Shown here: in pieces, positions 1 to 52,627 of the stretch
Layout: every line of letters starts with the position of its first letter
Numbering within the stretch: the first letter of the stretch is position 1
Source of the DNA: an uncultured Anaerolineae bacterium
GTDB taxonomy: Bacteria; Chloroflexota; Anaerolineae; CG2-30-64-16
Assembly: GCA_937124585.1 (NCBI GenBank)
Contig: CAKZKT010000018.1
Coordinates: 1 to 52,627, forward strand
Length of the DNA: 52,627 bases
Direction: 5' to 3'
The notes under the pieces: generated by a model
What the model was told of the DNA's origin: nothing
What the model saw: only the letters and a program-made list of their open reading frames with translations
Database searches by the model: none
Translations under genes and position numbers: made by a program

Positions 1-104
1 CGGCATATCCGGGCGACATGCCTGGTAAAGGATATCACGGCGCTACGAGGAGACGCCGAAACTGGAATGACAACTGTCTGCCAACAAGCTGACCGGTGTG
101 AATA

Positions 105-143
105 GAACGAGCGCCACTACCGCCCTCGGTAGTGGCGCTGTTC
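105..143. terminator. Perfect 13-bp hairpin, probable terminator of the LysM gene
   Basis: Bases 110-122 (AGCGCCACTACCG) are exactly complementary to 127-139, with a 4-base loop. The stem extends by four more pairs (105-108 with 140-143) around a bulged G at 109. It lies 31 bases beyond the stop codon of the leftward LysM lipoprotein gene. No clear T-tract follows on either strand, so the terminator role is inferred from position and stem strength. Nothing else recognisable was seen in bases 1-104. Confidence 0.55.
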
Positions 144-173
144 GGCGATCTGAAGGGCAATGCAGTGCGTCTG

Positions 174-818
174 TCAAGGAATCTTCAGCACCTGGCCCGT
201 ATAGATTTGGTCGGGGTTGGCCAGGTTGTTCAGCTGCTGGATCGCCTGTACCGTCACCCCGAATCGGGTTGCAATGGCGACCAGGGTATCGCCGGCACGC
301 ACGGTGTAGGTGCGGGGCCTGCCCGTCTGTCCGCCGGCGGGTGTGGCGGCCGGCGCTGGGGCGGGTATGCGCAACTTCTGGCCGGTGTAGATGAAGTTCG
401 GGTTGGTGATGTTGTTGAGATCTGTGATCTGTTTGATCGTGACGCCGTGACGGGCGGCGATCTTCGCCAACGTGTCGCCGCGCTGCACGACATAGATTGT
501 CTCGCCGTCAACCTGGGCAGGCGCCGGCTGCGTCGGGGCCGGGGCTTGGGGCGCGACAGGAATCGGAGTCGGCGGGACGGGGCTGCTCGTGGTCGGCGGC
601 GCCGGGGTGGCGACGCCTGCGGCCTGCGGCGTCTTCCCGGCCAGCACCGTCCTGGTCACCGACGTGGTGAGCGGTGTGGGCAACACGGTGCCGGCTTTCA
701 CGAGTGGGGTCGGGCCGATCGGGGTGGGCGCAGGCCGCTCGCGATTGCATCCCGTCAGCGCCAGGGCCAGGACAACCAGCAAAAGCACCAGGGTCAGATA
801 GGCGAATCGGTTTTTCAT
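174..818 (-). CDS. LysM-repeat lipoprotein
   Basis: This 214-residue protein starts with a lipoprotein signal: a basic MKNR end, a long Leu/Val stretch and the lipobox LTGC, making Cys24 the likely lipidated residue. A Pro/Thr-rich spacer (about 25-105) follows. Two LysM domains come next, at about 108-152 (YVVQRGDTLAKIA...) and 170-214 (YTVRAGDTLVAIA...), each ending in IYTGQ-(K/V)-L-(R/K)-IP. LysM domains bind N-acetylglucosamine-containing glycans such as peptidoglycan, so the protein probably sits at the membrane-wall interface. There is no catalytic domain, so a structural or scaffolding role is more likely than a hydrolase. The start is supported by a GGGAGG ribosome site and an upstream promoter at 868-896. 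The gene is monocistronic, with a hairpin after its stop. Confidence 0.9.
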   Translation of the reverse strand: MKNRFAYLTLVLLLVVLALALTGCNRERPAPTPIGPTPLVKAGTVLPTPLTTSVTRTVLAGKTPQAAGVATPAPPTTSSPVPPTPIPVAPQAPAPTQPAPAQVDGETIYVVQRGDTLAKIAARHGVTIKQITDLNNITNPNFIYTGQKLRIPAPAPAATPAGGQTGRPRTYTVRAGDTLVAIATRFGVTVQAIQQLNNLANPDQIYTGQVLKIP

Positions 819-867
819 GGCTCAGCCCTCCCAGGCATTTGGCAGACTTACACGGCGATGCGCAAAG

Positions 868-896
868 ATCATATCACAGATAGGCGGTAGCTTCAA
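868..896 (-). promoter_or_regulatory. Sigma70-type promoter of the LysM gene
   Basis: On the minus strand, TTGAAG (891-896) and TATGAT (868-873) are separated by exactly 17 bases. The expected start of transcription is about 45 bases before the LysM start codon. Confidence 0.65.
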
Positions 897-929
897 ATCG
901 GCGCGCCGCGCAACGAGAGTCTTTTTCGA

Positions 930-2633
930 TCATTGCCCGGTGTGGACCGTGTAGCCGAGCTCGGCCAGCGCCTTGAGCAGCTGCGGCAGGTCGTTTTCGC
1001 GCACCAGAGCCGCCTGTGTGGAGAGGAGTTCGCCCAATAGCGGCGCGACCGCCGGATCGGCCCGCAGGGCTGCCAGGATGCCGGCATCTTCGACGCGCAG
1101 TACGGCCCCACGGGTGATCGTCACTGCGCCGCTGTGCTCTTCCCAACGCGCGAGCGCTGCCGCCACGCGCGGCGGCAAGCGGTCGCCGCTGGCGCGGCGC
1201 AAGAATTCGATGATCGCCTGGCCACGCACGCCGGCCTCACGGCTGCGCGCCAGCCCGCCGCGCGTGATGCGATGGCGCGTCGGCTGGCCCAGCTCATACG
1301 GCGCCGCGATCGGCTCGGTGAAGCGCAGCAGGCGGAAACGGTCGAACAGCGGCAGCAACAGCGGTGCGGTGATGATGAAGTGTTCGTCAATGCTCAAACG
1401 CATCGGCCGCGGCAGGTGTTCGGGCAACGGCCGGCCCAGCCAGGCCGCGCCGAACGACGTCAGGCGGAAGGTTTGCAGCTGGCCTTCTGCGTCTTCGCCC
1501 AGCGTCAGCGCGCCGAGCCAGAAGAGCGGCCCGGTGAGGATGAAGCGGATCAACCGGCCCTCTACCTCGTCCCATGACTCGAAGCCGGAGAGATAGCGGC
1601 CAGTCGCGACGTCGCGCAGGTACCAGCCGGTGTACGAGCCGTCGGGCCGTTGGAAATCCGGGTCAGTCTCTTTGATCCAGGCCACGAAGTCGCCGATGCC
1701 GTACCAGTTTGCCGGTTCCAGCCGGCTCAAGGCGGCCAGGATGGCGCGACGTGCCGTCACCGGGTCGTTGCGCCAGGCGCCTTCCGCCTGCAAGGCGGGG
1801 ATGTGACGCAGGTCGTTCCAGCCGTAGGGCTGGGCCGGTCCGGCGTCGGTGCTGTCGCGCCAGGCTTCGTACAGGGCTTTCATCTGTTCCCATAGCGTCA
1901 GGCGCAGCCACGCGGTCGTCTCCTGGGTGTTCACCACCAGACGGCCGCGGTCCACGGCCAGCCAGCCCCGACTGCGCGCCAGCGATATGGCCAGGTCAAA
2001 CCGAACGGGATCGGGGAGGAGCATCCCTGCGCGGAGGGGGAGCAGATCGGCCGGTCGCGGCTGGCCGCTCCGTTCTATGCGAGGCGACAACTCGCGAACC
2101 GCTGCCAGCAGGCCGCAGATGTCCACAGCCAGGGTGTTATAGGCGTGTTTTTTGCGGGCAGGCTCTGGCTGCGGCGCCAGATTGTCGGCTACGGTCGGAA
2201 CTGCCGGCACGGTCGCCGGCAGCAACTCGGCAGGGATGTAGATGTATTCGGCCGGGCCATCGCCCAGGTCTGCGAAGCCGCGAAAGATCAGGCCTCGATA
2301 CCAGAGCTCCTCGGCCGGGCTTTGCGGCTGTCGCCAGATGGCTTCTCGCTCCAGCCGGCCAGGGCCGACGGGTCGGATGACGCCGTGTTGGCGCGTGAAG
2401 GCCGGCGTCTTCATCCGCCCACCCGCCGCTGCCAGCGCCGCCCAGGCCGCTCGTGCGGCTTCGGAGCAGGTGACCAGGGCGGCCGCGGTGGCTTCTGGCT
2501 CGGCCAGAGCTGCGGCCAGCTGGGTCGCAGCGTCATCGCGATGGTTGGTGCTCAGCGCGAGCGCGCGCAGCTCGGCGATGCCGCGCAGCATCGCCATCGA
2601 GTGGCCGCTGAGGCTGGCGAGCAAGGTTTGCAT
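930..2633 (-). CDS. Orphan helicase-associated-domain protein, paralogue of the XPB-operon proteins
   Basis: This 567-residue protein has no signal peptide or membrane segment. Its C-terminal part (about 410-565) resembles the helicase-associated domain (Pfam Helicase_C_3 type) that also forms the N-terminus of the bacterial XPB helicase in this window. Shared features include the IIEFLRRASG...LPPRV...LARWEE segment and an end reading RENDLPQLLKALAELGYTV. The middle (about 300-400) carries the Trp-rich WDEVEGRLIRFILTGPLFWLG segment, which aligns by eye with WEGVEATFIRAVLTEALYWLG in the protein at 21088-23502. There is no Walker A motif, so it is not itself a helicase. Function is unknown; a DNA-binding or helicase-partner role is inferred. 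It is a stand-alone leftward gene about 15 kb from the XPB operon. No convincing promoter was seen. Confidence 0.8.
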   Translation of the reverse strand: MQTLLASLSGHSMAMLRGIAELRALALSTNHRDDAATQLAAALAEPEATAAALVTCSEAARAAWAALAAAGGRMKTPAFTRQHGVIRPVGPGRLEREAIWRQPQSPAEELWYRGLIFRGFADLGDGPAEYIYIPAELLPATVPAVPTVADNLAPQPEPARKKHAYNTLAVDICGLLAAVRELSPRIERSGQPRPADLLPLRAGMLLPDPVRFDLAISLARSRGWLAVDRGRLVVNTQETTAWLRLTLWEQMKALYEAWRDSTDAGPAQPYGWNDLRHIPALQAEGAWRNDPVTARRAILAALSRLEPANWYGIGDFVAWIKETDPDFQRPDGSYTGWYLRDVATGRYLSGFESWDEVEGRLIRFILTGPLFWLGALTLGEDAEGQLQTFRLTSFGAAWLGRPLPEHLPRPMRLSIDEHFIITAPLLLPLFDRFRLLRFTEPIAAPYELGQPTRHRITRGGLARSREAGVRGQAIIEFLRRASGDRLPPRVAAALARWEEHSGAVTITRGAVLRVEDAGILAALRADPAVAPLLGELLSTQAALVRENDLPQLLKALAELGYTVHTGQ

Positions 2634-2683
2634 GGTCCGGCGAATGTTCGATGAAATGTCAGCGCAGCGGCGGCTTGCTGCGC

Positions 2684-2712
2684 TTGACAGCGACCGCCTG
2701 CGCCGTTATGAT
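2684..2712 (+). promoter_or_regulatory. Consensus sigma70-type promoter of the YkvA-like gene
   Basis: TTGACA (2684-2689) and TATGAT (2707-2712) are separated by 17 bases. Transcription should start near 2719, about 45 bases before the start codon at 2764. Confidence 0.8.
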
Positions 2713-2763
2713 CTGTTCAGCGTGTGTTGTAGCGTTTGTCTGCACGCCCAGGAGGAGCAAATC

Positions 2764-3138
2764 ATGACCCAAGGGCTTTTTGGTTCGAGATCATCCGGCG
2801 ACCGGCTGGGCATCCTGGCCGGGCTGGTACGCCAGGCGCAACTGGTCTGGCGTCTGCTCCGCGATCCGCGTGTGTCGCTGCCCGTCAAAATGATCATTCC
2901 CGGCGTGGTCGGGCTCTACCTTCTGTTCCCGATTGATGCCCTGCCCGACGTGCTGCCGTTGCTCGGCCAGTTCGACGATCTCGCTGTGCTTCTGGCCGGC
3001 GTGGCCCTGTTCATCGAGATGTGCCCCCGACAGATTGTCGCCGAACATCGGGCCGCGCTGTTGGACGAGGCGACCGGCGGCCAACGTGTCGGTGCCGAGG
3101 GCGAAACGGTGGACGCCGAATACCGCGTGATCGAGTGA
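2764..3138 (+). CDS. YkvA family (DUF1232) protein
   Basis: This is a 124-residue protein. The start at 2764 is chosen because AGGAGG lies 7 bases upstream and a consensus promoter lies just before it; the reading frame is open further upstream but without support. The central segment (about 35-80) carries the family signature FPIDALPDVLPLLG followed by a DD pair, embedded in a hydrophobic hairpin that probably contacts or crosses the membrane. DUF1232 proteins are widespread and have no established biochemical role. The C-terminal 40 residues are acidic and probably cytoplasmic. It is transcribed alone, converging on rimO, with heptamer repeats between the two genes. Confidence 0.85.
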   Translation: MTQGLFGSRSSGDRLGILAGLVRQAQLVWRLLRDPRVSLPVKMIIPGVVGLYLLFPIDALPDVLPLLGQFDDLAVLLAGVALFIEMCPRQIVAEHRAALLDEATGGQRVGAEGETVDAEYRVIE

Positions 3139-3156
3139 TGCGGGGTGGGCGGCGGG

Positions 3157-3245
3157 CGTCGTACGTCACACGTCAAGAGGTGGCTCTGCTGCCGCCGACC
3201 TTTTGACGTCTGCCGCCTGACTCCTGACTTCCGTCTACCGTCTCC
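3157..3245. repeat. Degenerate heptamer repeat tract between ykvA and rimO
   Basis: Two short runs of 7-base units are visible: CGTCGTA/CGTCACA/CGTCAAG at 3157-3177 and TGACTCC/TGACTTC/CGTCTAC/CGTCTCC at 3218-3245. A shorter pair (CGTCGCA CGTCGGG) occurs near 7487. They look like the short tandem heptamers known from cyanobacterial genomes. The tract extends into the 3' end of rimO and encodes its low-complexity tail. Confidence 0.55.
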
Positions 3246-4594
3246 GCCAGCAGATCGTATTCGAGCGCGCCGGTGATCCTGGCCCGCACCATTTGTCCGA
3301 TCGGGAGCGCGGCCGGCAGGATGACCAGGCCATCTATTTCCGGCGCATCCCGATAGGAACGGCCGAGCGAGACGCGGCGCTTTCGTTCGCCCGCGCGCCG
3401 ATCGTTGAGCTCGCCGTGGCCTTCCACCAGGATGTCGAGCTCTCTCCCCACCTGCGCTTGATTGCGCGCCAGCGAGATGCGCTGCTGGACGGCCATCACG
3501 CGCTGATAGCGCTGGCGCTTCACCTCTTCGGGAATCTGGCCGGGCAGATCATATGCCGGCGTGCCCGGCTCTGGACTGAAGGGGAATACCCCCACTTTGT
3601 CGAATTGAACTGTCTCCAGAAAAGCCAGCAAGTTGGCGAATTCTTGCTCGGTTTCGCCGGGGTAGCCGACGATGAAGGTGCTGCGCAGGGCTATGTCCGG
3701 CATGGCCGCGCGCATCTGCGCCAGCGTTTCGATCACCTGTGCCGTGTTGCTGGGCCGGCGCATGCGCCGCAACACGGCCGGATCGCCGTGCTGCAATGGA
3801 ATGTCCAAATAGTGACAGATTCGTGGGTCGCTGGCCATCACCTCGATCAGCCGCGGCGAGATGTGGCCAGGATAGGCGTACATCAGGCGCAGCCAGCGCA
3901 GGTCGGGGACGCCGGCGAGGATGGCCAGGATCAGAGCGGGCAGGCCGTCGGCCTGGCCCAGGTCGCGGCCGTAGTCGGTGGTGTCCTGGGCGATGAGTAT
4001 GATCTCCTGCGCGCCCTGGGCGACGAGCGCCTGGGCTTCGGCGACAATGGCGGCTTGAGGCCGACTGCGCAGCCTACCTTTGAAGAGCGGAATGGCGCAA
4101 AACGCGCAGGGTGCATTGCAGCCATCGCTGATCTTCAGGTAGGCGCTGCCCGCACTGACCGGCGGCCGAGGCGTCGCGGTTACGTGTGGCTGCTCTGGAT
4201 CGCCGAGCAATGCGTAGCGGCTGAAGAGCCGTTCGCCCCGGCCGTTCTGCCTGCGCAGTTCCTGAACGAAAGGCACGACTTCCATCCAGCGCCGCGTGCC
4301 CAGCAGTCCGTCTACCTCTGGCACTTCTTGGATGATGCGTTGACCGGCCCGTTGTGCCATGCAGCCGGCCGCGATGAGAAGCTGGCCGGGTCGTTTTTGG
4401 CGGGCGAGATCGCGCAACGCGGCCAGCGATTCGGCCTCGGCTGCGGTCAGAAAGCCACAGGTGTTGACCAGCAGGATGTCGGCGTCGTCGGGGCTGGCCG
4501 CGCCCTGATAGCCAGCCTGACCCAGGAGCATGGCCATTCCCTCGCTGTCTACTGTGTTTTTGGGACAACCGAGCGTGAGCAGGTAGTAACGCAT
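3173..4594 (-). CDS. rimO: Ribosomal protein S12 methylthiotransferase RimO
   Basis: RimO is a radical-SAM enzyme that adds a methylthio group to an aspartate of ribosomal protein S12. The protein has 473 residues. The N-terminal UPF0004 domain carries the auxiliary-cluster cysteines C10, C46 and C78. The radical-SAM CxxxCxxC motif is C159-C163-C166 (ISDGCNAPCAFC) and is followed by AIPLFKGRLRSRP, which marks RimO rather than MiaB. A TRAM domain lies near the C-terminus (about 385-450). The last 20 or so residues (SQESGGRRQKV...) are Gly/Arg/Ser-rich, lie beyond the TRAM domain and are encoded by heptamer repeats, so they are probably a non-conserved add-on. The start has an AGGTGG ribosome site. 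It lies 62 bases downstream of the RodZ-like gene and is probably cotranscribed with it. Confidence 0.95.
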   Translation of the reverse strand: MRYYLLTLGCPKNTVDSEGMAMLLGQAGYQGAASPDDADILLVNTCGFLTAAEAESLAALRDLARQKRPGQLLIAAGCMAQRAGQRIIQEVPEVDGLLGTRRWMEVVPFVQELRRQNGRGERLFSRYALLGDPEQPHVTATPRPPVSAGSAYLKISDGCNAPCAFCAIPLFKGRLRSRPQAAIVAEAQALVAQGAQEIILIAQDTTDYGRDLGQADGLPALILAILAGVPDLRWLRLMYAYPGHISPRLIEVMASDPRICHYLDIPLQHGDPAVLRRMRRPSNTAQVIETLAQMRAAMPDIALRSTFIVGYPGETEQEFANLLAFLETVQFDKVGVFPFSPEPGTPAYDLPGQIPEEVKRQRYQRVMAVQQRISLARNQAQVGRELDILVEGHGELNDRRAGERKRRVSLGRSYRDAPEIDGLVILPAALPIGQMVRARITGALEYDLLAETVDGSQESGGRRQKVGGSRATS

Positions 4595-4656
4595 GGACCA
4601 CCTGTGGGCGAGGATGTCTGACGCGTGCAGCCGATTCCTGGAGTTGCTGCTGCGCC

Positions 4657-5595
4657 TCAGCCGGCTGGTGTTGGCGTCGGCGAAGGCCGCGGTGCGCCGG
4701 GGGTGGCAGTGCGCTCTTGCACCTGGCCCTGATCCACGACCCAGAGCCGTTCGACGACCTGGCCGACAGTGCCCATCTTGCCGAGTGATTCGCCGTTAAG
4801 GATCATCTCGATGCCGCCGGCATTTCCGGTCAGGATGCGGAGGGAAGCATTGGCCTCCCAAGCGCGAGATTGCCCCGGCTCAAGAGTGCCCTCCAGCACC
4901 ATCACGTCATCGACGGTCACACGCAGCCAGGAACGCTGATCGGCGCGGATTTCGACGGCGATGCGTGTGACGACCTCCGGCGTAGCAGTCGGCCGGGGGG
5001 TGGGCGTCAGCGTCGGTGGAACAGTAGGTGTCGGCAGGGGTAACAGGTCCGAGGTCGGCGTGGCTTTCATGGCAGCGCGCGCCTCGGCGGTCGGCGTGGC
5101 TGTGATGATCCACGGCGTGGGAGTTGCCGACGGCGTGTTCGTGGGCGTGCGCGTCGGATTGAGCGCCGACAGCATGACCGCGGTGCTCTGCTGCCCCATA
5201 AACCACCAGCCCGCGGCCGCGACGGCACCGATCAGGCAAATGGCCACCACCCAGCGCACCCAGCCCAGATCGCGCCGGATGTCCATCAATTCGATCTCGG
5301 CAGGACGATAATCTACCAGGCGCGGCTTGCCGATCTCGGCGATCAGCGTCTCGTCGCTGACATCTCCGCTCTCTTGGGCGTAACGTTGTACGATCTCGCC
5401 GGGGTCAAGGCCCAGGAAGTCGGCGTAGATGCGCAGGAAGCCGCGCGCGATCGTGCCGCGCGGCAGACTGGCCCAGTCTCCCTGCTCAAACGCCGCCAGA
5501 TACTTCTGCCGGATGCGCGTCGCCTTCTCCACGTCCGCCAGGCTGAGCTCTTTGGCGGCGCGCGTTTCGGCTAACAGACGTCCGAGTTCACTCAT
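4657..5595 (-). CDS. rodZ: RodZ-like helix-turn-helix membrane protein
   Basis: This 312-residue protein has the three-part RodZ layout. An N-terminal cytoplasmic helix-turn-helix (about 1-75; LSLADVEKATRIRQKYLAAFE, then FLRIYADFLGLDP) is followed by one membrane helix near residue 105-127. After it come a long Thr/Pro-rich linker (about 140-215) and an extracytoplasmic beta domain of the DUF4115 type (about 215-295, with RSWLRVTVDD and LRILTGNAGGIEMILNGE). RodZ links MreB to the cell-wall elongation machinery. No mreB was seen in this window, so the role is inferred from architecture. Its promoter is at 5633-5661, and it probably heads a rodZ-rimO transcription unit. Confidence 0.85.
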   Translation of the reverse strand: MSELGRLLAETRAAKELSLADVEKATRIRQKYLAAFEQGDWASLPRGTIARGFLRIYADFLGLDPGEIVQRYAQESGDVSDETLIAEIGKPRLVDYRPAEIELMDIRRDLGWVRWVVAICLIGAVAAAGWWFMGQQSTAVMLSALNPTRTPTNTPSATPTPWIITATPTAEARAAMKATPTSDLLPLPTPTVPPTLTPTPRPTATPEVVTRIAVEIRADQRSWLRVTVDDVMVLEGTLEPGQSRAWEANASLRILTGNAGGIEMILNGESLGKMGTVGQVVERLWVVDQGQVQERTATPGAPRPSPTPTPAG

Positions 5596-5632
5596 AACCC
5601 GTTCTATCCCTGGAGTCTACAAACTTCGCTTC

Positions 5633-5661
5633 ACTATACCCGCACCGCTCCGAAAAGTCAA
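5633..5661 (-). promoter_or_regulatory. Sigma70-type promoter of the rodZ-rimO unit
   Basis: On the minus strand, TTGACT (5656-5661) and TATAGT (5633-5638) are 17 bases apart, about 35-40 bases before the rodZ start. It is back-to-back with the amidase promoter. Confidence 0.75.
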
Positions 5662-5685
5662 AGTAAACAATAGCGCGCGGCAACG

Positions 5686-5714
5686 TTGCGCAAAGCGTCG
5701 CTCGCGGATATGAT
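5686..5714 (+). promoter_or_regulatory. Sigma70-type promoter of the amidase gene
   Basis: TTGCGC (5686-5691) and TATGAT (5709-5714) are separated by 17 bases. Expected transcription start is near 5721. This favours translation from 5765 over the upstream ATG at 5726, which would leave almost no leader. Confidence 0.65.
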
Positions 5715-5764
5715 GGTGCCGACAAATGGGCAAATCGGCCAATCGGCAGGTGCGGCAAGGCGAT

Positions 5765-6457
5765 ATGCGCAGACAGACGATCCGTTGGGCCCGGGGGTTC
5801 CTGTTGGCCGTTCTTGTGGTGGCGCTTGTGGCCGGCGTGATGGCGACCTGGCCGTCGGCGCGTGGCGCCGCGCCGATGGTTGGTGGGGTGCGGTTGTTCG
5901 GCGCGCTTTTTCCGCTGGCCGGTCGGCATATCGGCATCGTGGCCGGCCACAGCGGCAGCGATGCGGGCGCCGTCTGTCCAGATGGCCTGACCGAGGCGCA
6001 GGTGAACCTGGCGATCGCCGAGGCCGTCGTGCGGGAGGTTGAGGCGCGCGGCGCGACGGCCGATCTGTTGGCCGAATTCGATGAGCGGCTGTCGGGCTAT
6101 CGGGCCGATGCGTTCGTTTCGATCCATGCCGATTCGTGCGAAGTGGACCTCAGCGGCTACAAGGTTGCCGGCCTGGAGGATGCCCGGAACAGCGCGTCGG
6201 CGCGGCTCGTGGAGTGCCTCTGGCGCGAATACGAACGGGCTACCGGCCTGCCGCGGCATCCCGACACGATCACCTACGACATGAGCCAATATCACGCGTT
6301 TCGAGAGATCGCCGGGACGACTCCCGCGGCCATCATCGAGATCGGCTTTCTCAAAGCAGACCGCGACCTGCTGACCCGCCAGCCTCAGCGCGTTGCAGCG
6401 GGCATCGTGGCCGGCATCGAGTGCTTTTTGCAAAATCGGGAGCAAGGAGGACGATGA
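5765..6457 (+). CDS. N-acetylmuramoyl-L-alanine amidase (Amidase_3)
   Basis: This zinc amidase cleaves the bond between MurNAc and the peptide stem of peptidoglycan. The protein has 230 residues from the ATG at 5765; an in-frame ATG at 5726 would add 13. The start at 5765 gives a tidy signal or anchor segment (MRRQTIRWAR then a Leu/Val/Ala stretch). Family hallmarks in order are IGIVAGHSGSDAGA (first zinc His), GLTEAQVN (zinc Glu), AFVSIHADS (second zinc His) and AAIIEIGFL (catalytic Glu). No cell-wall-binding repeat is present, so it is a minimal enzyme anchored or exported by its N-terminus. It overlaps the next gene by 4 bases (ATGA). Confidence 0.88.
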   Translation: MRRQTIRWARGFLLAVLVVALVAGVMATWPSARGAAPMVGGVRLFGALFPLAGRHIGIVAGHSGSDAGAVCPDGLTEAQVNLAIAEAVVREVEARGATADLLAEFDERLSGYRADAFVSIHADSCEVDLSGYKVAGLEDARNSASARLVECLWREYERATGLPRHPDTITYDMSQYHAFREIAGTTPAAIIEIGFLKADRDLLTRQPQRVAAGIVAGIECFLQNREQGGR

Positions 6458-7467
6458 ATTCCTGCGAACGCATGACCGCGCGGCTGGCCGGTCAGCCGGT
6501 GGATCGGCCGCCCAACTTCAACATCATGATGCAATTCGCGGCGCACTACATCGGGCAGCCGCTGGCGCGCTACTACCAGGATCACCGCGTGCTTTGCGCC
6601 GCCAATTTCGCCGTGCAGGAGGCCTTCGATCTGGACATCCTGCAGGCGATCTCCGATCCGTATCGCGAGGCGGCCGATTGCGGCCTGCCGGTCGAGTTCC
6701 CCGACGACGGCCTGCCGATCTGGAAGGGGCCGCTGCTGGCCGAGCCGGCCGATCTGGCCCGGCTCAAGTCGCCGAAGCCCGAGGATGGCCGGCGGATGAG
6801 CGATCGGCTGGCCGCTATCCGGCTTTTTCGGGAACGGGCCGGTGGCCGCGTGCCGATCATGGGCTGGGTAGAGGGTGCGCTGGCCGAGGCGGCCGACCTG
6901 CGCGGGGTGAGCACGCTGCTGACCGATCTGTATGATCGGCCGGAATGGGTGGCCGAGCTGCTGGAGATCTGCACCGATCTGGCGATCGCGTTCGCCCGCG
7001 CTCAGGTCGAAGCTGGTGCCGATATCATCGGCCTGGGGGACGCGGTTGCCTCGCAGATCTCTCCGCGCGCATATCGCCAGTTCGCATTGCCCTACGAGCA
7101 GCGCATCTTCGCTGCAGTGCGGGCGATGGGTGCCATTCCCCGGCTCCACATCTGCGGCAACACCTCGCGCATCCTGGCTGACATGGCACAGAGCGGTGCG
7201 CAGATTATAGACATTGACTGGATGGTGGACATGGGCCAGGCGGCGACGGTCTTCGGCGAGCGGGCGGCCGTTTGCGGCAACTTCGACCCGGTCAAAATCA
7301 TGCTGCACGGAACGCCTGCGCAGGTGCAGGAGGCCGTGCGCGCCAGCTTGGCCGCGGGCGGCCCGCGTTGCATCAGCATGGCCGGCTGCGAGATCCCGGA
7401 CGGCACGCCCCACGCCAATCTGCGGGCACACGCGGCCGCGCTGCGAATGGCAGGCGGACACGGCTAG
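6454..7467 (+). CDS. UroD-superfamily protein, probably corrinoid-type methyltransferase
   Basis: This 337-residue protein starts 4 bases before the end of the amidase gene, with AAGGAGG upstream, so the two are translationally coupled. It has the uroporphyrinogen decarboxylase fold, but the sequence LHICGNT gives the zinc-binding H-x-C of methylcobamide:coenzyme M or corrinoid methyltransferases. A matching late Cys lies in SMAGCEIP, near the end. True HemE decarboxylases lack these residues, so methyl-transfer chemistry is more likely than haem synthesis. ADIIGLGDAVASQISP matches the substrate-side loop of the family. No corrinoid protein or partner methyltransferase was seen nearby, so the substrate is unknown. 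The link to the upstream amidase seems transcriptional, not functional. Confidence 0.75.
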   Translation: MNSCERMTARLAGQPVDRPPNFNIMMQFAAHYIGQPLARYYQDHRVLCAANFAVQEAFDLDILQAISDPYREAADCGLPVEFPDDGLPIWKGPLLAEPADLARLKSPKPEDGRRMSDRLAAIRLFRERAGGRVPIMGWVEGALAEAADLRGVSTLLTDLYDRPEWVAELLEICTDLAIAFARAQVEAGADIIGLGDAVASQISPRAYRQFALPYEQRIFAAVRAMGAIPRLHICGNTSRILADMAQSGAQIIDIDWMVDMGQAATVFGERAAVCGNFDPVKIMLHGTPAQVQEAVRASLAAGGPRCISMAGCEIPDGTPHANLRAHAAALRMAGGHG

Positions 7468-7522
7468 GGCGGGCACGGAGGCTCGCGTCGCACGTCGGGG
7501 CGATCCCTGTGTGGTCGCCCGG

Positions 7523-7551
7523 TTGCCAATCCCGCAAAACAATTGTATCAT
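7523..7551 (+). promoter_or_regulatory. Sigma70-type promoter of radA
   Basis: TTGCCA (7523-7528) and TATCAT (7546-7551) lie 17 bases apart, about 70 bases before the radA start codon. Confidence 0.6.
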
Positions 7552-7621
7552 TGTCTCGGCGGCGTCACACAAACCTCGCCGCGCGCAGCGCATTTGATGT
7601 TTGATGTTTCACGAGGCCCCG

Positions 7622-9046
7622 ATGCCCAAGCCTAAAACCCGTTATGTTTGCTCTGTTTGCGGCAGCGCGCAGCCCAAATGGCAGGGCAAATGCCCCGATT
7701 GCGGCGAGTGGAACACGCTGGTCGAGACGATCATCGCCGAAGCGCCGCCCGGCCGCGTGGGCAGTCCCTCCGCCAGTCCGGCCGGCGTTGGCCCCCTGGC
7801 GCTGCCCGACATTGCTGCAGATGGGTACGAGCGCATTCCCGTGCCCATCGGCGAGCTGAGCCGGGTGCTGGGCGGCGGCATCGTGCCTGGTTCGGTGGTC
7901 CTCATCAGCGGCGATCCGGGCATTGGCAAGAGCACGCTGCTCCTTCAGCTGTGCGCCGTGCTGGCCGAGGGGGGCACCGATCGGGCCGGTGCAGGTCGCG
8001 GGCCTGTCCTCTACGTCTCCGGCGAAGAATCCGCCAGTCAGATCAAGCTGCGCGCGGCGCGGCTGGGTATCGCCTCGCCGAATATCCTGGTGCTGGCCGA
8101 GACCCATCTGGAGAGCATCAGCGCGCACATCGAGAAGACGCAGCCCCGGCTGGTGGTTGTGGACTCGGTGCAGAGCATCTATTCTGATGCGATCCAGTCG
8201 GCTGCGGGCAGCGTGACCCAGGTGCGCGATTGTGCCGCGGCGTTGCTGCGGCTGGCCAAGTCGCAGACCTTCCCGCTTTTCCTGGTAGGCCACGTGACCA
8301 AAGAAGGCGCGATCGCCGGCCCGCGCGTGCTCGAACACATGGTGGACACTGTGCTCTACCTGGAGGGCGAGCGATTTCACTCTTTCCGTCTGCTGCGTTC
8401 GGTCAAGAATCGTTTCGGCTCCACGAACGAGGTCGGCGTGTTCGAGATGGCCGAGCGGGGCCTGGTTGAGGTGAAGAACCCGTCGGAGGCGTTTCTGGCC
8501 GAGCGACTGCCCAATGCAGCCGGTTCGGCCATCGCGGTGACCATGGAGGGCACGCGGCCGATCCTGGTCGAAGTGCAGGCGCTCACCAGCGCTACCGCGT
8601 TCGCGCAGCCACGGCGCACCGGCAACGGCGTGGATTTCAACCGGCTGCTGTTGGTCACGGCCGTCCTGAGCAAACGGGCCCGCGTGCGCTTGTCCGATCA
8701 GGATGTGTTCGTCAACGTTGTGGGCGGGCTGGAGGTCGAAGAGCCGGCGGCAGATCTGGCCATTGCTGCGGCCATTGCGTCATCGGCGCGCAATCGGCCC
8801 GTGGCAGCCGACCTGGCGCTGATCGGCGAGGTAGGGCTGAGCGGCGAACTGCGCAGCGTCGGCCAGCTGTCGCGGCGCATCAACGAGGCGGCCAAGCTCG
8901 GCTTTACCCGGGTGCTGGTGCCGAAGACGGTCGCGCGCAAGCTCGAACGGTCACCGGCCGGGCTCGAAGTGCTGGGCGCGCGCACTGTGCGCGAGGCAAT
9001 CGAAATGGCGCTGGTTCCGGCCGCGCCCGGCGACGAGGCCGGATAA
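7622..9046 (+). CDS. radA: DNA repair protein RadA
   Basis: RadA is a RecA-like branch-migration ATPase that helps RecA process recombination intermediates. It has 474 residues from ATG 7622, which gives the family-typical start MPKPKTRYVCSVCG; the reading frame extends 21 bases further upstream without support. The zinc finger is C10-C13...C24-C27. Walker A is GDPGIGKST at about 98-106. The RadA-specific KNRFG motif is present (about residue 260), and the C-terminal third is a Lon-protease-like domain (GGLEVEEPAADLAIA, then IGEVGLSGELR). Everything expected for a functional protein is there. It is probably transcribed alone from 7523-7551. Confidence 0.96.
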   Translation: MPKPKTRYVCSVCGSAQPKWQGKCPDCGEWNTLVETIIAEAPPGRVGSPSASPAGVGPLALPDIAADGYERIPVPIGELSRVLGGGIVPGSVVLISGDPGIGKSTLLLQLCAVLAEGGTDRAGAGRGPVLYVSGEESASQIKLRAARLGIASPNILVLAETHLESISAHIEKTQPRLVVVDSVQSIYSDAIQSAAGSVTQVRDCAAALLRLAKSQTFPLFLVGHVTKEGAIAGPRVLEHMVDTVLYLEGERFHSFRLLRSVKNRFGSTNEVGVFEMAERGLVEVKNPSEAFLAERLPNAAGSAIAVTMEGTRPILVEVQALTSATAFAQPRRTGNGVDFNRLLLVTAVLSKRARVRLSDQDVFVNVVGGLEVEEPAADLAIAAAIASSARNRPVAADLALIGEVGLSGELRSVGQLSRRINEAAKLGFTRVLVPKTVARKLERSPAGLEVLGARTVREAIEMALVPAAPGDEAG

Positions 9047-9092
9047 ACGCGTCCCTGGTGCTACGTGTATGGAAATCCTGTGCCGGCCTGGA

Positions 9093-9121
9093 TTCACAAG
9101 ATCTGCAAACCGTGATACAAT
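9093..9121 (+). promoter_or_regulatory. Sigma70-type promoter of the MFS gene
   Basis: TTCACA (9093-9098) and TACAAT (9116-9121) are separated by 17 bases. The likely transcription start is about 40 bases before the GTG start at 9167. Confidence 0.65.
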
Positions 9122-9166
9122 GCACGGCCAGCAGGTCATGATCTCTCGACAGGGTAGGCGATCATT

Positions 9167-10450
9167 GTGCCTCATTGGCAGCGTACTCTCTATACTTTGT
9201 GGGTGACCCAGTTCATCGCGGTCGCCGGTTTCTCGTTCGTCACGCCGTTCGTGCCCTACTACATTCAGGAATTGGGCGTCACAGACGTGCGGCAGGTCGG
9301 CATTTGGGCCGGGCTGGTCACTTCGGCGCAGGCGGTGAGCATGGCGCTGATCGCGCCGGTGTGGGGCGCGCTGGCCGACCGCTACGGCCGCAAGCTGATG
9401 GTGCTGCGCGCCACGTTCGGCGGCGCGGTGATCCTGACGTTGATGGGCTTTGTGTCCAACGTCCAGCAGCTGATGGCCCTGCGTTTTGTCCAGGGCCTTT
9501 TCACCGGCACCGTGCCGGCCACCATGGCCCTAGTCGCTGCCACTGCGCCGAAAGAGCGTTCGGGCATGGCGATGGGCTCGCTCCAGACGGCGATCTATCT
9601 GGGGGTATCGTTGGGGCCGCTGCTCGGCGGCATTTCCGGCGATGCGCTCGGCTACCGGCCGAGCTTCTGGGTGACGGGCGCGTTGCTTTTCATTTCCGGG
9701 CTTCTGGTGATGTTTTTTGTGCACGAGGAATTCCATCCCGTGACGAGCGCCGGCCGGAGCAAAGAGGGCGGCTACGTTGCCGGTCTGCTGATGGTCCTGT
9801 CGTCCATGTCGTTGCTGGCCGCATTTGCTGCACGCATTCTGCTGCGCATCGGCAACGGTGCCATCAATCCGATCTTGCCGCTCTACGTCCAGACGTTGTT
9901 GCCTGTCGGCGCCCAGATCGGCATCGTCACCGGCCTGATTTCCGGCGTCTCCTCGTTGGGCTCGGCGGTGGGTGCGCCCATCATCGGCAGCTGGAGCGAT
10001 CGGTTGGGCCAGCGTCGCCTGTTGATCATTTGCGCAGCGGCGGCCGGCATCTTTTTCGTGCCGCAGGCTTTCGTGCGTGATCCACGCTGGCTGATCATCT
10101 GGCAGTTTTGCAGCGGGTTCGCAGTTGGCGGCACCCTGGCGACTCTGACCGCGCTCCTGGCGAAGCTGACGCCGGAGGGCCGCGCCGGCGTGGTTTTCGG
10201 CCTGGATTCGAGTGCGATGGCCGTCTCCAACGCCACCGGTCCGCTGGCCGGAGCAGCCGTCGCGGCGGCCTGGGGGCTGCGCGCTCCCTTCCTGTTGACC
10301 AGCCTGATCTCATGGGCGGCCGCGTTCGTGATTGGGATCGGGGTGCGTTCGCGCCAGGAGCGTTCTCAGCCTGTTGTTTTGTCGCCGGCGGGGAACCTGG
10401 GCCGCGTGTCAGCAATCATTTCGAGGAGTGACCGTTTGAACGACAGGTGA
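9167..10450 (+). CDS. Major facilitator superfamily exporter
   Basis: This 427-residue protein starts at a GTG (MPHWQRTLYTLWVTQFIAV). About twelve membrane helices are evident as repeated hydrophobic blocks, with the MFS motif A between helices 2 and 3 (GALADRYGRKLMVLRA) and its second-half echo (SWSDRLGQRRLL). The GSLQTAIYLGVSLGPLLGG segment resembles motif C of drug:proton antiporters, so efflux of a small molecule (MdtG or TetA-like group) is the best guess; substrate cannot be read. The C-terminal 35 residues are polar and cytoplasmic. Its stop overlaps an alternative GTG start of the next gene, and the two are probably cotranscribed. Confidence 0.88.
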   Translation: MPHWQRTLYTLWVTQFIAVAGFSFVTPFVPYYIQELGVTDVRQVGIWAGLVTSAQAVSMALIAPVWGALADRYGRKLMVLRATFGGAVILTLMGFVSNVQQLMALRFVQGLFTGTVPATMALVAATAPKERSGMAMGSLQTAIYLGVSLGPLLGGISGDALGYRPSFWVTGALLFISGLLVMFFVHEEFHPVTSAGRSKEGGYVAGLLMVLSSMSLLAAFAARILLRIGNGAINPILPLYVQTLLPVGAQIGIVTGLISGVSSLGSAVGAPIIGSWSDRLGQRRLLIICAAAAGIFFVPQAFVRDPRWLIIWQFCSGFAVGGTLATLTALLAKLTPEGRAGVVFGLDSSAMAVSNATGPLAGAAVAAAWGLRAPFLLTSLISWAAAFVIGIGVRSRQERSQPVVLSPAGNLGRVSAIISRSDRLNDR

Positions 10451-10473
10451 TTTTCTCGATGCGGAGGGCAGCC

Positions 10474-10836
10474 ATGCGACCGAAGATAGATGATACATGG
10501 TTCGGCAGCATCACGGTGGAGGGTCAGCGGTACGAGCACGATATCATCATCCGCCTGAGCGGCAAGGTGCGCAAACGCGACAAGGCCCTGTCCAAAGCAG
10601 TTTACGGTACATCTCACATCATCAGCCTGGCCGAGATCGAGGATCTCTATCGCAAGAAGGCGACGCGCCTCATCATCGGCACCGGGCAGTCGGGGCAGGT
10701 GCGCCTGTCGCAGGAGGCCGCCGAGTTCCTGAAAGCGCAGGGTTGCCCGGTGGATCTCTACCCGACCCCGATCGCGATCCAGCGCTGGAATGAAGCCGAG
10801 GGCGCCGTCTTGGGCCTGTTTCATGTGACCTGTTGA
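10474..10836 (+). CDS. Mth938-like domain protein (DUF498)
   Basis: A 120-residue protein of the Mth938/AAMDC fold. Recognisable features are IDDTWFGSITVEGQ near the start, the central LIIGTGQSGQVRLS, VDLYPTPIAIQRWN, and the end GLFHVTC, all matching the family consensus (IGTG loop, T-x-x-A-x-x-x-W/Y-N, H-x-T-C). The family's biochemical function is unknown. The start at 10474 is preferred because GGAGGG lies just upstream; a GTG at 10447 would overlap the MFS stop. A conserved basic segment near residue 30-45 (KVRKRDKALSK) is compatible with nucleic-acid or anion binding, but this is speculation. Confidence 0.85.
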   Translation: MRPKIDDTWFGSITVEGQRYEHDIIIRLSGKVRKRDKALSKAVYGTSHIISLAEIEDLYRKKATRLIIGTGQSGQVRLSQEAAEFLKAQGCPVDLYPTPIAIQRWNEAEGAVLGLFHVTC

Positions 10837-10878
10837 TCCCGGCGGAAACACGTGACACACGAGAGAAGAACGAGCATC

Positions 10879-11703
10879 ATGTTAAGAAATGCAACACTGG
10901 CATTCGTCGGTTCCGGCGTCATGGGCGAAGCGATGATCCGCGGCATCCTGAACCAACGCCTGTTGGAGCCGGAGGCGATCACGGCCAGCGATCCGTTGCC
11001 CGACCGGCTGCAGGTGCTGCGCGGGCGCTACGGCGTGCGCACGACAACCGACAATCAGGCCGCAGTCCGTGCTTCAACGATCACGATCCTCAGCATTAAG
11101 CCACAGAGCATCCCGAAAGTGCTGCCGGAGATCCGAGAGGTGATCGCCCCCGACGCGCTGGTCGTCAGCATCGTGGCCGGGGTGACGATCAACCGGCTGC
11201 ACCGGGGTCTGGGCATCGAGCGGATCGTGCGGGCCATGCCCAACACGCCAGGCCAGGTGGGCCACGGTATGACGGTCTGGACCGCAACGGCCACGGTGGA
11301 TGATACGGGCCGACGTCAGGCGCAGGCGATCCTCGGCGCGCTGGGCAAAGAGCTGTATGTGGATGAAGAGGGCTACCTGGACATGGCGACCGCGCTCAGC
11401 GGCACCGGTCCGGCCTATGTTTTCCTCTTCATGGAGGCGCTCATTGACGCCGGCGTGCACATGGGGTTTTCCCGGCGGATCGCCCAGGAGCTGGTCTATC
11501 AGACCATCGAGGGTGCGGTGGCCATCGCGCGCGCCAGCGGCGCGCATCCCACCGAGCTGCGCAACCAGGTCACCTCGCCTGGCGGCACCACTGCCGAGGC
11601 GCTCTATCAACTGGAGAAAGGCGGTTTCCGCACCGTGATCTCCAAAGCGATCTGGGCTGCATATCAACGTTCGCGTGCCCTGGGAGAGATGGGGGAAAAG
11701 TGA
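10879..11703 (+). CDS. proC: Pyrroline-5-carboxylate reductase
   Basis: ProC catalyses the last step of proline synthesis, reducing pyrroline-5-carboxylate with NAD(P)H. The protein has 274 residues, the usual length. The N-terminal Rossmann motif is LAFVGSGVMGEAMIRGIL. The C-terminal dimerisation domain carries ALSGTGPAYVFLFMEAL and VTSPGGTTAEAL, both diagnostic. The ATG at 10879 is chosen because it places the Rossmann strand at the very N-terminus; a GTG 27 bases upstream is possible. It overlaps yggT by 4 bases, an arrangement common near proC in bacteria. Confidence 0.95.
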   Translation: MLRNATLAFVGSGVMGEAMIRGILNQRLLEPEAITASDPLPDRLQVLRGRYGVRTTTDNQAAVRASTITILSIKPQSIPKVLPEIREVIAPDALVVSIVAGVTINRLHRGLGIERIVRAMPNTPGQVGHGMTVWTATATVDDTGRRQAQAILGALGKELYVDEEGYLDMATALSGTGPAYVFLFMEALIDAGVHMGFSRRIAQELVYQTIEGAVAIARASGAHPTELRNQVTSPGGTTAEALYQLEKGGFRTVISKAIWAAYQRSRALGEMGEK

Positions 11704-11984
11704 ACTACGCTGTCATTAATTTGATCAATTTGATCTTCGACATCCTGATCCTGTTGATCTTCGTAGATGTGATCGGCAGCTGGGTGGTGGCGCTGCGGAT
11801 CCGGCTGCCCGATGCGGTCTTTCGGCTGCTCGAGGTCGTCCATTCCCTGATTGCGCCGATCATGGAGCCGGTGCGACGCATCATTCCGCCGATCGGCGGC
11901 CTCGACCTCTCGCCGATCGTGGTGCTCATCGGCTTGCAAGTGATCCAGCGCGTGTTGCTTTCGGTTTTGGCCGGCTTCCGGTGA
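11700..11984 (+). CDS. YggT family membrane protein
   Basis: This 94-residue integral membrane protein starts at a GTG inside the proC stop (GTGA). Two hydrophobic segments (about 5-35 and 68-92) flank the family motif: PIMEPVRRIIPPIGGLDLSP. YggT proteins are found next to proC in many bacteria and have been linked to membrane or osmotic functions, but no mechanism is established. Translational coupling makes cotranscription with proC near certain. Confidence 0.88.
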   Translation: MNYAVINLINLIFDILILLIFVDVIGSWVVALRIRLPDAVFRLLEVVHSLIAPIMEPVRRIIPPIGGLDLSPIVVLIGLQVIQRVLLSVLAGFR

Positions 11985-11997
11985 TGGGGGGCGTCAT

Positions 11998-12384
11998 ATG
12001 AGTGCAAAATTGCGGGGACGAATGAACGCCGGATTGCTGGTTGGCATCATTGCCGGGTTGTTGGTCGGCTGCGTGGCGATGCCGGCTGCACCGATGCCGC
12101 CACAGCCGGCCGCGCCGACCGCCGGCCCCGCAGAGCCGCCTGCGGTAATCCTGGCAAAGGAGGACCTGGCGCAGCGTCTGGGCATCCCGGCGGACGACAT
12201 CACAACGCGCTCAGTTGAGGCGGTGAACTGGCCTGATGCCAGCCTTGGCTGCCCGCAGCCCGATATGATGTACGCGCAGGTCGTGACGCCGGGCTATCGG
12301 ATCGTGCTAGAGGCCCGCGGGCAGGCCTACACATACCACACCGGCGGCACAACTGTTGTGCTTTGCCAGCCGCAATTGAAATGA
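11998..12384 (+). CDS. Small lipoprotein of unknown function
   Basis: This 128-residue protein begins with a lipoprotein signal ending in LLVGC (Cys25), then a Pro/Ala-rich spacer to about residue 50. The folded part (about 50-125) contains WPDASLGCPQPDMMYAQVV, then TPGYRIVLEARGQAYTYHTG. I recognise this as a recurrent extracytoplasmic module in Chloroflexota and cyanobacteria, but I know of no function for it. Two Cys residues in the folded domain (in LGCPQ and VLCQP) could form a disulfide. It is the last gene of the proC-yggT unit, and a perfect hairpin follows its stop. Confidence 0.8.
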   Translation: MSAKLRGRMNAGLLVGIIAGLLVGCVAMPAAPMPPQPAAPTAGPAEPPAVILAKEDLAQRLGIPADDITTRSVEAVNWPDASLGCPQPDMMYAQVVTPGYRIVLEARGQAYTYHTGGTTVVLCQPQLK

Positions 12385-12411
12385 AACCAGGGAGGCGCGG
12401 CCCTGTCCCTC

Positions 12412-12443
12412 CGTGCCAGGCACCTGCCGGGGTGCCTGGCACG
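12412..12443. terminator. Perfect 13-bp hairpin after the proC-yggT-lipoprotein unit
   Basis: CGTGCCAGGCACC (12412-12424) pairs perfectly with 12431-12443 around a 6-base loop. It starts 28 bases after the lipoprotein stop, and a TTTT run lies about 10 bases beyond it, compatible with an intrinsic terminator. It also argues that the protease is not translated from the open frame upstream of 12498. Confidence 0.6.
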
Positions 12444-12497
12444 TCTGACGGCTATTTTCGAGCCAGAACAACGGGCGGCCGCCGCACGGCGATAGGA

Positions 12498-15400
12498 ATG
12501 CGGCTCCTCGCGGCATGCGCGATCGTGGCGTTGCTGGGTTTTGGTCTGCTTTGGGCTGCCCGCAGCGCCCTCGCCGCGGCTGTTGGCCTGTCCGAACCGT
12601 CGAGCCGACCGGCAGCCAGCGCCGCCACGCCGACCGTTTCTCCCCTCAAGCAGCCTCCGGCTGATGGTCGCGCCGCGATGCCGGCGTCCCATGCCGGTGT
12701 CCACCCTGCTTTGCTCCGCGCGTTGGCCGTTGCCCGGCCCGACGACTATCTCCCCATCATTGTCGAATGGGCCGGGACAGACGTGCTGGCTGGCCAGCTC
12801 GCGGCGCTGCCCGTCCAGACCGATCGCGTGACACAGCGTCGGCAGGTGATCGCGGCATTGCAGGCCAGCAGTCAGCAGGCCACGGCCGCGCTGCGTGCTG
12901 CGTTGACGGACGCGGTGGCGGCCGGCCAGGCGCGGCAGGTGCGCGCATTCTGGATCAGCCCTGTGATTGCACTGGAGGCCCGGCCCGAATTGATTGCCAG
13001 CCTGGCCGCGCGGCCCGATGTGGTCGCGCTGCGCCTGGATGCGCCGATTCCCCTGCAGCAGCCGATGTTCGAGGCTGCCACCGCGCCGCAGGCGGCTGCC
13101 GCAGCCCTGTGGAATCTGGCCATGATCCGCGCTGATCTTGCCGCGGCCCTTGGCCTCGATGGTGCCGGGGTTGTGGTCGCCAATTTGGACACCGGTGTGG
13201 ACTGGCAGCATCCGGCCCTGCTCACGAAGTACCGCGGCTATCGCGAGCGCGGCCCGGCCGTCCACCGTGGCAACTGGCATGTCTCGACCAACGAACCCTA
13301 CCTCTATCCCGGCGATGGCAACGGGCACGGCACGCATACCATGGGCACGATCGTCGGCGATGATGGCGCGGGCAATCGCGTCGGTGTGGCGCCCGCCGCG
13401 CGCTGGATCGCAGTCAAGCTGTTCACCAACGAGGGCTTCACCTACGAAAGCTGGATTCACGATGCATTCGAATGGGTCATGGCGCCAGAAGGCGATCCCG
13501 CGCTGGCGCCCGACATCGTGAACAATTCATGGGGCAGCGAACAGAGCGCAAACGAGGCCTTTCGCCAGGATGTGCAGGCGCTGATTGCGGCGGGTATTTT
13601 GCCGGTTTTTGCTGCCGGCAACAGCGGCCCGCGCACGGGCTCGGTGCACAGCCCGGCCAGCTATCCAGAGGCGCTGGCCGTGGCTGCGCTCGATGTCGAG
13701 GGCCAGGTGACCACGTTCTCTTCCCGTGGGCCCAGTCCCTGGGGCAACGTGAAGCCGGAGGTTGCTGCGCCGGGCGTGGCGGTGCTGTCTGCATTTCCGG
13801 GCGGCGGCTGGGCATACGGCACGGGCACCAGCATGGCCGCGCCGCATGTGACCGGCCTGGCCGCGCTGCTGCGCCAGGCGCTTCCCGGCGCATCGGCTGA
13901 TCTGCTCGCTGCGCTCATCCAGGAGACTGCCCGGCCGCTGGCCGAGGAGATCCCGAACAACGACACCGGCTACGGGCTGGTGGACGCTTACGCAGCCGCT
14001 TTGCGCGTGACCCCGACCGGCGAGATCGCCGGCCGTGTGCTGAGACCGGATGGCGGCGGGATCGCTCGCGCGCAAATCACGGCCATCCCGCACGCCGCTG
14101 TCGCGGCCACAGTGACCGCGGTCACCGATGCGACCGGCGCCTTCACCCTGGCGCTGCGCCCTGGCCTCTACGATGTCGAGGGCCGCGCGTTTGGGTTCGC
14201 TGCCGGTCGCGTCGGTGGCGTCCAGGTTGACGCGGGACGACGCCGGTCGCTGAGCCTCATCTTGACGGCGTTGCCCGTCGGTTCGGTCTTCGGCCGCGTG
14301 ACCGATAGCGACACGGCCGCGCCCCTTTCGGCGACGGTCACGGTGGATGGTGTGCCCGTGCAAACGCAGACCGACCCGACCACCGGGCTGTACAGCCTGG
14401 CGCTCCCCGACGGGGCCTGGATGCTTCGTTTCATGGCGGACGCGCATCGCATCGTCCGCCGCACGATTGCCATCACGGCCGGAGCCGGCCAGGCGCTCGA
14501 CGTGGCGCTCCCCTCTGCCCCGCGCATCCTGCTGGTGGACAGTGGGCCGTGGTATTACGGCAGCCAGATCGGCTATTTCACCGATGCGCTCGAAATATTG
14601 AACTATCCGTTCCGGCTCTGGCCCATCCGCAGCCAGACGGACGCGGCTGACCTGCCTGGCTCGCGGCCCGGGCTGAGGATATTGCGGGCCTACGATGTCG
14701 TCATCTGGTCGGCGCCGCTCGATTCGCCGGGGCTGGTCGGCGCTGCGAACGATCTGCGCATCTATCTGAATTCCGGTGGCCGGCTGCTTCTGAGCGGGCA
14801 GGATATCGCCTACTTCGACGGCGGAGGCACGATCTTCGAGGCACCGCAGCCTTATTTCTTCGATCTGCTGGGGCTGCGCTGGGAGGACGAAGCCGGGTTG
14901 GCCACTTTGTTCGGCGCGGCTGCCGGCCCGCTTGCCGGCATCACCGTGACGCTGAATACGGCCGACAGCGCACGCAATCAGCTGCACCCGGATCAGGTGT
15001 ACATCCGGCCCGATCGTCTGACGCAGCCACTGTTGACGTGGCCGGGCGGCCAGGTCGGTGGCGCATTTGCGGGCGACTGTCAGCCATTCCGCGCTGCCTG
15101 GCTGGGCTTCGGGCTGGAGGGCGCCGGACCGGAGGCGGTGCGGCTGGAGACGTTGGGCCGCCTGCTGGATTGGGCGGTCGCCGCACCGACGCCGTACGGT
15201 CTGACGGTGACCGTTCCCGCCGCGCCCCTCATCGGGCCAGCCGGCAGCACCGTCACCGGGACGATTCAGGTGCGATCTACGGGTGTGCTCTCGGACACGG
15301 CAGATGTTCAGGTCACGGGCGGTCCGTGGCCGCTTCTCCTGATCCTGGCCGACGGCAGCCCGGTGACCGGCGCGGCCGCTTTTCCGCTGGGCCGCTGCGC

Positions 15401-16892
15401 CGGTGCCGCCCTGGAGCTGCGGGTTGACATTCCGCTCACAGCCGCCGTGCATGCCCGCAGCGTCTACACCTTCACCTTTCGCAGCCGAGGCGACCCGACC
15501 CAGGTGCAAACAACCACCGTGGTCGTCAAAACACCGGCGCCGGTCCTGTTCGTGGACGATGAGCGATGGTACCATCATCAGGATCGCTACTTCACGGCGC
15601 TGGAGGCTTTGGGGCTGGCCTATGACGTGTTCGACACCGGCGGCGGCAACTGGGGACCGCCGACCGATACGCTGGGCCGTTATCCACTCACGATCTGGAC
15701 GACCGGCTACGACTGGTATAGCCCGTTGAGCGCGGAGGAGGAGAACCGGCTGGCTGCCTATCTCGATGCCGGCGGTCGCCTGCTGCTGGTCGGTCAGGAT
15801 ATCCTGGATGTATCCGGCCTGACCGATTTCGTGCGCGATCGGCTGGGCGTGCTCGACGCCACACTCTCCGTCACGGCGACCGAGGTGCTCGGCGTGCCGG
15901 CCGGGCCGCTGGGCGAAGACCTGGGGCCATGGCGGCTCGTCTATCCTTTCACCAATTGGAGCGACGCGGTGATTCCCCGGCCCGGCGCGCAGGGCGTCCT
16001 GCTGGATCAGCATCCGTACATCGTGGGTGTGGTGAACGGGACATCGGGCTGGCGCACGGCGTTTTTCCCCTTCCCGCTCGAGGCGCTCAGTGATGCGGCG
16101 CGGCAGAGGCTGCTCGAACGGACGACTCTCTGGCTCAGCCCGCTGGGCGAGAGCCGCCTGCTGGTGCCGCCGTTCGCGACCGCAGGCAGCCGTGTCCCCG
16201 TGACGCTGACGCTGGGGCTGGCGACCGATGCGCCGCGCGCCGGCCTGGTCGCGCGTTTGCCGCTTCCGGCGGGGGTGACTGTGGTGCCGGGCAGCGAGCG
16301 CGGCCCCTGGCGTTTTGACGCCGGCCAGGCCGCGCTCTACTGGACAGGTGCGCTCACTCCCGGCGTGACGCTGACTCTGGGCACCGATCTGATCGTGCCG
16401 ACCGGCATCCCTGCGGGCCGACATTTGCCCCTCCGCGCCGAACTGGGCGCCGGCGCCGGCCTGACGGTGACCGCAGCGGCCGATCTGTTCGTGGATGTGC
16501 CCTGGTTGAGCGCGTACGAGGAGGCGACGCCTGTGCGGCTCTGGCTCGGTGAGACCGCGCAGTTCACGATTACCGTGCAGAACATCGGCCTGCTGCCGAC
16601 CACGGCCCGGCTGACCGACACGTTGCCGGCGGAGATCCGGCTGGTGACTGGGAGTGCGTGGGCCTCGCGCGGGAACGTGACGGTGAGCGCCACGCGCGTG
16701 CGCTGGTCGGACGTGCTGGCGCCGGGCGAGCAGGCGCAGATTGGTTTTCGTGGGGTGCTTGCGACGACGCAGCAGGGTGTTCGCGTTGCCGATCGCGTCG
16801 AGGTGACGGACGACTTTGGCCGGCGGATCATCGCCTGGGCCGAGGTGCAGGCGCTGGCGCGCGTGCATCTGCCGATGATTTGGCGACGATAG
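12498..16892 (+). CDS. Giant secreted subtilisin-like protease (S8) with repeat domains
   Basis: This 1464-residue protein resembles bacillopeptidase F at its N-terminus. ATG 12498 gives a clean signal peptide (MRLLAACAIVALLGFGLLWA). A propeptide-like I9 region spans about 70-195. The S8 domain has the catalytic Asp in ANLDTGVDWQHP (about 230), His in GHGTHTMGTIVG (about 277), Asn of the oxyanion hole in AAGNSGP, and Ser in GTSMAAPHVTGLAAL (about 444). Next come two carboxypeptidase-regulatory-like beta domains (about 505-590 and 593-670). Two copies of a glutamine-amidotransferase/ThuA-like fold follow (about 675-895 with ILLVDSGPWYY and GGRLLLSGQDI; about 1015-1215 with VLFVDDERWYH and GGRLLLVGQDI), separated by a beta domain. 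Two DUF11-like domains come last, and the protein ends in HLPMIWRR. It probably degrades extracellular protein. Confidence 0.9.
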   Translation: MRLLAACAIVALLGFGLLWAARSALAAAVGLSEPSSRPAASAATPTVSPLKQPPADGRAAMPASHAGVHPALLRALAVARPDDYLPIIVEWAGTDVLAGQLAALPVQTDRVTQRRQVIAALQASSQQATAALRAALTDAVAAGQARQVRAFWISPVIALEARPELIASLAARPDVVALRLDAPIPLQQPMFEAATAPQAAAAALWNLAMIRADLAAALGLDGAGVVVANLDTGVDWQHPALLTKYRGYRERGPAVHRGNWHVSTNEPYLYPGDGNGHGTHTMGTIVGDDGAGNRVGVAPAARWIAVKLFTNEGFTYESWIHDAFEWVMAPEGDPALAPDIVNNSWGSEQSANEAFRQDVQALIAAGILPVFAAGNSGPRTGSVHSPASYPEALAVAALDVEGQVTTFSSRGPSPWGNVKPEVAAPGVAVLSAFPGGGWAYGTGTSMAAPHVTGLAALLRQALPGASADLLAALIQETARPLAEEIPNNDTGYGLVDAYAAALRVTPTGEIAGRVLRPDGGGIARAQITAIPHAAVAATVTAVTDATGAFTLALRPGLYDVEGRAFGFAAGRVGGVQVDAGRRRSLSLILTALPVGSVFGRVTDSDTAAPLSATVTVDGVPVQTQTDPTTGLYSLALPDGAWMLRFMADAHRIVRRTIAITAGAGQALDVALPSAPRILLVDSGPWYYGSQIGYFTDALEILNYPFRLWPIRSQTDAADLPGSRPGLRILRAYDVVIWSAPLDSPGLVGAANDLRIYLNSGGRLLLSGQDIAYFDGGGTIFEAPQPYFFDLLGLRWEDEAGLATLFGAAAGPLAGITVTLNTADSARNQLHPDQVYIRPDRLTQPLLTWPGGQVGGAFAGDCQPFRAAWLGFGLEGAGPEAVRLETLGRLLDWAVAAPTPYGLTVTVPAAPLIGPAGSTVTGTIQVRSTGVLSDTADVQVTGGPWPLLLILADGSPVTGAAAFPLGRCAGAALELRVDIPLTAAVHARSVYTFTFRSRGDPTQVQTTTVVVKTPAPVLFVDDERWYHHQDRYFTALEALGLAYDVFDTGGGNWGPPTDTLGRYPLTIWTTGYDWYSPLSAEEENRLAAYLDAGGRLLLVGQDILDVSGLTDFVRDRLGVLDATLSVTATEVLGVPAGPLGEDLGPWRLVYPFTNWSDAVIPRPGAQGVLLDQHPYIVGVVNGTSGWRTAFFPFPLEALSDAARQRLLERTTLWLSPLGESRLLVPPFATAGSRVPVTLTLGLATDAPRAGLVARLPLPAGVTVVPGSERGPWRFDAGQAALYWTGALTPGVTLTLGTDLIVPTGIPAGRHLPLRAELGAGAGLTVTAAADLFVDVPWLSAYEEATPVRLWLGETAQFTITVQNIGLLPTTARLTDTLPAEIRLVTGSAWASRGNVTVSATRVRWSDVLAPGEQAQIGFRGVLATTQQGVRVADRVEVTDDFGRRIIAWAEVQALARVHLPMIWRR

Positions 16893-16944
16893 GCTGTGGG
16901 GGGGCCGCGGAGGCCCGCGCCGCCCGTCACAGAAAGGAGCAATT

Positions 16945-17322
16945 ATGCGACGAATTCAGATCACTGCCGGGAATGTTTCCCTGCCGGCCGAACTCAATGA
17001 CAGCCCGACGGCTCGCCTGGTGTGGGAGGCGTTGCCCATCGAGGGCCGCGCCAATATATGGGGAGACGAGATCTACTTCGAGATCCCCGTCGTGGCCAGG
17101 CAGGCGGCGGACGCCCGTCCCGACGTGGCCGTAGGCGAGCTGGGCTACTGGCCGGTCGGCCGCGCCTTCTGCATCTTCTTCGGTCCGACGCCGGCCAGCG
17201 TGGGCTCTGCCCCGCGCGCTTACAGCCCGGTCAACATCCTGGGCCGCGTGATCGGCGACGCGACTGCCTTTCGCAGCGTGGCTGACGGTGCCACAGTGCG
17301 TCTGACACGCAGCGAAACGTAG
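16945..17322 (+). CDS. Cyclophilin-like fold protein (TM1367/DUF369 type)
   Basis: This 125-residue protein follows an AAAGGAG ribosome site. Its sequence matches the TM1367-like cyclophilin-fold family: LVWEALPIEGRANIWGDEIYF is recognisable in pieces (ALPIEGRANIWGDE, YFEIPV), and GELGYWPVGRAFCIFFGPTP plus SPVNILGRVIGD follow. The family shares the barrel of cyclophilins, but prolyl isomerase activity has not been established for it. There is no signal peptide, so it is cytoplasmic. It lies 52 bases after the protease and before a hairpin, so it may share the protease transcript; a functional link is not evident. Confidence 0.85.
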   Translation: MRRIQITAGNVSLPAELNDSPTARLVWEALPIEGRANIWGDEIYFEIPVVARQAADARPDVAVGELGYWPVGRAFCIFFGPTPASVGSAPRAYSPVNILGRVIGDATAFRSVADGATVRLTRSET

Positions 17323-17329
17323 GGGTAGG

Positions 17330-17360
17330 GGGCCCGGCGGGTTTTCAACCCGAAGGGCCC
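17330..17360 (+). terminator. Terminator-like hairpin after the cyclophilin-fold gene
   Basis: GGGCCC and CGGGTT (17330-17343) pair with AACCCG and GGGCCC (17347-17360) around a 2x2 internal mismatch and a 3-base loop. It begins 8 bases after the stop codon and separates this transcript from the XPB operon. Confidence 0.6.
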
Positions 17361-17401
17361 ACGCGGAAGAATTGCCGGCGCGTTTGACTTCTTACGAAAA
17401 G

Positions 17402-17430
17402 TTGCCCGTTCATCAAAAATACGTTATGCT
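17402..17430 (+). promoter_or_regulatory. Probable promoter of the XPB operon
   Basis: TTGCCC (17402-17407) and TATGCT (17425-17430) are 17 bases apart, in a locally AT-rich stretch. Transcription would start about 32 bases before the XPB start codon. Confidence 0.55.
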
Positions 17431-17468
17431 TACCTTTTGAATTTTGCAGGAAAAGGGCAAGCAGACTG

Positions 17469-19253
17469 ATGCCGGTGAATCCGTTCAACCCGATGGTCGT
17501 TCAAAGCGACCGGACGGTGTTGCTCGAAGTTGACAATCCACTCTACAGCGAAGCGCGCGACGCACTGGCGCGCTTCGCCGAGCTCGAGAAAAGCCCCGAA
17601 CACATCCACACCTATCGGCTGTCGCCGCTCTCCCTCTGGAACGCGGCCGCCAGCGGCCTGACCGCGGAGACCATCCTCGCCTACCTGGCGCAATATAGCA
17701 AATACGATGTGCCCGGCAATATTCAGGCCGATGTGCGGGATTACATCAGCCGCTTCGGCCGGCTCAAACTGCACAAAGACTCCACCGGTGCCCTGCTTCT
17801 GACCGCTGACGACCCCCTGCTCATGCTGGAGGTCAGCCGGCAGCGCAAAGTCAAACAGTTTATCCTCGAAGAGGTAGATGCCTGCACTGTGCGGGTCAAT
17901 CCCGCCATGCGGGGCCACATCAAGAAGGCGTTGGTGGATGTCGGCTATCCGGCCGAGGATCTGGCCGGCTATGTCGAGGGCGCCGGGCTGCTCATCAAGC
18001 TGTTGCCTGCCCGCCGGACGACGGGCGAGGTGTTCCGGCTGCGCCACTATCAGACAGATGCCGTGGCCACGTTTCATGCCGATGGCTCGCCGCGCGGGGG
18101 GTCGGGCGTCATCGTGTTGCCGTGCGGCGCAGGCAAGACGATGGTCGGCATGGGCGTCATGGATCGGCTCCAGACTAACACCCTCATCATGACGACCAAT
18201 ACCGTCGCCGTTCGCCAGTGGATAGACGAGCTGCTGGACAAAACCTCGCTGGCTCCATCCGAGATCGGCGAGTATTCCGGCGACGTGAAGGAGATCCGGC
18301 CGGTCACCGTCACCACCTACCAGATCCTCACCTATCACAAACGCCAACGCGGCCGCAATAATGCCCCCGACGACCTGGGCTGGGACGATGATGGCGCACC
18401 CAAGCCGCTCTCTATCGAGGATTTTCCGCATTTTCAGCTCTTCAACGAGCGCGATTGGGGGCTGATCATCTACGACGAGGTGCACCTGCTGCCGGCGCCG
18501 GTGTTTCGCATGACGGCCGAATTGCAGGGAAAGCGACGCCTGGGCCTGACCGCTACGCTGGTGCGCGAGGATGGCCGGGAGGAAGATGTCTTCGCGCTCA
18601 TCGGCCCGAAAAAATACGACGTGCCCTGGAAAGACCTGGAGCGCCAGGGCTGGATCGCCACCGCGCACTGCCACGAAATCCGGCTGACGATGTCGCGCGA
18701 GCGGCGCATGGAATACGCCCTGGCCGACAGCAAACTCCAGTATGCCATCGCCGCCACCGATCCCGTCAAGCTCGACGTGGTCGAACAGTTGATCGCCAAA
18801 CATCCCGATGACCAAATCCTGATCATCGGCACGTACCTGGAACAACTGGAGCAGGCGGCCACACGCTTCAACGCGCCATTGCTTACCGGCAAGACGCCCG
18901 TGCGCGAGCGACAGAAGCTCTACCAGCAGATGCGTGAGGGCACGTTGCGAGTGCTCGTCGTCTCCAAGGTTGCCAACTTCGCCATAGACCTGCCCGATGT
19001 CAGCGTGGCCATCGAGATCAGCGGCACGTTCGGCTCGCGGCAGGAGGAAGCGCAACGGCTGGGCCGCATCCTGCGGCCCAAGAGCGACAACCGGCCGGCG
19101 CATTTCTACGCGCTGGTGATGCGGGATACCAAAGATCAACTTTTCGGCAGTCATCGGCAGATGTTTTTGACCGAACAGGGGTACAAATACGAAATCCTGT
19201 ACGAAGATGACATGCCGGACTTCGATCCGATGCACGACGAGGCGCACTGGTGA
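17469..19253 (+). CDS. XPB/ERCC3-type DNA helicase
   Basis: This 594-residue superfamily-2 helicase is of the bacterial XPB type. The N-terminal 200 residues are a helicase-associated domain (VVQSDRTVLLEVD, then FAELEKSPEHIHTYRLSPLS). Walker A is PCGAGKT (about 220), and the DEAH-type box is DEVH (about 336). The RED motif specific to XPB is present in VREDGREEDVFALIGPK (about 366). The C-terminal lobe has LTGKTPVRERQ and motif VI, QEEAQRLGRILRPK. XPB unwinds or translocates on DNA: in eukaryotes in transcription and repair, and in archaea with the nuclease Bax1. No Bax1-like gene was seen here. It overlaps the next gene by 4 bases (GTGA), so it is the first gene of a three-gene coupled operon. 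Confidence 0.95.
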   Translation: MPVNPFNPMVVQSDRTVLLEVDNPLYSEARDALARFAELEKSPEHIHTYRLSPLSLWNAAASGLTAETILAYLAQYSKYDVPGNIQADVRDYISRFGRLKLHKDSTGALLLTADDPLLMLEVSRQRKVKQFILEEVDACTVRVNPAMRGHIKKALVDVGYPAEDLAGYVEGAGLLIKLLPARRTTGEVFRLRHYQTDAVATFHADGSPRGGSGVIVLPCGAGKTMVGMGVMDRLQTNTLIMTTNTVAVRQWIDELLDKTSLAPSEIGEYSGDVKEIRPVTVTTYQILTYHKRQRGRNNAPDDLGWDDDGAPKPLSIEDFPHFQLFNERDWGLIIYDEVHLLPAPVFRMTAELQGKRRLGLTATLVREDGREEDVFALIGPKKYDVPWKDLERQGWIATAHCHEIRLTMSRERRMEYALADSKLQYAIAATDPVKLDVVEQLIAKHPDDQILIIGTYLEQLEQAATRFNAPLLTGKTPVRERQKLYQQMREGTLRVLVVSKVANFAIDLPDVSVAIEISGTFGSRQEEAQRLGRILRPKSDNRPAHFYALVMRDTKDQLFGSHRQMFLTEQGYKYEILYEDDMPDFDPMHDEAHW

Positions 19254-21091
19254 GTCCATCAGCCGATGCCCACGCACGGGCGGTTGCCAACCTGCGCAAT
19301 GCACTCCAGGCTGTTTCGATTCAAGGCCTGCGCAACGCGGCGCGGTTGTGGAACTGGCCGATTAAAGGCGTCGCCAAAGCCGAAATCGTTCAGCAACTGA
19401 TGGAACATCTCGGCAATACGCAAGAAATGGCGACGGCCTTTCGCGGCCTGCCGCTCACCCACCGGCAAGCGGCGATCTGGCTTGCCCATATGGGCGTAGT
19501 GGAGGAGCCAGCAGAGACATTACGCATGGTGATCGGTATTACGGAGGGTCGGGAACTGGCCAAAGCCACTATCGCGCACGCCATCACCGAATTGCGCCAG
19601 CGGCTGATCGTGCTCGAGGGGTCCTATCAAGGGATATTTGTCCCCGAAGTCTATCGGGAATGGTTGCCGTCGGCAGAGGCAGCGCAGTTGCTCTATGCCG
19701 GCCAGCCCACGCCGGGTGGCCGGCCCGAGATCGTACCGGCTTTCAACCTCGATCAGCTCAATCAACATGTCGAACAGCTGCTGACGCTGATAGAGCGTGA
19801 ACAGCCGAGCCTGCAACAAGCGCAGGCTGCGTCGGCGCCGGCGCAGCCTGCTATGCAGCCATTGGGCCAGCCGCCCGCCGGCCCGGCGTTGCAATCGCAT
19901 GCCGGCATCGTATCGAGCAGCCTTCTGGCCCAATGGGGATATGTCAGCCTGGAAGAACAGAACCTGGCACGGACTTTGCTTAGCATCACGCTGATAGGCG
20001 GCCTGTGCCGCGTGCAGGAAAACAACAATCGTCTCGTGCTCGACGCCAAAACAATGAGCGCCTGGCGCGAACTGTCTCCCGCAGCGCGACGCGAACATCT
20101 GGTTGGATGGTGGGCATCGCCCATGCCGGGCAGCGGGACGGGCAGCATCATGATCACGGTCCCTTTGTCGCATAAAAGCTGGGATGAGCTCGATCTCGTC
20201 CTGACTGCCCGGCCCAGGTACACGTTGCGGCCACGGGTGAGCTGGGTAGGCCGCGAGAGTCTCGACCTCCAGCTCAGATATATGCGCGCCTGGCTTCTTA
20301 ACCTGATCTCGGCATTGCGTCCGGATGTCTGGTACGACTATGGGCGCTTCCTCGACCTCATTTTCAGCATCCGGCGGGACCTTTTTCTTTCGACGACTCA
20401 TCAGATCGGCTGGAGCTGGTATGCCGACAGCACTCGTCTGGAAGCGTCGCAGATGCTGCGCTCGCAATGGGAAGAGACCTACGGCCTCCTGGTCGTTGCT
20501 TGGCTGACCGGCCCGGCCACCTGGTTGGGCCTCGTGCAGACAGCCATCCAGGATGACCGGGTGGTCGCGTTCATGCGGCCCGGTGCCGCCGCGAGTCCGG
20601 CGGCCGCGCCGCTTCACAAAGACGCTCTGCGTTTCCTGCCCGATGGCCGACTGATCCTCCGCAACACGTGGCAGACCGGCGACCTGCGCAAGCTTGTCGG
20701 CAAGATCGCCGTCGAAACAGCGCGCGATCGAGAGACGACGACCTATGTGCTCTCAACCGAAGCGTTCCGGAAGACGCTGTTGGCAGGTCAGAGCGCCGAG
20801 CAGGTGATCGGTGAGTTCGTCGGCGCCGAGTTCGCGTTGCCGGACGCACATGCCGACCGGCTGCGAGAGTGGCAGGGGCGGCTTGGCCGCTATCAGCTCT
20901 ACGATAACCTCGGCGTCATCGAATTCAGCGACGATGAGACGCTGGCTGAAATCCAGGCCATGATCGGCTGGGGCCGCAACGACCTCTATCCGATCTCCCC
21001 GCGGTGTCTGGTCGTGCTTCGGCCCGATGCCATTCCGGATCTGGTGGAAGAGCTGCGTCGTAAAGGCTACACACCACAGGTGAAGCTATGA
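19250..21091 (+). CDS. Helicase-associated protein 1 of the XPB operon
   Basis: This 613-residue soluble protein starts at a GTG overlapping the XPB stop. It has an N-terminal helical region (about 1-130), a Gln/Ala/Pro-rich linker (about 185-220) and a winged-helix-rich middle. Its C-terminal domain (about 460-610; LRFLPDGRLILRNTWQTGDL, then VETARDRETTTYVLSTEAF) is built like the helicase-associated domain at the N-terminus of XPB. It ends in RPDAIPDLVEELRRKGYTPQ. There is no ATPase motif. I infer a non-catalytic partner of XPB, for DNA binding or complex assembly. In mycobacteria, ercc3 (Rv0861c) also neighbours a helicase-associated-domain gene, from memory. Exact function is unknown. Confidence 0.82.
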   Translation: MSPSADAHARAVANLRNALQAVSIQGLRNAARLWNWPIKGVAKAEIVQQLMEHLGNTQEMATAFRGLPLTHRQAAIWLAHMGVVEEPAETLRMVIGITEGRELAKATIAHAITELRQRLIVLEGSYQGIFVPEVYREWLPSAEAAQLLYAGQPTPGGRPEIVPAFNLDQLNQHVEQLLTLIEREQPSLQQAQAASAPAQPAMQPLGQPPAGPALQSHAGIVSSSLLAQWGYVSLEEQNLARTLLSITLIGGLCRVQENNNRLVLDAKTMSAWRELSPAARREHLVGWWASPMPGSGTGSIMITVPLSHKSWDELDLVLTARPRYTLRPRVSWVGRESLDLQLRYMRAWLLNLISALRPDVWYDYGRFLDLIFSIRRDLFLSTTHQIGWSWYADSTRLEASQMLRSQWEETYGLLVVAWLTGPATWLGLVQTAIQDDRVVAFMRPGAAASPAAAPLHKDALRFLPDGRLILRNTWQTGDLRKLVGKIAVETARDRETTTYVLSTEAFRKTLLAGQSAEQVIGEFVGAEFALPDAHADRLREWQGRLGRYQLYDNLGVIEFSDDETLAEIQAMIGWGRNDLYPISPRCLVVLRPDAIPDLVEELRRKGYTPQVKL

Positions 21092-23502
21092 CGCCTCCAC
21101 CGTTACGGAACGCGATTGATGCCTTTCGCGCCAATGATGTCGCCACGATCCTGCGCACGGCCGGCGTGGGAGAGATGCCCAAAACCAAAGAAGGCAAGGC
21201 CGAGCTGTGGCTCAAGCTGATCGGCGAGCCCGCCCGCATCCGCACCGCGTTGAGCCGGGTCAATGCGCGTTGCCGGAAAGCGCTCGAGATCTTGCAGCTG
21301 GCAGGCGGTGAGCTGCGCACGGCGCGATTTCGCAGCCTGCTGGAACGCAACGGCATCTTGAAGGAACCGTCGAAAACACGGCGGGCGGTCTACGGCTATT
21401 ACGACCGGCGCCCTGAACTGGTGGCCGATCCCGCCTCCTTCGAAGAAGTGCTGGCCACACTGCTCAAGCATGGTCTGATCTGGACCCATACCCTGCCCGC
21501 CCAAGCGTCGGGCAATGCCAAGCTGGGATTTGAGGGCGGCCGGTTTGTCTACATTCCTGCCGAGGTGGCGCGGCACTTGCCGCTGCCGGTCGCGCCGCCG
21601 AGAGCGCAGATAGAGATCACCCATGTGCTTGCCGGCTCGGCCCGTACCTGCCAGCGCGATCTCTATCTCCTGTGGAGCGCCGCTCGCGAGGCGCCTCTGC
21701 AACTGACGAACAACGGCCTCCTGCGCGTCGCTGACCTGAAACGCATCTGCCCGCAGTTCCTCATTCCGGAGACGTTCGCCTCGGGCAGCAAAGAGAGCGA
21801 TTTTCGCCGCGTCTTTTTCTTGCGTCGCCTGTTGATGGCCCTGGGCCAGCTGAGCCCCGGCGCAGGAGACGGGGCCGCCGCGCCGGACCGTAATACCCTG
21901 GTCGCTGCGTCGGATGTCAGTTTCTGGCAGACGGAGGCAACGCAGCGCGTGCAGCTCTGTTTTCAAAGCTGGCGAGATGGTGCCTGGTGGAATGAACTGT
22001 GGGCCACCTACGAACAGGGTGCAACACGCGCCAGCGGCAGCCCGGCCGATTTCGCCGCGACGAGGGTCGTCCATGCACGACGCAAAGTGCTCGACGTGCT
22101 GACGTCCATGGTACAGCGTGAGATGGCTTCGGGCACGGACGCAGCGCAAACCTGGATCTCCTGCGATGCCATCTCCGACTATCTGCATAATCATGATGAA
22201 GAGTTCCTCGTAGATCGGGAAACCGCGGAGCAGAGCTACACCGGCTATTACTACGCATCTTCCCGGTCGGTCAGCTCGCCCTATCAGTACAATACGTTGG
22301 GCTGGACCTGGGAGAGATATCTCAACGACCCAGAGGGCGGTTGGGAAGGCGTCGAAGCGACCTTCATCCGCGCCGTGCTGACCGAAGCGCTCTACTGGCT
22401 GGGCCTGGTGGATCTGGGCTACATCAAGCCTGTGACTCCGGCCGGCGGCAGCGCGCCGGAGGGGTTGCAAGCCGTCCGCCTGACCGACATGGGGCGATGG
22501 CTCCTGCTCGACACGGAGCCGCCCGCCATCCCGGTCGAAACCGGTCGGGTGATCGTGCAACCGAATTTCCACATCTTCGCGTTCGATCCGATCTCCGATG
22601 CGGTGTTGGCCCGGCTCGACAGCTTCGCCACGCGCCTCAAAGCTGAACGGGCCGTGGAGTACGAGTTGACGAGCGATTCCCTCTACCGGGCCCAGCAGGC
22701 CGGTCAGCAGGTCGAGGAGATCATGCAGTGGCTGGAAGCGACGACCGGCGCGGCGCTGCCGCAAAACGTCGCGCGCAGTATGCTGGAATGGAAGGCCGCC
22801 TTCGAGCGTATCGTGATTCGCCCGCGCGTGGGTTGCCTGCAGACGGCCACTCCTGAAATGGCAGATGCGCTGCTGGCCGATCCCGCACTGCGCGGCGCGA
22901 TTATCCGGCGCGTTGGCCCGACCATACTGTTGTTGCGCGCCGACGCCGTCAAGATGGTTGAACACGCCCTGTTGGCGGCTGAGGAACTGCCGGTGTGCAC
23001 CAATCGGTCAGAAGATAGCCTTCGGGCCAGCATTCGAGTGACTGCCGACGGCACGATCCATTTCGTCCACAGCGTGCCGAGCCTGCATGTCTATAGCCAT
23101 CTGCGGCCGTTTGCCGACGCGACGACACCTGGGGGCGATCCGGCGACAGCGTGGCGTATCACGGCAGAAAGCGTGCGCCGCGCATGCGCTGCCGGTGTGA
23201 GCGCGCCGACCATCATCGCCGGCCTGGCGAAGCTCGCCCTCGACGGCGTGCCCTCCGAATTGCAGGTCCGGATCAAGGCATGGAGCAAATATTACGGGGA
23301 TGCCTTCGTCCAGACACTCACCCTGATCCAGTTTCGCGATCAGGGGATTCTCGAGGAGTTGTGCGCCGATGCCGCCCTCGCGCCCCACCTTCGTCCTTTC
23401 AAGCCCGAGGCCAAACTCGGCCTGGCAGTGGTCCAACCCGGCGATGTGGCCGTTTTGCAGGCGTTGTTGGCCGAACGGGGCATTGATCTGGCACAGCGTT
23501 GA
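21088..23502 (+). CDS. Helicase-associated protein 2 of the XPB operon
   Basis: This 804-residue soluble protein starts in an ATGA overlap with the preceding gene. A likely winged-helix region (about 1-170; IRTALSRVNARCRKALEILQ) leads into a Trp/Tyr-rich middle (about 260-450). The helicase-associated domain follows (about 480-640; GRVIVQPNFHIFAFDPISD, YELTSDSLYRAQQAGQQVEE, LPQNVARSMLEWKAAFERI), closely patterned on the XPB N-terminal domain. A further module of about 130 residues ends the protein. There is no nuclease or ATPase motif that I can see. It resembles the orphan paralogue at 930-2633 across the whole second half. Role inferred: partner of XPB in an uncharacterised DNA-processing or repair complex. 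Confidence 0.82.
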   Translation: MTPPPLRNAIDAFRANDVATILRTAGVGEMPKTKEGKAELWLKLIGEPARIRTALSRVNARCRKALEILQLAGGELRTARFRSLLERNGILKEPSKTRRAVYGYYDRRPELVADPASFEEVLATLLKHGLIWTHTLPAQASGNAKLGFEGGRFVYIPAEVARHLPLPVAPPRAQIEITHVLAGSARTCQRDLYLLWSAAREAPLQLTNNGLLRVADLKRICPQFLIPETFASGSKESDFRRVFFLRRLLMALGQLSPGAGDGAAAPDRNTLVAASDVSFWQTEATQRVQLCFQSWRDGAWWNELWATYEQGATRASGSPADFAATRVVHARRKVLDVLTSMVQREMASGTDAAQTWISCDAISDYLHNHDEEFLVDRETAEQSYTGYYYASSRSVSSPYQYNTLGWTWERYLNDPEGGWEGVEATFIRAVLTEALYWLGLVDLGYIKPVTPAGGSAPEGLQAVRLTDMGRWLLLDTEPPAIPVETGRVIVQPNFHIFAFDPISDAVLARLDSFATRLKAERAVEYELTSDSLYRAQQAGQQVEEIMQWLEATTGAALPQNVARSMLEWKAAFERIVIRPRVGCLQTATPEMADALLADPALRGAIIRRVGPTILLLRADAVKMVEHALLAAEELPVCTNRSEDSLRASIRVTADGTIHFVHSVPSLHVYSHLRPFADATTPGGDPATAWRITAESVRRACAAGVSAPTIIAGLAKLALDGVPSELQVRIKAWSKYYGDAFVQTLTLIQFRDQGILEELCADAALAPHLRPFKPEAKLGLAVVQPGDVAVLQALLAERGIDLAQR

Positions 23503-23606
23503 TCGGTTCGGAAAGTCGCCCTATGTGCGGGGCATTTTGCAAGATGCCTGACAGAAATCGTTCTCAGACCAACACATACTCATCCTAGCCATGTGCGGAG
23601 GCCACC

Positions 23607-24062
23607 ATGCCTGTTCACCAAATGTTGTTTCGGCCGATTGACATCCTCCTGGTTGAAGACAATCCGGGCGATGTGCGCCTGACCCAAGAGGCCCTGCTGG
23701 AAGGGAAAGTGCTCAACCGTATCTTCATCGCCTATGATGGCGTGGAGGCGCTGGACTTCCTGCATCGTCGGGGCCAATTCGCCTCGGCGCCACGGCCCGA
23801 CATCATCTTGCTCGACCTGAATATGCCTCGCATGGATGGGCGTGAGTGTCTGGCCCGCATCAAAAACGACCCTGACCTCCGGAGCATCCCTGTCGTCGTC
23901 CTGACTACCTCTGAAGCCGACCAGGATGTCATCCGCTCATATGATATGCACGCGAGCTGTTACATCTCTAAGCCGGTAGACATGGAACAGTTCATGAAAG
24001 TCGTGAAGGCGATCAAACATTTCTGGTTCACGATCGTCCATCTGCCGGGCGAGGGACATTGA
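23607..24062 (+). CDS. Single-domain response regulator (CheY/Rcp1-like)
   Basis: This 151-residue protein consists of one receiver domain. The acidic pocket is E18/D19 (LLVEDNPGD), the phosphoacceptor is D70 (ILLDLNMPRMDG), followed by T100 and K122 (ISKPVD). The YDGVEALDFLHRRG segment is typical of the Rcp1 subgroup that pairs with phytochrome-like or hybrid kinases. No output domain and no kinase gene is nearby, so its partner is encoded elsewhere. A GGAGG ribosome site precedes the ATG. It converges with the penicillin acylase gene, only 7 bases between stops. Confidence 0.92.
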   Translation: MPVHQMLFRPIDILLVEDNPGDVRLTQEALLEGKVLNRIFIAYDGVEALDFLHRRGQFASAPRPDIILLDLNMPRMDGRECLARIKNDPDLRSIPVVVLTTSEADQDVIRSYDMHASCYISKPVDMEQFMKVVKAIKHFWFTIVHLPGEGH

Positions 24063-24069
24063 AGTTGCT

Positions 24070-26487
24070 TCAGCGGCCGGCCCGATCCGGCGTCAGCAAC
24101 AGTCGCGCCTCGGCCGCGGCCTCTACGTCCTCGCGCGTGAAAAGCAGCGGGTGATAGCCGCTTTCGAACCAGGCCTGAATCTGATCGTCGTAGTGGCGGC
24201 TGCCGGGCTGGCCCGAATTGCCCGGCGCCAGCAGCCCGACCGAGTTGCGCCAGTCCCCCAGATCCGCGATGAAGCGGAAGGGCGGGCCGACCACCTGGTC
24301 TGAGTCGAGCGTGTTCAGCCCGCTGCCGGTGGCCCATACGGTGTTTTCGTCGCCGCCGAGCGCGAATGGCCCTCGGTTGAACAACGGCGCCGTCAACGGC
24401 GTCTGGCCCACGAGGTGGCTGAATCGGATCTTGTGCAATTTTCCCCACGCCCAGTCCTCTGAATTCGGGCCCAGCCGTTCCTTCAGAAAATCCACCGTCT
24501 CGCGCAATGCCAGTCGCAGCACATCATCGCGACGCTCCCCTCGGCCCAGGTCAAACCAGGCGGATTCTTCGTCCGCCAGCGTCTCGCGCAGCCATTCCCA
24601 GGAACGATGGCCGAAGAAGCTGGCTTCGGCCAGCACCGGCGTCGGCCCTTTGCCCGTATAGCGGTCGGTCAGCTCAGGACCGAGCTTTGGCCGGAGCAGC
24701 AAAGGAATGATGCGGCGCATGAAGACCTCGTAGACCGCGGCCTGTGGGCTGTCCGCGCCCAGGTTGCCGTCCCACGCCGCCATCATGCGGATGACGTCCA
24801 TCACCTCCGGGTCATCGCTTTTCAGGCGGCTGAGATAGCCGGCGATCACGCGGCCGGTCGGCGAGATCTGGTCGAACTGCATGCGCCGCGTGACGGCCAC
24901 GTTGAGTTGTGCGTGCGATCGAATCAGCTCGGTGATCCGCTGCGCGCGATCGCCGATACAATACTCGTGGCTGATGAAGTAGGGGTAATCGTCACCGACG
25001 ACCCGGTTGTTGGCGGTGACGATGAACCCTTCGGCCGGGTCATAGCGGTGCGGCAATTCCTCGAACGGCACGTAGCCGAGCCACTCGTACTCGCCTGTCC
25101 ACCCGGGCACGGGCACGCTGCCATCTCCCCGACTGCGGATCGGCACTTTGCCCGGAAAACTATAGCCGATGTGGCCGGCGGTGTCCGCGTAGACCGTGTT
25201 TTGGACCGGCGCGCTCCAATCTCGTAGCGCCTCTCGAAACTCCAGGCATGAGCGCGCCCGATTCATCGCCCAGAGCGCATGCACCAGCGCGTCGGTCTCC
25301 AGCGCAGTCCAGCGCAACGCCAGCGGCTGCTCACCGGTGAAATCGGACGCCAGCGCGTTGATGATCGGCCCATGGCGCGTGATGATCACCTCCTGCGTGA
25401 CGACGGATGCCGCGCCCTTCACGCGAATCTCTTCCTGGATCAATTGCGCGTCCAGCCATTCCCCGCGAAATTCATACTGCACCCCGCCATTTTCGGTGCG
25501 CCGTAGCCGCTCCAGATACAGGTCCTGCACGTCTGGGAAGCCGTTGGTGAAGCCCCATGCAACATCCCGGTTGTGGCCGGCCACGACATACGGAATGCCG
25601 GGGAAAGTGACTCCGGTCACCTCCAGCGTCTCGGCGGAATCCGTCTGTTCGCCGATGGGCTGACAGATCAGATGATTCTCATACCAGATGGCGGGGATCG
25701 TCATCAGCAGATGCATGTCGTTGGCCAGGAGTGGCTTGCCGCTGAAGGAGCGCGACCCGGCGATGACCCAGTTGTTGCTGCCCAGGCCGGCAGTTGTGGC
25801 CGGGCCGAGGAAATGCCGGGCCGCTTCAGCCCGCTCCAGCGCTGCGCGGCCAACCGCCGGCAACGCGGGCGCTGCGGTTGGCAGGATCGTCGGCCACTCC
25901 GCCGGCCAGTCGGCCTCGAGCGCCGTCGCGCGCGCTGCGCCCAGCTGGCCGATCAGCCGGGCGCGGAGGATCTCCGTCTCCCAGTTGATGGAGAGGTTCC
26001 AGGCCATCATTTTCGCCCAGACGAGGGAATCGGCGATCGTCCAGGGCTCCGGTCGGTAGCGCAGCAGGACGAATTCGATGGGCAGTCGGCCGCGAGCGAT
26101 GAACGCGTTGACACCCGCGACGTAAGCCGCTAACTCATCGCGGACTTCACCGCGCAGCAGATTCAGCCCGGCCTCGGCTGCTCGGCGCAGGCCGAGGATG
26201 CGCACCCAGCGATCCACCGGCAGCGCCACCGCGCCGAGCACCTCGGCCAGCCGGCCAGATGCCAGCCGGCGCTGGAATTCCATCTGCCACAGCCGGTCCT
26301 GGGCGTGGACGAACCCCTGGGCGAACAGCACGTCGTGGATCGTTTGTCCGTAGATGTGCGGCACACCCCAGCGATCGCGGATCACTTCGACGGTGTGGCG
26401 CAGGCCGGGCAGGCGCATGCGCCCTGTGGTCTGCGCCAGCCGCGTTCTGACCAGCCAGGATAGACCTCTCTGAACAATGCCGGGCAT
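24070..26487 (-). CDS. Penicillin acylase family amidohydrolase (S45)
   Basis: This 805-residue Ntn-hydrolase precursor would be cut into two chains at GLG-SNNWVIAG, making the Ser at about residue 240 the N-terminal nucleophile of the large chain. The small-chain region carries VEVIRDRWGVPHIYG and FVHAQDRLWQMEFQRRLASG, both family signatures. The large chain has LANDMHLLMTIPAIWYE and the late SGQPGSRHYDDQIQAW motif. These enzymes cleave amide bonds of acylated substrates such as beta-lactams, acyl-homoserine lactones or N-acyl amino acids; the substrate is not readable. No signal peptide is seen, which is unusual for penicillin G acylase proper. It follows the GNAT gene by 12 bases, with a GGAGG site, so the two are cotranscribed. 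Confidence 0.9.
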   Translation of the reverse strand: MPGIVQRGLSWLVRTRLAQTTGRMRLPGLRHTVEVIRDRWGVPHIYGQTIHDVLFAQGFVHAQDRLWQMEFQRRLASGRLAEVLGAVALPVDRWVRILGLRRAAEAGLNLLRGEVRDELAAYVAGVNAFIARGRLPIEFVLLRYRPEPWTIADSLVWAKMMAWNLSINWETEILRARLIGQLGAARATALEADWPAEWPTILPTAAPALPAVGRAALERAEAARHFLGPATTAGLGSNNWVIAGSRSFSGKPLLANDMHLLMTIPAIWYENHLICQPIGEQTDSAETLEVTGVTFPGIPYVVAGHNRDVAWGFTNGFPDVQDLYLERLRRTENGGVQYEFRGEWLDAQLIQEEIRVKGAASVVTQEVIITRHGPIINALASDFTGEQPLALRWTALETDALVHALWAMNRARSCLEFREALRDWSAPVQNTVYADTAGHIGYSFPGKVPIRSRGDGSVPVPGWTGEYEWLGYVPFEELPHRYDPAEGFIVTANNRVVGDDYPYFISHEYCIGDRAQRITELIRSHAQLNVAVTRRMQFDQISPTGRVIAGYLSRLKSDDPEVMDVIRMMAAWDGNLGADSPQAAVYEVFMRRIIPLLLRPKLGPELTDRYTGKGPTPVLAEASFFGHRSWEWLRETLADEESAWFDLGRGERRDDVLRLALRETVDFLKERLGPNSEDWAWGKLHKIRFSHLVGQTPLTAPLFNRGPFALGGDENTVWATGSGLNTLDSDQVVGPPFRFIADLGDWRNSVGLLAPGNSGQPGSRHYDDQIQAWFESGYHPLLFTREDVEAAAEARLLLTPDRAGR

Positions 26488-26499
26488 CTGAACCTCCGC

Positions 26500-27342
26500 T
26501 CATTCAAATCGGTACTCGTCGAAATCGGCCAGGGGCTGATAGCCGATCTTTTGATAAACGCTGTTCGAGGTGGGATTGGCCAGGTCGGTGAAAAGCGCGC
26601 AGAATTGCCAGCCGGCGTCGAGCATGCGCTGGCTGAGCTCGACGACGCAGGCCCCGGCATAGCCGCGGCGACGGAACTCGGGCGGCGTGTAGACCGGGCC
26701 GATGGCGACGCCGTGCGCGGTGTGGCGCGATCGGCCCGCCAGCGATACCGGCCGGTCGTCTTCCCAGAGGAGGATCTCGCGGGCTGCGATGCGCAGGCTG
26801 GCCGTTTCGGCGACGGCCGCCGGCGTCCCCTCCATGCCGACTTCCTGGGTGAATGCCCACATCCAATCGTTCACCAGCGCCAGATCGGCCTCATCGGCCA
26901 GCCGCGCCGCGCCCGACACACCCGCGGGCCGATGCACCTGACGCAGTTCGTAAACGCGCTCGTGGCGCAGGAGGCGGAACGTGCCGCCGGTCATGTCCGA
27001 CCACACGGCTGCGAACGCGCGCGCCACCGCGGCCGGGCCAATTGTGCCCGGCGGCGACCAGCCGCCGCGACGCAGATCCTGGGCGATCAGGGCCAGCGGG
27101 ATCGGGTCGGTGTCTTCGGCGTGGATGATCACGCGGTGCGGCGGGGTCATCAGTGCGGCGGCCCGCAACGCGCCATCGGCCTCTACCGTCGCCAGGTAGG
27201 GCGGCGTCCTGATCTGGTCCGGATGCTCCAGCAGGCGCATGGCGATGCCGAGCATCAGGTTGTTGATTGCTTCGTGGCGCTCGAGTGGTGCCCGCGCCCG
27301 GGCCAGGAAGGCCGCGGCATCGGTCTGACGCGTCAGCTTCAT
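26500..27342 (-). CDS. GNAT family N-acetyltransferase
   Basis: This 280-residue protein has its acetyltransferase core in the C-terminal half. The acetyl-CoA-binding loop is PPEFRRRGYAGACV (about 220-233), preceded by the beta strand GVAIGPVYT and followed by CALFTDLANPTSNSVYQKIG. The N-terminal half (1-140) is a diverged GNAT-like or accessory domain. The substrate is unknown. It is directly upstream of the acylase, so opposing acylation and deacylation of a common type of substrate is a reasonable but untested idea. GAGGTAA precedes the ATG and coincides with the end of a small upstream open frame. Confidence 0.85.
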   Translation of the reverse strand: MKLTRQTDAAAFLARARAPLERHEAINNLMLGIAMRLLEHPDQIRTPPYLATVEADGALRAAALMTPPHRVIIHAEDTDPIPLALIAQDLRRGGWSPPGTIGPAAVARAFAAVWSDMTGGTFRLLRHERVYELRQVHRPAGVSGAARLADEADLALVNDWMWAFTQEVGMEGTPAAVAETASLRIAAREILLWEDDRPVSLAGRSRHTAHGVAIGPVYTPPEFRRRGYAGACVVELSQRMLDAGWQFCALFTDLANPTSNSVYQKIGYQPLADFDEYRFE

Positions 27343-27345
27343 GGT

Positions 27346-27444
27346 TTACCTCGCTTCGAGAGCGGCGACCAGAGTGAAGTGGATATCGGCAAGTGCGGTT
27401 GGCCGGATGGGCCTGGCAACCTCCTGGTGGGTCGAGCTGAGCAT
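27346..27444 (-). other. Possible small open frame or frameshifted 3' extension of the Zn-ribbon gene
   Basis: Between the GNAT and Zn-ribbon genes an open frame ends with a TAA 4 bases before the GNAT ATG. Its last 50 or so codons (FESRVRHREEAWPVLAAML, then HQEVARPIRPTALADIHFTL) read like real protein. The only ATG in it, at 27444, gives 32 residues. Without a good start codon it could be a small coupled peptide, or a tail of the Zn-ribbon protein lost by a frameshift near 27505-27530. I cannot decide between these. Confidence 0.3.
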
Positions 27445-27500
27445 CGCCGCCAGGACGGGCCAGGCCTCTTCCCGATGCCTGACACGCGACTCGAACTCCC

Positions 27501-27851
27501 TCAGGCGTCTTGCGCAGCCAGATAGCGCTGATAGGCGGTGATCAGATTCTGTTCGATGACCGCGTGCAGGGGTGTCTGGACGCCGGGATTGCGCTCGACG
27601 GCCTGGAATATCTGCTTCGCGCACTGGCCACATAGCAAATAGCCGATCAAGATGCCGCGCGGCCGGTAGATGAACGCGTTCAACGAAAGTGCTCTTTGGC
27701 CTTTGTACGTCATTTCCTCGACGGGGAAGCCGCAGCCCGGACAGGCATCGCCGTCATAGAACCAGAAGCCCTTGATGGCATCGCCGAATTGGGCTCTGGT
27801 CCGTGCAAAGAATTCGGCAAACATTGCGTTTGCCTGCTCTTGTGGATTCAT
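27501..27851 (-). CDS. Conserved-looking protein with a four-Cys zinc site
   Basis: I do not recognise this 116-residue protein by name. It has CPGCG near residue 37-41 and CGQC near residue 74-77, spaced like a zinc-ribbon knuckle pair. Between them lies a hydrophobic strand (YRPRGILIGYLLCG), and the C-terminal 35 residues are helical. There is no signal peptide. The ATG is preceded by GGGGAGG. It stands between the UroD-family gene and GNAT on the same strand and is probably cotranscribed. A structural zinc site is inferred from spacing only; DNA, RNA or protein binding are all possible. Confidence 0.7.
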   Translation of the reverse strand: MNPQEQANAMFAEFFARTRAQFGDAIKGFWFYDGDACPGCGFPVEEMTYKGQRALSLNAFIYRPRGILIGYLLCGQCAKQIFQAVERNPGVQTPLHAVIEQNLITAYQRYLAAQDA

Positions 27852-27926
27852 ATCCTCCCCTCACAATCTTGTCAAATACTGCCAATGAGCGGCGACCGGC
27901 TGAAGTCTATGGCCGGCAGATAGTGT

Positions 27927-28922
27927 TCACGGCTGCGGTTTTTTCCATCTATCGGCGGCGAGAAAAGCCTCCAGCATCATCTGTTTCTTTTCCAGCGGCA
28001 CTCCGATTGCCTGGCCATCGCCGTAATCCGACAGGATGAAGCCGCCCTGTGGGGTGCCCCAATGTTCGATCAGCAGCCGGGCCTCTTCGCGGATGGCGTC
28101 GTCATCGGCGAACGGCAGCGTATGTTGGATGTCGCACAGTGATTCCAGGCAGACGCGGCCGGCGAAGCGCCGGCCAAATGTGGCCAGATCGCCGAACACG
28201 CGTGGCTGCTGAAGGTTCAGTACATTCACGCCGGCCTCGATCAGGCTGTCAATGTAGGCATCTACCCTGCCGCACGTGTGCATCCAGACATGCCAGCCCT
28301 GGGCGTGCATGGCGTCGAAAAGCCGCTTGTAGCATGGCTTGAAGAATGTATCAAACAGCTTTGTGCTGATAAAACCGGCGCGCTCTGTGCCCCAGTCGTC
28401 GGTAAAGCTGAAGCCGTGGATCTGACCCGGAAAGCGTCGGCCGATGTTCTCGATGATGCCCAGGTCGAACTCGACGATCCGGTCGGCCAGCATCTCGATG
28501 TTCTCGCGCTCCAGATAGAGATCGCGCAGGGTGTTCTCGAAGCCGTGCAGGGCGTGCATCCGCTCGAAGAGCAACATGAAGATCCCGGTGAGGATGTAGC
28601 GGTCGCCCGCGTCGGCGAAGCGTGTCTCCATGCCTTCGTAAAAGGCCGGATTGTCGGCAGCGGGCCACCGGAAATGGGCCAGCGCGGCCCAGTCGGCGAG
28701 TGGATGGCCTTTCACCTGGCCCATGTTTGCCACCTCGGAGCGCACCCAGGTGCAGCCCCATTCGTCCACCGTCTCCCGCTGCGCGTGGTCGCCGGTGCCG
28801 ATCTGATTCCAGTTGACCGTATGGGTATCGCTTAAGCCCAACGTGCTGAACCGCAGCGGCAGCCGGTCGGGGCCGGTGAACTCGACCGCGCGGCGCACCA
28901 CTTCGTATGAGGACATGGCCAT
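27927..28922 (-). CDS. UroD-superfamily protein (methyltransferase-like)
   Basis: A 331-residue UroD-fold protein. ATG 28922 is chosen because AGGGAG precedes it and the longer open frame would overlap the MATE coding sequence. It starts MAMSSYEVVRRAVEFTGPDR, typical of the UroD/methyltransferase superfamily, and has GFSFTDDWGTERAGFISTK and MHTCGRVDAYIDSLIEAG. The H-x-C zinc pair is present, but the late Cys of corrinoid methyltransferases is not obvious (LSDYGDG occupies that region). It is thus more diverged than the gene at 6454-7467. Many such proteins in Chloroflexota sit in sugar or aromatic catabolic loci. Substrate unknown. It follows the MATE stop by 20 bases. Confidence 0.75.
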   Translation of the reverse strand: MAMSSYEVVRRAVEFTGPDRLPLRFSTLGLSDTHTVNWNQIGTGDHAQRETVDEWGCTWVRSEVANMGQVKGHPLADWAALAHFRWPAADNPAFYEGMETRFADAGDRYILTGIFMLLFERMHALHGFENTLRDLYLERENIEMLADRIVEFDLGIIENIGRRFPGQIHGFSFTDDWGTERAGFISTKLFDTFFKPCYKRLFDAMHAQGWHVWMHTCGRVDAYIDSLIEAGVNVLNLQQPRVFGDLATFGRRFAGRVCLESLCDIQHTLPFADDDAIREEARLLIEHWGTPQGGFILSDYGDGQAIGVPLEKKQMMLEAFLAADRWKKPQP

Positions 28923-28942
28923 AGTATTCGCTCCCTTTTTGA

Positions 28943-30314
28943 TCAGATCCGCACGGCCTGCCAGCGGCCCTGGCGGAAGCGCGCCACCAGCAGCCCCGCC
29001 TGCACCGCCATGCCGACCACCAATGCCCACCAGATGCCGTCCGCCTGCCAGCCCAGATACATGGCGAGGAACCAGGCGACCGGCAGCTGCACCAGCCACA
29101 AGGCAATGATGTTCACCACCATCGGCGAGACCGTATCGCCGGCGCCTGTCAACGCGCCGTCGAGCGCCATGCCCAACGTCATCAACACGCGATAGAGCGC
29201 CAGCACCCCCATCGCAGCGACACCGACCGCGATGGTCTGCGGATCGCCGGTAAACAGGCGCAGCGCCGGCTCGGCCCAGAGGACCAGCAAGCCGAGCAGC
29301 AACGCGGCGATTCCGGTCGCCATGGTTGCGATGGCCGTCGCCGCGCGCGCGGCCCGACGCGGCTGCCCCGCACCCAGGTTCTGCCCGACCATGGCCGGCA
29401 TGGCGCCGCTCAGGCCACCGGCAGGGATCAGCAGCAGCATCGCGGCGCGGCCGAAAAGGCTGAACGCAGCCAGCGGCGCCACGCCGTAGGTGGCCATGAG
29501 GCGCATCAAGATGGTATTGGCCAGATTGGGCAGGCCACGCTGGGCGATGCCCGGCACCGCGATGCGCAGGATGCGGCCGATCATCGGCCAGTCTGGCCGA
29601 AGATAACGCAGCTCAAAGCGCACGGCCGCCCGGCCACTGGCCAACAAATAGAAGCCGTAGAGCGTCCCGATAGTGTTGGCCAACGCCAGTGCCAGCCCGG
29701 CACCGCCTATCCCCAGCCCCAGCCAGATCAGCAGCGGCTCCAGGAGCAGAAACGAAAACAGGGTGAGCAGGTTCATCTGGAGCGAGAGCTGGGGATTTCC
29801 TGCGCAATTGAGCATATTGCCCACACTCGGCACCATCTCTATGGGGATCAGGCCGACGAAGATGGCGCGCGCATAAGCTGTGGTGGGCGCCAACAGGTCG
29901 CCGCCGGCGCCTACCAGGATCAACAGCGGCTCGGTGAAAAAGCAGGCCGATGATTCCCAGGCTGCCCGCCGCGATCACAAACAGAAGCACGGCCTGCGTC
30001 ACGGCCTGGTTCGCCCGCTCCCCATCGCGGGCGCCGACATAGCGAGCGACCACCGCGCCGCTGGCACCGCTCAGCGCCATCAGCACGCTGATCATGGTGA
30101 AGCGGAGCGACATCGCCAGGGCTGCCGCGGCCAGCGCCGATGAGCCCAGCCGGCCCAGCCAGTAGGCATCGTACAGGCCGGGGAAGAACGAAAGGCCCTG
30201 GCTGATCATCAGGGGCCAGCTGAGCTGCCAGATATTATCCCGCAGCCGGCCGTGAGTGATGTCGAGCGTCCGGTACCCCAGGCCCAGACGCTGCGCCAAC
30301 GAACGAACAGACAT
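28943..30314 (-). pseudogene. MATE family efflux transporter, frameshifted
   Basis: Two overlapping frames make one MATE transporter of about 456 residues, the normal length. The first part starts at ATG 30314 and covers the first helices (LMISQGLSFFPGLYDAYWLG, then SGASGAVVARYVGARDGERA). It runs out of homology after GIIGLLF. The second frame resumes with the expected continuation (LILVGAGGDLLAPTTAYARA) through the remaining helices to a stop at 28943. The break is at a run of five A (29937-29941; T on the coding strand), consistent with gain of one base or loss of two. It may be a sequencing error, a recent mutation, or less likely programmed slippage. Intact, it would export cations or drugs by Na+ or H+ antiport. 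It lies between the cyclase-like and UroD-family genes. Confidence 0.85.
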
Positions 30315-30329
30315 GGAGGTATTTCCTCA

Positions 30330-33300
30330 TCAACCCGAATTTGCCTGGGCCGCTTCGTAGTCTGCGCGAATTTGCCGGTGCAGGGCGATGTTCTCCAGAA
30401 AAGTCGGCCGATAGGGGCTTTCCGGCGGGATCAGATCGTGTTTGCGCATCATCTCGGCGTAGGCGCGCTCCAGGAACGCGCGCGCCTCGGCTGCGCGCTG
30501 ATTCGCGGCCAGCGCCAGGCTGTGCCGGTAGAGAATCTCCTCGCCCAGGCATTCGATCACCTGGGTGAAGCCGAACTGCTCGTAGATCTCCAGGGCCGTC
30601 TGCGAGGCAGCGAGCGCGGCGAGACGGTGCGCCTCACACTCGTTCGGATCCTCCAGGCTGCGCGCCAGTCCCAGATGCGCGGCGGCCGCCTCGCAGGCCG
30701 CGGCCATCTGATACTGCCGGGAAAGCTGATCGGTGGCGACCATCTGCGCGATTTCGGCCTGCACCGCGAGCACCTGGCGCCAGTGCGCCACGCCACCCTG
30801 CGCGTTGTGCAGGATCGCCTCGACCAGGCGCAGGCCCGCCCGGCCGATGTCGAGGATCACCCGCTCGCCGACCGCGGCTGCCTCGGCCAGGGTGGCCCAG
30901 CCCTCCTCGTAGCGGCCCAGCGCGGCCTGGATCTGGGCGATGCGCAGCAGCGGAAACAGCCGATCCGGCAGCTCGCTCCACAGGGCCAGGGCTTCTTGCA
31001 TCAGCGCCAGCCCGGCCTCGTAGTCGCCCAGGTAGAGCGCCGTGATCTGGCCGCAGAACATCATCGCGTGGCCCTCGCCCAGGCGATTGCCCGTCTCGCG
31101 ATAGAGGCGGACGCGTTTCTGCTCGAACTCGCTGAGCTGGCGATAGTAGTCGCCGGCCCGCTCGTATTGGGGGCCGAGTGCCGCCAGCAGACTTGCCTCG
31201 GTCTCTTTGTCTTCCAGGCGCTGCGAGATCGTCAGGGCCGCCTGCAGGTACTCGGTGCTTTTCTGCAGATCGTCCATGCCGTAGGCGCTGCCGATCCCCA
31301 GCAACAGGCCGATCTCCATGCGCAGGTCGCCCAGCTGCCGGGTGAGCGCCAGCGCCTGATCGGCGAGCTCGCGCCAGGCCGGGTCTTTGCGCAGGTGGTG
31401 CAGCTGGCCGAGCGTGACCAGGGCAGTCATCTCCCGGCGTCGGTCGTCGGCCTGACGGGCGAGCGCCAGCGCCTGCTGCGCCATCGCCAGCCCTTCATCC
31501 AGCTCCGCGCGCGAGGTGGGGCTGTTCACTTCCGGCTGCGCCAGCAGCGCATCGGCCAGGAAGAGCGGGTCGTCGGCCATTTCTCTGGCAAGCGCCAACA
31601 AGGCGCGCGCGTCGGCCACGCCGGCTTCGACGTTGCCCATCGGGATCAGCGCCTGGCGTCGGCCGTCGAGCGCCTCGAAACGCAGCTCGTAGATCGTGCG
31701 CAGTTGCGTTGCGCTCTCGGCCTGCGCGGCAAGCTGATCGAGCAGCACCAGGGCCCGAGTGTAGTGCGCTGCGGCATCTGCGTTGGCGTACACCCGGCGC
31801 GCCTCGGCCGCCGCGGCCAGCGCATGATAGAGCTCCCGATTGGGATCGCCCGCCTGGCGGTAATGATAGGCCAGCAGCCCATGATAGGGTTTGATCGCTT
31901 CCGGTTCGAGAACGGACTCGATCTCCTGGGCCACCAGCCGATGGTAAGCAGCCCGCTGCGAGCTGAGCAGGCTTTCGTAGATGAGATCGCGCGCCAGAGA
32001 CGGCGTGAAGGTGTACTCCATGCCCAGCTCCGGCGTCAGGCCATGCTCATGGATGATTTGGGCGCGTTGCAGGCCGGTCAGACAGGCCGCGGTCAGGGCG
32101 GGATCGCCCACACACGCCTCCAGCACTTTGCGCCAGAAGAGCGGGCCAATCACTGCGGCGATCTGCAGGACATGGCGCTCGTCGGCCGATAGCCGATCGA
32201 CGCGTGCCAGGAAGAGGCTGCGCAAGCTGCCGGGCAGATCGAAAGAATGGATCGGCTGAGTGGGCCGCCAGATACCGTCCGCGTCGCGCCGCAGGAGGCC
32301 CTGATCAATGAGGGCGTAGACGATCTCGCGAAGATAGTAGGGATTGCCTGCGGCTTTTTCGATTATCAGCGCGAGCGCCAGCTCGGGCAGCTCGCTCTGG
32401 CCGAGCATCTCCTCGACCAACGCCCGGCTCTCGTCGCGGGTGAGCGGCGGCAGGTCAACCATCGTCAGCCGATGCGGGAATTCGGTCTCGACGCGATGGC
32501 GAAAATCCCACACGGGCGCGCTGCGATCGGGCCGAAAGCTGGCCAGCCACAGGACAGGCGCGATGTCGCACACGGGCAGGCAGTGTTGCAGCGCCTCGAG
32601 CGAGCTAGCATCGGCCCATTGGAGGTCGTTGAACGCCAGCACCAGGGGGCCCTGTCTGGCCAACGCCGCGATCCAGGCATACAGGGTCTGGGCCAGTTGG
32701 CGCTGCAACGTGTCGCCTTTGAGATGGGCGATGCGTTCGGCGACGGGGCCCTCGGCCGGCAGCGCGAGCAGGAGAGCGAGATAGGGCCGATAATGTGCGG
32801 CCTCTGCGCCCCAGAGCGCGTCGGTTTGCTGACGCAGGAGCACGGTCAGATCGCGCTCGTCGCCGGCGAAGCTTTCCAGCCAGCTGCGCAAAAGGTCGCC
32901 CCATAGGGCATAGGGGGTGGCCTGGTCGTAGGAGCGACAGGTGACGGCGAGCCAGGTGAGGGCGGCGGGAGTCAGCGCAGTCGCCGGCCGGGGGGTCTCA
33001 TCGCGGCAAAGCGGGATAAGCTGTGCTGCGTGTTGGCGCAGGCGATGGATCAGCAACGACTTGCCCATTCCCTTCTCGCCGATCAGCAGCACAATGCCGC
33101 CCCGGCCGCTGCACAGCGCTTCGATGCGAGCCTTGAGCGTCGTGAAGGCCGTCTCGCGGCCAGTGAACGGCAGGGCCAGATCGTGCGCCGGCGGCGCGCC
33201 GCTCACCCGATGGGCGCGCAACGGCCGATAGACGGCGATCGGCCGGCCAATCCCTTTGACGTGGATTTCGCCCAACGGTTGCCACTCGAAACGGTTGGCG

Positions 33301-34052
33301 ATCAGGTGATAGGTGTGTTCGCTCACCAGCACGGTGCCCGGTGCGGCGGCAGCCTCCATGCGCGCCGCCAGGGCCACTCCTTCGCCCATGGCCGTGTCCT
33401 CGCGATGGACGCCCGCTTCGCCCACGCTGGCGACGATCACCTCGCCGGTGTTGATGCCCACGCGCAGTTTGAGATCGGCCTGGGAGTGCGCCTGCAGCTC
33501 CTCGGCGCAGGCGCGAATCGCCGCGTGCATCGCCAGGCCAGCCAGCACGGCGCGCTCCGGATCATCCTCGTGCGCGTCGGTGGCGCCGAAGAAGGCGACC
33601 AGGCCATCGCCCCGGAATTGATCCACCCGGCCGCCGAAACGATCTACCTCGGCCGCCAGCAGCCGGAGCACGCGGTTCATGAGCTGCACCCAGGCTTCTG
33701 TGCCAAGCTGCTCCATGAGATCGGTGGATCTGTACACATCGGCCAGCAGACTGGTGGCGATTCGACGCTCGCCGGCCAGGGCCGGGATCGTCTCCGGTCG
33801 TTGCGGAGCCGGCCGCAAAGAGGGCGCAACCGGCTCGCCCACGGCCGGCGCGGGGATCGGCTCGAGCGGCAGGCGTAACTGCGCCGGCGAGGTCGCGACC
33901 TCGCCGAGCCGGCGGCCGCACATCCCGCAGAAACGGAAGTCATCCGGGTTGGCAAAGCCGCAATCCGGACAGACGACGCCCAGCGCCGCGCCGCACCGGC
34001 CGCAGAATTTCATCAGGAAAGGGCTCTCAAAGCCGCAGACCGGACATTTCAC
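30330..34052 (-). CDS. Zn-ribbon / class III cyclase-like / AAA ATPase / TPR regulator
   Basis: This 1240-residue cytoplasmic protein starts best at GTG 34052, giving MKCPVCGFESPFLMKFCGRC with AGGTGG upstream. Two zinc ribbons (1-52) precede a class III nucleotidyl cyclase domain (about 94-270). Its metal-binding Asp residues are in LLADVYRST and FRGDGLVAFFG. The base-specifying Lys position reads Gln (VDQFRGD). The transition-state motif reads VALAARM instead of VNLAARL, so the Asn is missing while the Arg is kept. An AAA/STAND-type ATPase follows (Walker A GEKGMGKS about 326; Walker B LVLAFNDLQWAD about 472), then TPR-like helices to the end. The family is a signal-responsive regulator; catalytic competence of the cyclase is doubtful. 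A cNMP-binding gene lies just upstream. Confidence 0.88.
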   Translation of the reverse strand: MKCPVCGFESPFLMKFCGRCGAALGVVCPDCGFANPDDFRFCGMCGRRLGEVATSPAQLRLPLEPIPAPAVGEPVAPSLRPAPQRPETIPALAGERRIATSLLADVYRSTDLMEQLGTEAWVQLMNRVLRLLAAEVDRFGGRVDQFRGDGLVAFFGATDAHEDDPERAVLAGLAMHAAIRACAEELQAHSQADLKLRVGINTGEVIVASVGEAGVHREDTAMGEGVALAARMEAAAAPGTVLVSEHTYHLIANRFEWQPLGEIHVKGIGRPIAVYRPLRAHRVSGAPPAHDLALPFTGRETAFTTLKARIEALCSGRGGIVLLIGEKGMGKSLLIHRLRQHAAQLIPLCRDETPRPATALTPAALTWLAVTCRSYDQATPYALWGDLLRSWLESFAGDERDLTVLLRQQTDALWGAEAAHYRPYLALLLALPAEGPVAERIAHLKGDTLQRQLAQTLYAWIAALARQGPLVLAFNDLQWADASSLEALQHCLPVCDIAPVLWLASFRPDRSAPVWDFRHRVETEFPHRLTMVDLPPLTRDESRALVEEMLGQSELPELALALIIEKAAGNPYYLREIVYALIDQGLLRRDADGIWRPTQPIHSFDLPGSLRSLFLARVDRLSADERHVLQIAAVIGPLFWRKVLEACVGDPALTAACLTGLQRAQIIHEHGLTPELGMEYTFTPSLARDLIYESLLSSQRAAYHRLVAQEIESVLEPEAIKPYHGLLAYHYRQAGDPNRELYHALAAAAEARRVYANADAAAHYTRALVLLDQLAAQAESATQLRTIYELRFEALDGRRQALIPMGNVEAGVADARALLALAREMADDPLFLADALLAQPEVNSPTSRAELDEGLAMAQQALALARQADDRRREMTALVTLGQLHHLRKDPAWRELADQALALTRQLGDLRMEIGLLLGIGSAYGMDDLQKSTEYLQAALTISQRLEDKETEASLLAALGPQYERAGDYYRQLSEFEQKRVRLYRETGNRLGEGHAMMFCGQITALYLGDYEAGLALMQEALALWSELPDRLFPLLRIAQIQAALGRYEEGWATLAEAAAVGERVILDIGRAGLRLVEAILHNAQGGVAHWRQVLAVQAEIAQMVATDQLSRQYQMAAACEAAAAHLGLARSLEDPNECEAHRLAALAASQTALEIYEQFGFTQVIECLGEEILYRHSLALAANQRAAEARAFLERAYAEMMRKHDLIPPESPYRPTFLENIALHRQIRADYEAAQANSG

Positions 34053-34079
34053 CGATGAGATCCACCTGCAATGCACAAT

Positions 34080-34112
34080 AGAGACCGGGCTTCCACGGGA
34101 AACCCGGTCTCT
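34080..34112 (-). terminator. 15-bp hairpin between the cNMP-binding and cyclase-like genes
   Basis: AGAGACCGGGCTTCC (34080-34094) pairs with 34098-34112 with a single mismatch and a 3-base loop. It lies 51 bases beyond the stop of the cNMP-binding gene and directly before the cyclase-like gene. It probably ends or attenuates the upstream transcript. No T-tract is obvious. Confidence 0.55.
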
Positions 34113-34163
34113 GATTTCGTACAGCGGGCCGAGCGCGGCACGCCTGCCGCGTTCGACAGCAAG

Positions 34164-34601
34164 CTATTGAAGCCGATCCAGCGCCATGCGGAAGCGCCTG
34201 GCCAGCTCCTGGAGGATGGCTACCGCCATCTGGGCATCCTCTTTCAGGATACTGAGAAAATCCCAACGTGTCAAAACCAGGCACTCGGTTGGTTCGGTGG
34301 CCGTTACCGTCGCGGTGCGGATGCCCTCATCGAGCAACGCCAGTTCGCCGAAGAAATCGGCCGGGCCGAAAGAATTCACCATCACCTTCTCGCCGTCAGC
34401 GCGCGTGCGGATCGCCTCTGCCCTGCCGGAGACCAGGAGGAAGAAGCCCTCGCCGCCCTGGCCCTGGGTGACCATCTCCTGGCCCGCGGCGTAGCGGCGT
34501 TCGACGAAGCGCTCCGCCAGTTTCCGCAGCTGGCGATTGTTCAGGCCCTGGAAAAGGGGCACACGTTGCAGAAATTGCAGGATGTTCTCTGCATTTGGCA
34601 T
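34164..34601 (-). CDS. Stand-alone cyclic-nucleotide-binding domain protein
   Basis: This 145-residue protein is a single cNMP-binding domain with no DNA-binding domain. The jelly-roll motif GQEMVTQGQGGEGFFLLVSG leads to the phosphate-binding cassette FGELALLDEGIRTATV, where the Glu and the Arg that hold the ribose and phosphate of cAMP or cGMP are both present. A short C-terminal helix (AVAILQELARRFRMALDR) ends it. The start at 34601 is preferred because AGGAG lies about 9 bases upstream; a GTG 9 bases earlier sits too close to it. As the neighbour of a cyclase-like regulator it is the natural candidate sensor, probably acting through protein contacts. Confidence 0.88.
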   Translation of the reverse strand: MPNAENILQFLQRVPLFQGLNNRQLRKLAERFVERRYAAGQEMVTQGQGGEGFFLLVSGRAEAIRTRADGEKVMVNSFGPADFFGELALLDEGIRTATVTATEPTECLVLTRWDFLSILKEDAQMAVAILQELARRFRMALDRLQ

Positions 34602-34637
34602 GAGATGCACTCTCCTATGGGATAATGGCCCGTCCCA

Positions 34638-36365
34638 TCAGGCCGCAACCAGTTCGCCGATGTAGGCTTCGTATGGACCGAGATACAATTGTGCCAGATC
34701 ATCGTGCCCGCTGCCACGCTCGCGTGACGAGAAGAGGCGACGGACCCCGACGGCATCCAACTCGAAGTGCAACGTCTGCGGTCGCTCGGAGAAGTTGAGG
34801 ACGACCAGGCAGGAGGGGCCTTCTGCGGCCGGAAGGCGGCGGAGGAAGGCGAGATAGTCGGTGGCCTCTTCGTGGATGGGCGTGTAATCGCCCGCGATGA
34901 GCGCCGGCGTCGCCTTGCGCAGGCGCAACATGCGACGATAGAAGTTGAGCAGCGAGCCGGGATCGTCCTGCTGGTCGGCGACGTTGACGCCCTGGGCGTA
35001 GTTCGGGTTGACGGGCAGCCAGGTGGCGATGCCGGCCGGGCTGAAGCCGGCATTGGCTGCGTTGGCCCATTGGAGCGGGGTGCGGGCGCGGTCGCGCGAG
35101 ACTTCGGCGGCGCGCCGGAGCGCGAACGCCGCCGGCAGCTTGAGCTCCTCGGTCAGCGAGCGATACACCCATACGCCGAGCTGATCGCGGAACTGGGCGA
35201 TGTCCTGCAACAGCAGGTCGGTCATGCCGATCTCTTCGCCGTTGTAGAGGAAGGGCGTGCCGCGCAGGGTGAGCAACAGGGCCAGGTGCAGCCGCGCCAG
35301 CTCATCGTCGTGCACGCCGTCGCCGTAATGGCTCTTGACGCGCGATGCATCGTGGTTGCCCAGCGTGTTGCAGGGCCAGGCATCGGGCGAAATCGCAGCC
35401 AGCTCGGCTAGGCGCTGACGCTGGTTGGCCCGGATCCACTCCGGCGTCAGCCGTCTCGTCTTCATCAGCGGGAAGTTGAAGACCATGTGCAGTTCGTTGT
35501 GGCCGTTGCCGTGATAGGCGATCTCCTCGTTCTCGCCCACCAGCATACGGTCGTCGAATTCGTCCACGACGCGGCGCAGCTCCTGCATCAGCTCATGCAT
35601 GCCGGGCTGTTCCACCTGGTAGGCGAACATCGCCTCCCATTCGGCGGCCAACGCCTCGCGTTCGGCAGGCGTTGTGGCGAGCTCCCTGGCCGCTGCCAGC
35701 TCGATCATGCTCTTTTTGACGGGATGATCGGGCAGGTCAGGATGCTCGAAGATGGTGCCGATGGCGTCGAGACGGAAGCCGTCTACGCCCATGTCTAGCC
35801 AGAAGCGCACGGCATCCCACATGGCCGCGCGCACCTCGGGATTGCGCCAGTTCAGGTCGGGCTGCTGTTTGAAGAAGAAGTGGTAGTAGTACTGGTCTGT
35901 CTGCGGATCGTACTCCCAGGCCGAGCCGCCGAAGGTCGAGTTCCAGTTGTTGGGCGGGTCGTCGTCGCGGCCATCCCGCCAGATGTACCAATCTCGCTTC
36001 GGGTTGTCCCGGCTGGATTTCGATTCGAGGAACCACCGATGCTGATCCGAGGTGTGATTGAGCACCAGGTCGAGGATCACGCGCAGGCTGCGGCGATGGG
36101 CGCCGTCGAGGAACTCGCGGAACTCGGCGAGGGTGCCATATTCCGACGCGACGTCGGTGTAGTCGGCGATGTCGTAGCCGCAGTCGAACTGAGGCGACGG
36201 GTAATGCGGGGAAAGCCAGATCGCATCTATCCCCAGGTCTTGCAGATAATCGAGCCGTTGGATCATGCCCCGCAGGTCGCCGATGCCGTCGCCATTGCCG
36301 TCGGCGAAGCTGCGCGGGTAGATCTGATAGAAGACGGCTTTTTGCCACCATTTAAGTTGCGTCAC
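34638..36365 (-). CDS. GH13 alpha-glucosidase / oligo-1,6-glucosidase
   Basis: This 575-residue cytoplasmic enzyme of the alpha-amylase clan starts at GTG (MTQLKWWQKAVFYQIYPRSF) with GGAGG upstream. Catalytic residues are visible: the nucleophile Asp in VDGFRLDAIG (about 198), the acid/base Glu in VGENEEIAYHG (about 273) and the stabilising Asp in LGNHDASR (about 333). LDLVLNHTSDQH is conserved region I. The sequence type fits exo-acting alpha-glucosidases that hydrolyse isomalto- or malto-oligosaccharides, and no signal peptide is present, so its substrate must be imported. It is the distal gene after the Opp-type operon, suggesting the transporter brings in oligosaccharides. Confidence 0.92.
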   Translation of the reverse strand: MTQLKWWQKAVFYQIYPRSFADGNGDGIGDLRGMIQRLDYLQDLGIDAIWLSPHYPSPQFDCGYDIADYTDVASEYGTLAEFREFLDGAHRRSLRVILDLVLNHTSDQHRWFLESKSSRDNPKRDWYIWRDGRDDDPPNNWNSTFGGSAWEYDPQTDQYYYHFFFKQQPDLNWRNPEVRAAMWDAVRFWLDMGVDGFRLDAIGTIFEHPDLPDHPVKKSMIELAAARELATTPAEREALAAEWEAMFAYQVEQPGMHELMQELRRVVDEFDDRMLVGENEEIAYHGNGHNELHMVFNFPLMKTRRLTPEWIRANQRQRLAELAAISPDAWPCNTLGNHDASRVKSHYGDGVHDDELARLHLALLLTLRGTPFLYNGEEIGMTDLLLQDIAQFRDQLGVWVYRSLTEELKLPAAFALRRAAEVSRDRARTPLQWANAANAGFSPAGIATWLPVNPNYAQGVNVADQQDDPGSLLNFYRRMLRLRKATPALIAGDYTPIHEEATDYLAFLRRLPAAEGPSCLVVLNFSERPQTLHFELDAVGVRRLFSSRERGSGHDDLAQLYLGPYEAYIGELVAA

Positions 36366-36388
36366 ACAGAGCCTCCAGATCGGTCATC

Positions 36389-36416
36389 GGGCCGACATAT
36401 GAGGGTATGCCGGCCC
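36389..36416 (-). terminator. Intercistronic hairpin upstream of the glucosidase gene
   Basis: GGGCCGACATA (36389-36399) pairs with 36406-36416, with one mismatch and a 6-base loop. It lies between the 3-helix membrane protein and the glucosidase. Without a T-tract it may protect or partly attenuate the long opp transcript. Confidence 0.4.
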
Positions 36417-36424
36417 ATGCGCAA

Positions 36425-36745
36425 TCACACGATGAAAACGGCGATGAACGGGATGGCGAGCTGGACGACCAGCGTCCAGGCGAAGACATCCCACGATTCA
36501 TGGCGGCAGAAATGCTGGCGGTGGAACTCGGTTGAGATGATGATGAAGGCAACCACGCCGATGGCGACCAGCACGACGATCACGTCGCCGAAGAGGATGG
36601 CCGGCTGATGTGCTCTGGAGACGCGCGCGTACAGGCCGAAGAAGATCTGGCGCACGAAGTAGACATCCACGATGCCCAGCGCGATGGTCGTCAACCAGAG
36701 GACGATGGCGGCGATGCATTTGGGCAGCATTCTGGGATGCAACAT
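36425..36745 (-). CDS. Small membrane protein, three predicted helices
   Basis: I do not recognise this 106-residue protein. Three hydrophobic helices are visible: AAIVLWLTTIALGIVDVYF (about 12-30), ILFGDVIVVLVAIGVVAFII (about 50-70) and FAWTLVVQLAIPFIAVFIV (about 87-106), ending at the C-terminus. The loop between helices 2 and 3 is rich in His (EFHRQHFCRHES). It begins 4 bases after the OppF stop, so it belongs to the opp operon. A role as a transporter accessory is possible but unsupported. Confidence 0.7.
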   Translation of the reverse strand: MLHPRMLPKCIAAIVLWLTTIALGIVDVYFVRQIFFGLYARVSRAHQPAILFGDVIVVLVAIGVVAFIIISTEFHRQHFCRHESWDVFAWTLVVQLAIPFIAVFIV

Positions 36746-36749
36746 TCGG

Positions 36750-37793
36750 CTAGATTCCTCTCAGCTTCAGGTCCTGCGCCAGGTGGCACGCCACGAAATG
36801 ATCGGGCTTCAGCTCGCGAAACTCCGGTGCCTGCTTGCTGCAGATGTCCACGGCATAGCGACAGCGCGGATGGAAGTAGCAGCCGCTCGGCGGATTCGAG
36901 GGATCGGCCACGTCGCCCTGCATGATGATGCGATCCGATTTGTATTTCGGATCGGCCTTCGGCACCGCCGACATCAGGGCCTCGGTGTACGGATGCAGCG
37001 GGTACAGGTAAAGCTCCTCGGCATCGGCCATTTCGACGATCTTGCCCACGTACATGACCGCGACGCGATTCGAGATGTGCTGCACCACGCTCAGGTCGTG
37101 GGCGACGAAGATGTACGCCAGGTTGAAGTCGCGCTGCAGGTCCTGGAGCAGATTAAGCGTCTGTGCCTGGATCGAGACATCCAGCGCGGAGACCGGCTCG
37201 TCGCAGATCACCAGCCGCGGGTTGAGCGACAACGCGCGCGCGATGCCGATGCGTTGACGCTGGCCGCCGGAGAATTCATGCGGGTAGCGCCGTAGATGGT
37301 CGGGCCGCAGCCCCACCCGTTGCAGCAAGTTGATGATGATTGCCTCGCTTTCGTCCTTGCGATACTGGCCATGGATCACCATCGGCTCCGCGATGATGTC
37401 GCCGACCGTCATGCGCGGGTTGAGCGAGTTAATCGGGTCCTGGAAGATCATGGCGATTTCGCGACGGATCAGCTTCATCTGGCCGCGATCCAGGCCGGCC
37501 AGGTTGATCAACTTCTCCTCGCCGCCGCCAGCCATCAGACGGCTCTTGAAGAACACCTGGCCGCCGGTCGGTTCGTACAGGCGGATGATCGTCCGGCCAG
37601 CGGTCGTCTTGCCGCAGCCGCTTTCGCCGACCAGGCCCAGCGTCTCGCCTTCACGCACGAAGAAGGTCACGTCGTCTACGGCCTTGACATAGCCGACAAC
37701 CCGACGGAGAAAGCCTTTCTGGATCGGGAAGTATTTTTTCAGGCCTTTGACATCGAGCAAGATGTTATCGGTTCGGGTGTTTGGCGCAGCCAT
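36750..37793 (-). CDS. oppF: Opp-type ABC transporter ATPase (OppF-like)
   Basis: A 347-residue ATP-binding subunit. Walker A is [12 protein letters not shown], the signature is [15 protein letters not shown], and Walker B is [12 protein letters not shown]. The C-terminal Opp/Dpp-specific extension has [18 protein letters not shown] followed by a fourth Cys (FVACHLA), the cysteine pattern that holds an iron-sulfur cluster in some dipeptide ATPases. Its ribosome site (GAGGAGG) lies within the end of oppD, 3 bases separating the genes. Together with OppD it powers uptake through OppB and OppC. Confidence 0.94.
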
Positions 37794-37796
37794 GGC

Positions 37797-38873
37797 TCAC
37801 ACCTCCTCGTACAGCAGGCAGCTGACCCAGTGGTCGCCCACGAGTTGCTTCCAGGTCGGCGCGATCTTGTCGCACTTGCCGGGCATGAACGATGGGCAGC
37901 GCGGATGAAAGACACAGCCGGTCGGCAGGTTGAACGGATCGGGCACCATGCCTTCGATCGAGGCCAGGCGCGTGCCGGTCTTGCGGCCGACCTTCGGGAT
38001 GGACTGCAACAGCGCACGCGTATAGGGGTGTTTGGGGTCGTAGAAGATGTCCACCGTGCTGGCGCGTTCCACTTGTTTGCCCATGTACATCACGACGATC
38101 TCTTTGGCCATCTCGGCAATGACGCCCAGGTTGTGCGTGATGAACATGATCGCCATGTTCTCGTTGCGTTGCATCTCGCGCATGATGTCGAGGATCTGCG
38201 CCTCGATGGAGACGTCCAGCGCGGTGGTCGGCTCGTCGGCGATCAGCATGACCGGCTGACATGAGAGGGCGATGGCGATCATGACGCGTTGGCGCTGGCC
38301 GCCACTCAGCTGATGCGGATAGCTGTCGACGCGTTGTTCCGGCTTCGGGATGCCGACGCGGCGCAACATCTCGATGGCGATCTGCCGCGATTCCTCTTTG
38401 GTGACCTTGCGATGCGCGCGGATGGTTTCGGCCATCTGATCGCCCACTTTGCGCAGCGGCATCAGGCGATGCAGCGAGACGGCCTCGTTAATGTGCGAGC
38501 CGGCGTTGTAGACAGGTGTCAGCGAGCTCATCGGCTCCTGGAAGATCATGCCGATCTCGCCGCCGCGAATCTCGCGGATGAGCTGGCCGTCGGGATCGAG
38601 TTTGCTGATGTTGATGACGTCGGTCTGGGTCGAGCCTTTGGCCCGGCGATGATACAGCACCTGGCCGGCGGTGATCTTGCCCGGCTTGGGCACCATTTGC
38701 AGGATGGCGCGCGCGGTGATGGATTTGCCGCAGCCGCTTTCGCCGATGACGCCGAGGGTCTGCCCGCGGTAGATGTCGAAGGTGACCCCATCTACCGCCT
38801 TGACGATGCCGGCGCGCACGTCGAACTCGACGCGAAGGTTCTGAATCTGGACCAGCAGTTCATTTGCAGTCAT
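37797..38873 (-). CDS. oppD: Opp-type ABC transporter ATPase (OppD-like)
   Basis: A 358-residue ATP-binding subunit. Walker A is GESGCGKSITAR, the signature is LSGGQRQRVMIA and Walker B is VMLIADEPTTALD. The Opp-specific C-terminus has PTGCVFHPRCPSFMPGKC. An insert of about 20 residues after Walker A (HRRAKGSTQTDVINISKLD) makes the N-lobe slightly longer than usual, as often seen in this family. GGAGG precedes the ATG. It pairs with OppF as a heterodimeric motor. Confidence 0.94.
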   Translation of the reverse strand: MTANELLVQIQNLRVEFDVRAGIVKAVDGVTFDIYRGQTLGVIGESGCGKSITARAILQMVPKPGKITAGQVLYHRRAKGSTQTDVINISKLDPDGQLIREIRGGEIGMIFQEPMSSLTPVYNAGSHINEAVSLHRLMPLRKVGDQMAETIRAHRKVTKEESRQIAIEMLRRVGIPKPEQRVDSYPHQLSGGQRQRVMIAIALSCQPVMLIADEPTTALDVSIEAQILDIMREMQRNENMAIMFITHNLGVIAEMAKEIVVMYMGKQVERASTVDIFYDPKHPYTRALLQSIPKVGRKTGTRLASIEGMVPDPFNLPTGCVFHPRCPSFMPGKCDKIAPTWKQLVGDHWVSCLLYEEV

Positions 38874-38885
38874 CTTGATCGCCTC

Positions 38886-40010
38886 CTAGCGCGCCCCGTA
38901 GGGATCGAGCGCGTCGCGCAGGCCATCGCCCAGCATGTTGTAGGCCAGGATGACGATGAGCAGGAACGGGATGGTCCACAGCAACCAGGGCGCGAAGCGG
39001 ATCGCGTAGACCGTCATGGATTCCTGCAGCAACACGCCCCAGCTCGTCAGCGGTGCGCGCAGCCCCAGGCCGAGCCAGCTCAGCGCGGTTTCGGCCAGGA
39101 TCATGCCGGGGATGGACAGCGTGGCGATGACGATGACATGGCTCATGGTGCCGGGCAATAGATGGCGGAACATGAGCCGCGAGTCATCGGCGCCGAAGCT
39201 TTTGGCCGCCAGCACGAACTCTCGTTCCCGCAGCGACAGGATCAGGCCGCGCACCTGGCGGGCCAGGCCGCCCCAGCGCACGAAGGCGAGAATGACCGTC
39301 AACATGAAGTAGACGAGGATGGGCGACCAGTAGGCCGGGATGGCTGCTGCCAGCGCCATGAAGAGCGGGATGTCGGGGAAGGCGGCCAGGAATTCGGTGA
39401 CGCGTTGGATGATGATGTCCACCCTGCCGCCGTAGTAGCCGGAGATCGCGCCCAGCACGCTGCCCAGCAGCAGGGTCAGGAACTGGCCGATCAGGCCGAT
39501 CATCAGGGACAGCCGGCCGCCGTACATGATGCGAGAAAAGTAGTCGCGGCCGAGCGAATCGGTGCCCATGATGAACACCGAGGCGGCCGGATCGTCCGAC
39601 TTCGTGCCGAACAGATGAATGTCAGCCGGAATCAGCCCGAACAGTTTGTAGGGATCGCCTTTGGTGAAGAAATAGATCTCATAGACGCGGTCCGGGTTTT
39701 CGACATAGCTCCGTCGGCGGGCGACCGGATCTACTTTCCGCTCCAGGCCATAGACGAACGGTCGCAGGTGGAATTTGCCGTTTTGGTCCACGAAACGGAT
39801 TGTCTGCGGCCGCGCCTCGGTGTACTCGGAGCGTCGTTCCAGGTCATAGGGGGAGATAAATTCCGGGACCGCCACGAACGAGAAGTACATGACAATCAAC
39901 AGGATGCCGCCGACAATGGCCAGTTTATTCTTTTTGAACCGCCACCAGACCAGACTCCAATAGCTCTGGCTGATGGGCTTCTTCTTCAGCTCTGGAGATG
40001 GTTTCGCCAT
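38886..40010 (-). CDS. oppC: Opp-type ABC transporter permease (OppC-like)
   Basis: A 374-residue inner-membrane permease. ATG 40010 is chosen for its GGAGGAG site; an upstream start at 40049 would overlap oppB. After a basic cytoplasmic N-terminus a first helix (AIVGGILLIVMYFSFVAVP) is followed by an unusually long extracytoplasmic region (about 50-160, with YVENPDRVYEIYFFTKGDPY). The five remaining helices follow, with the ATPase-contacting EAA loop (REFVLAAKSFGADDSRLMFR). The long loop is typical of Opp permeases from oligosaccharide-type systems. It forms a heterodimer with OppB. Confidence 0.92.
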   Translation of the reverse strand: MAKPSPELKKKPISQSYWSLVWWRFKKNKLAIVGGILLIVMYFSFVAVPEFISPYDLERRSEYTEARPQTIRFVDQNGKFHLRPFVYGLERKVDPVARRRSYVENPDRVYEIYFFTKGDPYKLFGLIPADIHLFGTKSDDPAASVFIMGTDSLGRDYFSRIMYGGRLSLMIGLIGQFLTLLLGSVLGAISGYYGGRVDIIIQRVTEFLAAFPDIPLFMALAAAIPAYWSPILVYFMLTVILAFVRWGGLARQVRGLILSLREREFVLAAKSFGADDSRLMFRHLLPGTMSHVIVIATLSIPGMILAETALSWLGLGLRAPLTSWGVLLQESMTVYAIRFAPWLLWTIPFLLIVILAYNMLGDGLRDALDPYGAR

Positions 40011-40023
40011 TTTCTCCTCCCGT

Positions 40024-41010
40024 CTACTCGAGCCGAATGCGCGGATCAACCCACGCCAATACCAGGTCGGCCAACAGGTTGCCGATGAGCAGCAACAGGG
40101 TGAAGAAGACGATGCACGTGCCGGCCATGTACATGTCCAGCTTGCGCAACGACTCCACGAACAGCGGGCCGATGGTCGGCAGGTTCAGCACGATGGAGAC
40201 CAGCGCGTTGCCGGTGATGATGCTGGGGATGGCTTCCGAGCCCAGGATGACGATCAGCGGATTGATCGCCATGCGCACCGCGTGCTTCCAGATCACGGTG
40301 CGGTTCGCCAGGCCGCGTGCCCGTGCCGCCTCGATGAACGGTTGGCCGAGCGTCTCGAGCAAGTTGCCGCGCATGATGCGGATCAGGCCGCCGGTGCCCG
40401 TCACCGCGCTGACAATGGCGGGGATCCACAGGTGGTTGAGCAGGTCGAGGACGCGGCCGATGCTCCACGGCGCGTCCACGTATTGCTGCGAGAAGAGGCC
40501 GGTGGCTTCCTGGTTGAGGACGGTGATCGCGAAATAGAGGATCAGCAGCGCCAACAGGAAGCCTGGCATGCCCAGGCCGATAAAGCTGAAGACTGAAATG
40601 ATCTGGTCGCCGATCGAGTATTGCTTGACCGCGGAATAGACGCCGAGTGGGATGGCGATCGCCCAGGTGAAAATCAGGGTGGCGAGCGCCAGGATGACCG
40701 TCATCGTCAGGCGTTCGCCGAGCAGGTCTTTGACCGGTCGTTCGTACTCGAACGATTCACCGAAATCTCCCTGGACGAACTTGGTCACCCAGCCCACATA
40801 TTGTTCGATGAACGGCCTGTCGAGCCCATAGCGGATGCGATAGTCTTCGATGCGGGCTTCGGCGCTGCGGTCGCCGCGTGCCCGCAACTGCTCGACTTTT
40901 TGCGTGAGGAAATCGCCTGGAGGCAGCTTGATGATCACGAAGCTGACGAAAGATACCAGCACGATCATGATCGCTGCGTAAACGAGACGCCGAAGGATGT
41001 AATTTAACAT
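40024..41010 (-). CDS. oppB: Opp-type ABC transporter permease (OppB-like)
   Basis: A 328-residue permease with six membrane helices. It begins MLNYILRRLVYAAIMIVLVS, the classic OppB N-terminus, and has a large first periplasmic loop (about 30-100). The EAA loop is IEAARARGLANRTVIWKHAV. AGGAGG lies upstream. It is separated from the binding-protein gene by a 267-base palindrome-rich intergenic stretch, so stoichiometry between receptor and membrane subunits may be set there. Confidence 0.93.
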   Translation of the reverse strand: MLNYILRRLVYAAIMIVLVSFVSFVIIKLPPGDFLTQKVEQLRARGDRSAEARIEDYRIRYGLDRPFIEQYVGWVTKFVQGDFGESFEYERPVKDLLGERLTMTVILALATLIFTWAIAIPLGVYSAVKQYSIGDQIISVFSFIGLGMPGFLLALLILYFAITVLNQEATGLFSQQYVDAPWSIGRVLDLLNHLWIPAIVSAVTGTGGLIRIMRGNLLETLGQPFIEAARARGLANRTVIWKHAVRMAINPLIVILGSEAIPSIITGNALVSIVLNLPTIGPLFVESLRKLDMYMAGTCIVFFTLLLLIGNLLADLVLAWVDPRIRLE

Positions 41011-41131
41011 GCACGCCTCCTGAACCTGACTCGGTCATTGCGGGGATGGTCGCAAGCGCAGACGGCAACGGAGAAGGCTTTCATGGTCGGGTCCATGTCG
41101 GTTGGCGCAGTGGTGAGCTTCGCTGGCTGCC

Positions 41132-41222
41132 ACGGCGGATGCCCGTCGGGCAGAGCGGATGCCATCCGCCCCGCCGATGGGCATCCTGTAGAGTGGACGC
41201 CGTCCGCTCTGACACGCCCGAC
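41132..41222. repeat. Cluster of nested palindromes between the binding-protein gene and oppB
   Basis: This 90-base GC-rich stretch folds in several ways. GCGGATG (41155-41161) pairs with CATCCGC (41163-41169). GGATGCCCGTCG at 41138-41149 is nearly complementary to the arm CGATGGGCATCC at 41175-41186. CAGAGCGGA (41151-41159) pairs with TCCGCTCTG (41203-41211). There is no coding frame. It could be a structured mRNA spacer, a processing site or a copy of a palindromic repeat. Confidence 0.45.
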
Positions 41223-41239
41223 AATCATTTTCAAAGCAG

Positions 41240-41269
41240 GCGGCGGGCGAAAACATCTTCGCCCGCCGC
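41240..41269 (-). terminator. Perfect 12-bp hairpin after the Opp-type binding-protein gene
   Basis: GCGGCGGGCGAA (41240-41251) pairs exactly with 41258-41269 around a 6-base loop, starting 8 bases after the stop codon. Such hairpins often terminate most transcripts after the abundant receptor gene while letting some continue into the permease genes. No strong T-tract follows. Confidence 0.6.
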
Positions 41270-41277
41270 GGTTCAGC

Positions 41278-43395
41278 TTACTTGTCCATCCACCACTGCG
41301 CGGGCACCTGGTTGCCCGGCGTGGCCGGGGCCCACGGCCCCACGACGCCGAAGTCCAGGATGTTGCGCATGTAATTCTTGACGACGATCGGCATGGCCTG
41401 GTCGCCGGAGATGCCGATGATGAACGGCCCTTCCTCGATGTTCACCCTGATGGCCTCCCAGACGATCTGGTGTCGCTTCTCGACGTCCTTCTCGGCCAGA
41501 CCCTTCTCGTAAAGCGCTTGCAGCTTCTCGGCCGGGCTGCCCGGCGCCGGCTTGACGCCGCACTCATACGGCTTGTCGGCCGCCGGCTTGCAGGTTTCCT
41601 TGCCCTTGGCGTAGTAGCGGCCTTCGAGCGGCATGAAGTAGCGGTTCACGATCGGGAAGATCCAGTCCGGATAGGTCCAGATGTCGATCTCGGAGATGTG
41701 GGCCGCGCGCAGCATGTAGTAGCCTTCGCTGGTGCGGGTGTCGAGGTCGGGCTGGCCCTGCAGGTTCTTCACCTCCACCTTGATGGCGAGGTTCTTCTCC
41801 CACTGGTTCTTCACCTCGGCCGCGGCGTCGGTCTGCACCTTGAGGCTGCCGCCCCAGTCCGAGATATCCATGATCAGGGTGAACGGCTTGCCGCTCGGCA
41901 GCTGGCGGAAGCCATCGGCGCCCTTCTTCATGCCGATCTCATCCAGCAGTTTGTTGGCGGTTGCGGCATCGAACTGGGCATAGGCCTTGGCCCATTCTTC
42001 GTACACCTTCTTGCCTTCGGGGCTGGCGAAGTGCCACGACTGCGGGCTGATCGTCGCGCCCTTCGGCTCGCCGATGCCGTTCCAGGCCACGTCAATGATG
42101 CGCTTGCGATCAACGCCCAGGGAGAGGGCCTGGCGGAACCGCTTGTCGCGCAGCAGCTCGCGGATTTCCTTGGCCCGTTCGGGCGTGTCATCCGGGTAGT
42201 TCTTGCCGCCCTCGACGTAGTACTGGTTCACCATGTAGCCCGGCCACGCGCCCGCGCCGTTCATCCAGCCCTTCAGCAGGACCAGGCCGGCCTTCTGGGC
42301 GTTCTCGATCAGCAGCGGGATGTCATTCGGGTTGCCGATGACGCGGAACGCGGTGTCATATTTGCCCTGGGTAACGTTCAGCAGACGTACCTGCTCGTCG
42401 GCCACGATTTCGACGTCAATCGCGTCGATGTAGGGCAGCTGATTGCCCTCGGTGTCCACGCGCCAGAAGTAGGGGTTGCGGCCATAGGTGTAGCGCGTGC
42501 CATCCGCAGAGACGGCCGTGTTGCACCAGGCGAAGAGGCACGGATAGCCCGGCGTCTGCCACCATTTGTCGTTCTTCTCCATGTCCTCCCACTTGGCGGT
42601 GGGGGTGTACTTGGGATGGAACTGCTTCAGGTAGTGCGCCGGCTTCATCATGTTCTTGGCGAACTCCCAGAAGCCCTGGGCCATGTAGTAGGGGTTGATC
42701 CACTGCGGCTTGTCGGATTTCCAGACGACGGTGTAGTCATCCGGGTATTCCATGTCAATGGGGCTGCCATCCGACTTGCGCAGCCAACCCGGCGCCGAGT
42801 AGAGCTTCTGGTCGGGGGCCTTTACCAGGTCTTCCCACCAGAACTTCCAGTCGGCCGAGGTGTACGGCGTGCCATCGGACCACTTGACGCCCTTGCGGAG
42901 CTTCAGGGTGAAGATCTTGCCGTCGTCGGACCAGCTGTAGCTTTCGGCCAGGGCCGGTTCGTAGCCGGTCAGGTCGGCCTTCCATTTGATCGGCGCGTCT
43001 ACCGCGAAGTAGAGCTGGACGTTGCCGGCTTCGGGCCACCAGCTGGCGGTGCGCAGCGTGCCACCGTACTTGCCGACTTTGTCAACCGGCTTGGTCACGA
43101 GCGGATTTGCCGAAACGCGCTGATCCACGGGCGGCAGCTTGCCCGCCTTGACCAGCTCGGCCAGCATCGGCGCTTCCTTGTACTGGGCAGCCGCGATGGT
43201 GGGCGCCGGGGTCGGGGTCGCCTCCGTGACCTTGATGGCGGCGGTCGGTGCGGCCGGCGCTTTGGTGGGCTCAGCTTTGGCCGGTGCTGCGGGGGCCGTC
43301 GTGGCCTTCGGGGCAGGAGTGGCCGCGCCGCCGCAGCTCGTCAGCACCATTGCCGAGATAATGAAGAGAGCGAGAAGCACTTGTAGCTTGCGCAT
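41278..43395 (-). CDS. Opp-type extracellular solute-binding lipoprotein (SBP family 5)
   Basis: A 705-residue lipoprotein receptor, larger than the 530-600 of typical oligopeptide receptors. ATG 43395 gives a clean lipoprotein signal (MRKLQVLLALFIISAMVLTS then Cys) with AGGAGG 10 bases upstream. An in-frame TTG at 43467 would add 24 residues. A Thr/Ala/Pro-rich spacer runs to about residue 65. The family-5 core includes FTLKLRKGVKWSDGTPYTSA (about 155-175) and the DDYTVVWKSDKPQW segment. An Opp-family receptor this large beside a GH13 glucosidase suggests an oligosaccharide ligand, as in Thermotoga Opp-like systems; peptides are the alternative. It is the first gene of the operon. Confidence 0.92.
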   Translation of the reverse strand: MRKLQVLLALFIISAMVLTSCGGAATPAPKATTAPAAPAKAEPTKAPAAPTAAIKVTEATPTPAPTIAAAQYKEAPMLAELVKAGKLPPVDQRVSANPLVTKPVDKVGKYGGTLRTASWWPEAGNVQLYFAVDAPIKWKADLTGYEPALAESYSWSDDGKIFTLKLRKGVKWSDGTPYTSADWKFWWEDLVKAPDQKLYSAPGWLRKSDGSPIDMEYPDDYTVVWKSDKPQWINPYYMAQGFWEFAKNMMKPAHYLKQFHPKYTPTAKWEDMEKNDKWWQTPGYPCLFAWCNTAVSADGTRYTYGRNPYFWRVDTEGNQLPYIDAIDVEIVADEQVRLLNVTQGKYDTAFRVIGNPNDIPLLIENAQKAGLVLLKGWMNGAGAWPGYMVNQYYVEGGKNYPDDTPERAKEIRELLRDKRFRQALSLGVDRKRIIDVAWNGIGEPKGATISPQSWHFASPEGKKVYEEWAKAYAQFDAATANKLLDEIGMKKGADGFRQLPSGKPFTLIMDISDWGGSLKVQTDAAAEVKNQWEKNLAIKVEVKNLQGQPDLDTRTSEGYYMLRAAHISEIDIWTYPDWIFPIVNRYFMPLEGRYYAKGKETCKPAADKPYECGVKPAPGSPAEKLQALYEKGLAEKDVEKRHQIVWEAIRVNIEEGPFIIGISGDQAMPIVVKNYMRNILDFGVVGPWAPATPGNQVPAQWWMDK

Positions 43396-43680
43396 AGGAA
43401 CTTTTCCTCCTGGATTTGGTGAAACTATAACTATACATCTGGTTTGTGCTCGCAAAGCGCAGGACAACGTGTGCGGATATCACCTCCTTTCACGGGCCTC
43501 GAAGTCAGGCATACGCTGCCTGCTTCGATCCAGACCGGAGCGGACCGATCGCCAAAGTGCGCCGATACCGTCGAGCGGGAGCATCACCGTTGACATTTGA
43601 TCCGCTCGAAATGATATGATGGCCAGGCATTCGTTTTGTGGGCGATTATGGGCAGGGTAGGAGAATGCCTGAGTCGGGAT
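43396..43680 (-). other. Long untranslated leader of the Opp-type receptor gene
   Basis: The consensus promoter at 43688-43716 implies a leader of about 285 bases before the start codon at 43395. Within it, on the minus strand, is AAAGGAGGTGAT (43479-43490), a perfect match to the anti-Shine-Dalgarno sequence, 83 bases before the real start. A 38-codon frame (43596-43480) ends in that motif but has no convincing ribosome site. No known riboswitch class is recognised. The rest of the gap, 43717-43770, shows nothing distinctive. Confidence 0.5.
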
Positions 43681-43688
43681 AGTCCCGA
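43674..43688. promoter_or_regulatory. Palindrome at the opp transcription start, candidate operator
   Basis: TCGGGA-TAG-TCCCGA (43674-43688) is a perfect inverted repeat that overlaps the last base of the -10 box and covers the expected start of transcription. That is the classic place for a repressor. It differs from the LacI-family operator at 46129-46142, so a different regulator is implied. Confidence 0.45.
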
Positions 43689-43716
43689 TTTTACTGTACC
43701 CTGTGCCTTTTGTCAA
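43688..43716 (-). promoter_or_regulatory. Consensus sigma70-type promoter of the opp operon
   Basis: On the minus strand, TTGACA (43711-43716) and TAAAAT (43688-43693) are exactly 17 bases apart. It is among the strongest promoters in the window. Confidence 0.8.
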
Positions 43717-43770
43717 ACGCCCCGCGAGACCCTGGCCCTCATCTGTCTGCTGCCCGTCTCGCCCTCCTTT

Positions 43771-45048
43771 CTATGGCCGATCGGCCATTTGGCTCAAACA
43801 TGTTTCGGCTGCGGCTTGCATGGCGCGCGCGGCGGCTTCGGGTTCCAGCCGGTCGGCCATCACGGCCTCCAGGCCGGGGCGCATGGCGCGCCACACGCAA
43901 CGCATCGCTGCGGCGGCTGGCAGGCCGCGGCTCCAACGCAATTGTTCCATCGCGCCCGCCAGGAGCGGGTCGGAGGCAATGGCCGGGCTGGCGGCCACCG
44001 TCGTCAAGCTCGGCAGCCGGCGGCCCCATTCCAGCCAGCGGGTTTGGCCGCGCGTGCCGGCCATGAACTCGACGAAAGCGATCACCGCAGCGCGACGGGC
44101 CGGCTCGGCGAGGCCATCCCGTGCCACAAACCAGTGCCGGGCAGTCGCCAGCGGTGTGGGCAGCAGGCCGGTGGTGCTCACGTGCGGCAGCGCGCTCACG
44201 CCGAATGGCACACCACTTTCCTGCAGGCGTTCCAGGCTCCAATCGCCATCTATCAAACAGGCCGCGCGGCCCTGTCTGAAGTAATCCAGCGCGACGTCAT
44301 AGTCGGCCCGCGGCGGCGTCACTTGATCTTCGTGCCGCAGGCGCCGTACGAACCGCAATGCTTCCGCGACCGCCGGCGAATCCAGGGTCGGTCGCTCGGC
44401 CGCATCGAGGATCCAGCCGCCGAAGCCGCCAACCCACGGGATCAGCCAATACGGCTCCTCGAGATGATATGCCAGGCCCCAACGATCTTCGTCGGCTCGG
44501 GTCAGCGCCCTGAGCTGGGCGATCCAGGCGTCGGTGTCGGCCGACGGTTCGGCCACCAGGTTTCGGTTGTAGATGAGCAACAGCGAGTTGCCGTAGTTGT
44601 CCGGGATGCCCCAGACTGTGCCTTGCAGAGTGGCTGCTTCGAGTGCGCCGGGCAGAAAAGCGGCCAGAAACGATGCGTCGAACAGCGTGTCGGCCGGTTG
44701 GAAACGGCCCGAGGCGCTGAGCGGCCCGGTGCACTCGCTGATGCAACGAACCAGATCAGGCGCGGCGCCATGCGCGACGCGGTCGAGCAGTTCTTCGTAG
44801 CTCAGGTGGACGCGCTCCACCGTGATGTGCGGATGGGCCCTGATGAACTCGGCCGCCAGCGCATCCAGCACGACGTCGCCGTCGTCGGCCTCCTCTTCCC
44901 AGTAGACGAGCTTCACGACGTCGGCCACAGGGATGGTCGACGTCAGCGCGGTCGAGGATGGCGTGGATCGCGGCGGCGACGCGCAACCCATCATCAGCAG
45001 TCCACTCAGAGCTACGGTGAGGGCCAGACCCATCCATTGCCTCGGCAC
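43771..45048 (-). CDS. Family-1 extracellular solute-binding lipoprotein (sugar type), orphan
   Basis: A 425-residue receptor starting at GTG (MPRQWMGLALTVALSGLLMM), with lipobox LMMGC (Cys22). It resembles the SBP_bac_1 family of sugar ABC receptors: VVKLVYWEEEADDGDVVLDA near the mature N-terminus, GTVWGIPDNYGNSLLLIYNR (about 143-162), and the hinge-domain segment FRQGRAACLIDGDWSLERLQ. Usually such receptors are encoded with two permeases; none are present here, so it is an orphan or works with permeases elsewhere. It lies 15 bases downstream of the LacI gene and is presumably controlled by it. Confidence 0.88.
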   Translation of the reverse strand: MPRQWMGLALTVALSGLLMMGCASPPRSTPSSTALTSTIPVADVVKLVYWEEEADDGDVVLDALAAEFIRAHPHITVERVHLSYEELLDRVAHGAAPDLVRCISECTGPLSASGRFQPADTLFDASFLAAFLPGALEAATLQGTVWGIPDNYGNSLLLIYNRNLVAEPSADTDAWIAQLRALTRADEDRWGLAYHLEEPYWLIPWVGGFGGWILDAAERPTLDSPAVAEALRFVRRLRHEDQVTPPRADYDVALDYFRQGRAACLIDGDWSLERLQESGVPFGVSALPHVSTTGLLPTPLATARHWFVARDGLAEPARRAAVIAFVEFMAGTRGQTRWLEWGRRLPSLTTVAASPAIASDPLLAGAMEQLRWSRGLPAAAAMRCVWRAMRPGLEAVMADRLEPEAAARAMQAAAETCLSQMADRP

Positions 45049-45063
45049 AGCGCGCTCCGGATT

Positions 45064-46065
45064 TCAGGCAGTCTCTCGTCGAATCAGCGTCAGCGGCAAA
45101 TGGACGCGTTGTGGCGGCCGCGTCGGATCGGCCAACCGCGCCAACAACAACTCGACGGCCACGCGGCCCGATTCCTCCAACGGCTGGCGCACGGTGGTCA
45201 GGCCCACGTACTCGGCCACTTCGACATCATCGAAGCCGACGATGGCCAGGTCGCCGGGCACGGACAGCCCGCGCTCGCGGGCCGCGCGCAAGACGCCCAT
45301 GGCCTGGGTATCGCTTTGGGCGAAGATCGCGGTCGGCGGCTCGGCCAGGCTTAGCAGGCGATGACCCTGCTGGCGGGCAGTTTCCAGGCCATGCGGCGCC
45401 AGGCCGATGTACTCGTCGGGCAGGGTCAGGCCGGCCTCTGCGAGGGCGGCGCGATAGCCGGCCAGCCGACGCTCGCTGTTGCGAATGGCAAAATCGGGCA
45501 GGTCGGTGTCCCCGACGAAGCCGAGCCGGCGATGGCCTTGCGCCAGCAGGTGCTCGGCTGCCAGCCGGCCGCCCGTCTCGTTGTCTATTTCCACGCTGCT
45601 GAAGCCCGGACAGGGAAATTCGATGGGCAACGTCTCGATGCCGGCGTGGCGCAGCCGTGCAGCGGCCACCTCGCTCAGCGACAGACCCATCAGGATCAGG
45701 CCGTCGAGACGCCGCGTGACCGAGAGGCTGGCGATGTGGCCTTCCAGCCGCGCCAGCGAATCCACGTAGTAGATGATCAGCTCGTAGGGCGACTCGGACA
45801 ATGCAGTCGTCACCCCGCGCAGGCGTTGGACGAATGAGGGATAGGTGAGAAAGGGCGCCAGCACGCCGATGCGTCCGAGTCGGCGCCGAGAGCGGGCTAC
45901 GGCTTCTGCTTTGGGGACGAAGCCCAGCATGTCAATCACCGCCATGACGCGCTCGCGCGTGGTCGGCCTGACCTTTTCGGGCGCATTCAGCACGCGCGAT
46001 ACGGTCGAGATGCTGACCCCGGCCCGGGCGGCGACATCGTACACGGTGACTTGCGACACGGTCAC
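45064..46065 (-). CDS. LacI-family transcriptional regulator
   Basis: A 333-residue sugar-responsive repressor. The N-terminal helix-turn-helix is VTVYDVAARAGVSISTVSRV and is followed by the hinge-helix region. The effector domain (about 62-333) has the periplasmic-binding-protein fold, with RRLDGLILMG, AEHLLAQGHRRLGFVGD and LAIVGFDDVEVAEY. Two GTG starts are possible (46065 and 46059); the second has better spacing from CGGAG. It is divergent from fkp and upstream of an orphan sugar-binding lipoprotein. A palindromic operator (46129-46142) next to its own -10 box suggests autoregulation. Its ligand is unknown. Confidence 0.94.
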   Translation of the reverse strand: MTVSQVTVYDVAARAGVSISTVSRVLNAPEKVRPTTRERVMAVIDMLGFVPKAEAVARSRRRLGRIGVLAPFLTYPSFVQRLRGVTTALSESPYELIIYYVDSLARLEGHIASLSVTRRLDGLILMGLSLSEVAAARLRHAGIETLPIEFPCPGFSSVEIDNETGGRLAAEHLLAQGHRRLGFVGDTDLPDFAIRNSERRLAGYRAALAEAGLTLPDEYIGLAPHGLETARQQGHRLLSLAEPPTAIFAQSDTQAMGVLRAARERGLSVPGDLAIVGFDDVEVAEYVGLTTVRQPLEESGRVAVELLLARLADPTRPPQRVHLPLTLIRRETA

Positions 46066-46128
46066 TCCGATCGGCGGGCGTCATTGGCCCGCTCCATGTT
46101 TTGGCTGGCAAGAGGAGAACTACTTACA

Positions 46129-46142
46129 TGAAAGCACTTTCA
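46129..46142. promoter_or_regulatory. LacI-family operator palindrome
   Basis: TGAAAGCACTTTCA has perfect 6-base arms around CA and matches the general LacI/CcpA-type operator pattern TGAAAGCGCTTTCA except for one central base. It sits immediately downstream of the lacI -10 box, the position expected for autorepression. Confidence 0.7.
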
Positions 46143-46170
46143 ACATATCATAAACGGCGTGCTTTGTCAA
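46142..46170 (-). promoter_or_regulatory. Promoter of the lacI-SBP unit
   Basis: On the minus strand, TTGACA (46165-46170) and TATGTT (46142-46147) are 17 bases apart. The operator palindrome shares its last base with this -10 box. Confidence 0.75.
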
Positions 46171-46204
46171 GAGGGCGACGAAATGTTTTTGAGCGCAAAC
46201 AACT

Positions 46205-46233
46205 TTGACAGGGCTTCCGATCCATGCTATAGT
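46205..46233 (+). promoter_or_regulatory. Consensus sigma70-type promoter of fkp
   Basis: TTGACA (46205-46210) and TATAGT (46228-46233) are 17 bases apart. It drives rightward transcription with a leader of about 125 bases before the fkp start at 46365. It lies 63 bases from the LacI operator, so shared control is possible but not required. Confidence 0.8.
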
Positions 46234-46364
46234 TTTAAAATCGAGATCAGTAACACGGTTCGGTTGACACTCAAGGGGTTTCCCCTCTTCGTGCAGGGCC
46301 AATGGCGCTGCGCCCGGCGCGGGAACTTGCCTGAGACAACATGGCAACACAGGTCGGTTGAGTC

Positions 46365-49300
46365 ATGGTGGATAGCGGCGCCGCAGCCTTTCTTCAGCAA
46401 GCCCATCGCAATAACTGGCAGTGCTACTTGGCCGCTTTGCAGCCGCGCGCGCCGCGCGGTTGGGATCTGTGCATCCTGACAGCCAACGACGCGCGACAGG
46501 CCGCCATGTATCGTCGGCAACTGGAATGGCGCCGCGCCGCGGGTCTCCTGCCGCCCGGGACGCGATTCGCGGTATTGCCCGATCCGGCCGCCCAGAGTGG
46601 GCGCATCGGCTCAGGTGGTGCTACGTTGCGGGCGCTGGCCGCCCTGATGAACGGCGCGCCTCCGCTCGGCGAAGACGAGACCGGTCATCCCCTCGGCTTG
46701 TCGGCCACTGGCCGGATTCTGATCATCCACTCCGGCGGCGACGCGCGCCGGCTGCCCCACTGCTCTGCCATCGGCAAACTTTTCGTCCGTGTTCCGCGCG
46801 ATCTGCCGGACGGCCGGACTTCTACCATCTTTGACGAGTTCCTGATCAGCCTGAGCGGCCTGGCGCCGGATCTGCCGCCGGGCGTGCTGATCGCTTCGGG
46901 TGATGTGCTGCTCGTCTTCGATCATCTCCAGTTGACCTTTCGTCGGCTCGGTGTGATCGGCGTGGCCGCGGCAGCGCCCGTCGAACTCGCCGACCGGCAC
47001 GGGGTCTATGTTGGCGGCGGCAACGGGGATTTCGCGGTGACCGCCTACCTGCACCGGCCGACTCAGGCCGAACTGACGCGCTGGTCGGCTGTGGCCCCAG
47101 ATCGCACGGTGCAGGTGGATACCGGCCTGGTGTGGGCCGATCGGCCGACCGCGGAAAAGCTGGCCGAGTTGGCCGGACAGTTGCCTGAACCGGCCTGTGG
47201 CCTGAACCTCTACGGCGACCTCCTCCTGCCGCTGGCCTCATCTACGGCCCTGGATGAATATCTGGCGGCTGTGAACGATGAGCCGCTGACCTGCGAACTT
47301 CAGGCTGCACGACGGATCATCTGGGAGCGGCTGCACGGCACGCCCTTCACCGTCGAGCGCCTTCAGCCGGCCGCCTTCATTCCCCTGCGCACCTCGGAGG
47401 AATACTGGCAGCGGATGGCCGGCGATCCGGCGCTCGCCGACCTGTGTGGCTGGAGTCTCGATGGCCGGGCCGCAGGGCAGCCGGTCTGCATCAATGCCAT
47501 CGTGGCCGAGACGGGCGCGCAGGCTGCCGGCGGAGTCGCGTCGGCGCTGGTCGTGGACAGTTGTTTGGAGGGGCCGTTCGTCGCCCGTGGCGCAGGGATC
47601 ATCGCCAATGTCGAGACGGCGGCAGCCATGACCGTGGATGCCGATCTCGTCCTGCATCAGTTGCCGGTCACCGACGGCTACGTGACCCGTGTTTATGGCC
47701 TGCACGACGATCCGAAACTGCCGTTCACCGATCCCGCCGCGACCTTTTTGAACCGACCATGGGCCGAATGGTTGGCCGGAGACGATACGCTGATGGCCGC
47801 CCTCTGGCCGGGCCTCGAGCCATCGGCTTGCACCCTCTGGAATGCCCGGCTTTATCCTCTCTGCGCGGACCGCGAGCAGAGCCTGGCATTCGCCCTGGCG
47901 CTGCCGGGCTTGCCGCGCGCGACCGATGCCGAACAGTCTGTCTGGTGGGCTGCCACGCGATTGTCGCTGGCCGACAGCTTCCGCCTGGCAGACGGCGATC
48001 GGATCCTGGCCGAGACCGCCGCCATCGAGGATCGGGTGGCGGCCCGGCGTTTCTACGCGGCCGTGCACGCTGAAGAGCCGGCACAGCAGGCCAAAAAGCA
48101 GCTCGGTGTTCAGCCTGAGGCGGTGAAACGTCGTGCCGCGCTTGTGGGCGAGCAGCTGGCGACGGATGACCCGATCCTGCGTTTGCGCGGCTATGCGGGC
48201 CTGGCCGCGGCGACCGACGATCCCGGCTGGGAGGATCGCGCCTTCACGACCCTGGCCGAGATGATCGCGGCCACGGTGCGGCTACCCGAGACATCTCGGC
48301 CAGGCCCGATGCGGGGCGCGGCGCAGCCGGTGCGCGTGCAGGCAGCGGCGCGTATTGACTTCGGCGGCGGCTGGACCGACACACCGCCATACAGCATCGA
48401 GTGCGGGGGCACGGTGCTCAACGCGGCCGTCACCCTGCGCGGCCGCTATCCGATCGTCGCGGAGGCGATTCCGCTGGCCGAGCCCCGGCTGGTCCTGGAC
48501 AGCCGCGATATCGGCGCAGCGCTCATGCCGGAGACTGTGGGCCAGATCCTGGACTATGCAAATCCGGCCGATCCGTTTGCGCTGTTGAAGGCAGCACTGG
48601 TCTTGCGCGGGGTGGTATCGGCGGACGATGACCCGGCCAGGCCGTTGCGCGAGGTCTTCGCGCGCGACGGCGTTGGCCTGCAGCTCAGCACGCAGACCTT
48701 CATCCCGCGCGGTTCCGGCCTGGGCACCTCTTCCATCATGGCCGGCGCGCTGCTGACGGCGCTGGCGCATTGGCAAGGAGAGACGTTGCCCACCGATCGC
48801 CTGTTCGACGAGGTGCTGTGCCTGGAGCAGATGCTGACGACTGGCGGCGGCTGGCAGGATCAGGTCGGCGGGCTGACGGGCGGCATCAAGCTCGTGACGA
48901 CGCGACCGGGGCTGCCGCAGGTCATCCACGTCGAGCCGGTCACGCTCTCACCCCGGACTGCTGCGGATTTGGCCGCACGGTTGCTGTTGGTGTATACTGG
49001 TCAGCAGCGCCTGGCCAAGAATTTGTTGCGCAACGTGATGATCCGCTGGATGACGCGTGACCCGGAGATGGTTTGGATCCAGGCTGAGATCGCCCGTTTG
49101 GCAGTGGCGATGCGAGATGCCTTGCGGACCGGCGATTTGGATGCGTTCGGCGCTCTGCTGAGCGAGCACTGGTCGCTTAACAAACGGATGGATCCGGGTT
49201 GCACAAACCCCTTCATTGACGCATTGTTTGCCATTCTGGACCCTCATATCAACGGCGGTAAGCTGGCCGGTGCCGGGGGCGGCGGTTATGCGATCGTGAT

Positions 49301-49445
49301 CGCCCGCTCGCCAACGGCGGCTCGGACATTGGCCGAAATGCTGGCTGCACGGTATCCCGGCACGCCGGTCGCTCTCTGGCCGTGCAGTGTGCCGGAGGAA
49401 GGATTAAGCGTTGAAATCGGGTTCGGGGAGGCGGGCCTTCCGTAG
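46365..49445 (+). CDS. fkp: Bifunctional fucokinase / sugar-1-phosphate guanylyltransferase (FKP-like)
   Basis: A 1026-residue enzyme resembling Bacteroides FKP (about 950 residues), which phosphorylates L-fucose and then makes GDP-L-fucose. The N-terminal pyrophosphorylase half has the family signature HSGGDARRLPHCSAIGKLF (about 125-143) and a later GSGGATL loop. A beta-helix-like middle links to the C-terminal GHMP kinase (about 660-1026), with AAARIDFGGGWTDTPPYS, the phosphate loop IPRGSGLGTSSIMAGALL (about 782-799) and GGGWQDQVGGLTGGIKL. Both halves look intact. Acceptance of L-galactose or another L-sugar instead of fucose cannot be excluded, given the next gene. It starts the sugar-nucleotide cluster. 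Confidence 0.88.
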   Translation: MVDSGAAAFLQQAHRNNWQCYLAALQPRAPRGWDLCILTANDARQAAMYRRQLEWRRAAGLLPPGTRFAVLPDPAAQSGRIGSGGATLRALAALMNGAPPLGEDETGHPLGLSATGRILIIHSGGDARRLPHCSAIGKLFVRVPRDLPDGRTSTIFDEFLISLSGLAPDLPPGVLIASGDVLLVFDHLQLTFRRLGVIGVAAAAPVELADRHGVYVGGGNGDFAVTAYLHRPTQAELTRWSAVAPDRTVQVDTGLVWADRPTAEKLAELAGQLPEPACGLNLYGDLLLPLASSTALDEYLAAVNDEPLTCELQAARRIIWERLHGTPFTVERLQPAAFIPLRTSEEYWQRMAGDPALADLCGWSLDGRAAGQPVCINAIVAETGAQAAGGVASALVVDSCLEGPFVARGAGIIANVETAAAMTVDADLVLHQLPVTDGYVTRVYGLHDDPKLPFTDPAATFLNRPWAEWLAGDDTLMAALWPGLEPSACTLWNARLYPLCADREQSLAFALALPGLPRATDAEQSVWWAATRLSLADSFRLADGDRILAETAAIEDRVAARRFYAAVHAEEPAQQAKKQLGVQPEAVKRRAALVGEQLATDDPILRLRGYAGLAAATDDPGWEDRAFTTLAEMIAATVRLPETSRPGPMRGAAQPVRVQAAARIDFGGGWTDTPPYSIECGGTVLNAAVTLRGRYPIVAEAIPLAEPRLVLDSRDIGAALMPETVGQILDYANPADPFALLKAALVLRGVVSADDDPARPLREVFARDGVGLQLSTQTFIPRGSGLGTSSIMAGALLTALAHWQGETLPTDRLFDEVLCLEQMLTTGGGWQDQVGGLTGGIKLVTTRPGLPQVIHVEPVTLSPRTAADLAARLLLVYTGQQRLAKNLLRNVMIRWMTRDPEMVWIQAEIARLAVAMRDALRTGDLDAFGALLSEHWSLNKRMDPGCTNPFIDALFAILDPHINGGKLAGAGGGGYAIVIARSPTAARTLAEMLAARYPGTPVALWPCSVPEEGLSVEIGFGEAGLP

Positions 49446-49483
49446 TCTTTCACCTGGAATCTCTATCTGTTCGAGAGGATCCC

Positions 49484-50458
49484 ATGAAACGAGCATTGGT
49501 TTGCGGTGCCGGCGGCTTCATCGGCGGGCATCTCGTGGAACGGCTGAAGAACGAAGGATATTGGGTGCGCGGGGTGGACATCAAAGCGCACGAATATCGG
49601 GAAACGGCAGCAGACGAGTTCATGCTGCTGGATCTGCGCGAAGCGGAGAATTGCCGCCGCGCCTTGACCTTGGGGCGCAACGAGACCTTCGATGAGGTGT
49701 ATCAGCTTGCGGCCGATATGGGTGGGATGGGTTTCATCCACTCGGCCGAATGCGAGATCATGCATAACAGCGTGCTGATCAACGTACATATGACGCACAC
49801 GGCCGCCGAACTTGGTGTGCCGCGTTACTTTTTTTCCTCCTCAGTTTGTGTATACCCTGACATGAAGCTGGGCGATCCTGAAATGAGCGAAGATCAGGCC
49901 ATCCCGGCGCATCCCGACAACGAGTACGGCTGGGAAAAGCTCTACTCGGAGCGGGTGGCGCTGGCCTACAGCCGGCGCTATCCCATGAAGGTGCGCGTCG
50001 CGCGTTTTCAAAATTGCTATGGCCCCTATGGCACATGGACCGGCGGCCGTGAGAAAGCGCCGGCTGCCATTTGCCGCAAAGTGGCCGAAGCCGAAGATGG
50101 CGGCACGATCCCGGTCTGGGGCGATGGCACGGCGGTGCGCTCCTACACCTACGTAGATGACATGGTAGATGGCGTTCTTCGCCTCATGCACTCGGACCTG
50201 GAAGGTCCCGTAAACATCGGCAATCCGGAATACGTGACGGTGAAAGAGCTGGTCGAGACCGTCGTGGCGGTGGCCGGGAAGCGGGTGAATGTCGAATGGG
50301 TGAAGGGGCCGGTCGGGGTGCAATCTCGCAATTTCAGCAACGCGCGCATTTATACCACTGGCTGGCGTGCTCGCTACCCTCTAATTGAGGGCATTAAGCG
50401 CACCTATCCCTGGATCGAGCAACAGGTGAAGGCGGCACGCGCCGCCCGCCCGGTTTGA
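49484..50458 (+). CDS. GDP-mannose 3,5-epimerase-like NAD-dependent sugar epimerase
   Basis: A 324-residue SDR enzyme strikingly like plant GDP-mannose 3,5-epimerase (GME). Shared segments include QLAADMGGMGFI, SSSVCVYPD, GTWTGGREKAPAAICRK and PVNIGNPEYVTVKELVE. The NAD loop is GAGGFIGGHL. Residues corresponding to the GME catalytic set are all present: C122, Y148/K152 (YxxxK) and K191. GME makes GDP-L-galactose and GDP-L-gulose from GDP-D-mannose. GAGAGGA precedes the ATG, 39 bases after fkp. With FKP upstream, it suggests a cell-surface glycan containing an L-sugar. A related epimerase of different specificity is possible. Confidence 0.88.
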   Translation: MKRALVCGAGGFIGGHLVERLKNEGYWVRGVDIKAHEYRETAADEFMLLDLREAENCRRALTLGRNETFDEVYQLAADMGGMGFIHSAECEIMHNSVLINVHMTHTAAELGVPRYFFSSSVCVYPDMKLGDPEMSEDQAIPAHPDNEYGWEKLYSERVALAYSRRYPMKVRVARFQNCYGPYGTWTGGREKAPAAICRKVAEAEDGGTIPVWGDGTAVRSYTYVDDMVDGVLRLMHSDLEGPVNIGNPEYVTVKELVETVVAVAGKRVNVEWVKGPVGVQSRNFSNARIYTTGWRARYPLIEGIKRTYPWIEQQVKAARAARPV

Positions 50459-50628
50459 AGCCGGTATATCATTACCCCGAAATCGTGCGCCCGTCGTAGC
50501 GTATCGCTCCGGCGCATGCCATCATGTTTTGTCGGCTGTTTGCTTGTTGCAAATGGCAGGGCGGAGCTTGTTCGAAAATTCCCCCTTTTTGTGATCGGGT
50601 TCATTATCAAAGAAAGCGCATCACAGTC

Positions 50629-51939
50629 ATGAGGCAGCAACTCCTTGCTAGAATTCATAATCGTTCAGCAGTGGTAGCCGTCATCGGCCTGGGTTACGTG
50701 GGCCTGCCGCTGGCGGTTGCCTTTGCCGAAAAGGGCTTCGCAGTGGTCGGCATAGACGTGGATGCAGTCAAGGTAGCGGCGCTGGAGCGCGGGGAGTCGT
50801 ATGTGCAGGATATTCCTGCGGCCCGGCTGCGCGGCGTCCTGCCTCGCCTGGCCGCGACGACCGACTATTCTGCTCTGGAACGCTGCGATGCGGCCATCAT
50901 CTGTGTGCCGACGCCGCTGAACAAGACGCGGGACCCCGACGTGCGCTACGTGATCGCGGCCGGCGAGTCGGTGGCGAGATATCTGCACCCGGGTATGCTG
51001 GTGGTGCTGGAGTCTACCACTTATCCGGGCACGACCGAGGAGCTGCTGTTGCCGATGCTGACGGCGCGTTCCACGTTGGAACGTTTGCAGGTGGACTCGT
51101 TCGAGGTCGGCAAGGACTTCTTCCTGGCCTTTTCGCCTGAACGCATTGACCCGGGCAACAAGCAGTGGACGGTGGAGAACACGCCCAAAGTGGTGGGGGG
51201 CATTACGCTGGCCTGCCGCGAGGTGGCCGCGGCGTTGTACGGGACGATCATCGAGCGGATCGTGCCGGTCTCGTCCACGCAGGCGGCCGAGATGGTGAAG
51301 CTGTTGGAGAACACCTTCCGGGCGGTGAACATCGCGCTGGTCAACGAAGTGGCCATCATGTGCGACAAGCTGGGGCTGGACGTGTGGGAGGTGATCGAGG
51401 CCGCTGCGACCAAGCCGTACGGCTTCATGAAGTTCACGCCGGGGCCTGGGGTGGGCGGCCATTGCATCCCACTGGACCCGCACTATCTTTCCTGGAAGCT
51501 GAAGACGCTCAACTACAATGCGCGTTTCATCCAGCTGGCCGGCGAGATCAACACGGAGATGCCGCGCTGGTGGGTGGACAAGGTGGTGGATGCGCTCAAC
51601 GAGGCCGGCAAGCCGGTGAAGGGGAGCCGGGTGCTGGTGCTGGGCGTGGCGTATAAGAAGGACGTGGACGACGTGCGCGAGTCGCCCGCGCTGGATATCA
51701 TCGAGCTGCTGCGCCAGAAGGGCGCCGAGGTACGGTATCACGACCCCTACGTGCCGGCCATTCGCCACAATGCCTTTGCATTGGTCAGCGAGACCGACCT
51801 GGGTGCGGCATTGGATGCAGCCGATTGCGTGGTGGTGGTGACGGATCACTCGTGGTATGATTGGCCGGCGATCAGGGTGCGCGCGAAGGCGATTGTAGAT
51901 ACGCGGCACGTGACCTGCACAAATCGGATCAACAGCTGA
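50629..51939 (+). CDS. Nucleotide-sugar 6-dehydrogenase (UDP-HexNAc/UDP-Glc type)
   Basis: A 436-residue UDP-sugar dehydrogenase that oxidises C6 to a uronate using two NAD+. ATG 50629 places the Rossmann motif near the start (VVAVIGLGYVGLPLAVAFAE). The middle has STTYPGTTEELL and FLAFSPERIDPGNK, typical of the UDP-N-acetylhexosamine dehydrogenases (WbpA/WecC group). The catalytic Cys is C279 in GVGGHCIPLDPHYLSW. The C-terminal NAD-like domain has GVAYKKDVDDVRESPALDI. It provides uronic acid precursors for a polysaccharide, in keeping with fkp and the GME-like gene. The upstream 170 bases (50459-50628) contain no strong promoter. Confidence 0.93.
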   Translation: MRQQLLARIHNRSAVVAVIGLGYVGLPLAVAFAEKGFAVVGIDVDAVKVAALERGESYVQDIPAARLRGVLPRLAATTDYSALERCDAAIICVPTPLNKTRDPDVRYVIAAGESVARYLHPGMLVVLESTTYPGTTEELLLPMLTARSTLERLQVDSFEVGKDFFLAFSPERIDPGNKQWTVENTPKVVGGITLACREVAAALYGTIIERIVPVSSTQAAEMVKLLENTFRAVNIALVNEVAIMCDKLGLDVWEVIEAAATKPYGFMKFTPGPGVGGHCIPLDPHYLSWKLKTLNYNARFIQLAGEINTEMPRWWVDKVVDALNEAGKPVKGSRVLVLGVAYKKDVDDVRESPALDIIELLRQKGAEVRYHDPYVPAIRHNAFALVSETDLGAALDAADCVVVVTDHSWYDWPAIRVRAKAIVDTRHVTCTNRINS

Positions 51940-51969
51940 TACGGCGGGCTGGGGATTCGTGAAGCGGAT

Positions 51970-52275
51970 GTGGCAGAAAAGTTATACCCCGTGAAGCTGG
52001 CTCTTGGCCGTGTGCTGCAGGGCGGGAAGAGAGGGGAACCGCTGGAGCAGCTTCGGGCGTTCTATCGTTATTTCGACTTACCGGTCGGCGTGGACCTGTT
52101 GATATATGCTGAGGATCAGATCGCGGAGCGTCTGCGGCAGGGTGACGCATTTGTGACGCGAGCCTGGGAGCAAAGCTTGCGGCTGACCGACTCTGGTGTA
52201 CACCCCAAGAAAGGAAATCCCCTTCTGGAACGCGGAAGGCAGGTGGAGGGGGAGAGCGATGATGGCGCAGGATGA
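51970..52275 (+). pseudogene. Decayed C-terminal fragment of an MNT-type nucleotidyltransferase
   Basis: This 101-residue frame starts weakly at GTG. Its middle (RYFDLPVGVDLLIYAEDQIA, then AFVTRAW) matches the second half of small MNT nucleotidyltransferases, and the intact gene that follows has the same VDLLIYTPQELERL block. The nucleotide-binding GS-x10-D-x-D half is missing, and the last 25 residues are unrelated and run into the ribosome site of the next gene. It is most simply a remnant of a duplicated antitoxin-type gene. Confidence 0.55.
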
Positions 52276-52585
52276 ATTGGACAGGATTGCCGAGCGCCTG
52301 CGTCCGATTTTTATTCGGCGGGGCATCAAACGTGCGCTGGTCTTTGGCTCATTGGCGCGCGGGGAAGCATCGCGGCGGAGCGATCTCGATTTGATCGTCG
52401 TTATGGATACGGACGCGCGTTTCTTAGATCGCTACGATGCTTTGCTTGGGCTGATTGCGCGCGCCATTCCAGAACGCGCCGTGGATTTGTTGATCTATAC
52501 GCCGCAGGAGCTCGAACGCCTTGCGCAGCGTCGGTTTATTGCGGCAGCATTGCGCGAAGGAAAGACGATCTATGAGTCTGAGTAA
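52259..52585 (+). CDS. MNT-domain nucleotidyltransferase (antitoxin of an MNT/HEPN pair)
   Basis: A 108-residue minimal nucleotidyltransferase; either of two adjacent ATGs (52259, 52262) may be used after a GGAGGGGGAG site. The nucleotide-binding motif is VFGSLARGEASRRSDLDLIV, with the GS-x10-D-x-D spacing exact, and the second half has RAVDLLIYTPQELERL. In characterised MNT/HEPN modules the MNT protein inactivates the HEPN RNase toxin by AMPylating it. The next gene overlaps it by 14 bases and encodes a HEPN-like protein, so the pair is probably a toxin-antitoxin module. Confidence 0.85.
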   Translation: MMAQDELDRIAERLRPIFIRRGIKRALVFGSLARGEASRRSDLDLIVVMDTDARFLDRYDALLGLIARAIPERAVDLLIYTPQELERLAQRRFIAAALREGKTIYESE

Positions 52586-52627
52586 GAATCGCTATGAAGC
52601 CGAGCGATGGCTGCGCACAGCGGAGGA
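52572..52627 (+). CDS. HEPN-domain protein, N-terminus only (cut by the window end)
   Basis: Only 18 complete codons are visible: MSLSKNRYEAERWLRTAE. The YEAERWLRTAE pattern is the usual first helix of HEPN proteins paired with MNT. The start overlaps the MNT gene by 14 bases in another frame. The RNase motif R-x4-6-H expected later in the protein lies outside the window, so activity cannot be judged. Confidence 0.65.
   Translation, partial: MSLSKNRYEAERWLRTAE

What the first reader, a model, noticed from the sequence alone, without database searches (positions are those of the whole stretch)
17469..23502. XPB helicase coupled to two large helicase-associated proteins: an uncharacterised DNA-processing system
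Three genes overlap by 4 bases each (GTGA, ATGA), so they are translated as a unit. XPB keeps its ATPase motifs and RED motif. The two partners (613 and 804 residues) lack ATPase motifs but carry, by eye, the same helicase-associated domain that forms the XPB N-terminus. No Bax1-like nuclease was recognised. A fixed set of one motor plus two non-catalytic partners suggests a stable complex for repair, transcription-coupled processing or defence.
Basis: partly seen in the sequence, partly recalled or inferred. Interest (0 to 1): 0.7.

Follow-up and report, generated by a model that had tools for sequence, protein, structure and literature searches.

The report
Bacterial XPB motor with p52-like partners
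A Chloroflexota operon encodes the DNA motor XPB followed by two proteins that look, by sequence profile and predicted fold, like p52, the subunit that holds and regulates XPB in the human repair and transcription complex TFIIH and that a published study says has not been found in bacteria.

Summary
Observation confirmed: XPB (594 aa), P2 (613 aa) and P3 (804 aa) overlap by 4 bases at each junction. XPB keeps GAGKT, DEVH, RED and motif VI; the partners have no ATPase motifs. Profile-profile comparison ties both partners to XPB's N-terminal half (E 2e-12 and 9e-16) and to each other over 549 columns (E 7e-50).

The main advance is what the partners resemble. AlphaFold2 models of P2 and P3, searched separately against the PDB, give TFIIH p52/Tfb2 as top hits (E 4e-9 and 4e-8), ahead of XPB: structural homologues of the subunit that clamps and stimulates XPB. 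They score below Pfam's Tfb2 cut-off, so this is homology of architecture, not formal membership.

The P2-P3 pair recurs across Chloroflexota: XPB-P2-P3 in 19 of 56 loci, other XPB-linked orders in 16 more. Where no XPB is on the locus, the genome usually has one elsewhere (17 of 20 against 23 of 151 background). Other bacteria carry XPB with one partner. Bax1 and p8 were not found in the own genome.

Most likely a bacterial XPB-p52-type dsDNA translocase module. That the partners bind and activate XPB is inferred; the cellular role (repair favoured over transcription or defence) is open.

The parts
17469..19253 (+). XPB: bacterial-type SF2 translocase, 594 aa
   Evidence: NF045503 840.8 bits over cut-off 610; catalytic motifs present
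17496..17876 (+). XPB N-terminal (clutch partner) domain, PF13625
   Evidence: 130.3 bits; hhalign to both partners extends over XPB residues 2-162/183
18126..18140 (+). XPB Walker A, GAGKT
   Evidence: residues 220-224
18474..18485 (+). XPB DEVH motif
   Evidence: residues 336-339
18564..18572 (+). XPB RED motif
   Evidence: residues 366-368
19250..21091 (+). P2: first p52-like partner, 613 aa, GTG start; lacks the N-terminal SWIM zinc finger of longer P2 relatives
   Evidence: Foldseek top 18 hits all p52/Tfb2, best E 3.6e-9; relatives' SWIM and SAP
19280..19429 (+). P2 SAP-like helix-extension-helix (approximate bounds)
   Evidence: SAP in 8 of 30 family members; P2 profile hits Ku70 SAP 1jjr E 2.5e-4
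20606..20890 (+). P2 clutch domain (residues 453-547)
   Evidence: VIA Z 12.1, rmsd 2.7 A, 95 aligned to human XPB NTD
20906..21064 (+). P2 C-terminal domain resembling the p52/Tfb2 C-terminal domain
   Evidence: p52 303-458 aligned on model 456-605; 3dom_A Tfb2 C-terminal domain TMt 0.58 but E 2.2
21088..23502 (+). P3: second p52-like partner, 804 aa
   Evidence: model pLDDT 85.7; Foldseek top 10 all p52, best E 3.9e-8; 19 of 34 family members match Pfam Tfb2, best E 4e-7
22537..22809 (+). P3 first clutch domain (residues 484-574), with VQPNF and LTxxS motifs
   Evidence: VIA Z 14.0, rmsd 1.8 A, 91 aligned to XPB NTD; profile hits Tfb2 336-405 E 0.003
22810..22986 (+). P3 domain resembling Tfb5/p8 and the p52 C-terminal domain (residues 575-633)
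   Evidence: 3dom_B (Tfb5) Z 6.3, rmsd 2.3 A, 56 of 58 residues aligned
23038..23385 (+). P3 second clutch domain, PF13625 copy 2
   Evidence: 58.4 bits; profile hits human XPB NTD there

Best explanation
The three genes encode a bacterial counterpart of the XPB-p52 module of TFIIH. XPB is the ATP-driven dsDNA translocase. P2 and P3 are ancient full-length paralogues with the p52 layout: an N-terminal SAP-like/winged-helix part, middle domains, a clutch domain of the XPB-NTD fold, and a C-terminal domain of the p52-CTD/p8 type. By analogy with TFIIH, a partner clutch should pair with the XPB N-terminal domain and a partner C-terminal domain should rest on RecA2, raising XPB's weak ATPase and holding it on DNA, while SAP, winged-helix and (in relatives) SWIM modules bind DNA or other proteins. 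Since P3 has two clutches and P2 one, I propose that P2 is the main XPB clamp and P3 the scaffold that joins P2, perhaps with the P3 domain in the role of p8. Most likely use: opening or remodelling damaged or transcription-blocked DNA. SHOWN: genes, motifs, homology of the shared domain, P2-P3 paralogy, predicted p52-like folds, synteny, co-occurrence. INFERRED: complex formation, which clutch pairs with XPB, ATPase stimulation, role in repair.
For: Foldseek top hits of both models are p52/Tfb2, ahead of XPB (P2: 3.6e-9 against 1.6e-3; P3: 3.9e-8 against 4.8e-6), so the likeness goes beyond the shared clutch. P3 residues 172-633 superpose on p52 135-460 (rmsd 7.1 A, 296 aligned, Z 13.2). The P3 profile finds yeast Tfb2 at its clutch, E 0.003, and human XPB NTD, among 177,635 PDB sequences. 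hhalign: partners to XPB E 2e-12 and 9e-16, P2 to P3 E 7e-50. Synteny in 56 loci: XPB-P2-P3 19, P2-P3-XPB 5, XPB-P3like-P2-P3 2, XPB-P3like 9 counting L138. XPB present in 17 of 20 genomes whose P3 locus shows no XPB, against 23 of 151 Chloroflexota (Fisher p below 1e-7). P2 and P3 are each one clade with similar branching; P2-P3 distances correlate r 0.92, 0.81 after removing XPB's. In TFIIH the homologous p52-XPB domain pair recruits XPB (PMC6422496) and p52 stimulates its ATPase (PMC9557730; PMC7708078).
Against: No complex was modelled or measured. Global TM-scores to p52 are low (0.2-0.35) and some rmsd values exceed 20 A, because the chains are multidomain and flexible. The N-terminal-half match (6tru Z 8.3-8.9) is no better than unrelated winged-helix rows, so it is weak. 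P2 model confidence is moderate (pLDDT 75). Neither window protein reaches the Pfam Tfb2 cut-off. Distance correlation also reflects shared species history. Two p52-like chains per XPB have no TFIIH precedent. Nothing ties the operon to repair beyond XPB itself.
Confidence: 0.66

Rival explanations
1. The partners share only the clutch domain with TFIIH. They are lineage-specific DNA-binding adaptors that borrowed the XPB N-terminal unit to dock on XPB; the p52 resemblance elsewhere is generic winged-helix similarity.
For: N-terminal-half matches are near background in VIA; Pfam Tfb2 hits lie mainly in the clutch region and below cut-off; the shared unit spans XPB NTD plus DRD.
Against: Foldseek ranks p52 well above XPB for both models; P3 172-633 superposes on p52 135-460 in one body with Z 13.2, covering middle domains and the C-terminal domain.
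Confidence: 0.22
2. The operon serves transcription: XPB and its partners act on stalled or initiating RNA polymerase, like TFIIH at promoters or Mfd at stalled polymerase.
For: Analogy with TFIIH; M. tuberculosis ercC3 (XPB) mutants are hypersusceptible to rifampin (PMC10534295).
Against: No polymerase-linked gene in the neighbourhoods seen; patchy distribution (23 of 151 Chloroflexota) argues against a general transcription factor; another screen did not find the rifampin effect (discussed in the same paper).
Confidence: 0.2
3. It is an antiphage or mobile-element defence system.
For: Patchy distribution; a SWIM-bearing P2 relative weakly matches PDC-S62 and DpdE models in PADLOC.
Against: Window P2 and P3 have no PADLOC hit and XPB only partial helicase matches; no relatives in phage records or viral contigs; neighbours here are housekeeping-type genes; P2 and P3 co-diverge with XPB rather than shuffling.
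Confidence: 0.06

Closest known systems
TFIIH XPB-p52(-p8) module of eukaryotes
   Same: XPB with an N-terminal clutch domain; partner with a homologous clutch followed by a C-terminal p8-type domain and winged-helix-like parts before it (PMC6422496)
   Different: Two p52-like chains instead of one; P3 has a second clutch; SAP and SWIM modules; no separate p8 gene found in 18 genomes; p34, p44, p62 and XPD partners not seen next to the genes
Bacterial XPB plus one 'helicase-associated domain-containing protein' (Paenibacillus, Deinococcus, Actinomycetota)
   Same: XPB and a PF13625 partner, often adjacent
   Different: One partner; it groups nearer to P3 than to P2 in the tree, so P2 is the extra Chloroflexota element
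Archaeal XPB-Bax1 helicase-nuclease
   Same: XPB with a dedicated partner (PMC7293015)
   Different: Bax1 is a nuclease; none in the own genome. In G084 Bax1 genes sit beside other XPB-like helicases, not beside the XPB studied here
Standalone PF13625 proteins such as window 930-2633
   Same: Same overall layout and clutch domain
   Different: Separate clade (support 99); found in six sampled genomes with no XPB over the cut-off

Membership tests
Bacterial XPB (NF045503) | Score over curated cut-off 610 bits | tested here: met
   840.8 bits
Bacterial XPB (NF045503) | Walker A, DExH, RED, motif VI | tested here: met
TFIIH p52/Tfb2 | Clutch domain of XPB-NTD fold | tested here: met
   Z 12.1 (P2) and 14.0 (P3) to XPB NTD; P3 profile hits the Tfb2 clutch, E 0.003
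TFIIH p52/Tfb2 | Overall predicted fold closest to p52 among solved structures | tested here: met
   Foldseek top 18 (P2) and top 10 (P3) are all p52/Tfb2
TFIIH p52/Tfb2 | C-terminal p8-binding-type domain | tested here: inconclusive
   p52 alignments run to residue 458-460; 3dom matches are modest (TMt 0.58 at E 2.2; Z 6.3)
TFIIH p52/Tfb2 | N-terminal winged-helix half | tested here: inconclusive
   6tru Z 8.3 and 8.9, similar to unrelated winged-helix rows
TFIIH p52/Tfb2 | Pfam PF03849 score over 34.5 bits | tested here: not met
   P3 16.2 bits, P2 none. Filed therefore as structural homologue, not member
TFIIH p52/Tfb2 | Physical complex with XPB and p8 | not testable with these tools
   No complex prediction or experiment possible; Tfb5/p8 (PF06331) gave no match over cut-off in 18 genomes
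XPB-Bax1 | Bax1/DUF790 nuclease beside XPB | tested here: not met
   No PF05626 in the own genome
Known antiphage systems (PADLOC) | Model match of the operon proteins | tested here: not met
   No hit for window P2 or P3; XPB only partial generic helicase matches

The most novel reading that the evidence does not exclude
Bacteria, above all Chloroflexota, possess a TFIIH-like core: XPB bound by a heterodimer of two p52-type subunits in which a P3 domain plays the part of p8. The XPB NTD-DRD unit and the p52 clutch-CTD unit descend from one duplicated module that predates eukaryotes, so the p52-XPB part of TFIIH has prokaryotic roots.
Probability: 0.4. Interest if true: 0.88.

Novelty: new variant of a known kind. 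Interest (0 to 1): 0.7.

Why it matters
A study of M. [quoted passage not shown] p52-like operon partners would explain why purified bacterial XPB is such a weak enzyme, give a testable activator, and supply prokaryotic relatives for tracing the origin of TFIIH. Single-partner versions occur in Deinococcota, Actinomycetota and Bacillota species that can be grown, so the question can be tested in ordinary laboratory strains.

Tried and rejected
Bax1-type nuclease partner: not in the own genome; genes of about 500 aa after the P3-like gene in Planctomycetota and archaeal loci proved to be amine oxidases, radical-SAM or TPR proteins. Separate p8: not found. Defence: PADLOC, phage and viral searches gave nothing for P2 or P3. 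Large genes after XPB in L054 looked like a diverged P2/P3 pair but are HEAT-repeat and AAA proteins. The 614-aa gene before P2 in L072 is a glycoside-hydrolase-like protein, not XPB. Promoter and terminator scan uninformative. Paper searches for Rv0862c with XPB, helicase-associated domain with XPB, and p52 or Tfb2 in prokaryotes found no report of a bacterial p52; the library lacks most subscription journals.
Full report
OBSERVATION. The three ORFs and both 4-base overlaps are as described. XPB is a full-length member of NF045503 (840.8 bits against a cut-off of 610) with intact catalytic motifs; the partners have none. Pfam finds PF13625 twice in P3 (116 bits in all) and only weakly in P2 (24 bits, below cut-off). 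With relatives added the case for P2 is solid: 29 of 30 P2 and 34 of 34 P3 family members match PF13625. Profile-profile comparison gives E 2.3e-12 for P2 against XPB, 9.1e-16 for P3 against XPB and 6.8e-50 over 549 columns for P2 against P3. The shared stretch covers XPB residues 2-162 and 2-183, that is the N-terminal domain and part of what should be the damage-recognition domain (the DRD label is from knowledge of the family).

WHAT THE PARTNERS ARE. P3 family members hit Pfam Tfb2 in 19 of 34 cases, best E 4e-7, and the P3 profile retrieves yeast Tfb2 at residues 336-405 (E 0.003) together with human XPB among 177,635 PDB sequences. Structure models (P2 pLDDT 75; P3 pLDDT 85.7) were searched against the PDB. 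For P2 the first 18 hits are all p52/Tfb2 (best 3.6e-9), then XPB at 1.6e-3. For P3 the first 10 are p52 (best 3.9e-8), XPB from 4.8e-6. In the second look P3 residues 172-633 superpose on p52 135-460 with rmsd 7.1 A over 296 residues, Z 13.2 (8bvw_3); its first clutch matches XPB NTD at Z 14.0, rmsd 1.8 A; residues 575-632 match Tfb5 (Z 6.3, 2.3 A, 56 residues). P2 453-547 matches XPB NTD at Z 12.1. The p52 N-terminal half alone (6tru, Z 8.3 and 8.9) is not above unrelated winged-helix rows, so homology is best supported for the middle-clutch-CTD part. P2 relatives add an N-terminal SWIM zinc finger and a SAP-like motif; the window P2 lacks the SWIM part.

SYNTENY AND CO-OCCURRENCE. A scan of 84,980 species genomes with the P3 alignment gave 56 loci. 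Layout: XPB-P2-P3 19; P2-P3-XPB 5; XPB-P3like-P2-P3 2; XPB-P3like 8 plus L138, where XPB sits in an overlapping frame. P2 to P3 spacing is at most 20 bp in 33 of 37 pairs, and XPB to P2 in 17 of 19. In L094 and L103 about 2 kb lies between XPB and P3 where P2 may be broken by frameshifts; this was not checked. Ktedonobacterales loci carry P2-P3 without XPB nearby, but the genomes hold XPB elsewhere: of 20 genomes whose P3 locus shows no XPB, 17 have one against 23 of 151 sampled Chloroflexota (19 over cut-off plus four cut, split or lower-scoring). Restricted to Chloroflexota it is 14 of 17, Fisher p 3e-8. Within the 151-genome sample XPB-P2-P3 stands in G000, G062, G035, G128, G037 and G026. 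A single partner stands beside XPB in G065, G129, G091 and G080. Outside Chloroflexota one partner is seen next to or near XPB in Paenibacillus, Deinococcus, Gloeocapsopsis, Arthrobacter, Actinomyces and Tsukamurella and in Planctomycetota and Bacillota.

EVOLUTION. In a tree of the shared region P2 is one clade (100), P3 one clade (90) and the XPB-independent proteins one clade (99); single partners fall nearer P3. P2 and P3 branch alike, and their distances correlate (r 0.92; 0.81 after removing XPB's; XPB-P2 0.83, XPB-P3 0.74). Shared species history contributes, so this supports but does not prove a stable pair.

MECHANISM. In TFIIH the p52 clutch (residues 306-399) and the XPB NTD are homologous domains that form a pseudo-symmetric dimer which recruits XPB (PMC6422496). 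p52 and p8 additively stimulate XPB ATPase (PMC9557730), and p52 suffices to enable it (PMC7708078). M. tuberculosis XPB in vitro needs molar excess over DNA and has inefficient ATPase (PMC3353954), as expected of a motor missing its activator. I therefore infer that P2 and/or P3 clamp XPB through clutch pairing and activate it. With one clutch in P2 and two in P3, the simplest assignment is P2 on XPB and P3 as scaffold, but this is a guess. Repair is favoured because of XPB and DNA-binding modules; transcription is a live rival; defence has little support.

NOVELTY. NCBI already names single partners 'helicase-associated domain-containing protein', so the family exists in annotation. What appears new within the papers I could search is the identification with p52 and the two-partner operon. 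[quoted passage not shown] I rate this a new variant of a known kind, the XPB-p52 module. Formal membership in Tfb2 is not claimed because the Pfam cut-off is not met.

Noticed in passing
window 930-2633 (-): A 567-aa protein with the same p52-like layout and one PF13625 domain (40 bits), 15 kb from the operon. Its family forms its own clade and occurs in six sampled genomes that have no XPB over the cut-off: an XPB-independent clutch protein of unknown role.
   Followed up: partly
G000:C115:10286-12079 (-), L078: Another PF13625 protein in the same genome (597 aa, sub-cut-off 29 bits), at a contig end.
   Followed up: no
L095:4178-6007 and L112:1843-3690: Two Anaerolineae have a third p52-like gene between XPB and P2; it groups with the partner of a cyanobacterial plasmid XPB (L141) at support 100.
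   Followed up: partly
L131, L132, L139: Methanosarcinales archaea carry a p52-like protein and an XPB elsewhere in the genome, bacterial-type over the cut-off in two of three; L132's ends in a WYL domain and matches Pfam Tfb2 over 116 residues at E 0.0018. Also seen with WYL: L068, L070, L130.
   Followed up: partly
G084:C22:29227-32860 and C66:7635-9908: Separate XPB-like helicases sit beside Bax1/DUF790 genes in a genome that also has XPB and an unlinked P2-P3 pair, so both systems coexist.
   Followed up: partly
L149 (Corynebacterium diphtheriae plasmid, 4486-6066): A truncated XPB-like gene, annotated 'helicase-associated domain-containing protein', lies among insertion sequences and erm(X) on a mobilizable plasmid.
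   Followed up: no
L066:8067-9878 (-): A diverged XPB in G142 (543 bits, below cut-off) overlaps a 223-aa gene by 4 bases; partner not identified.
   Followed up: no
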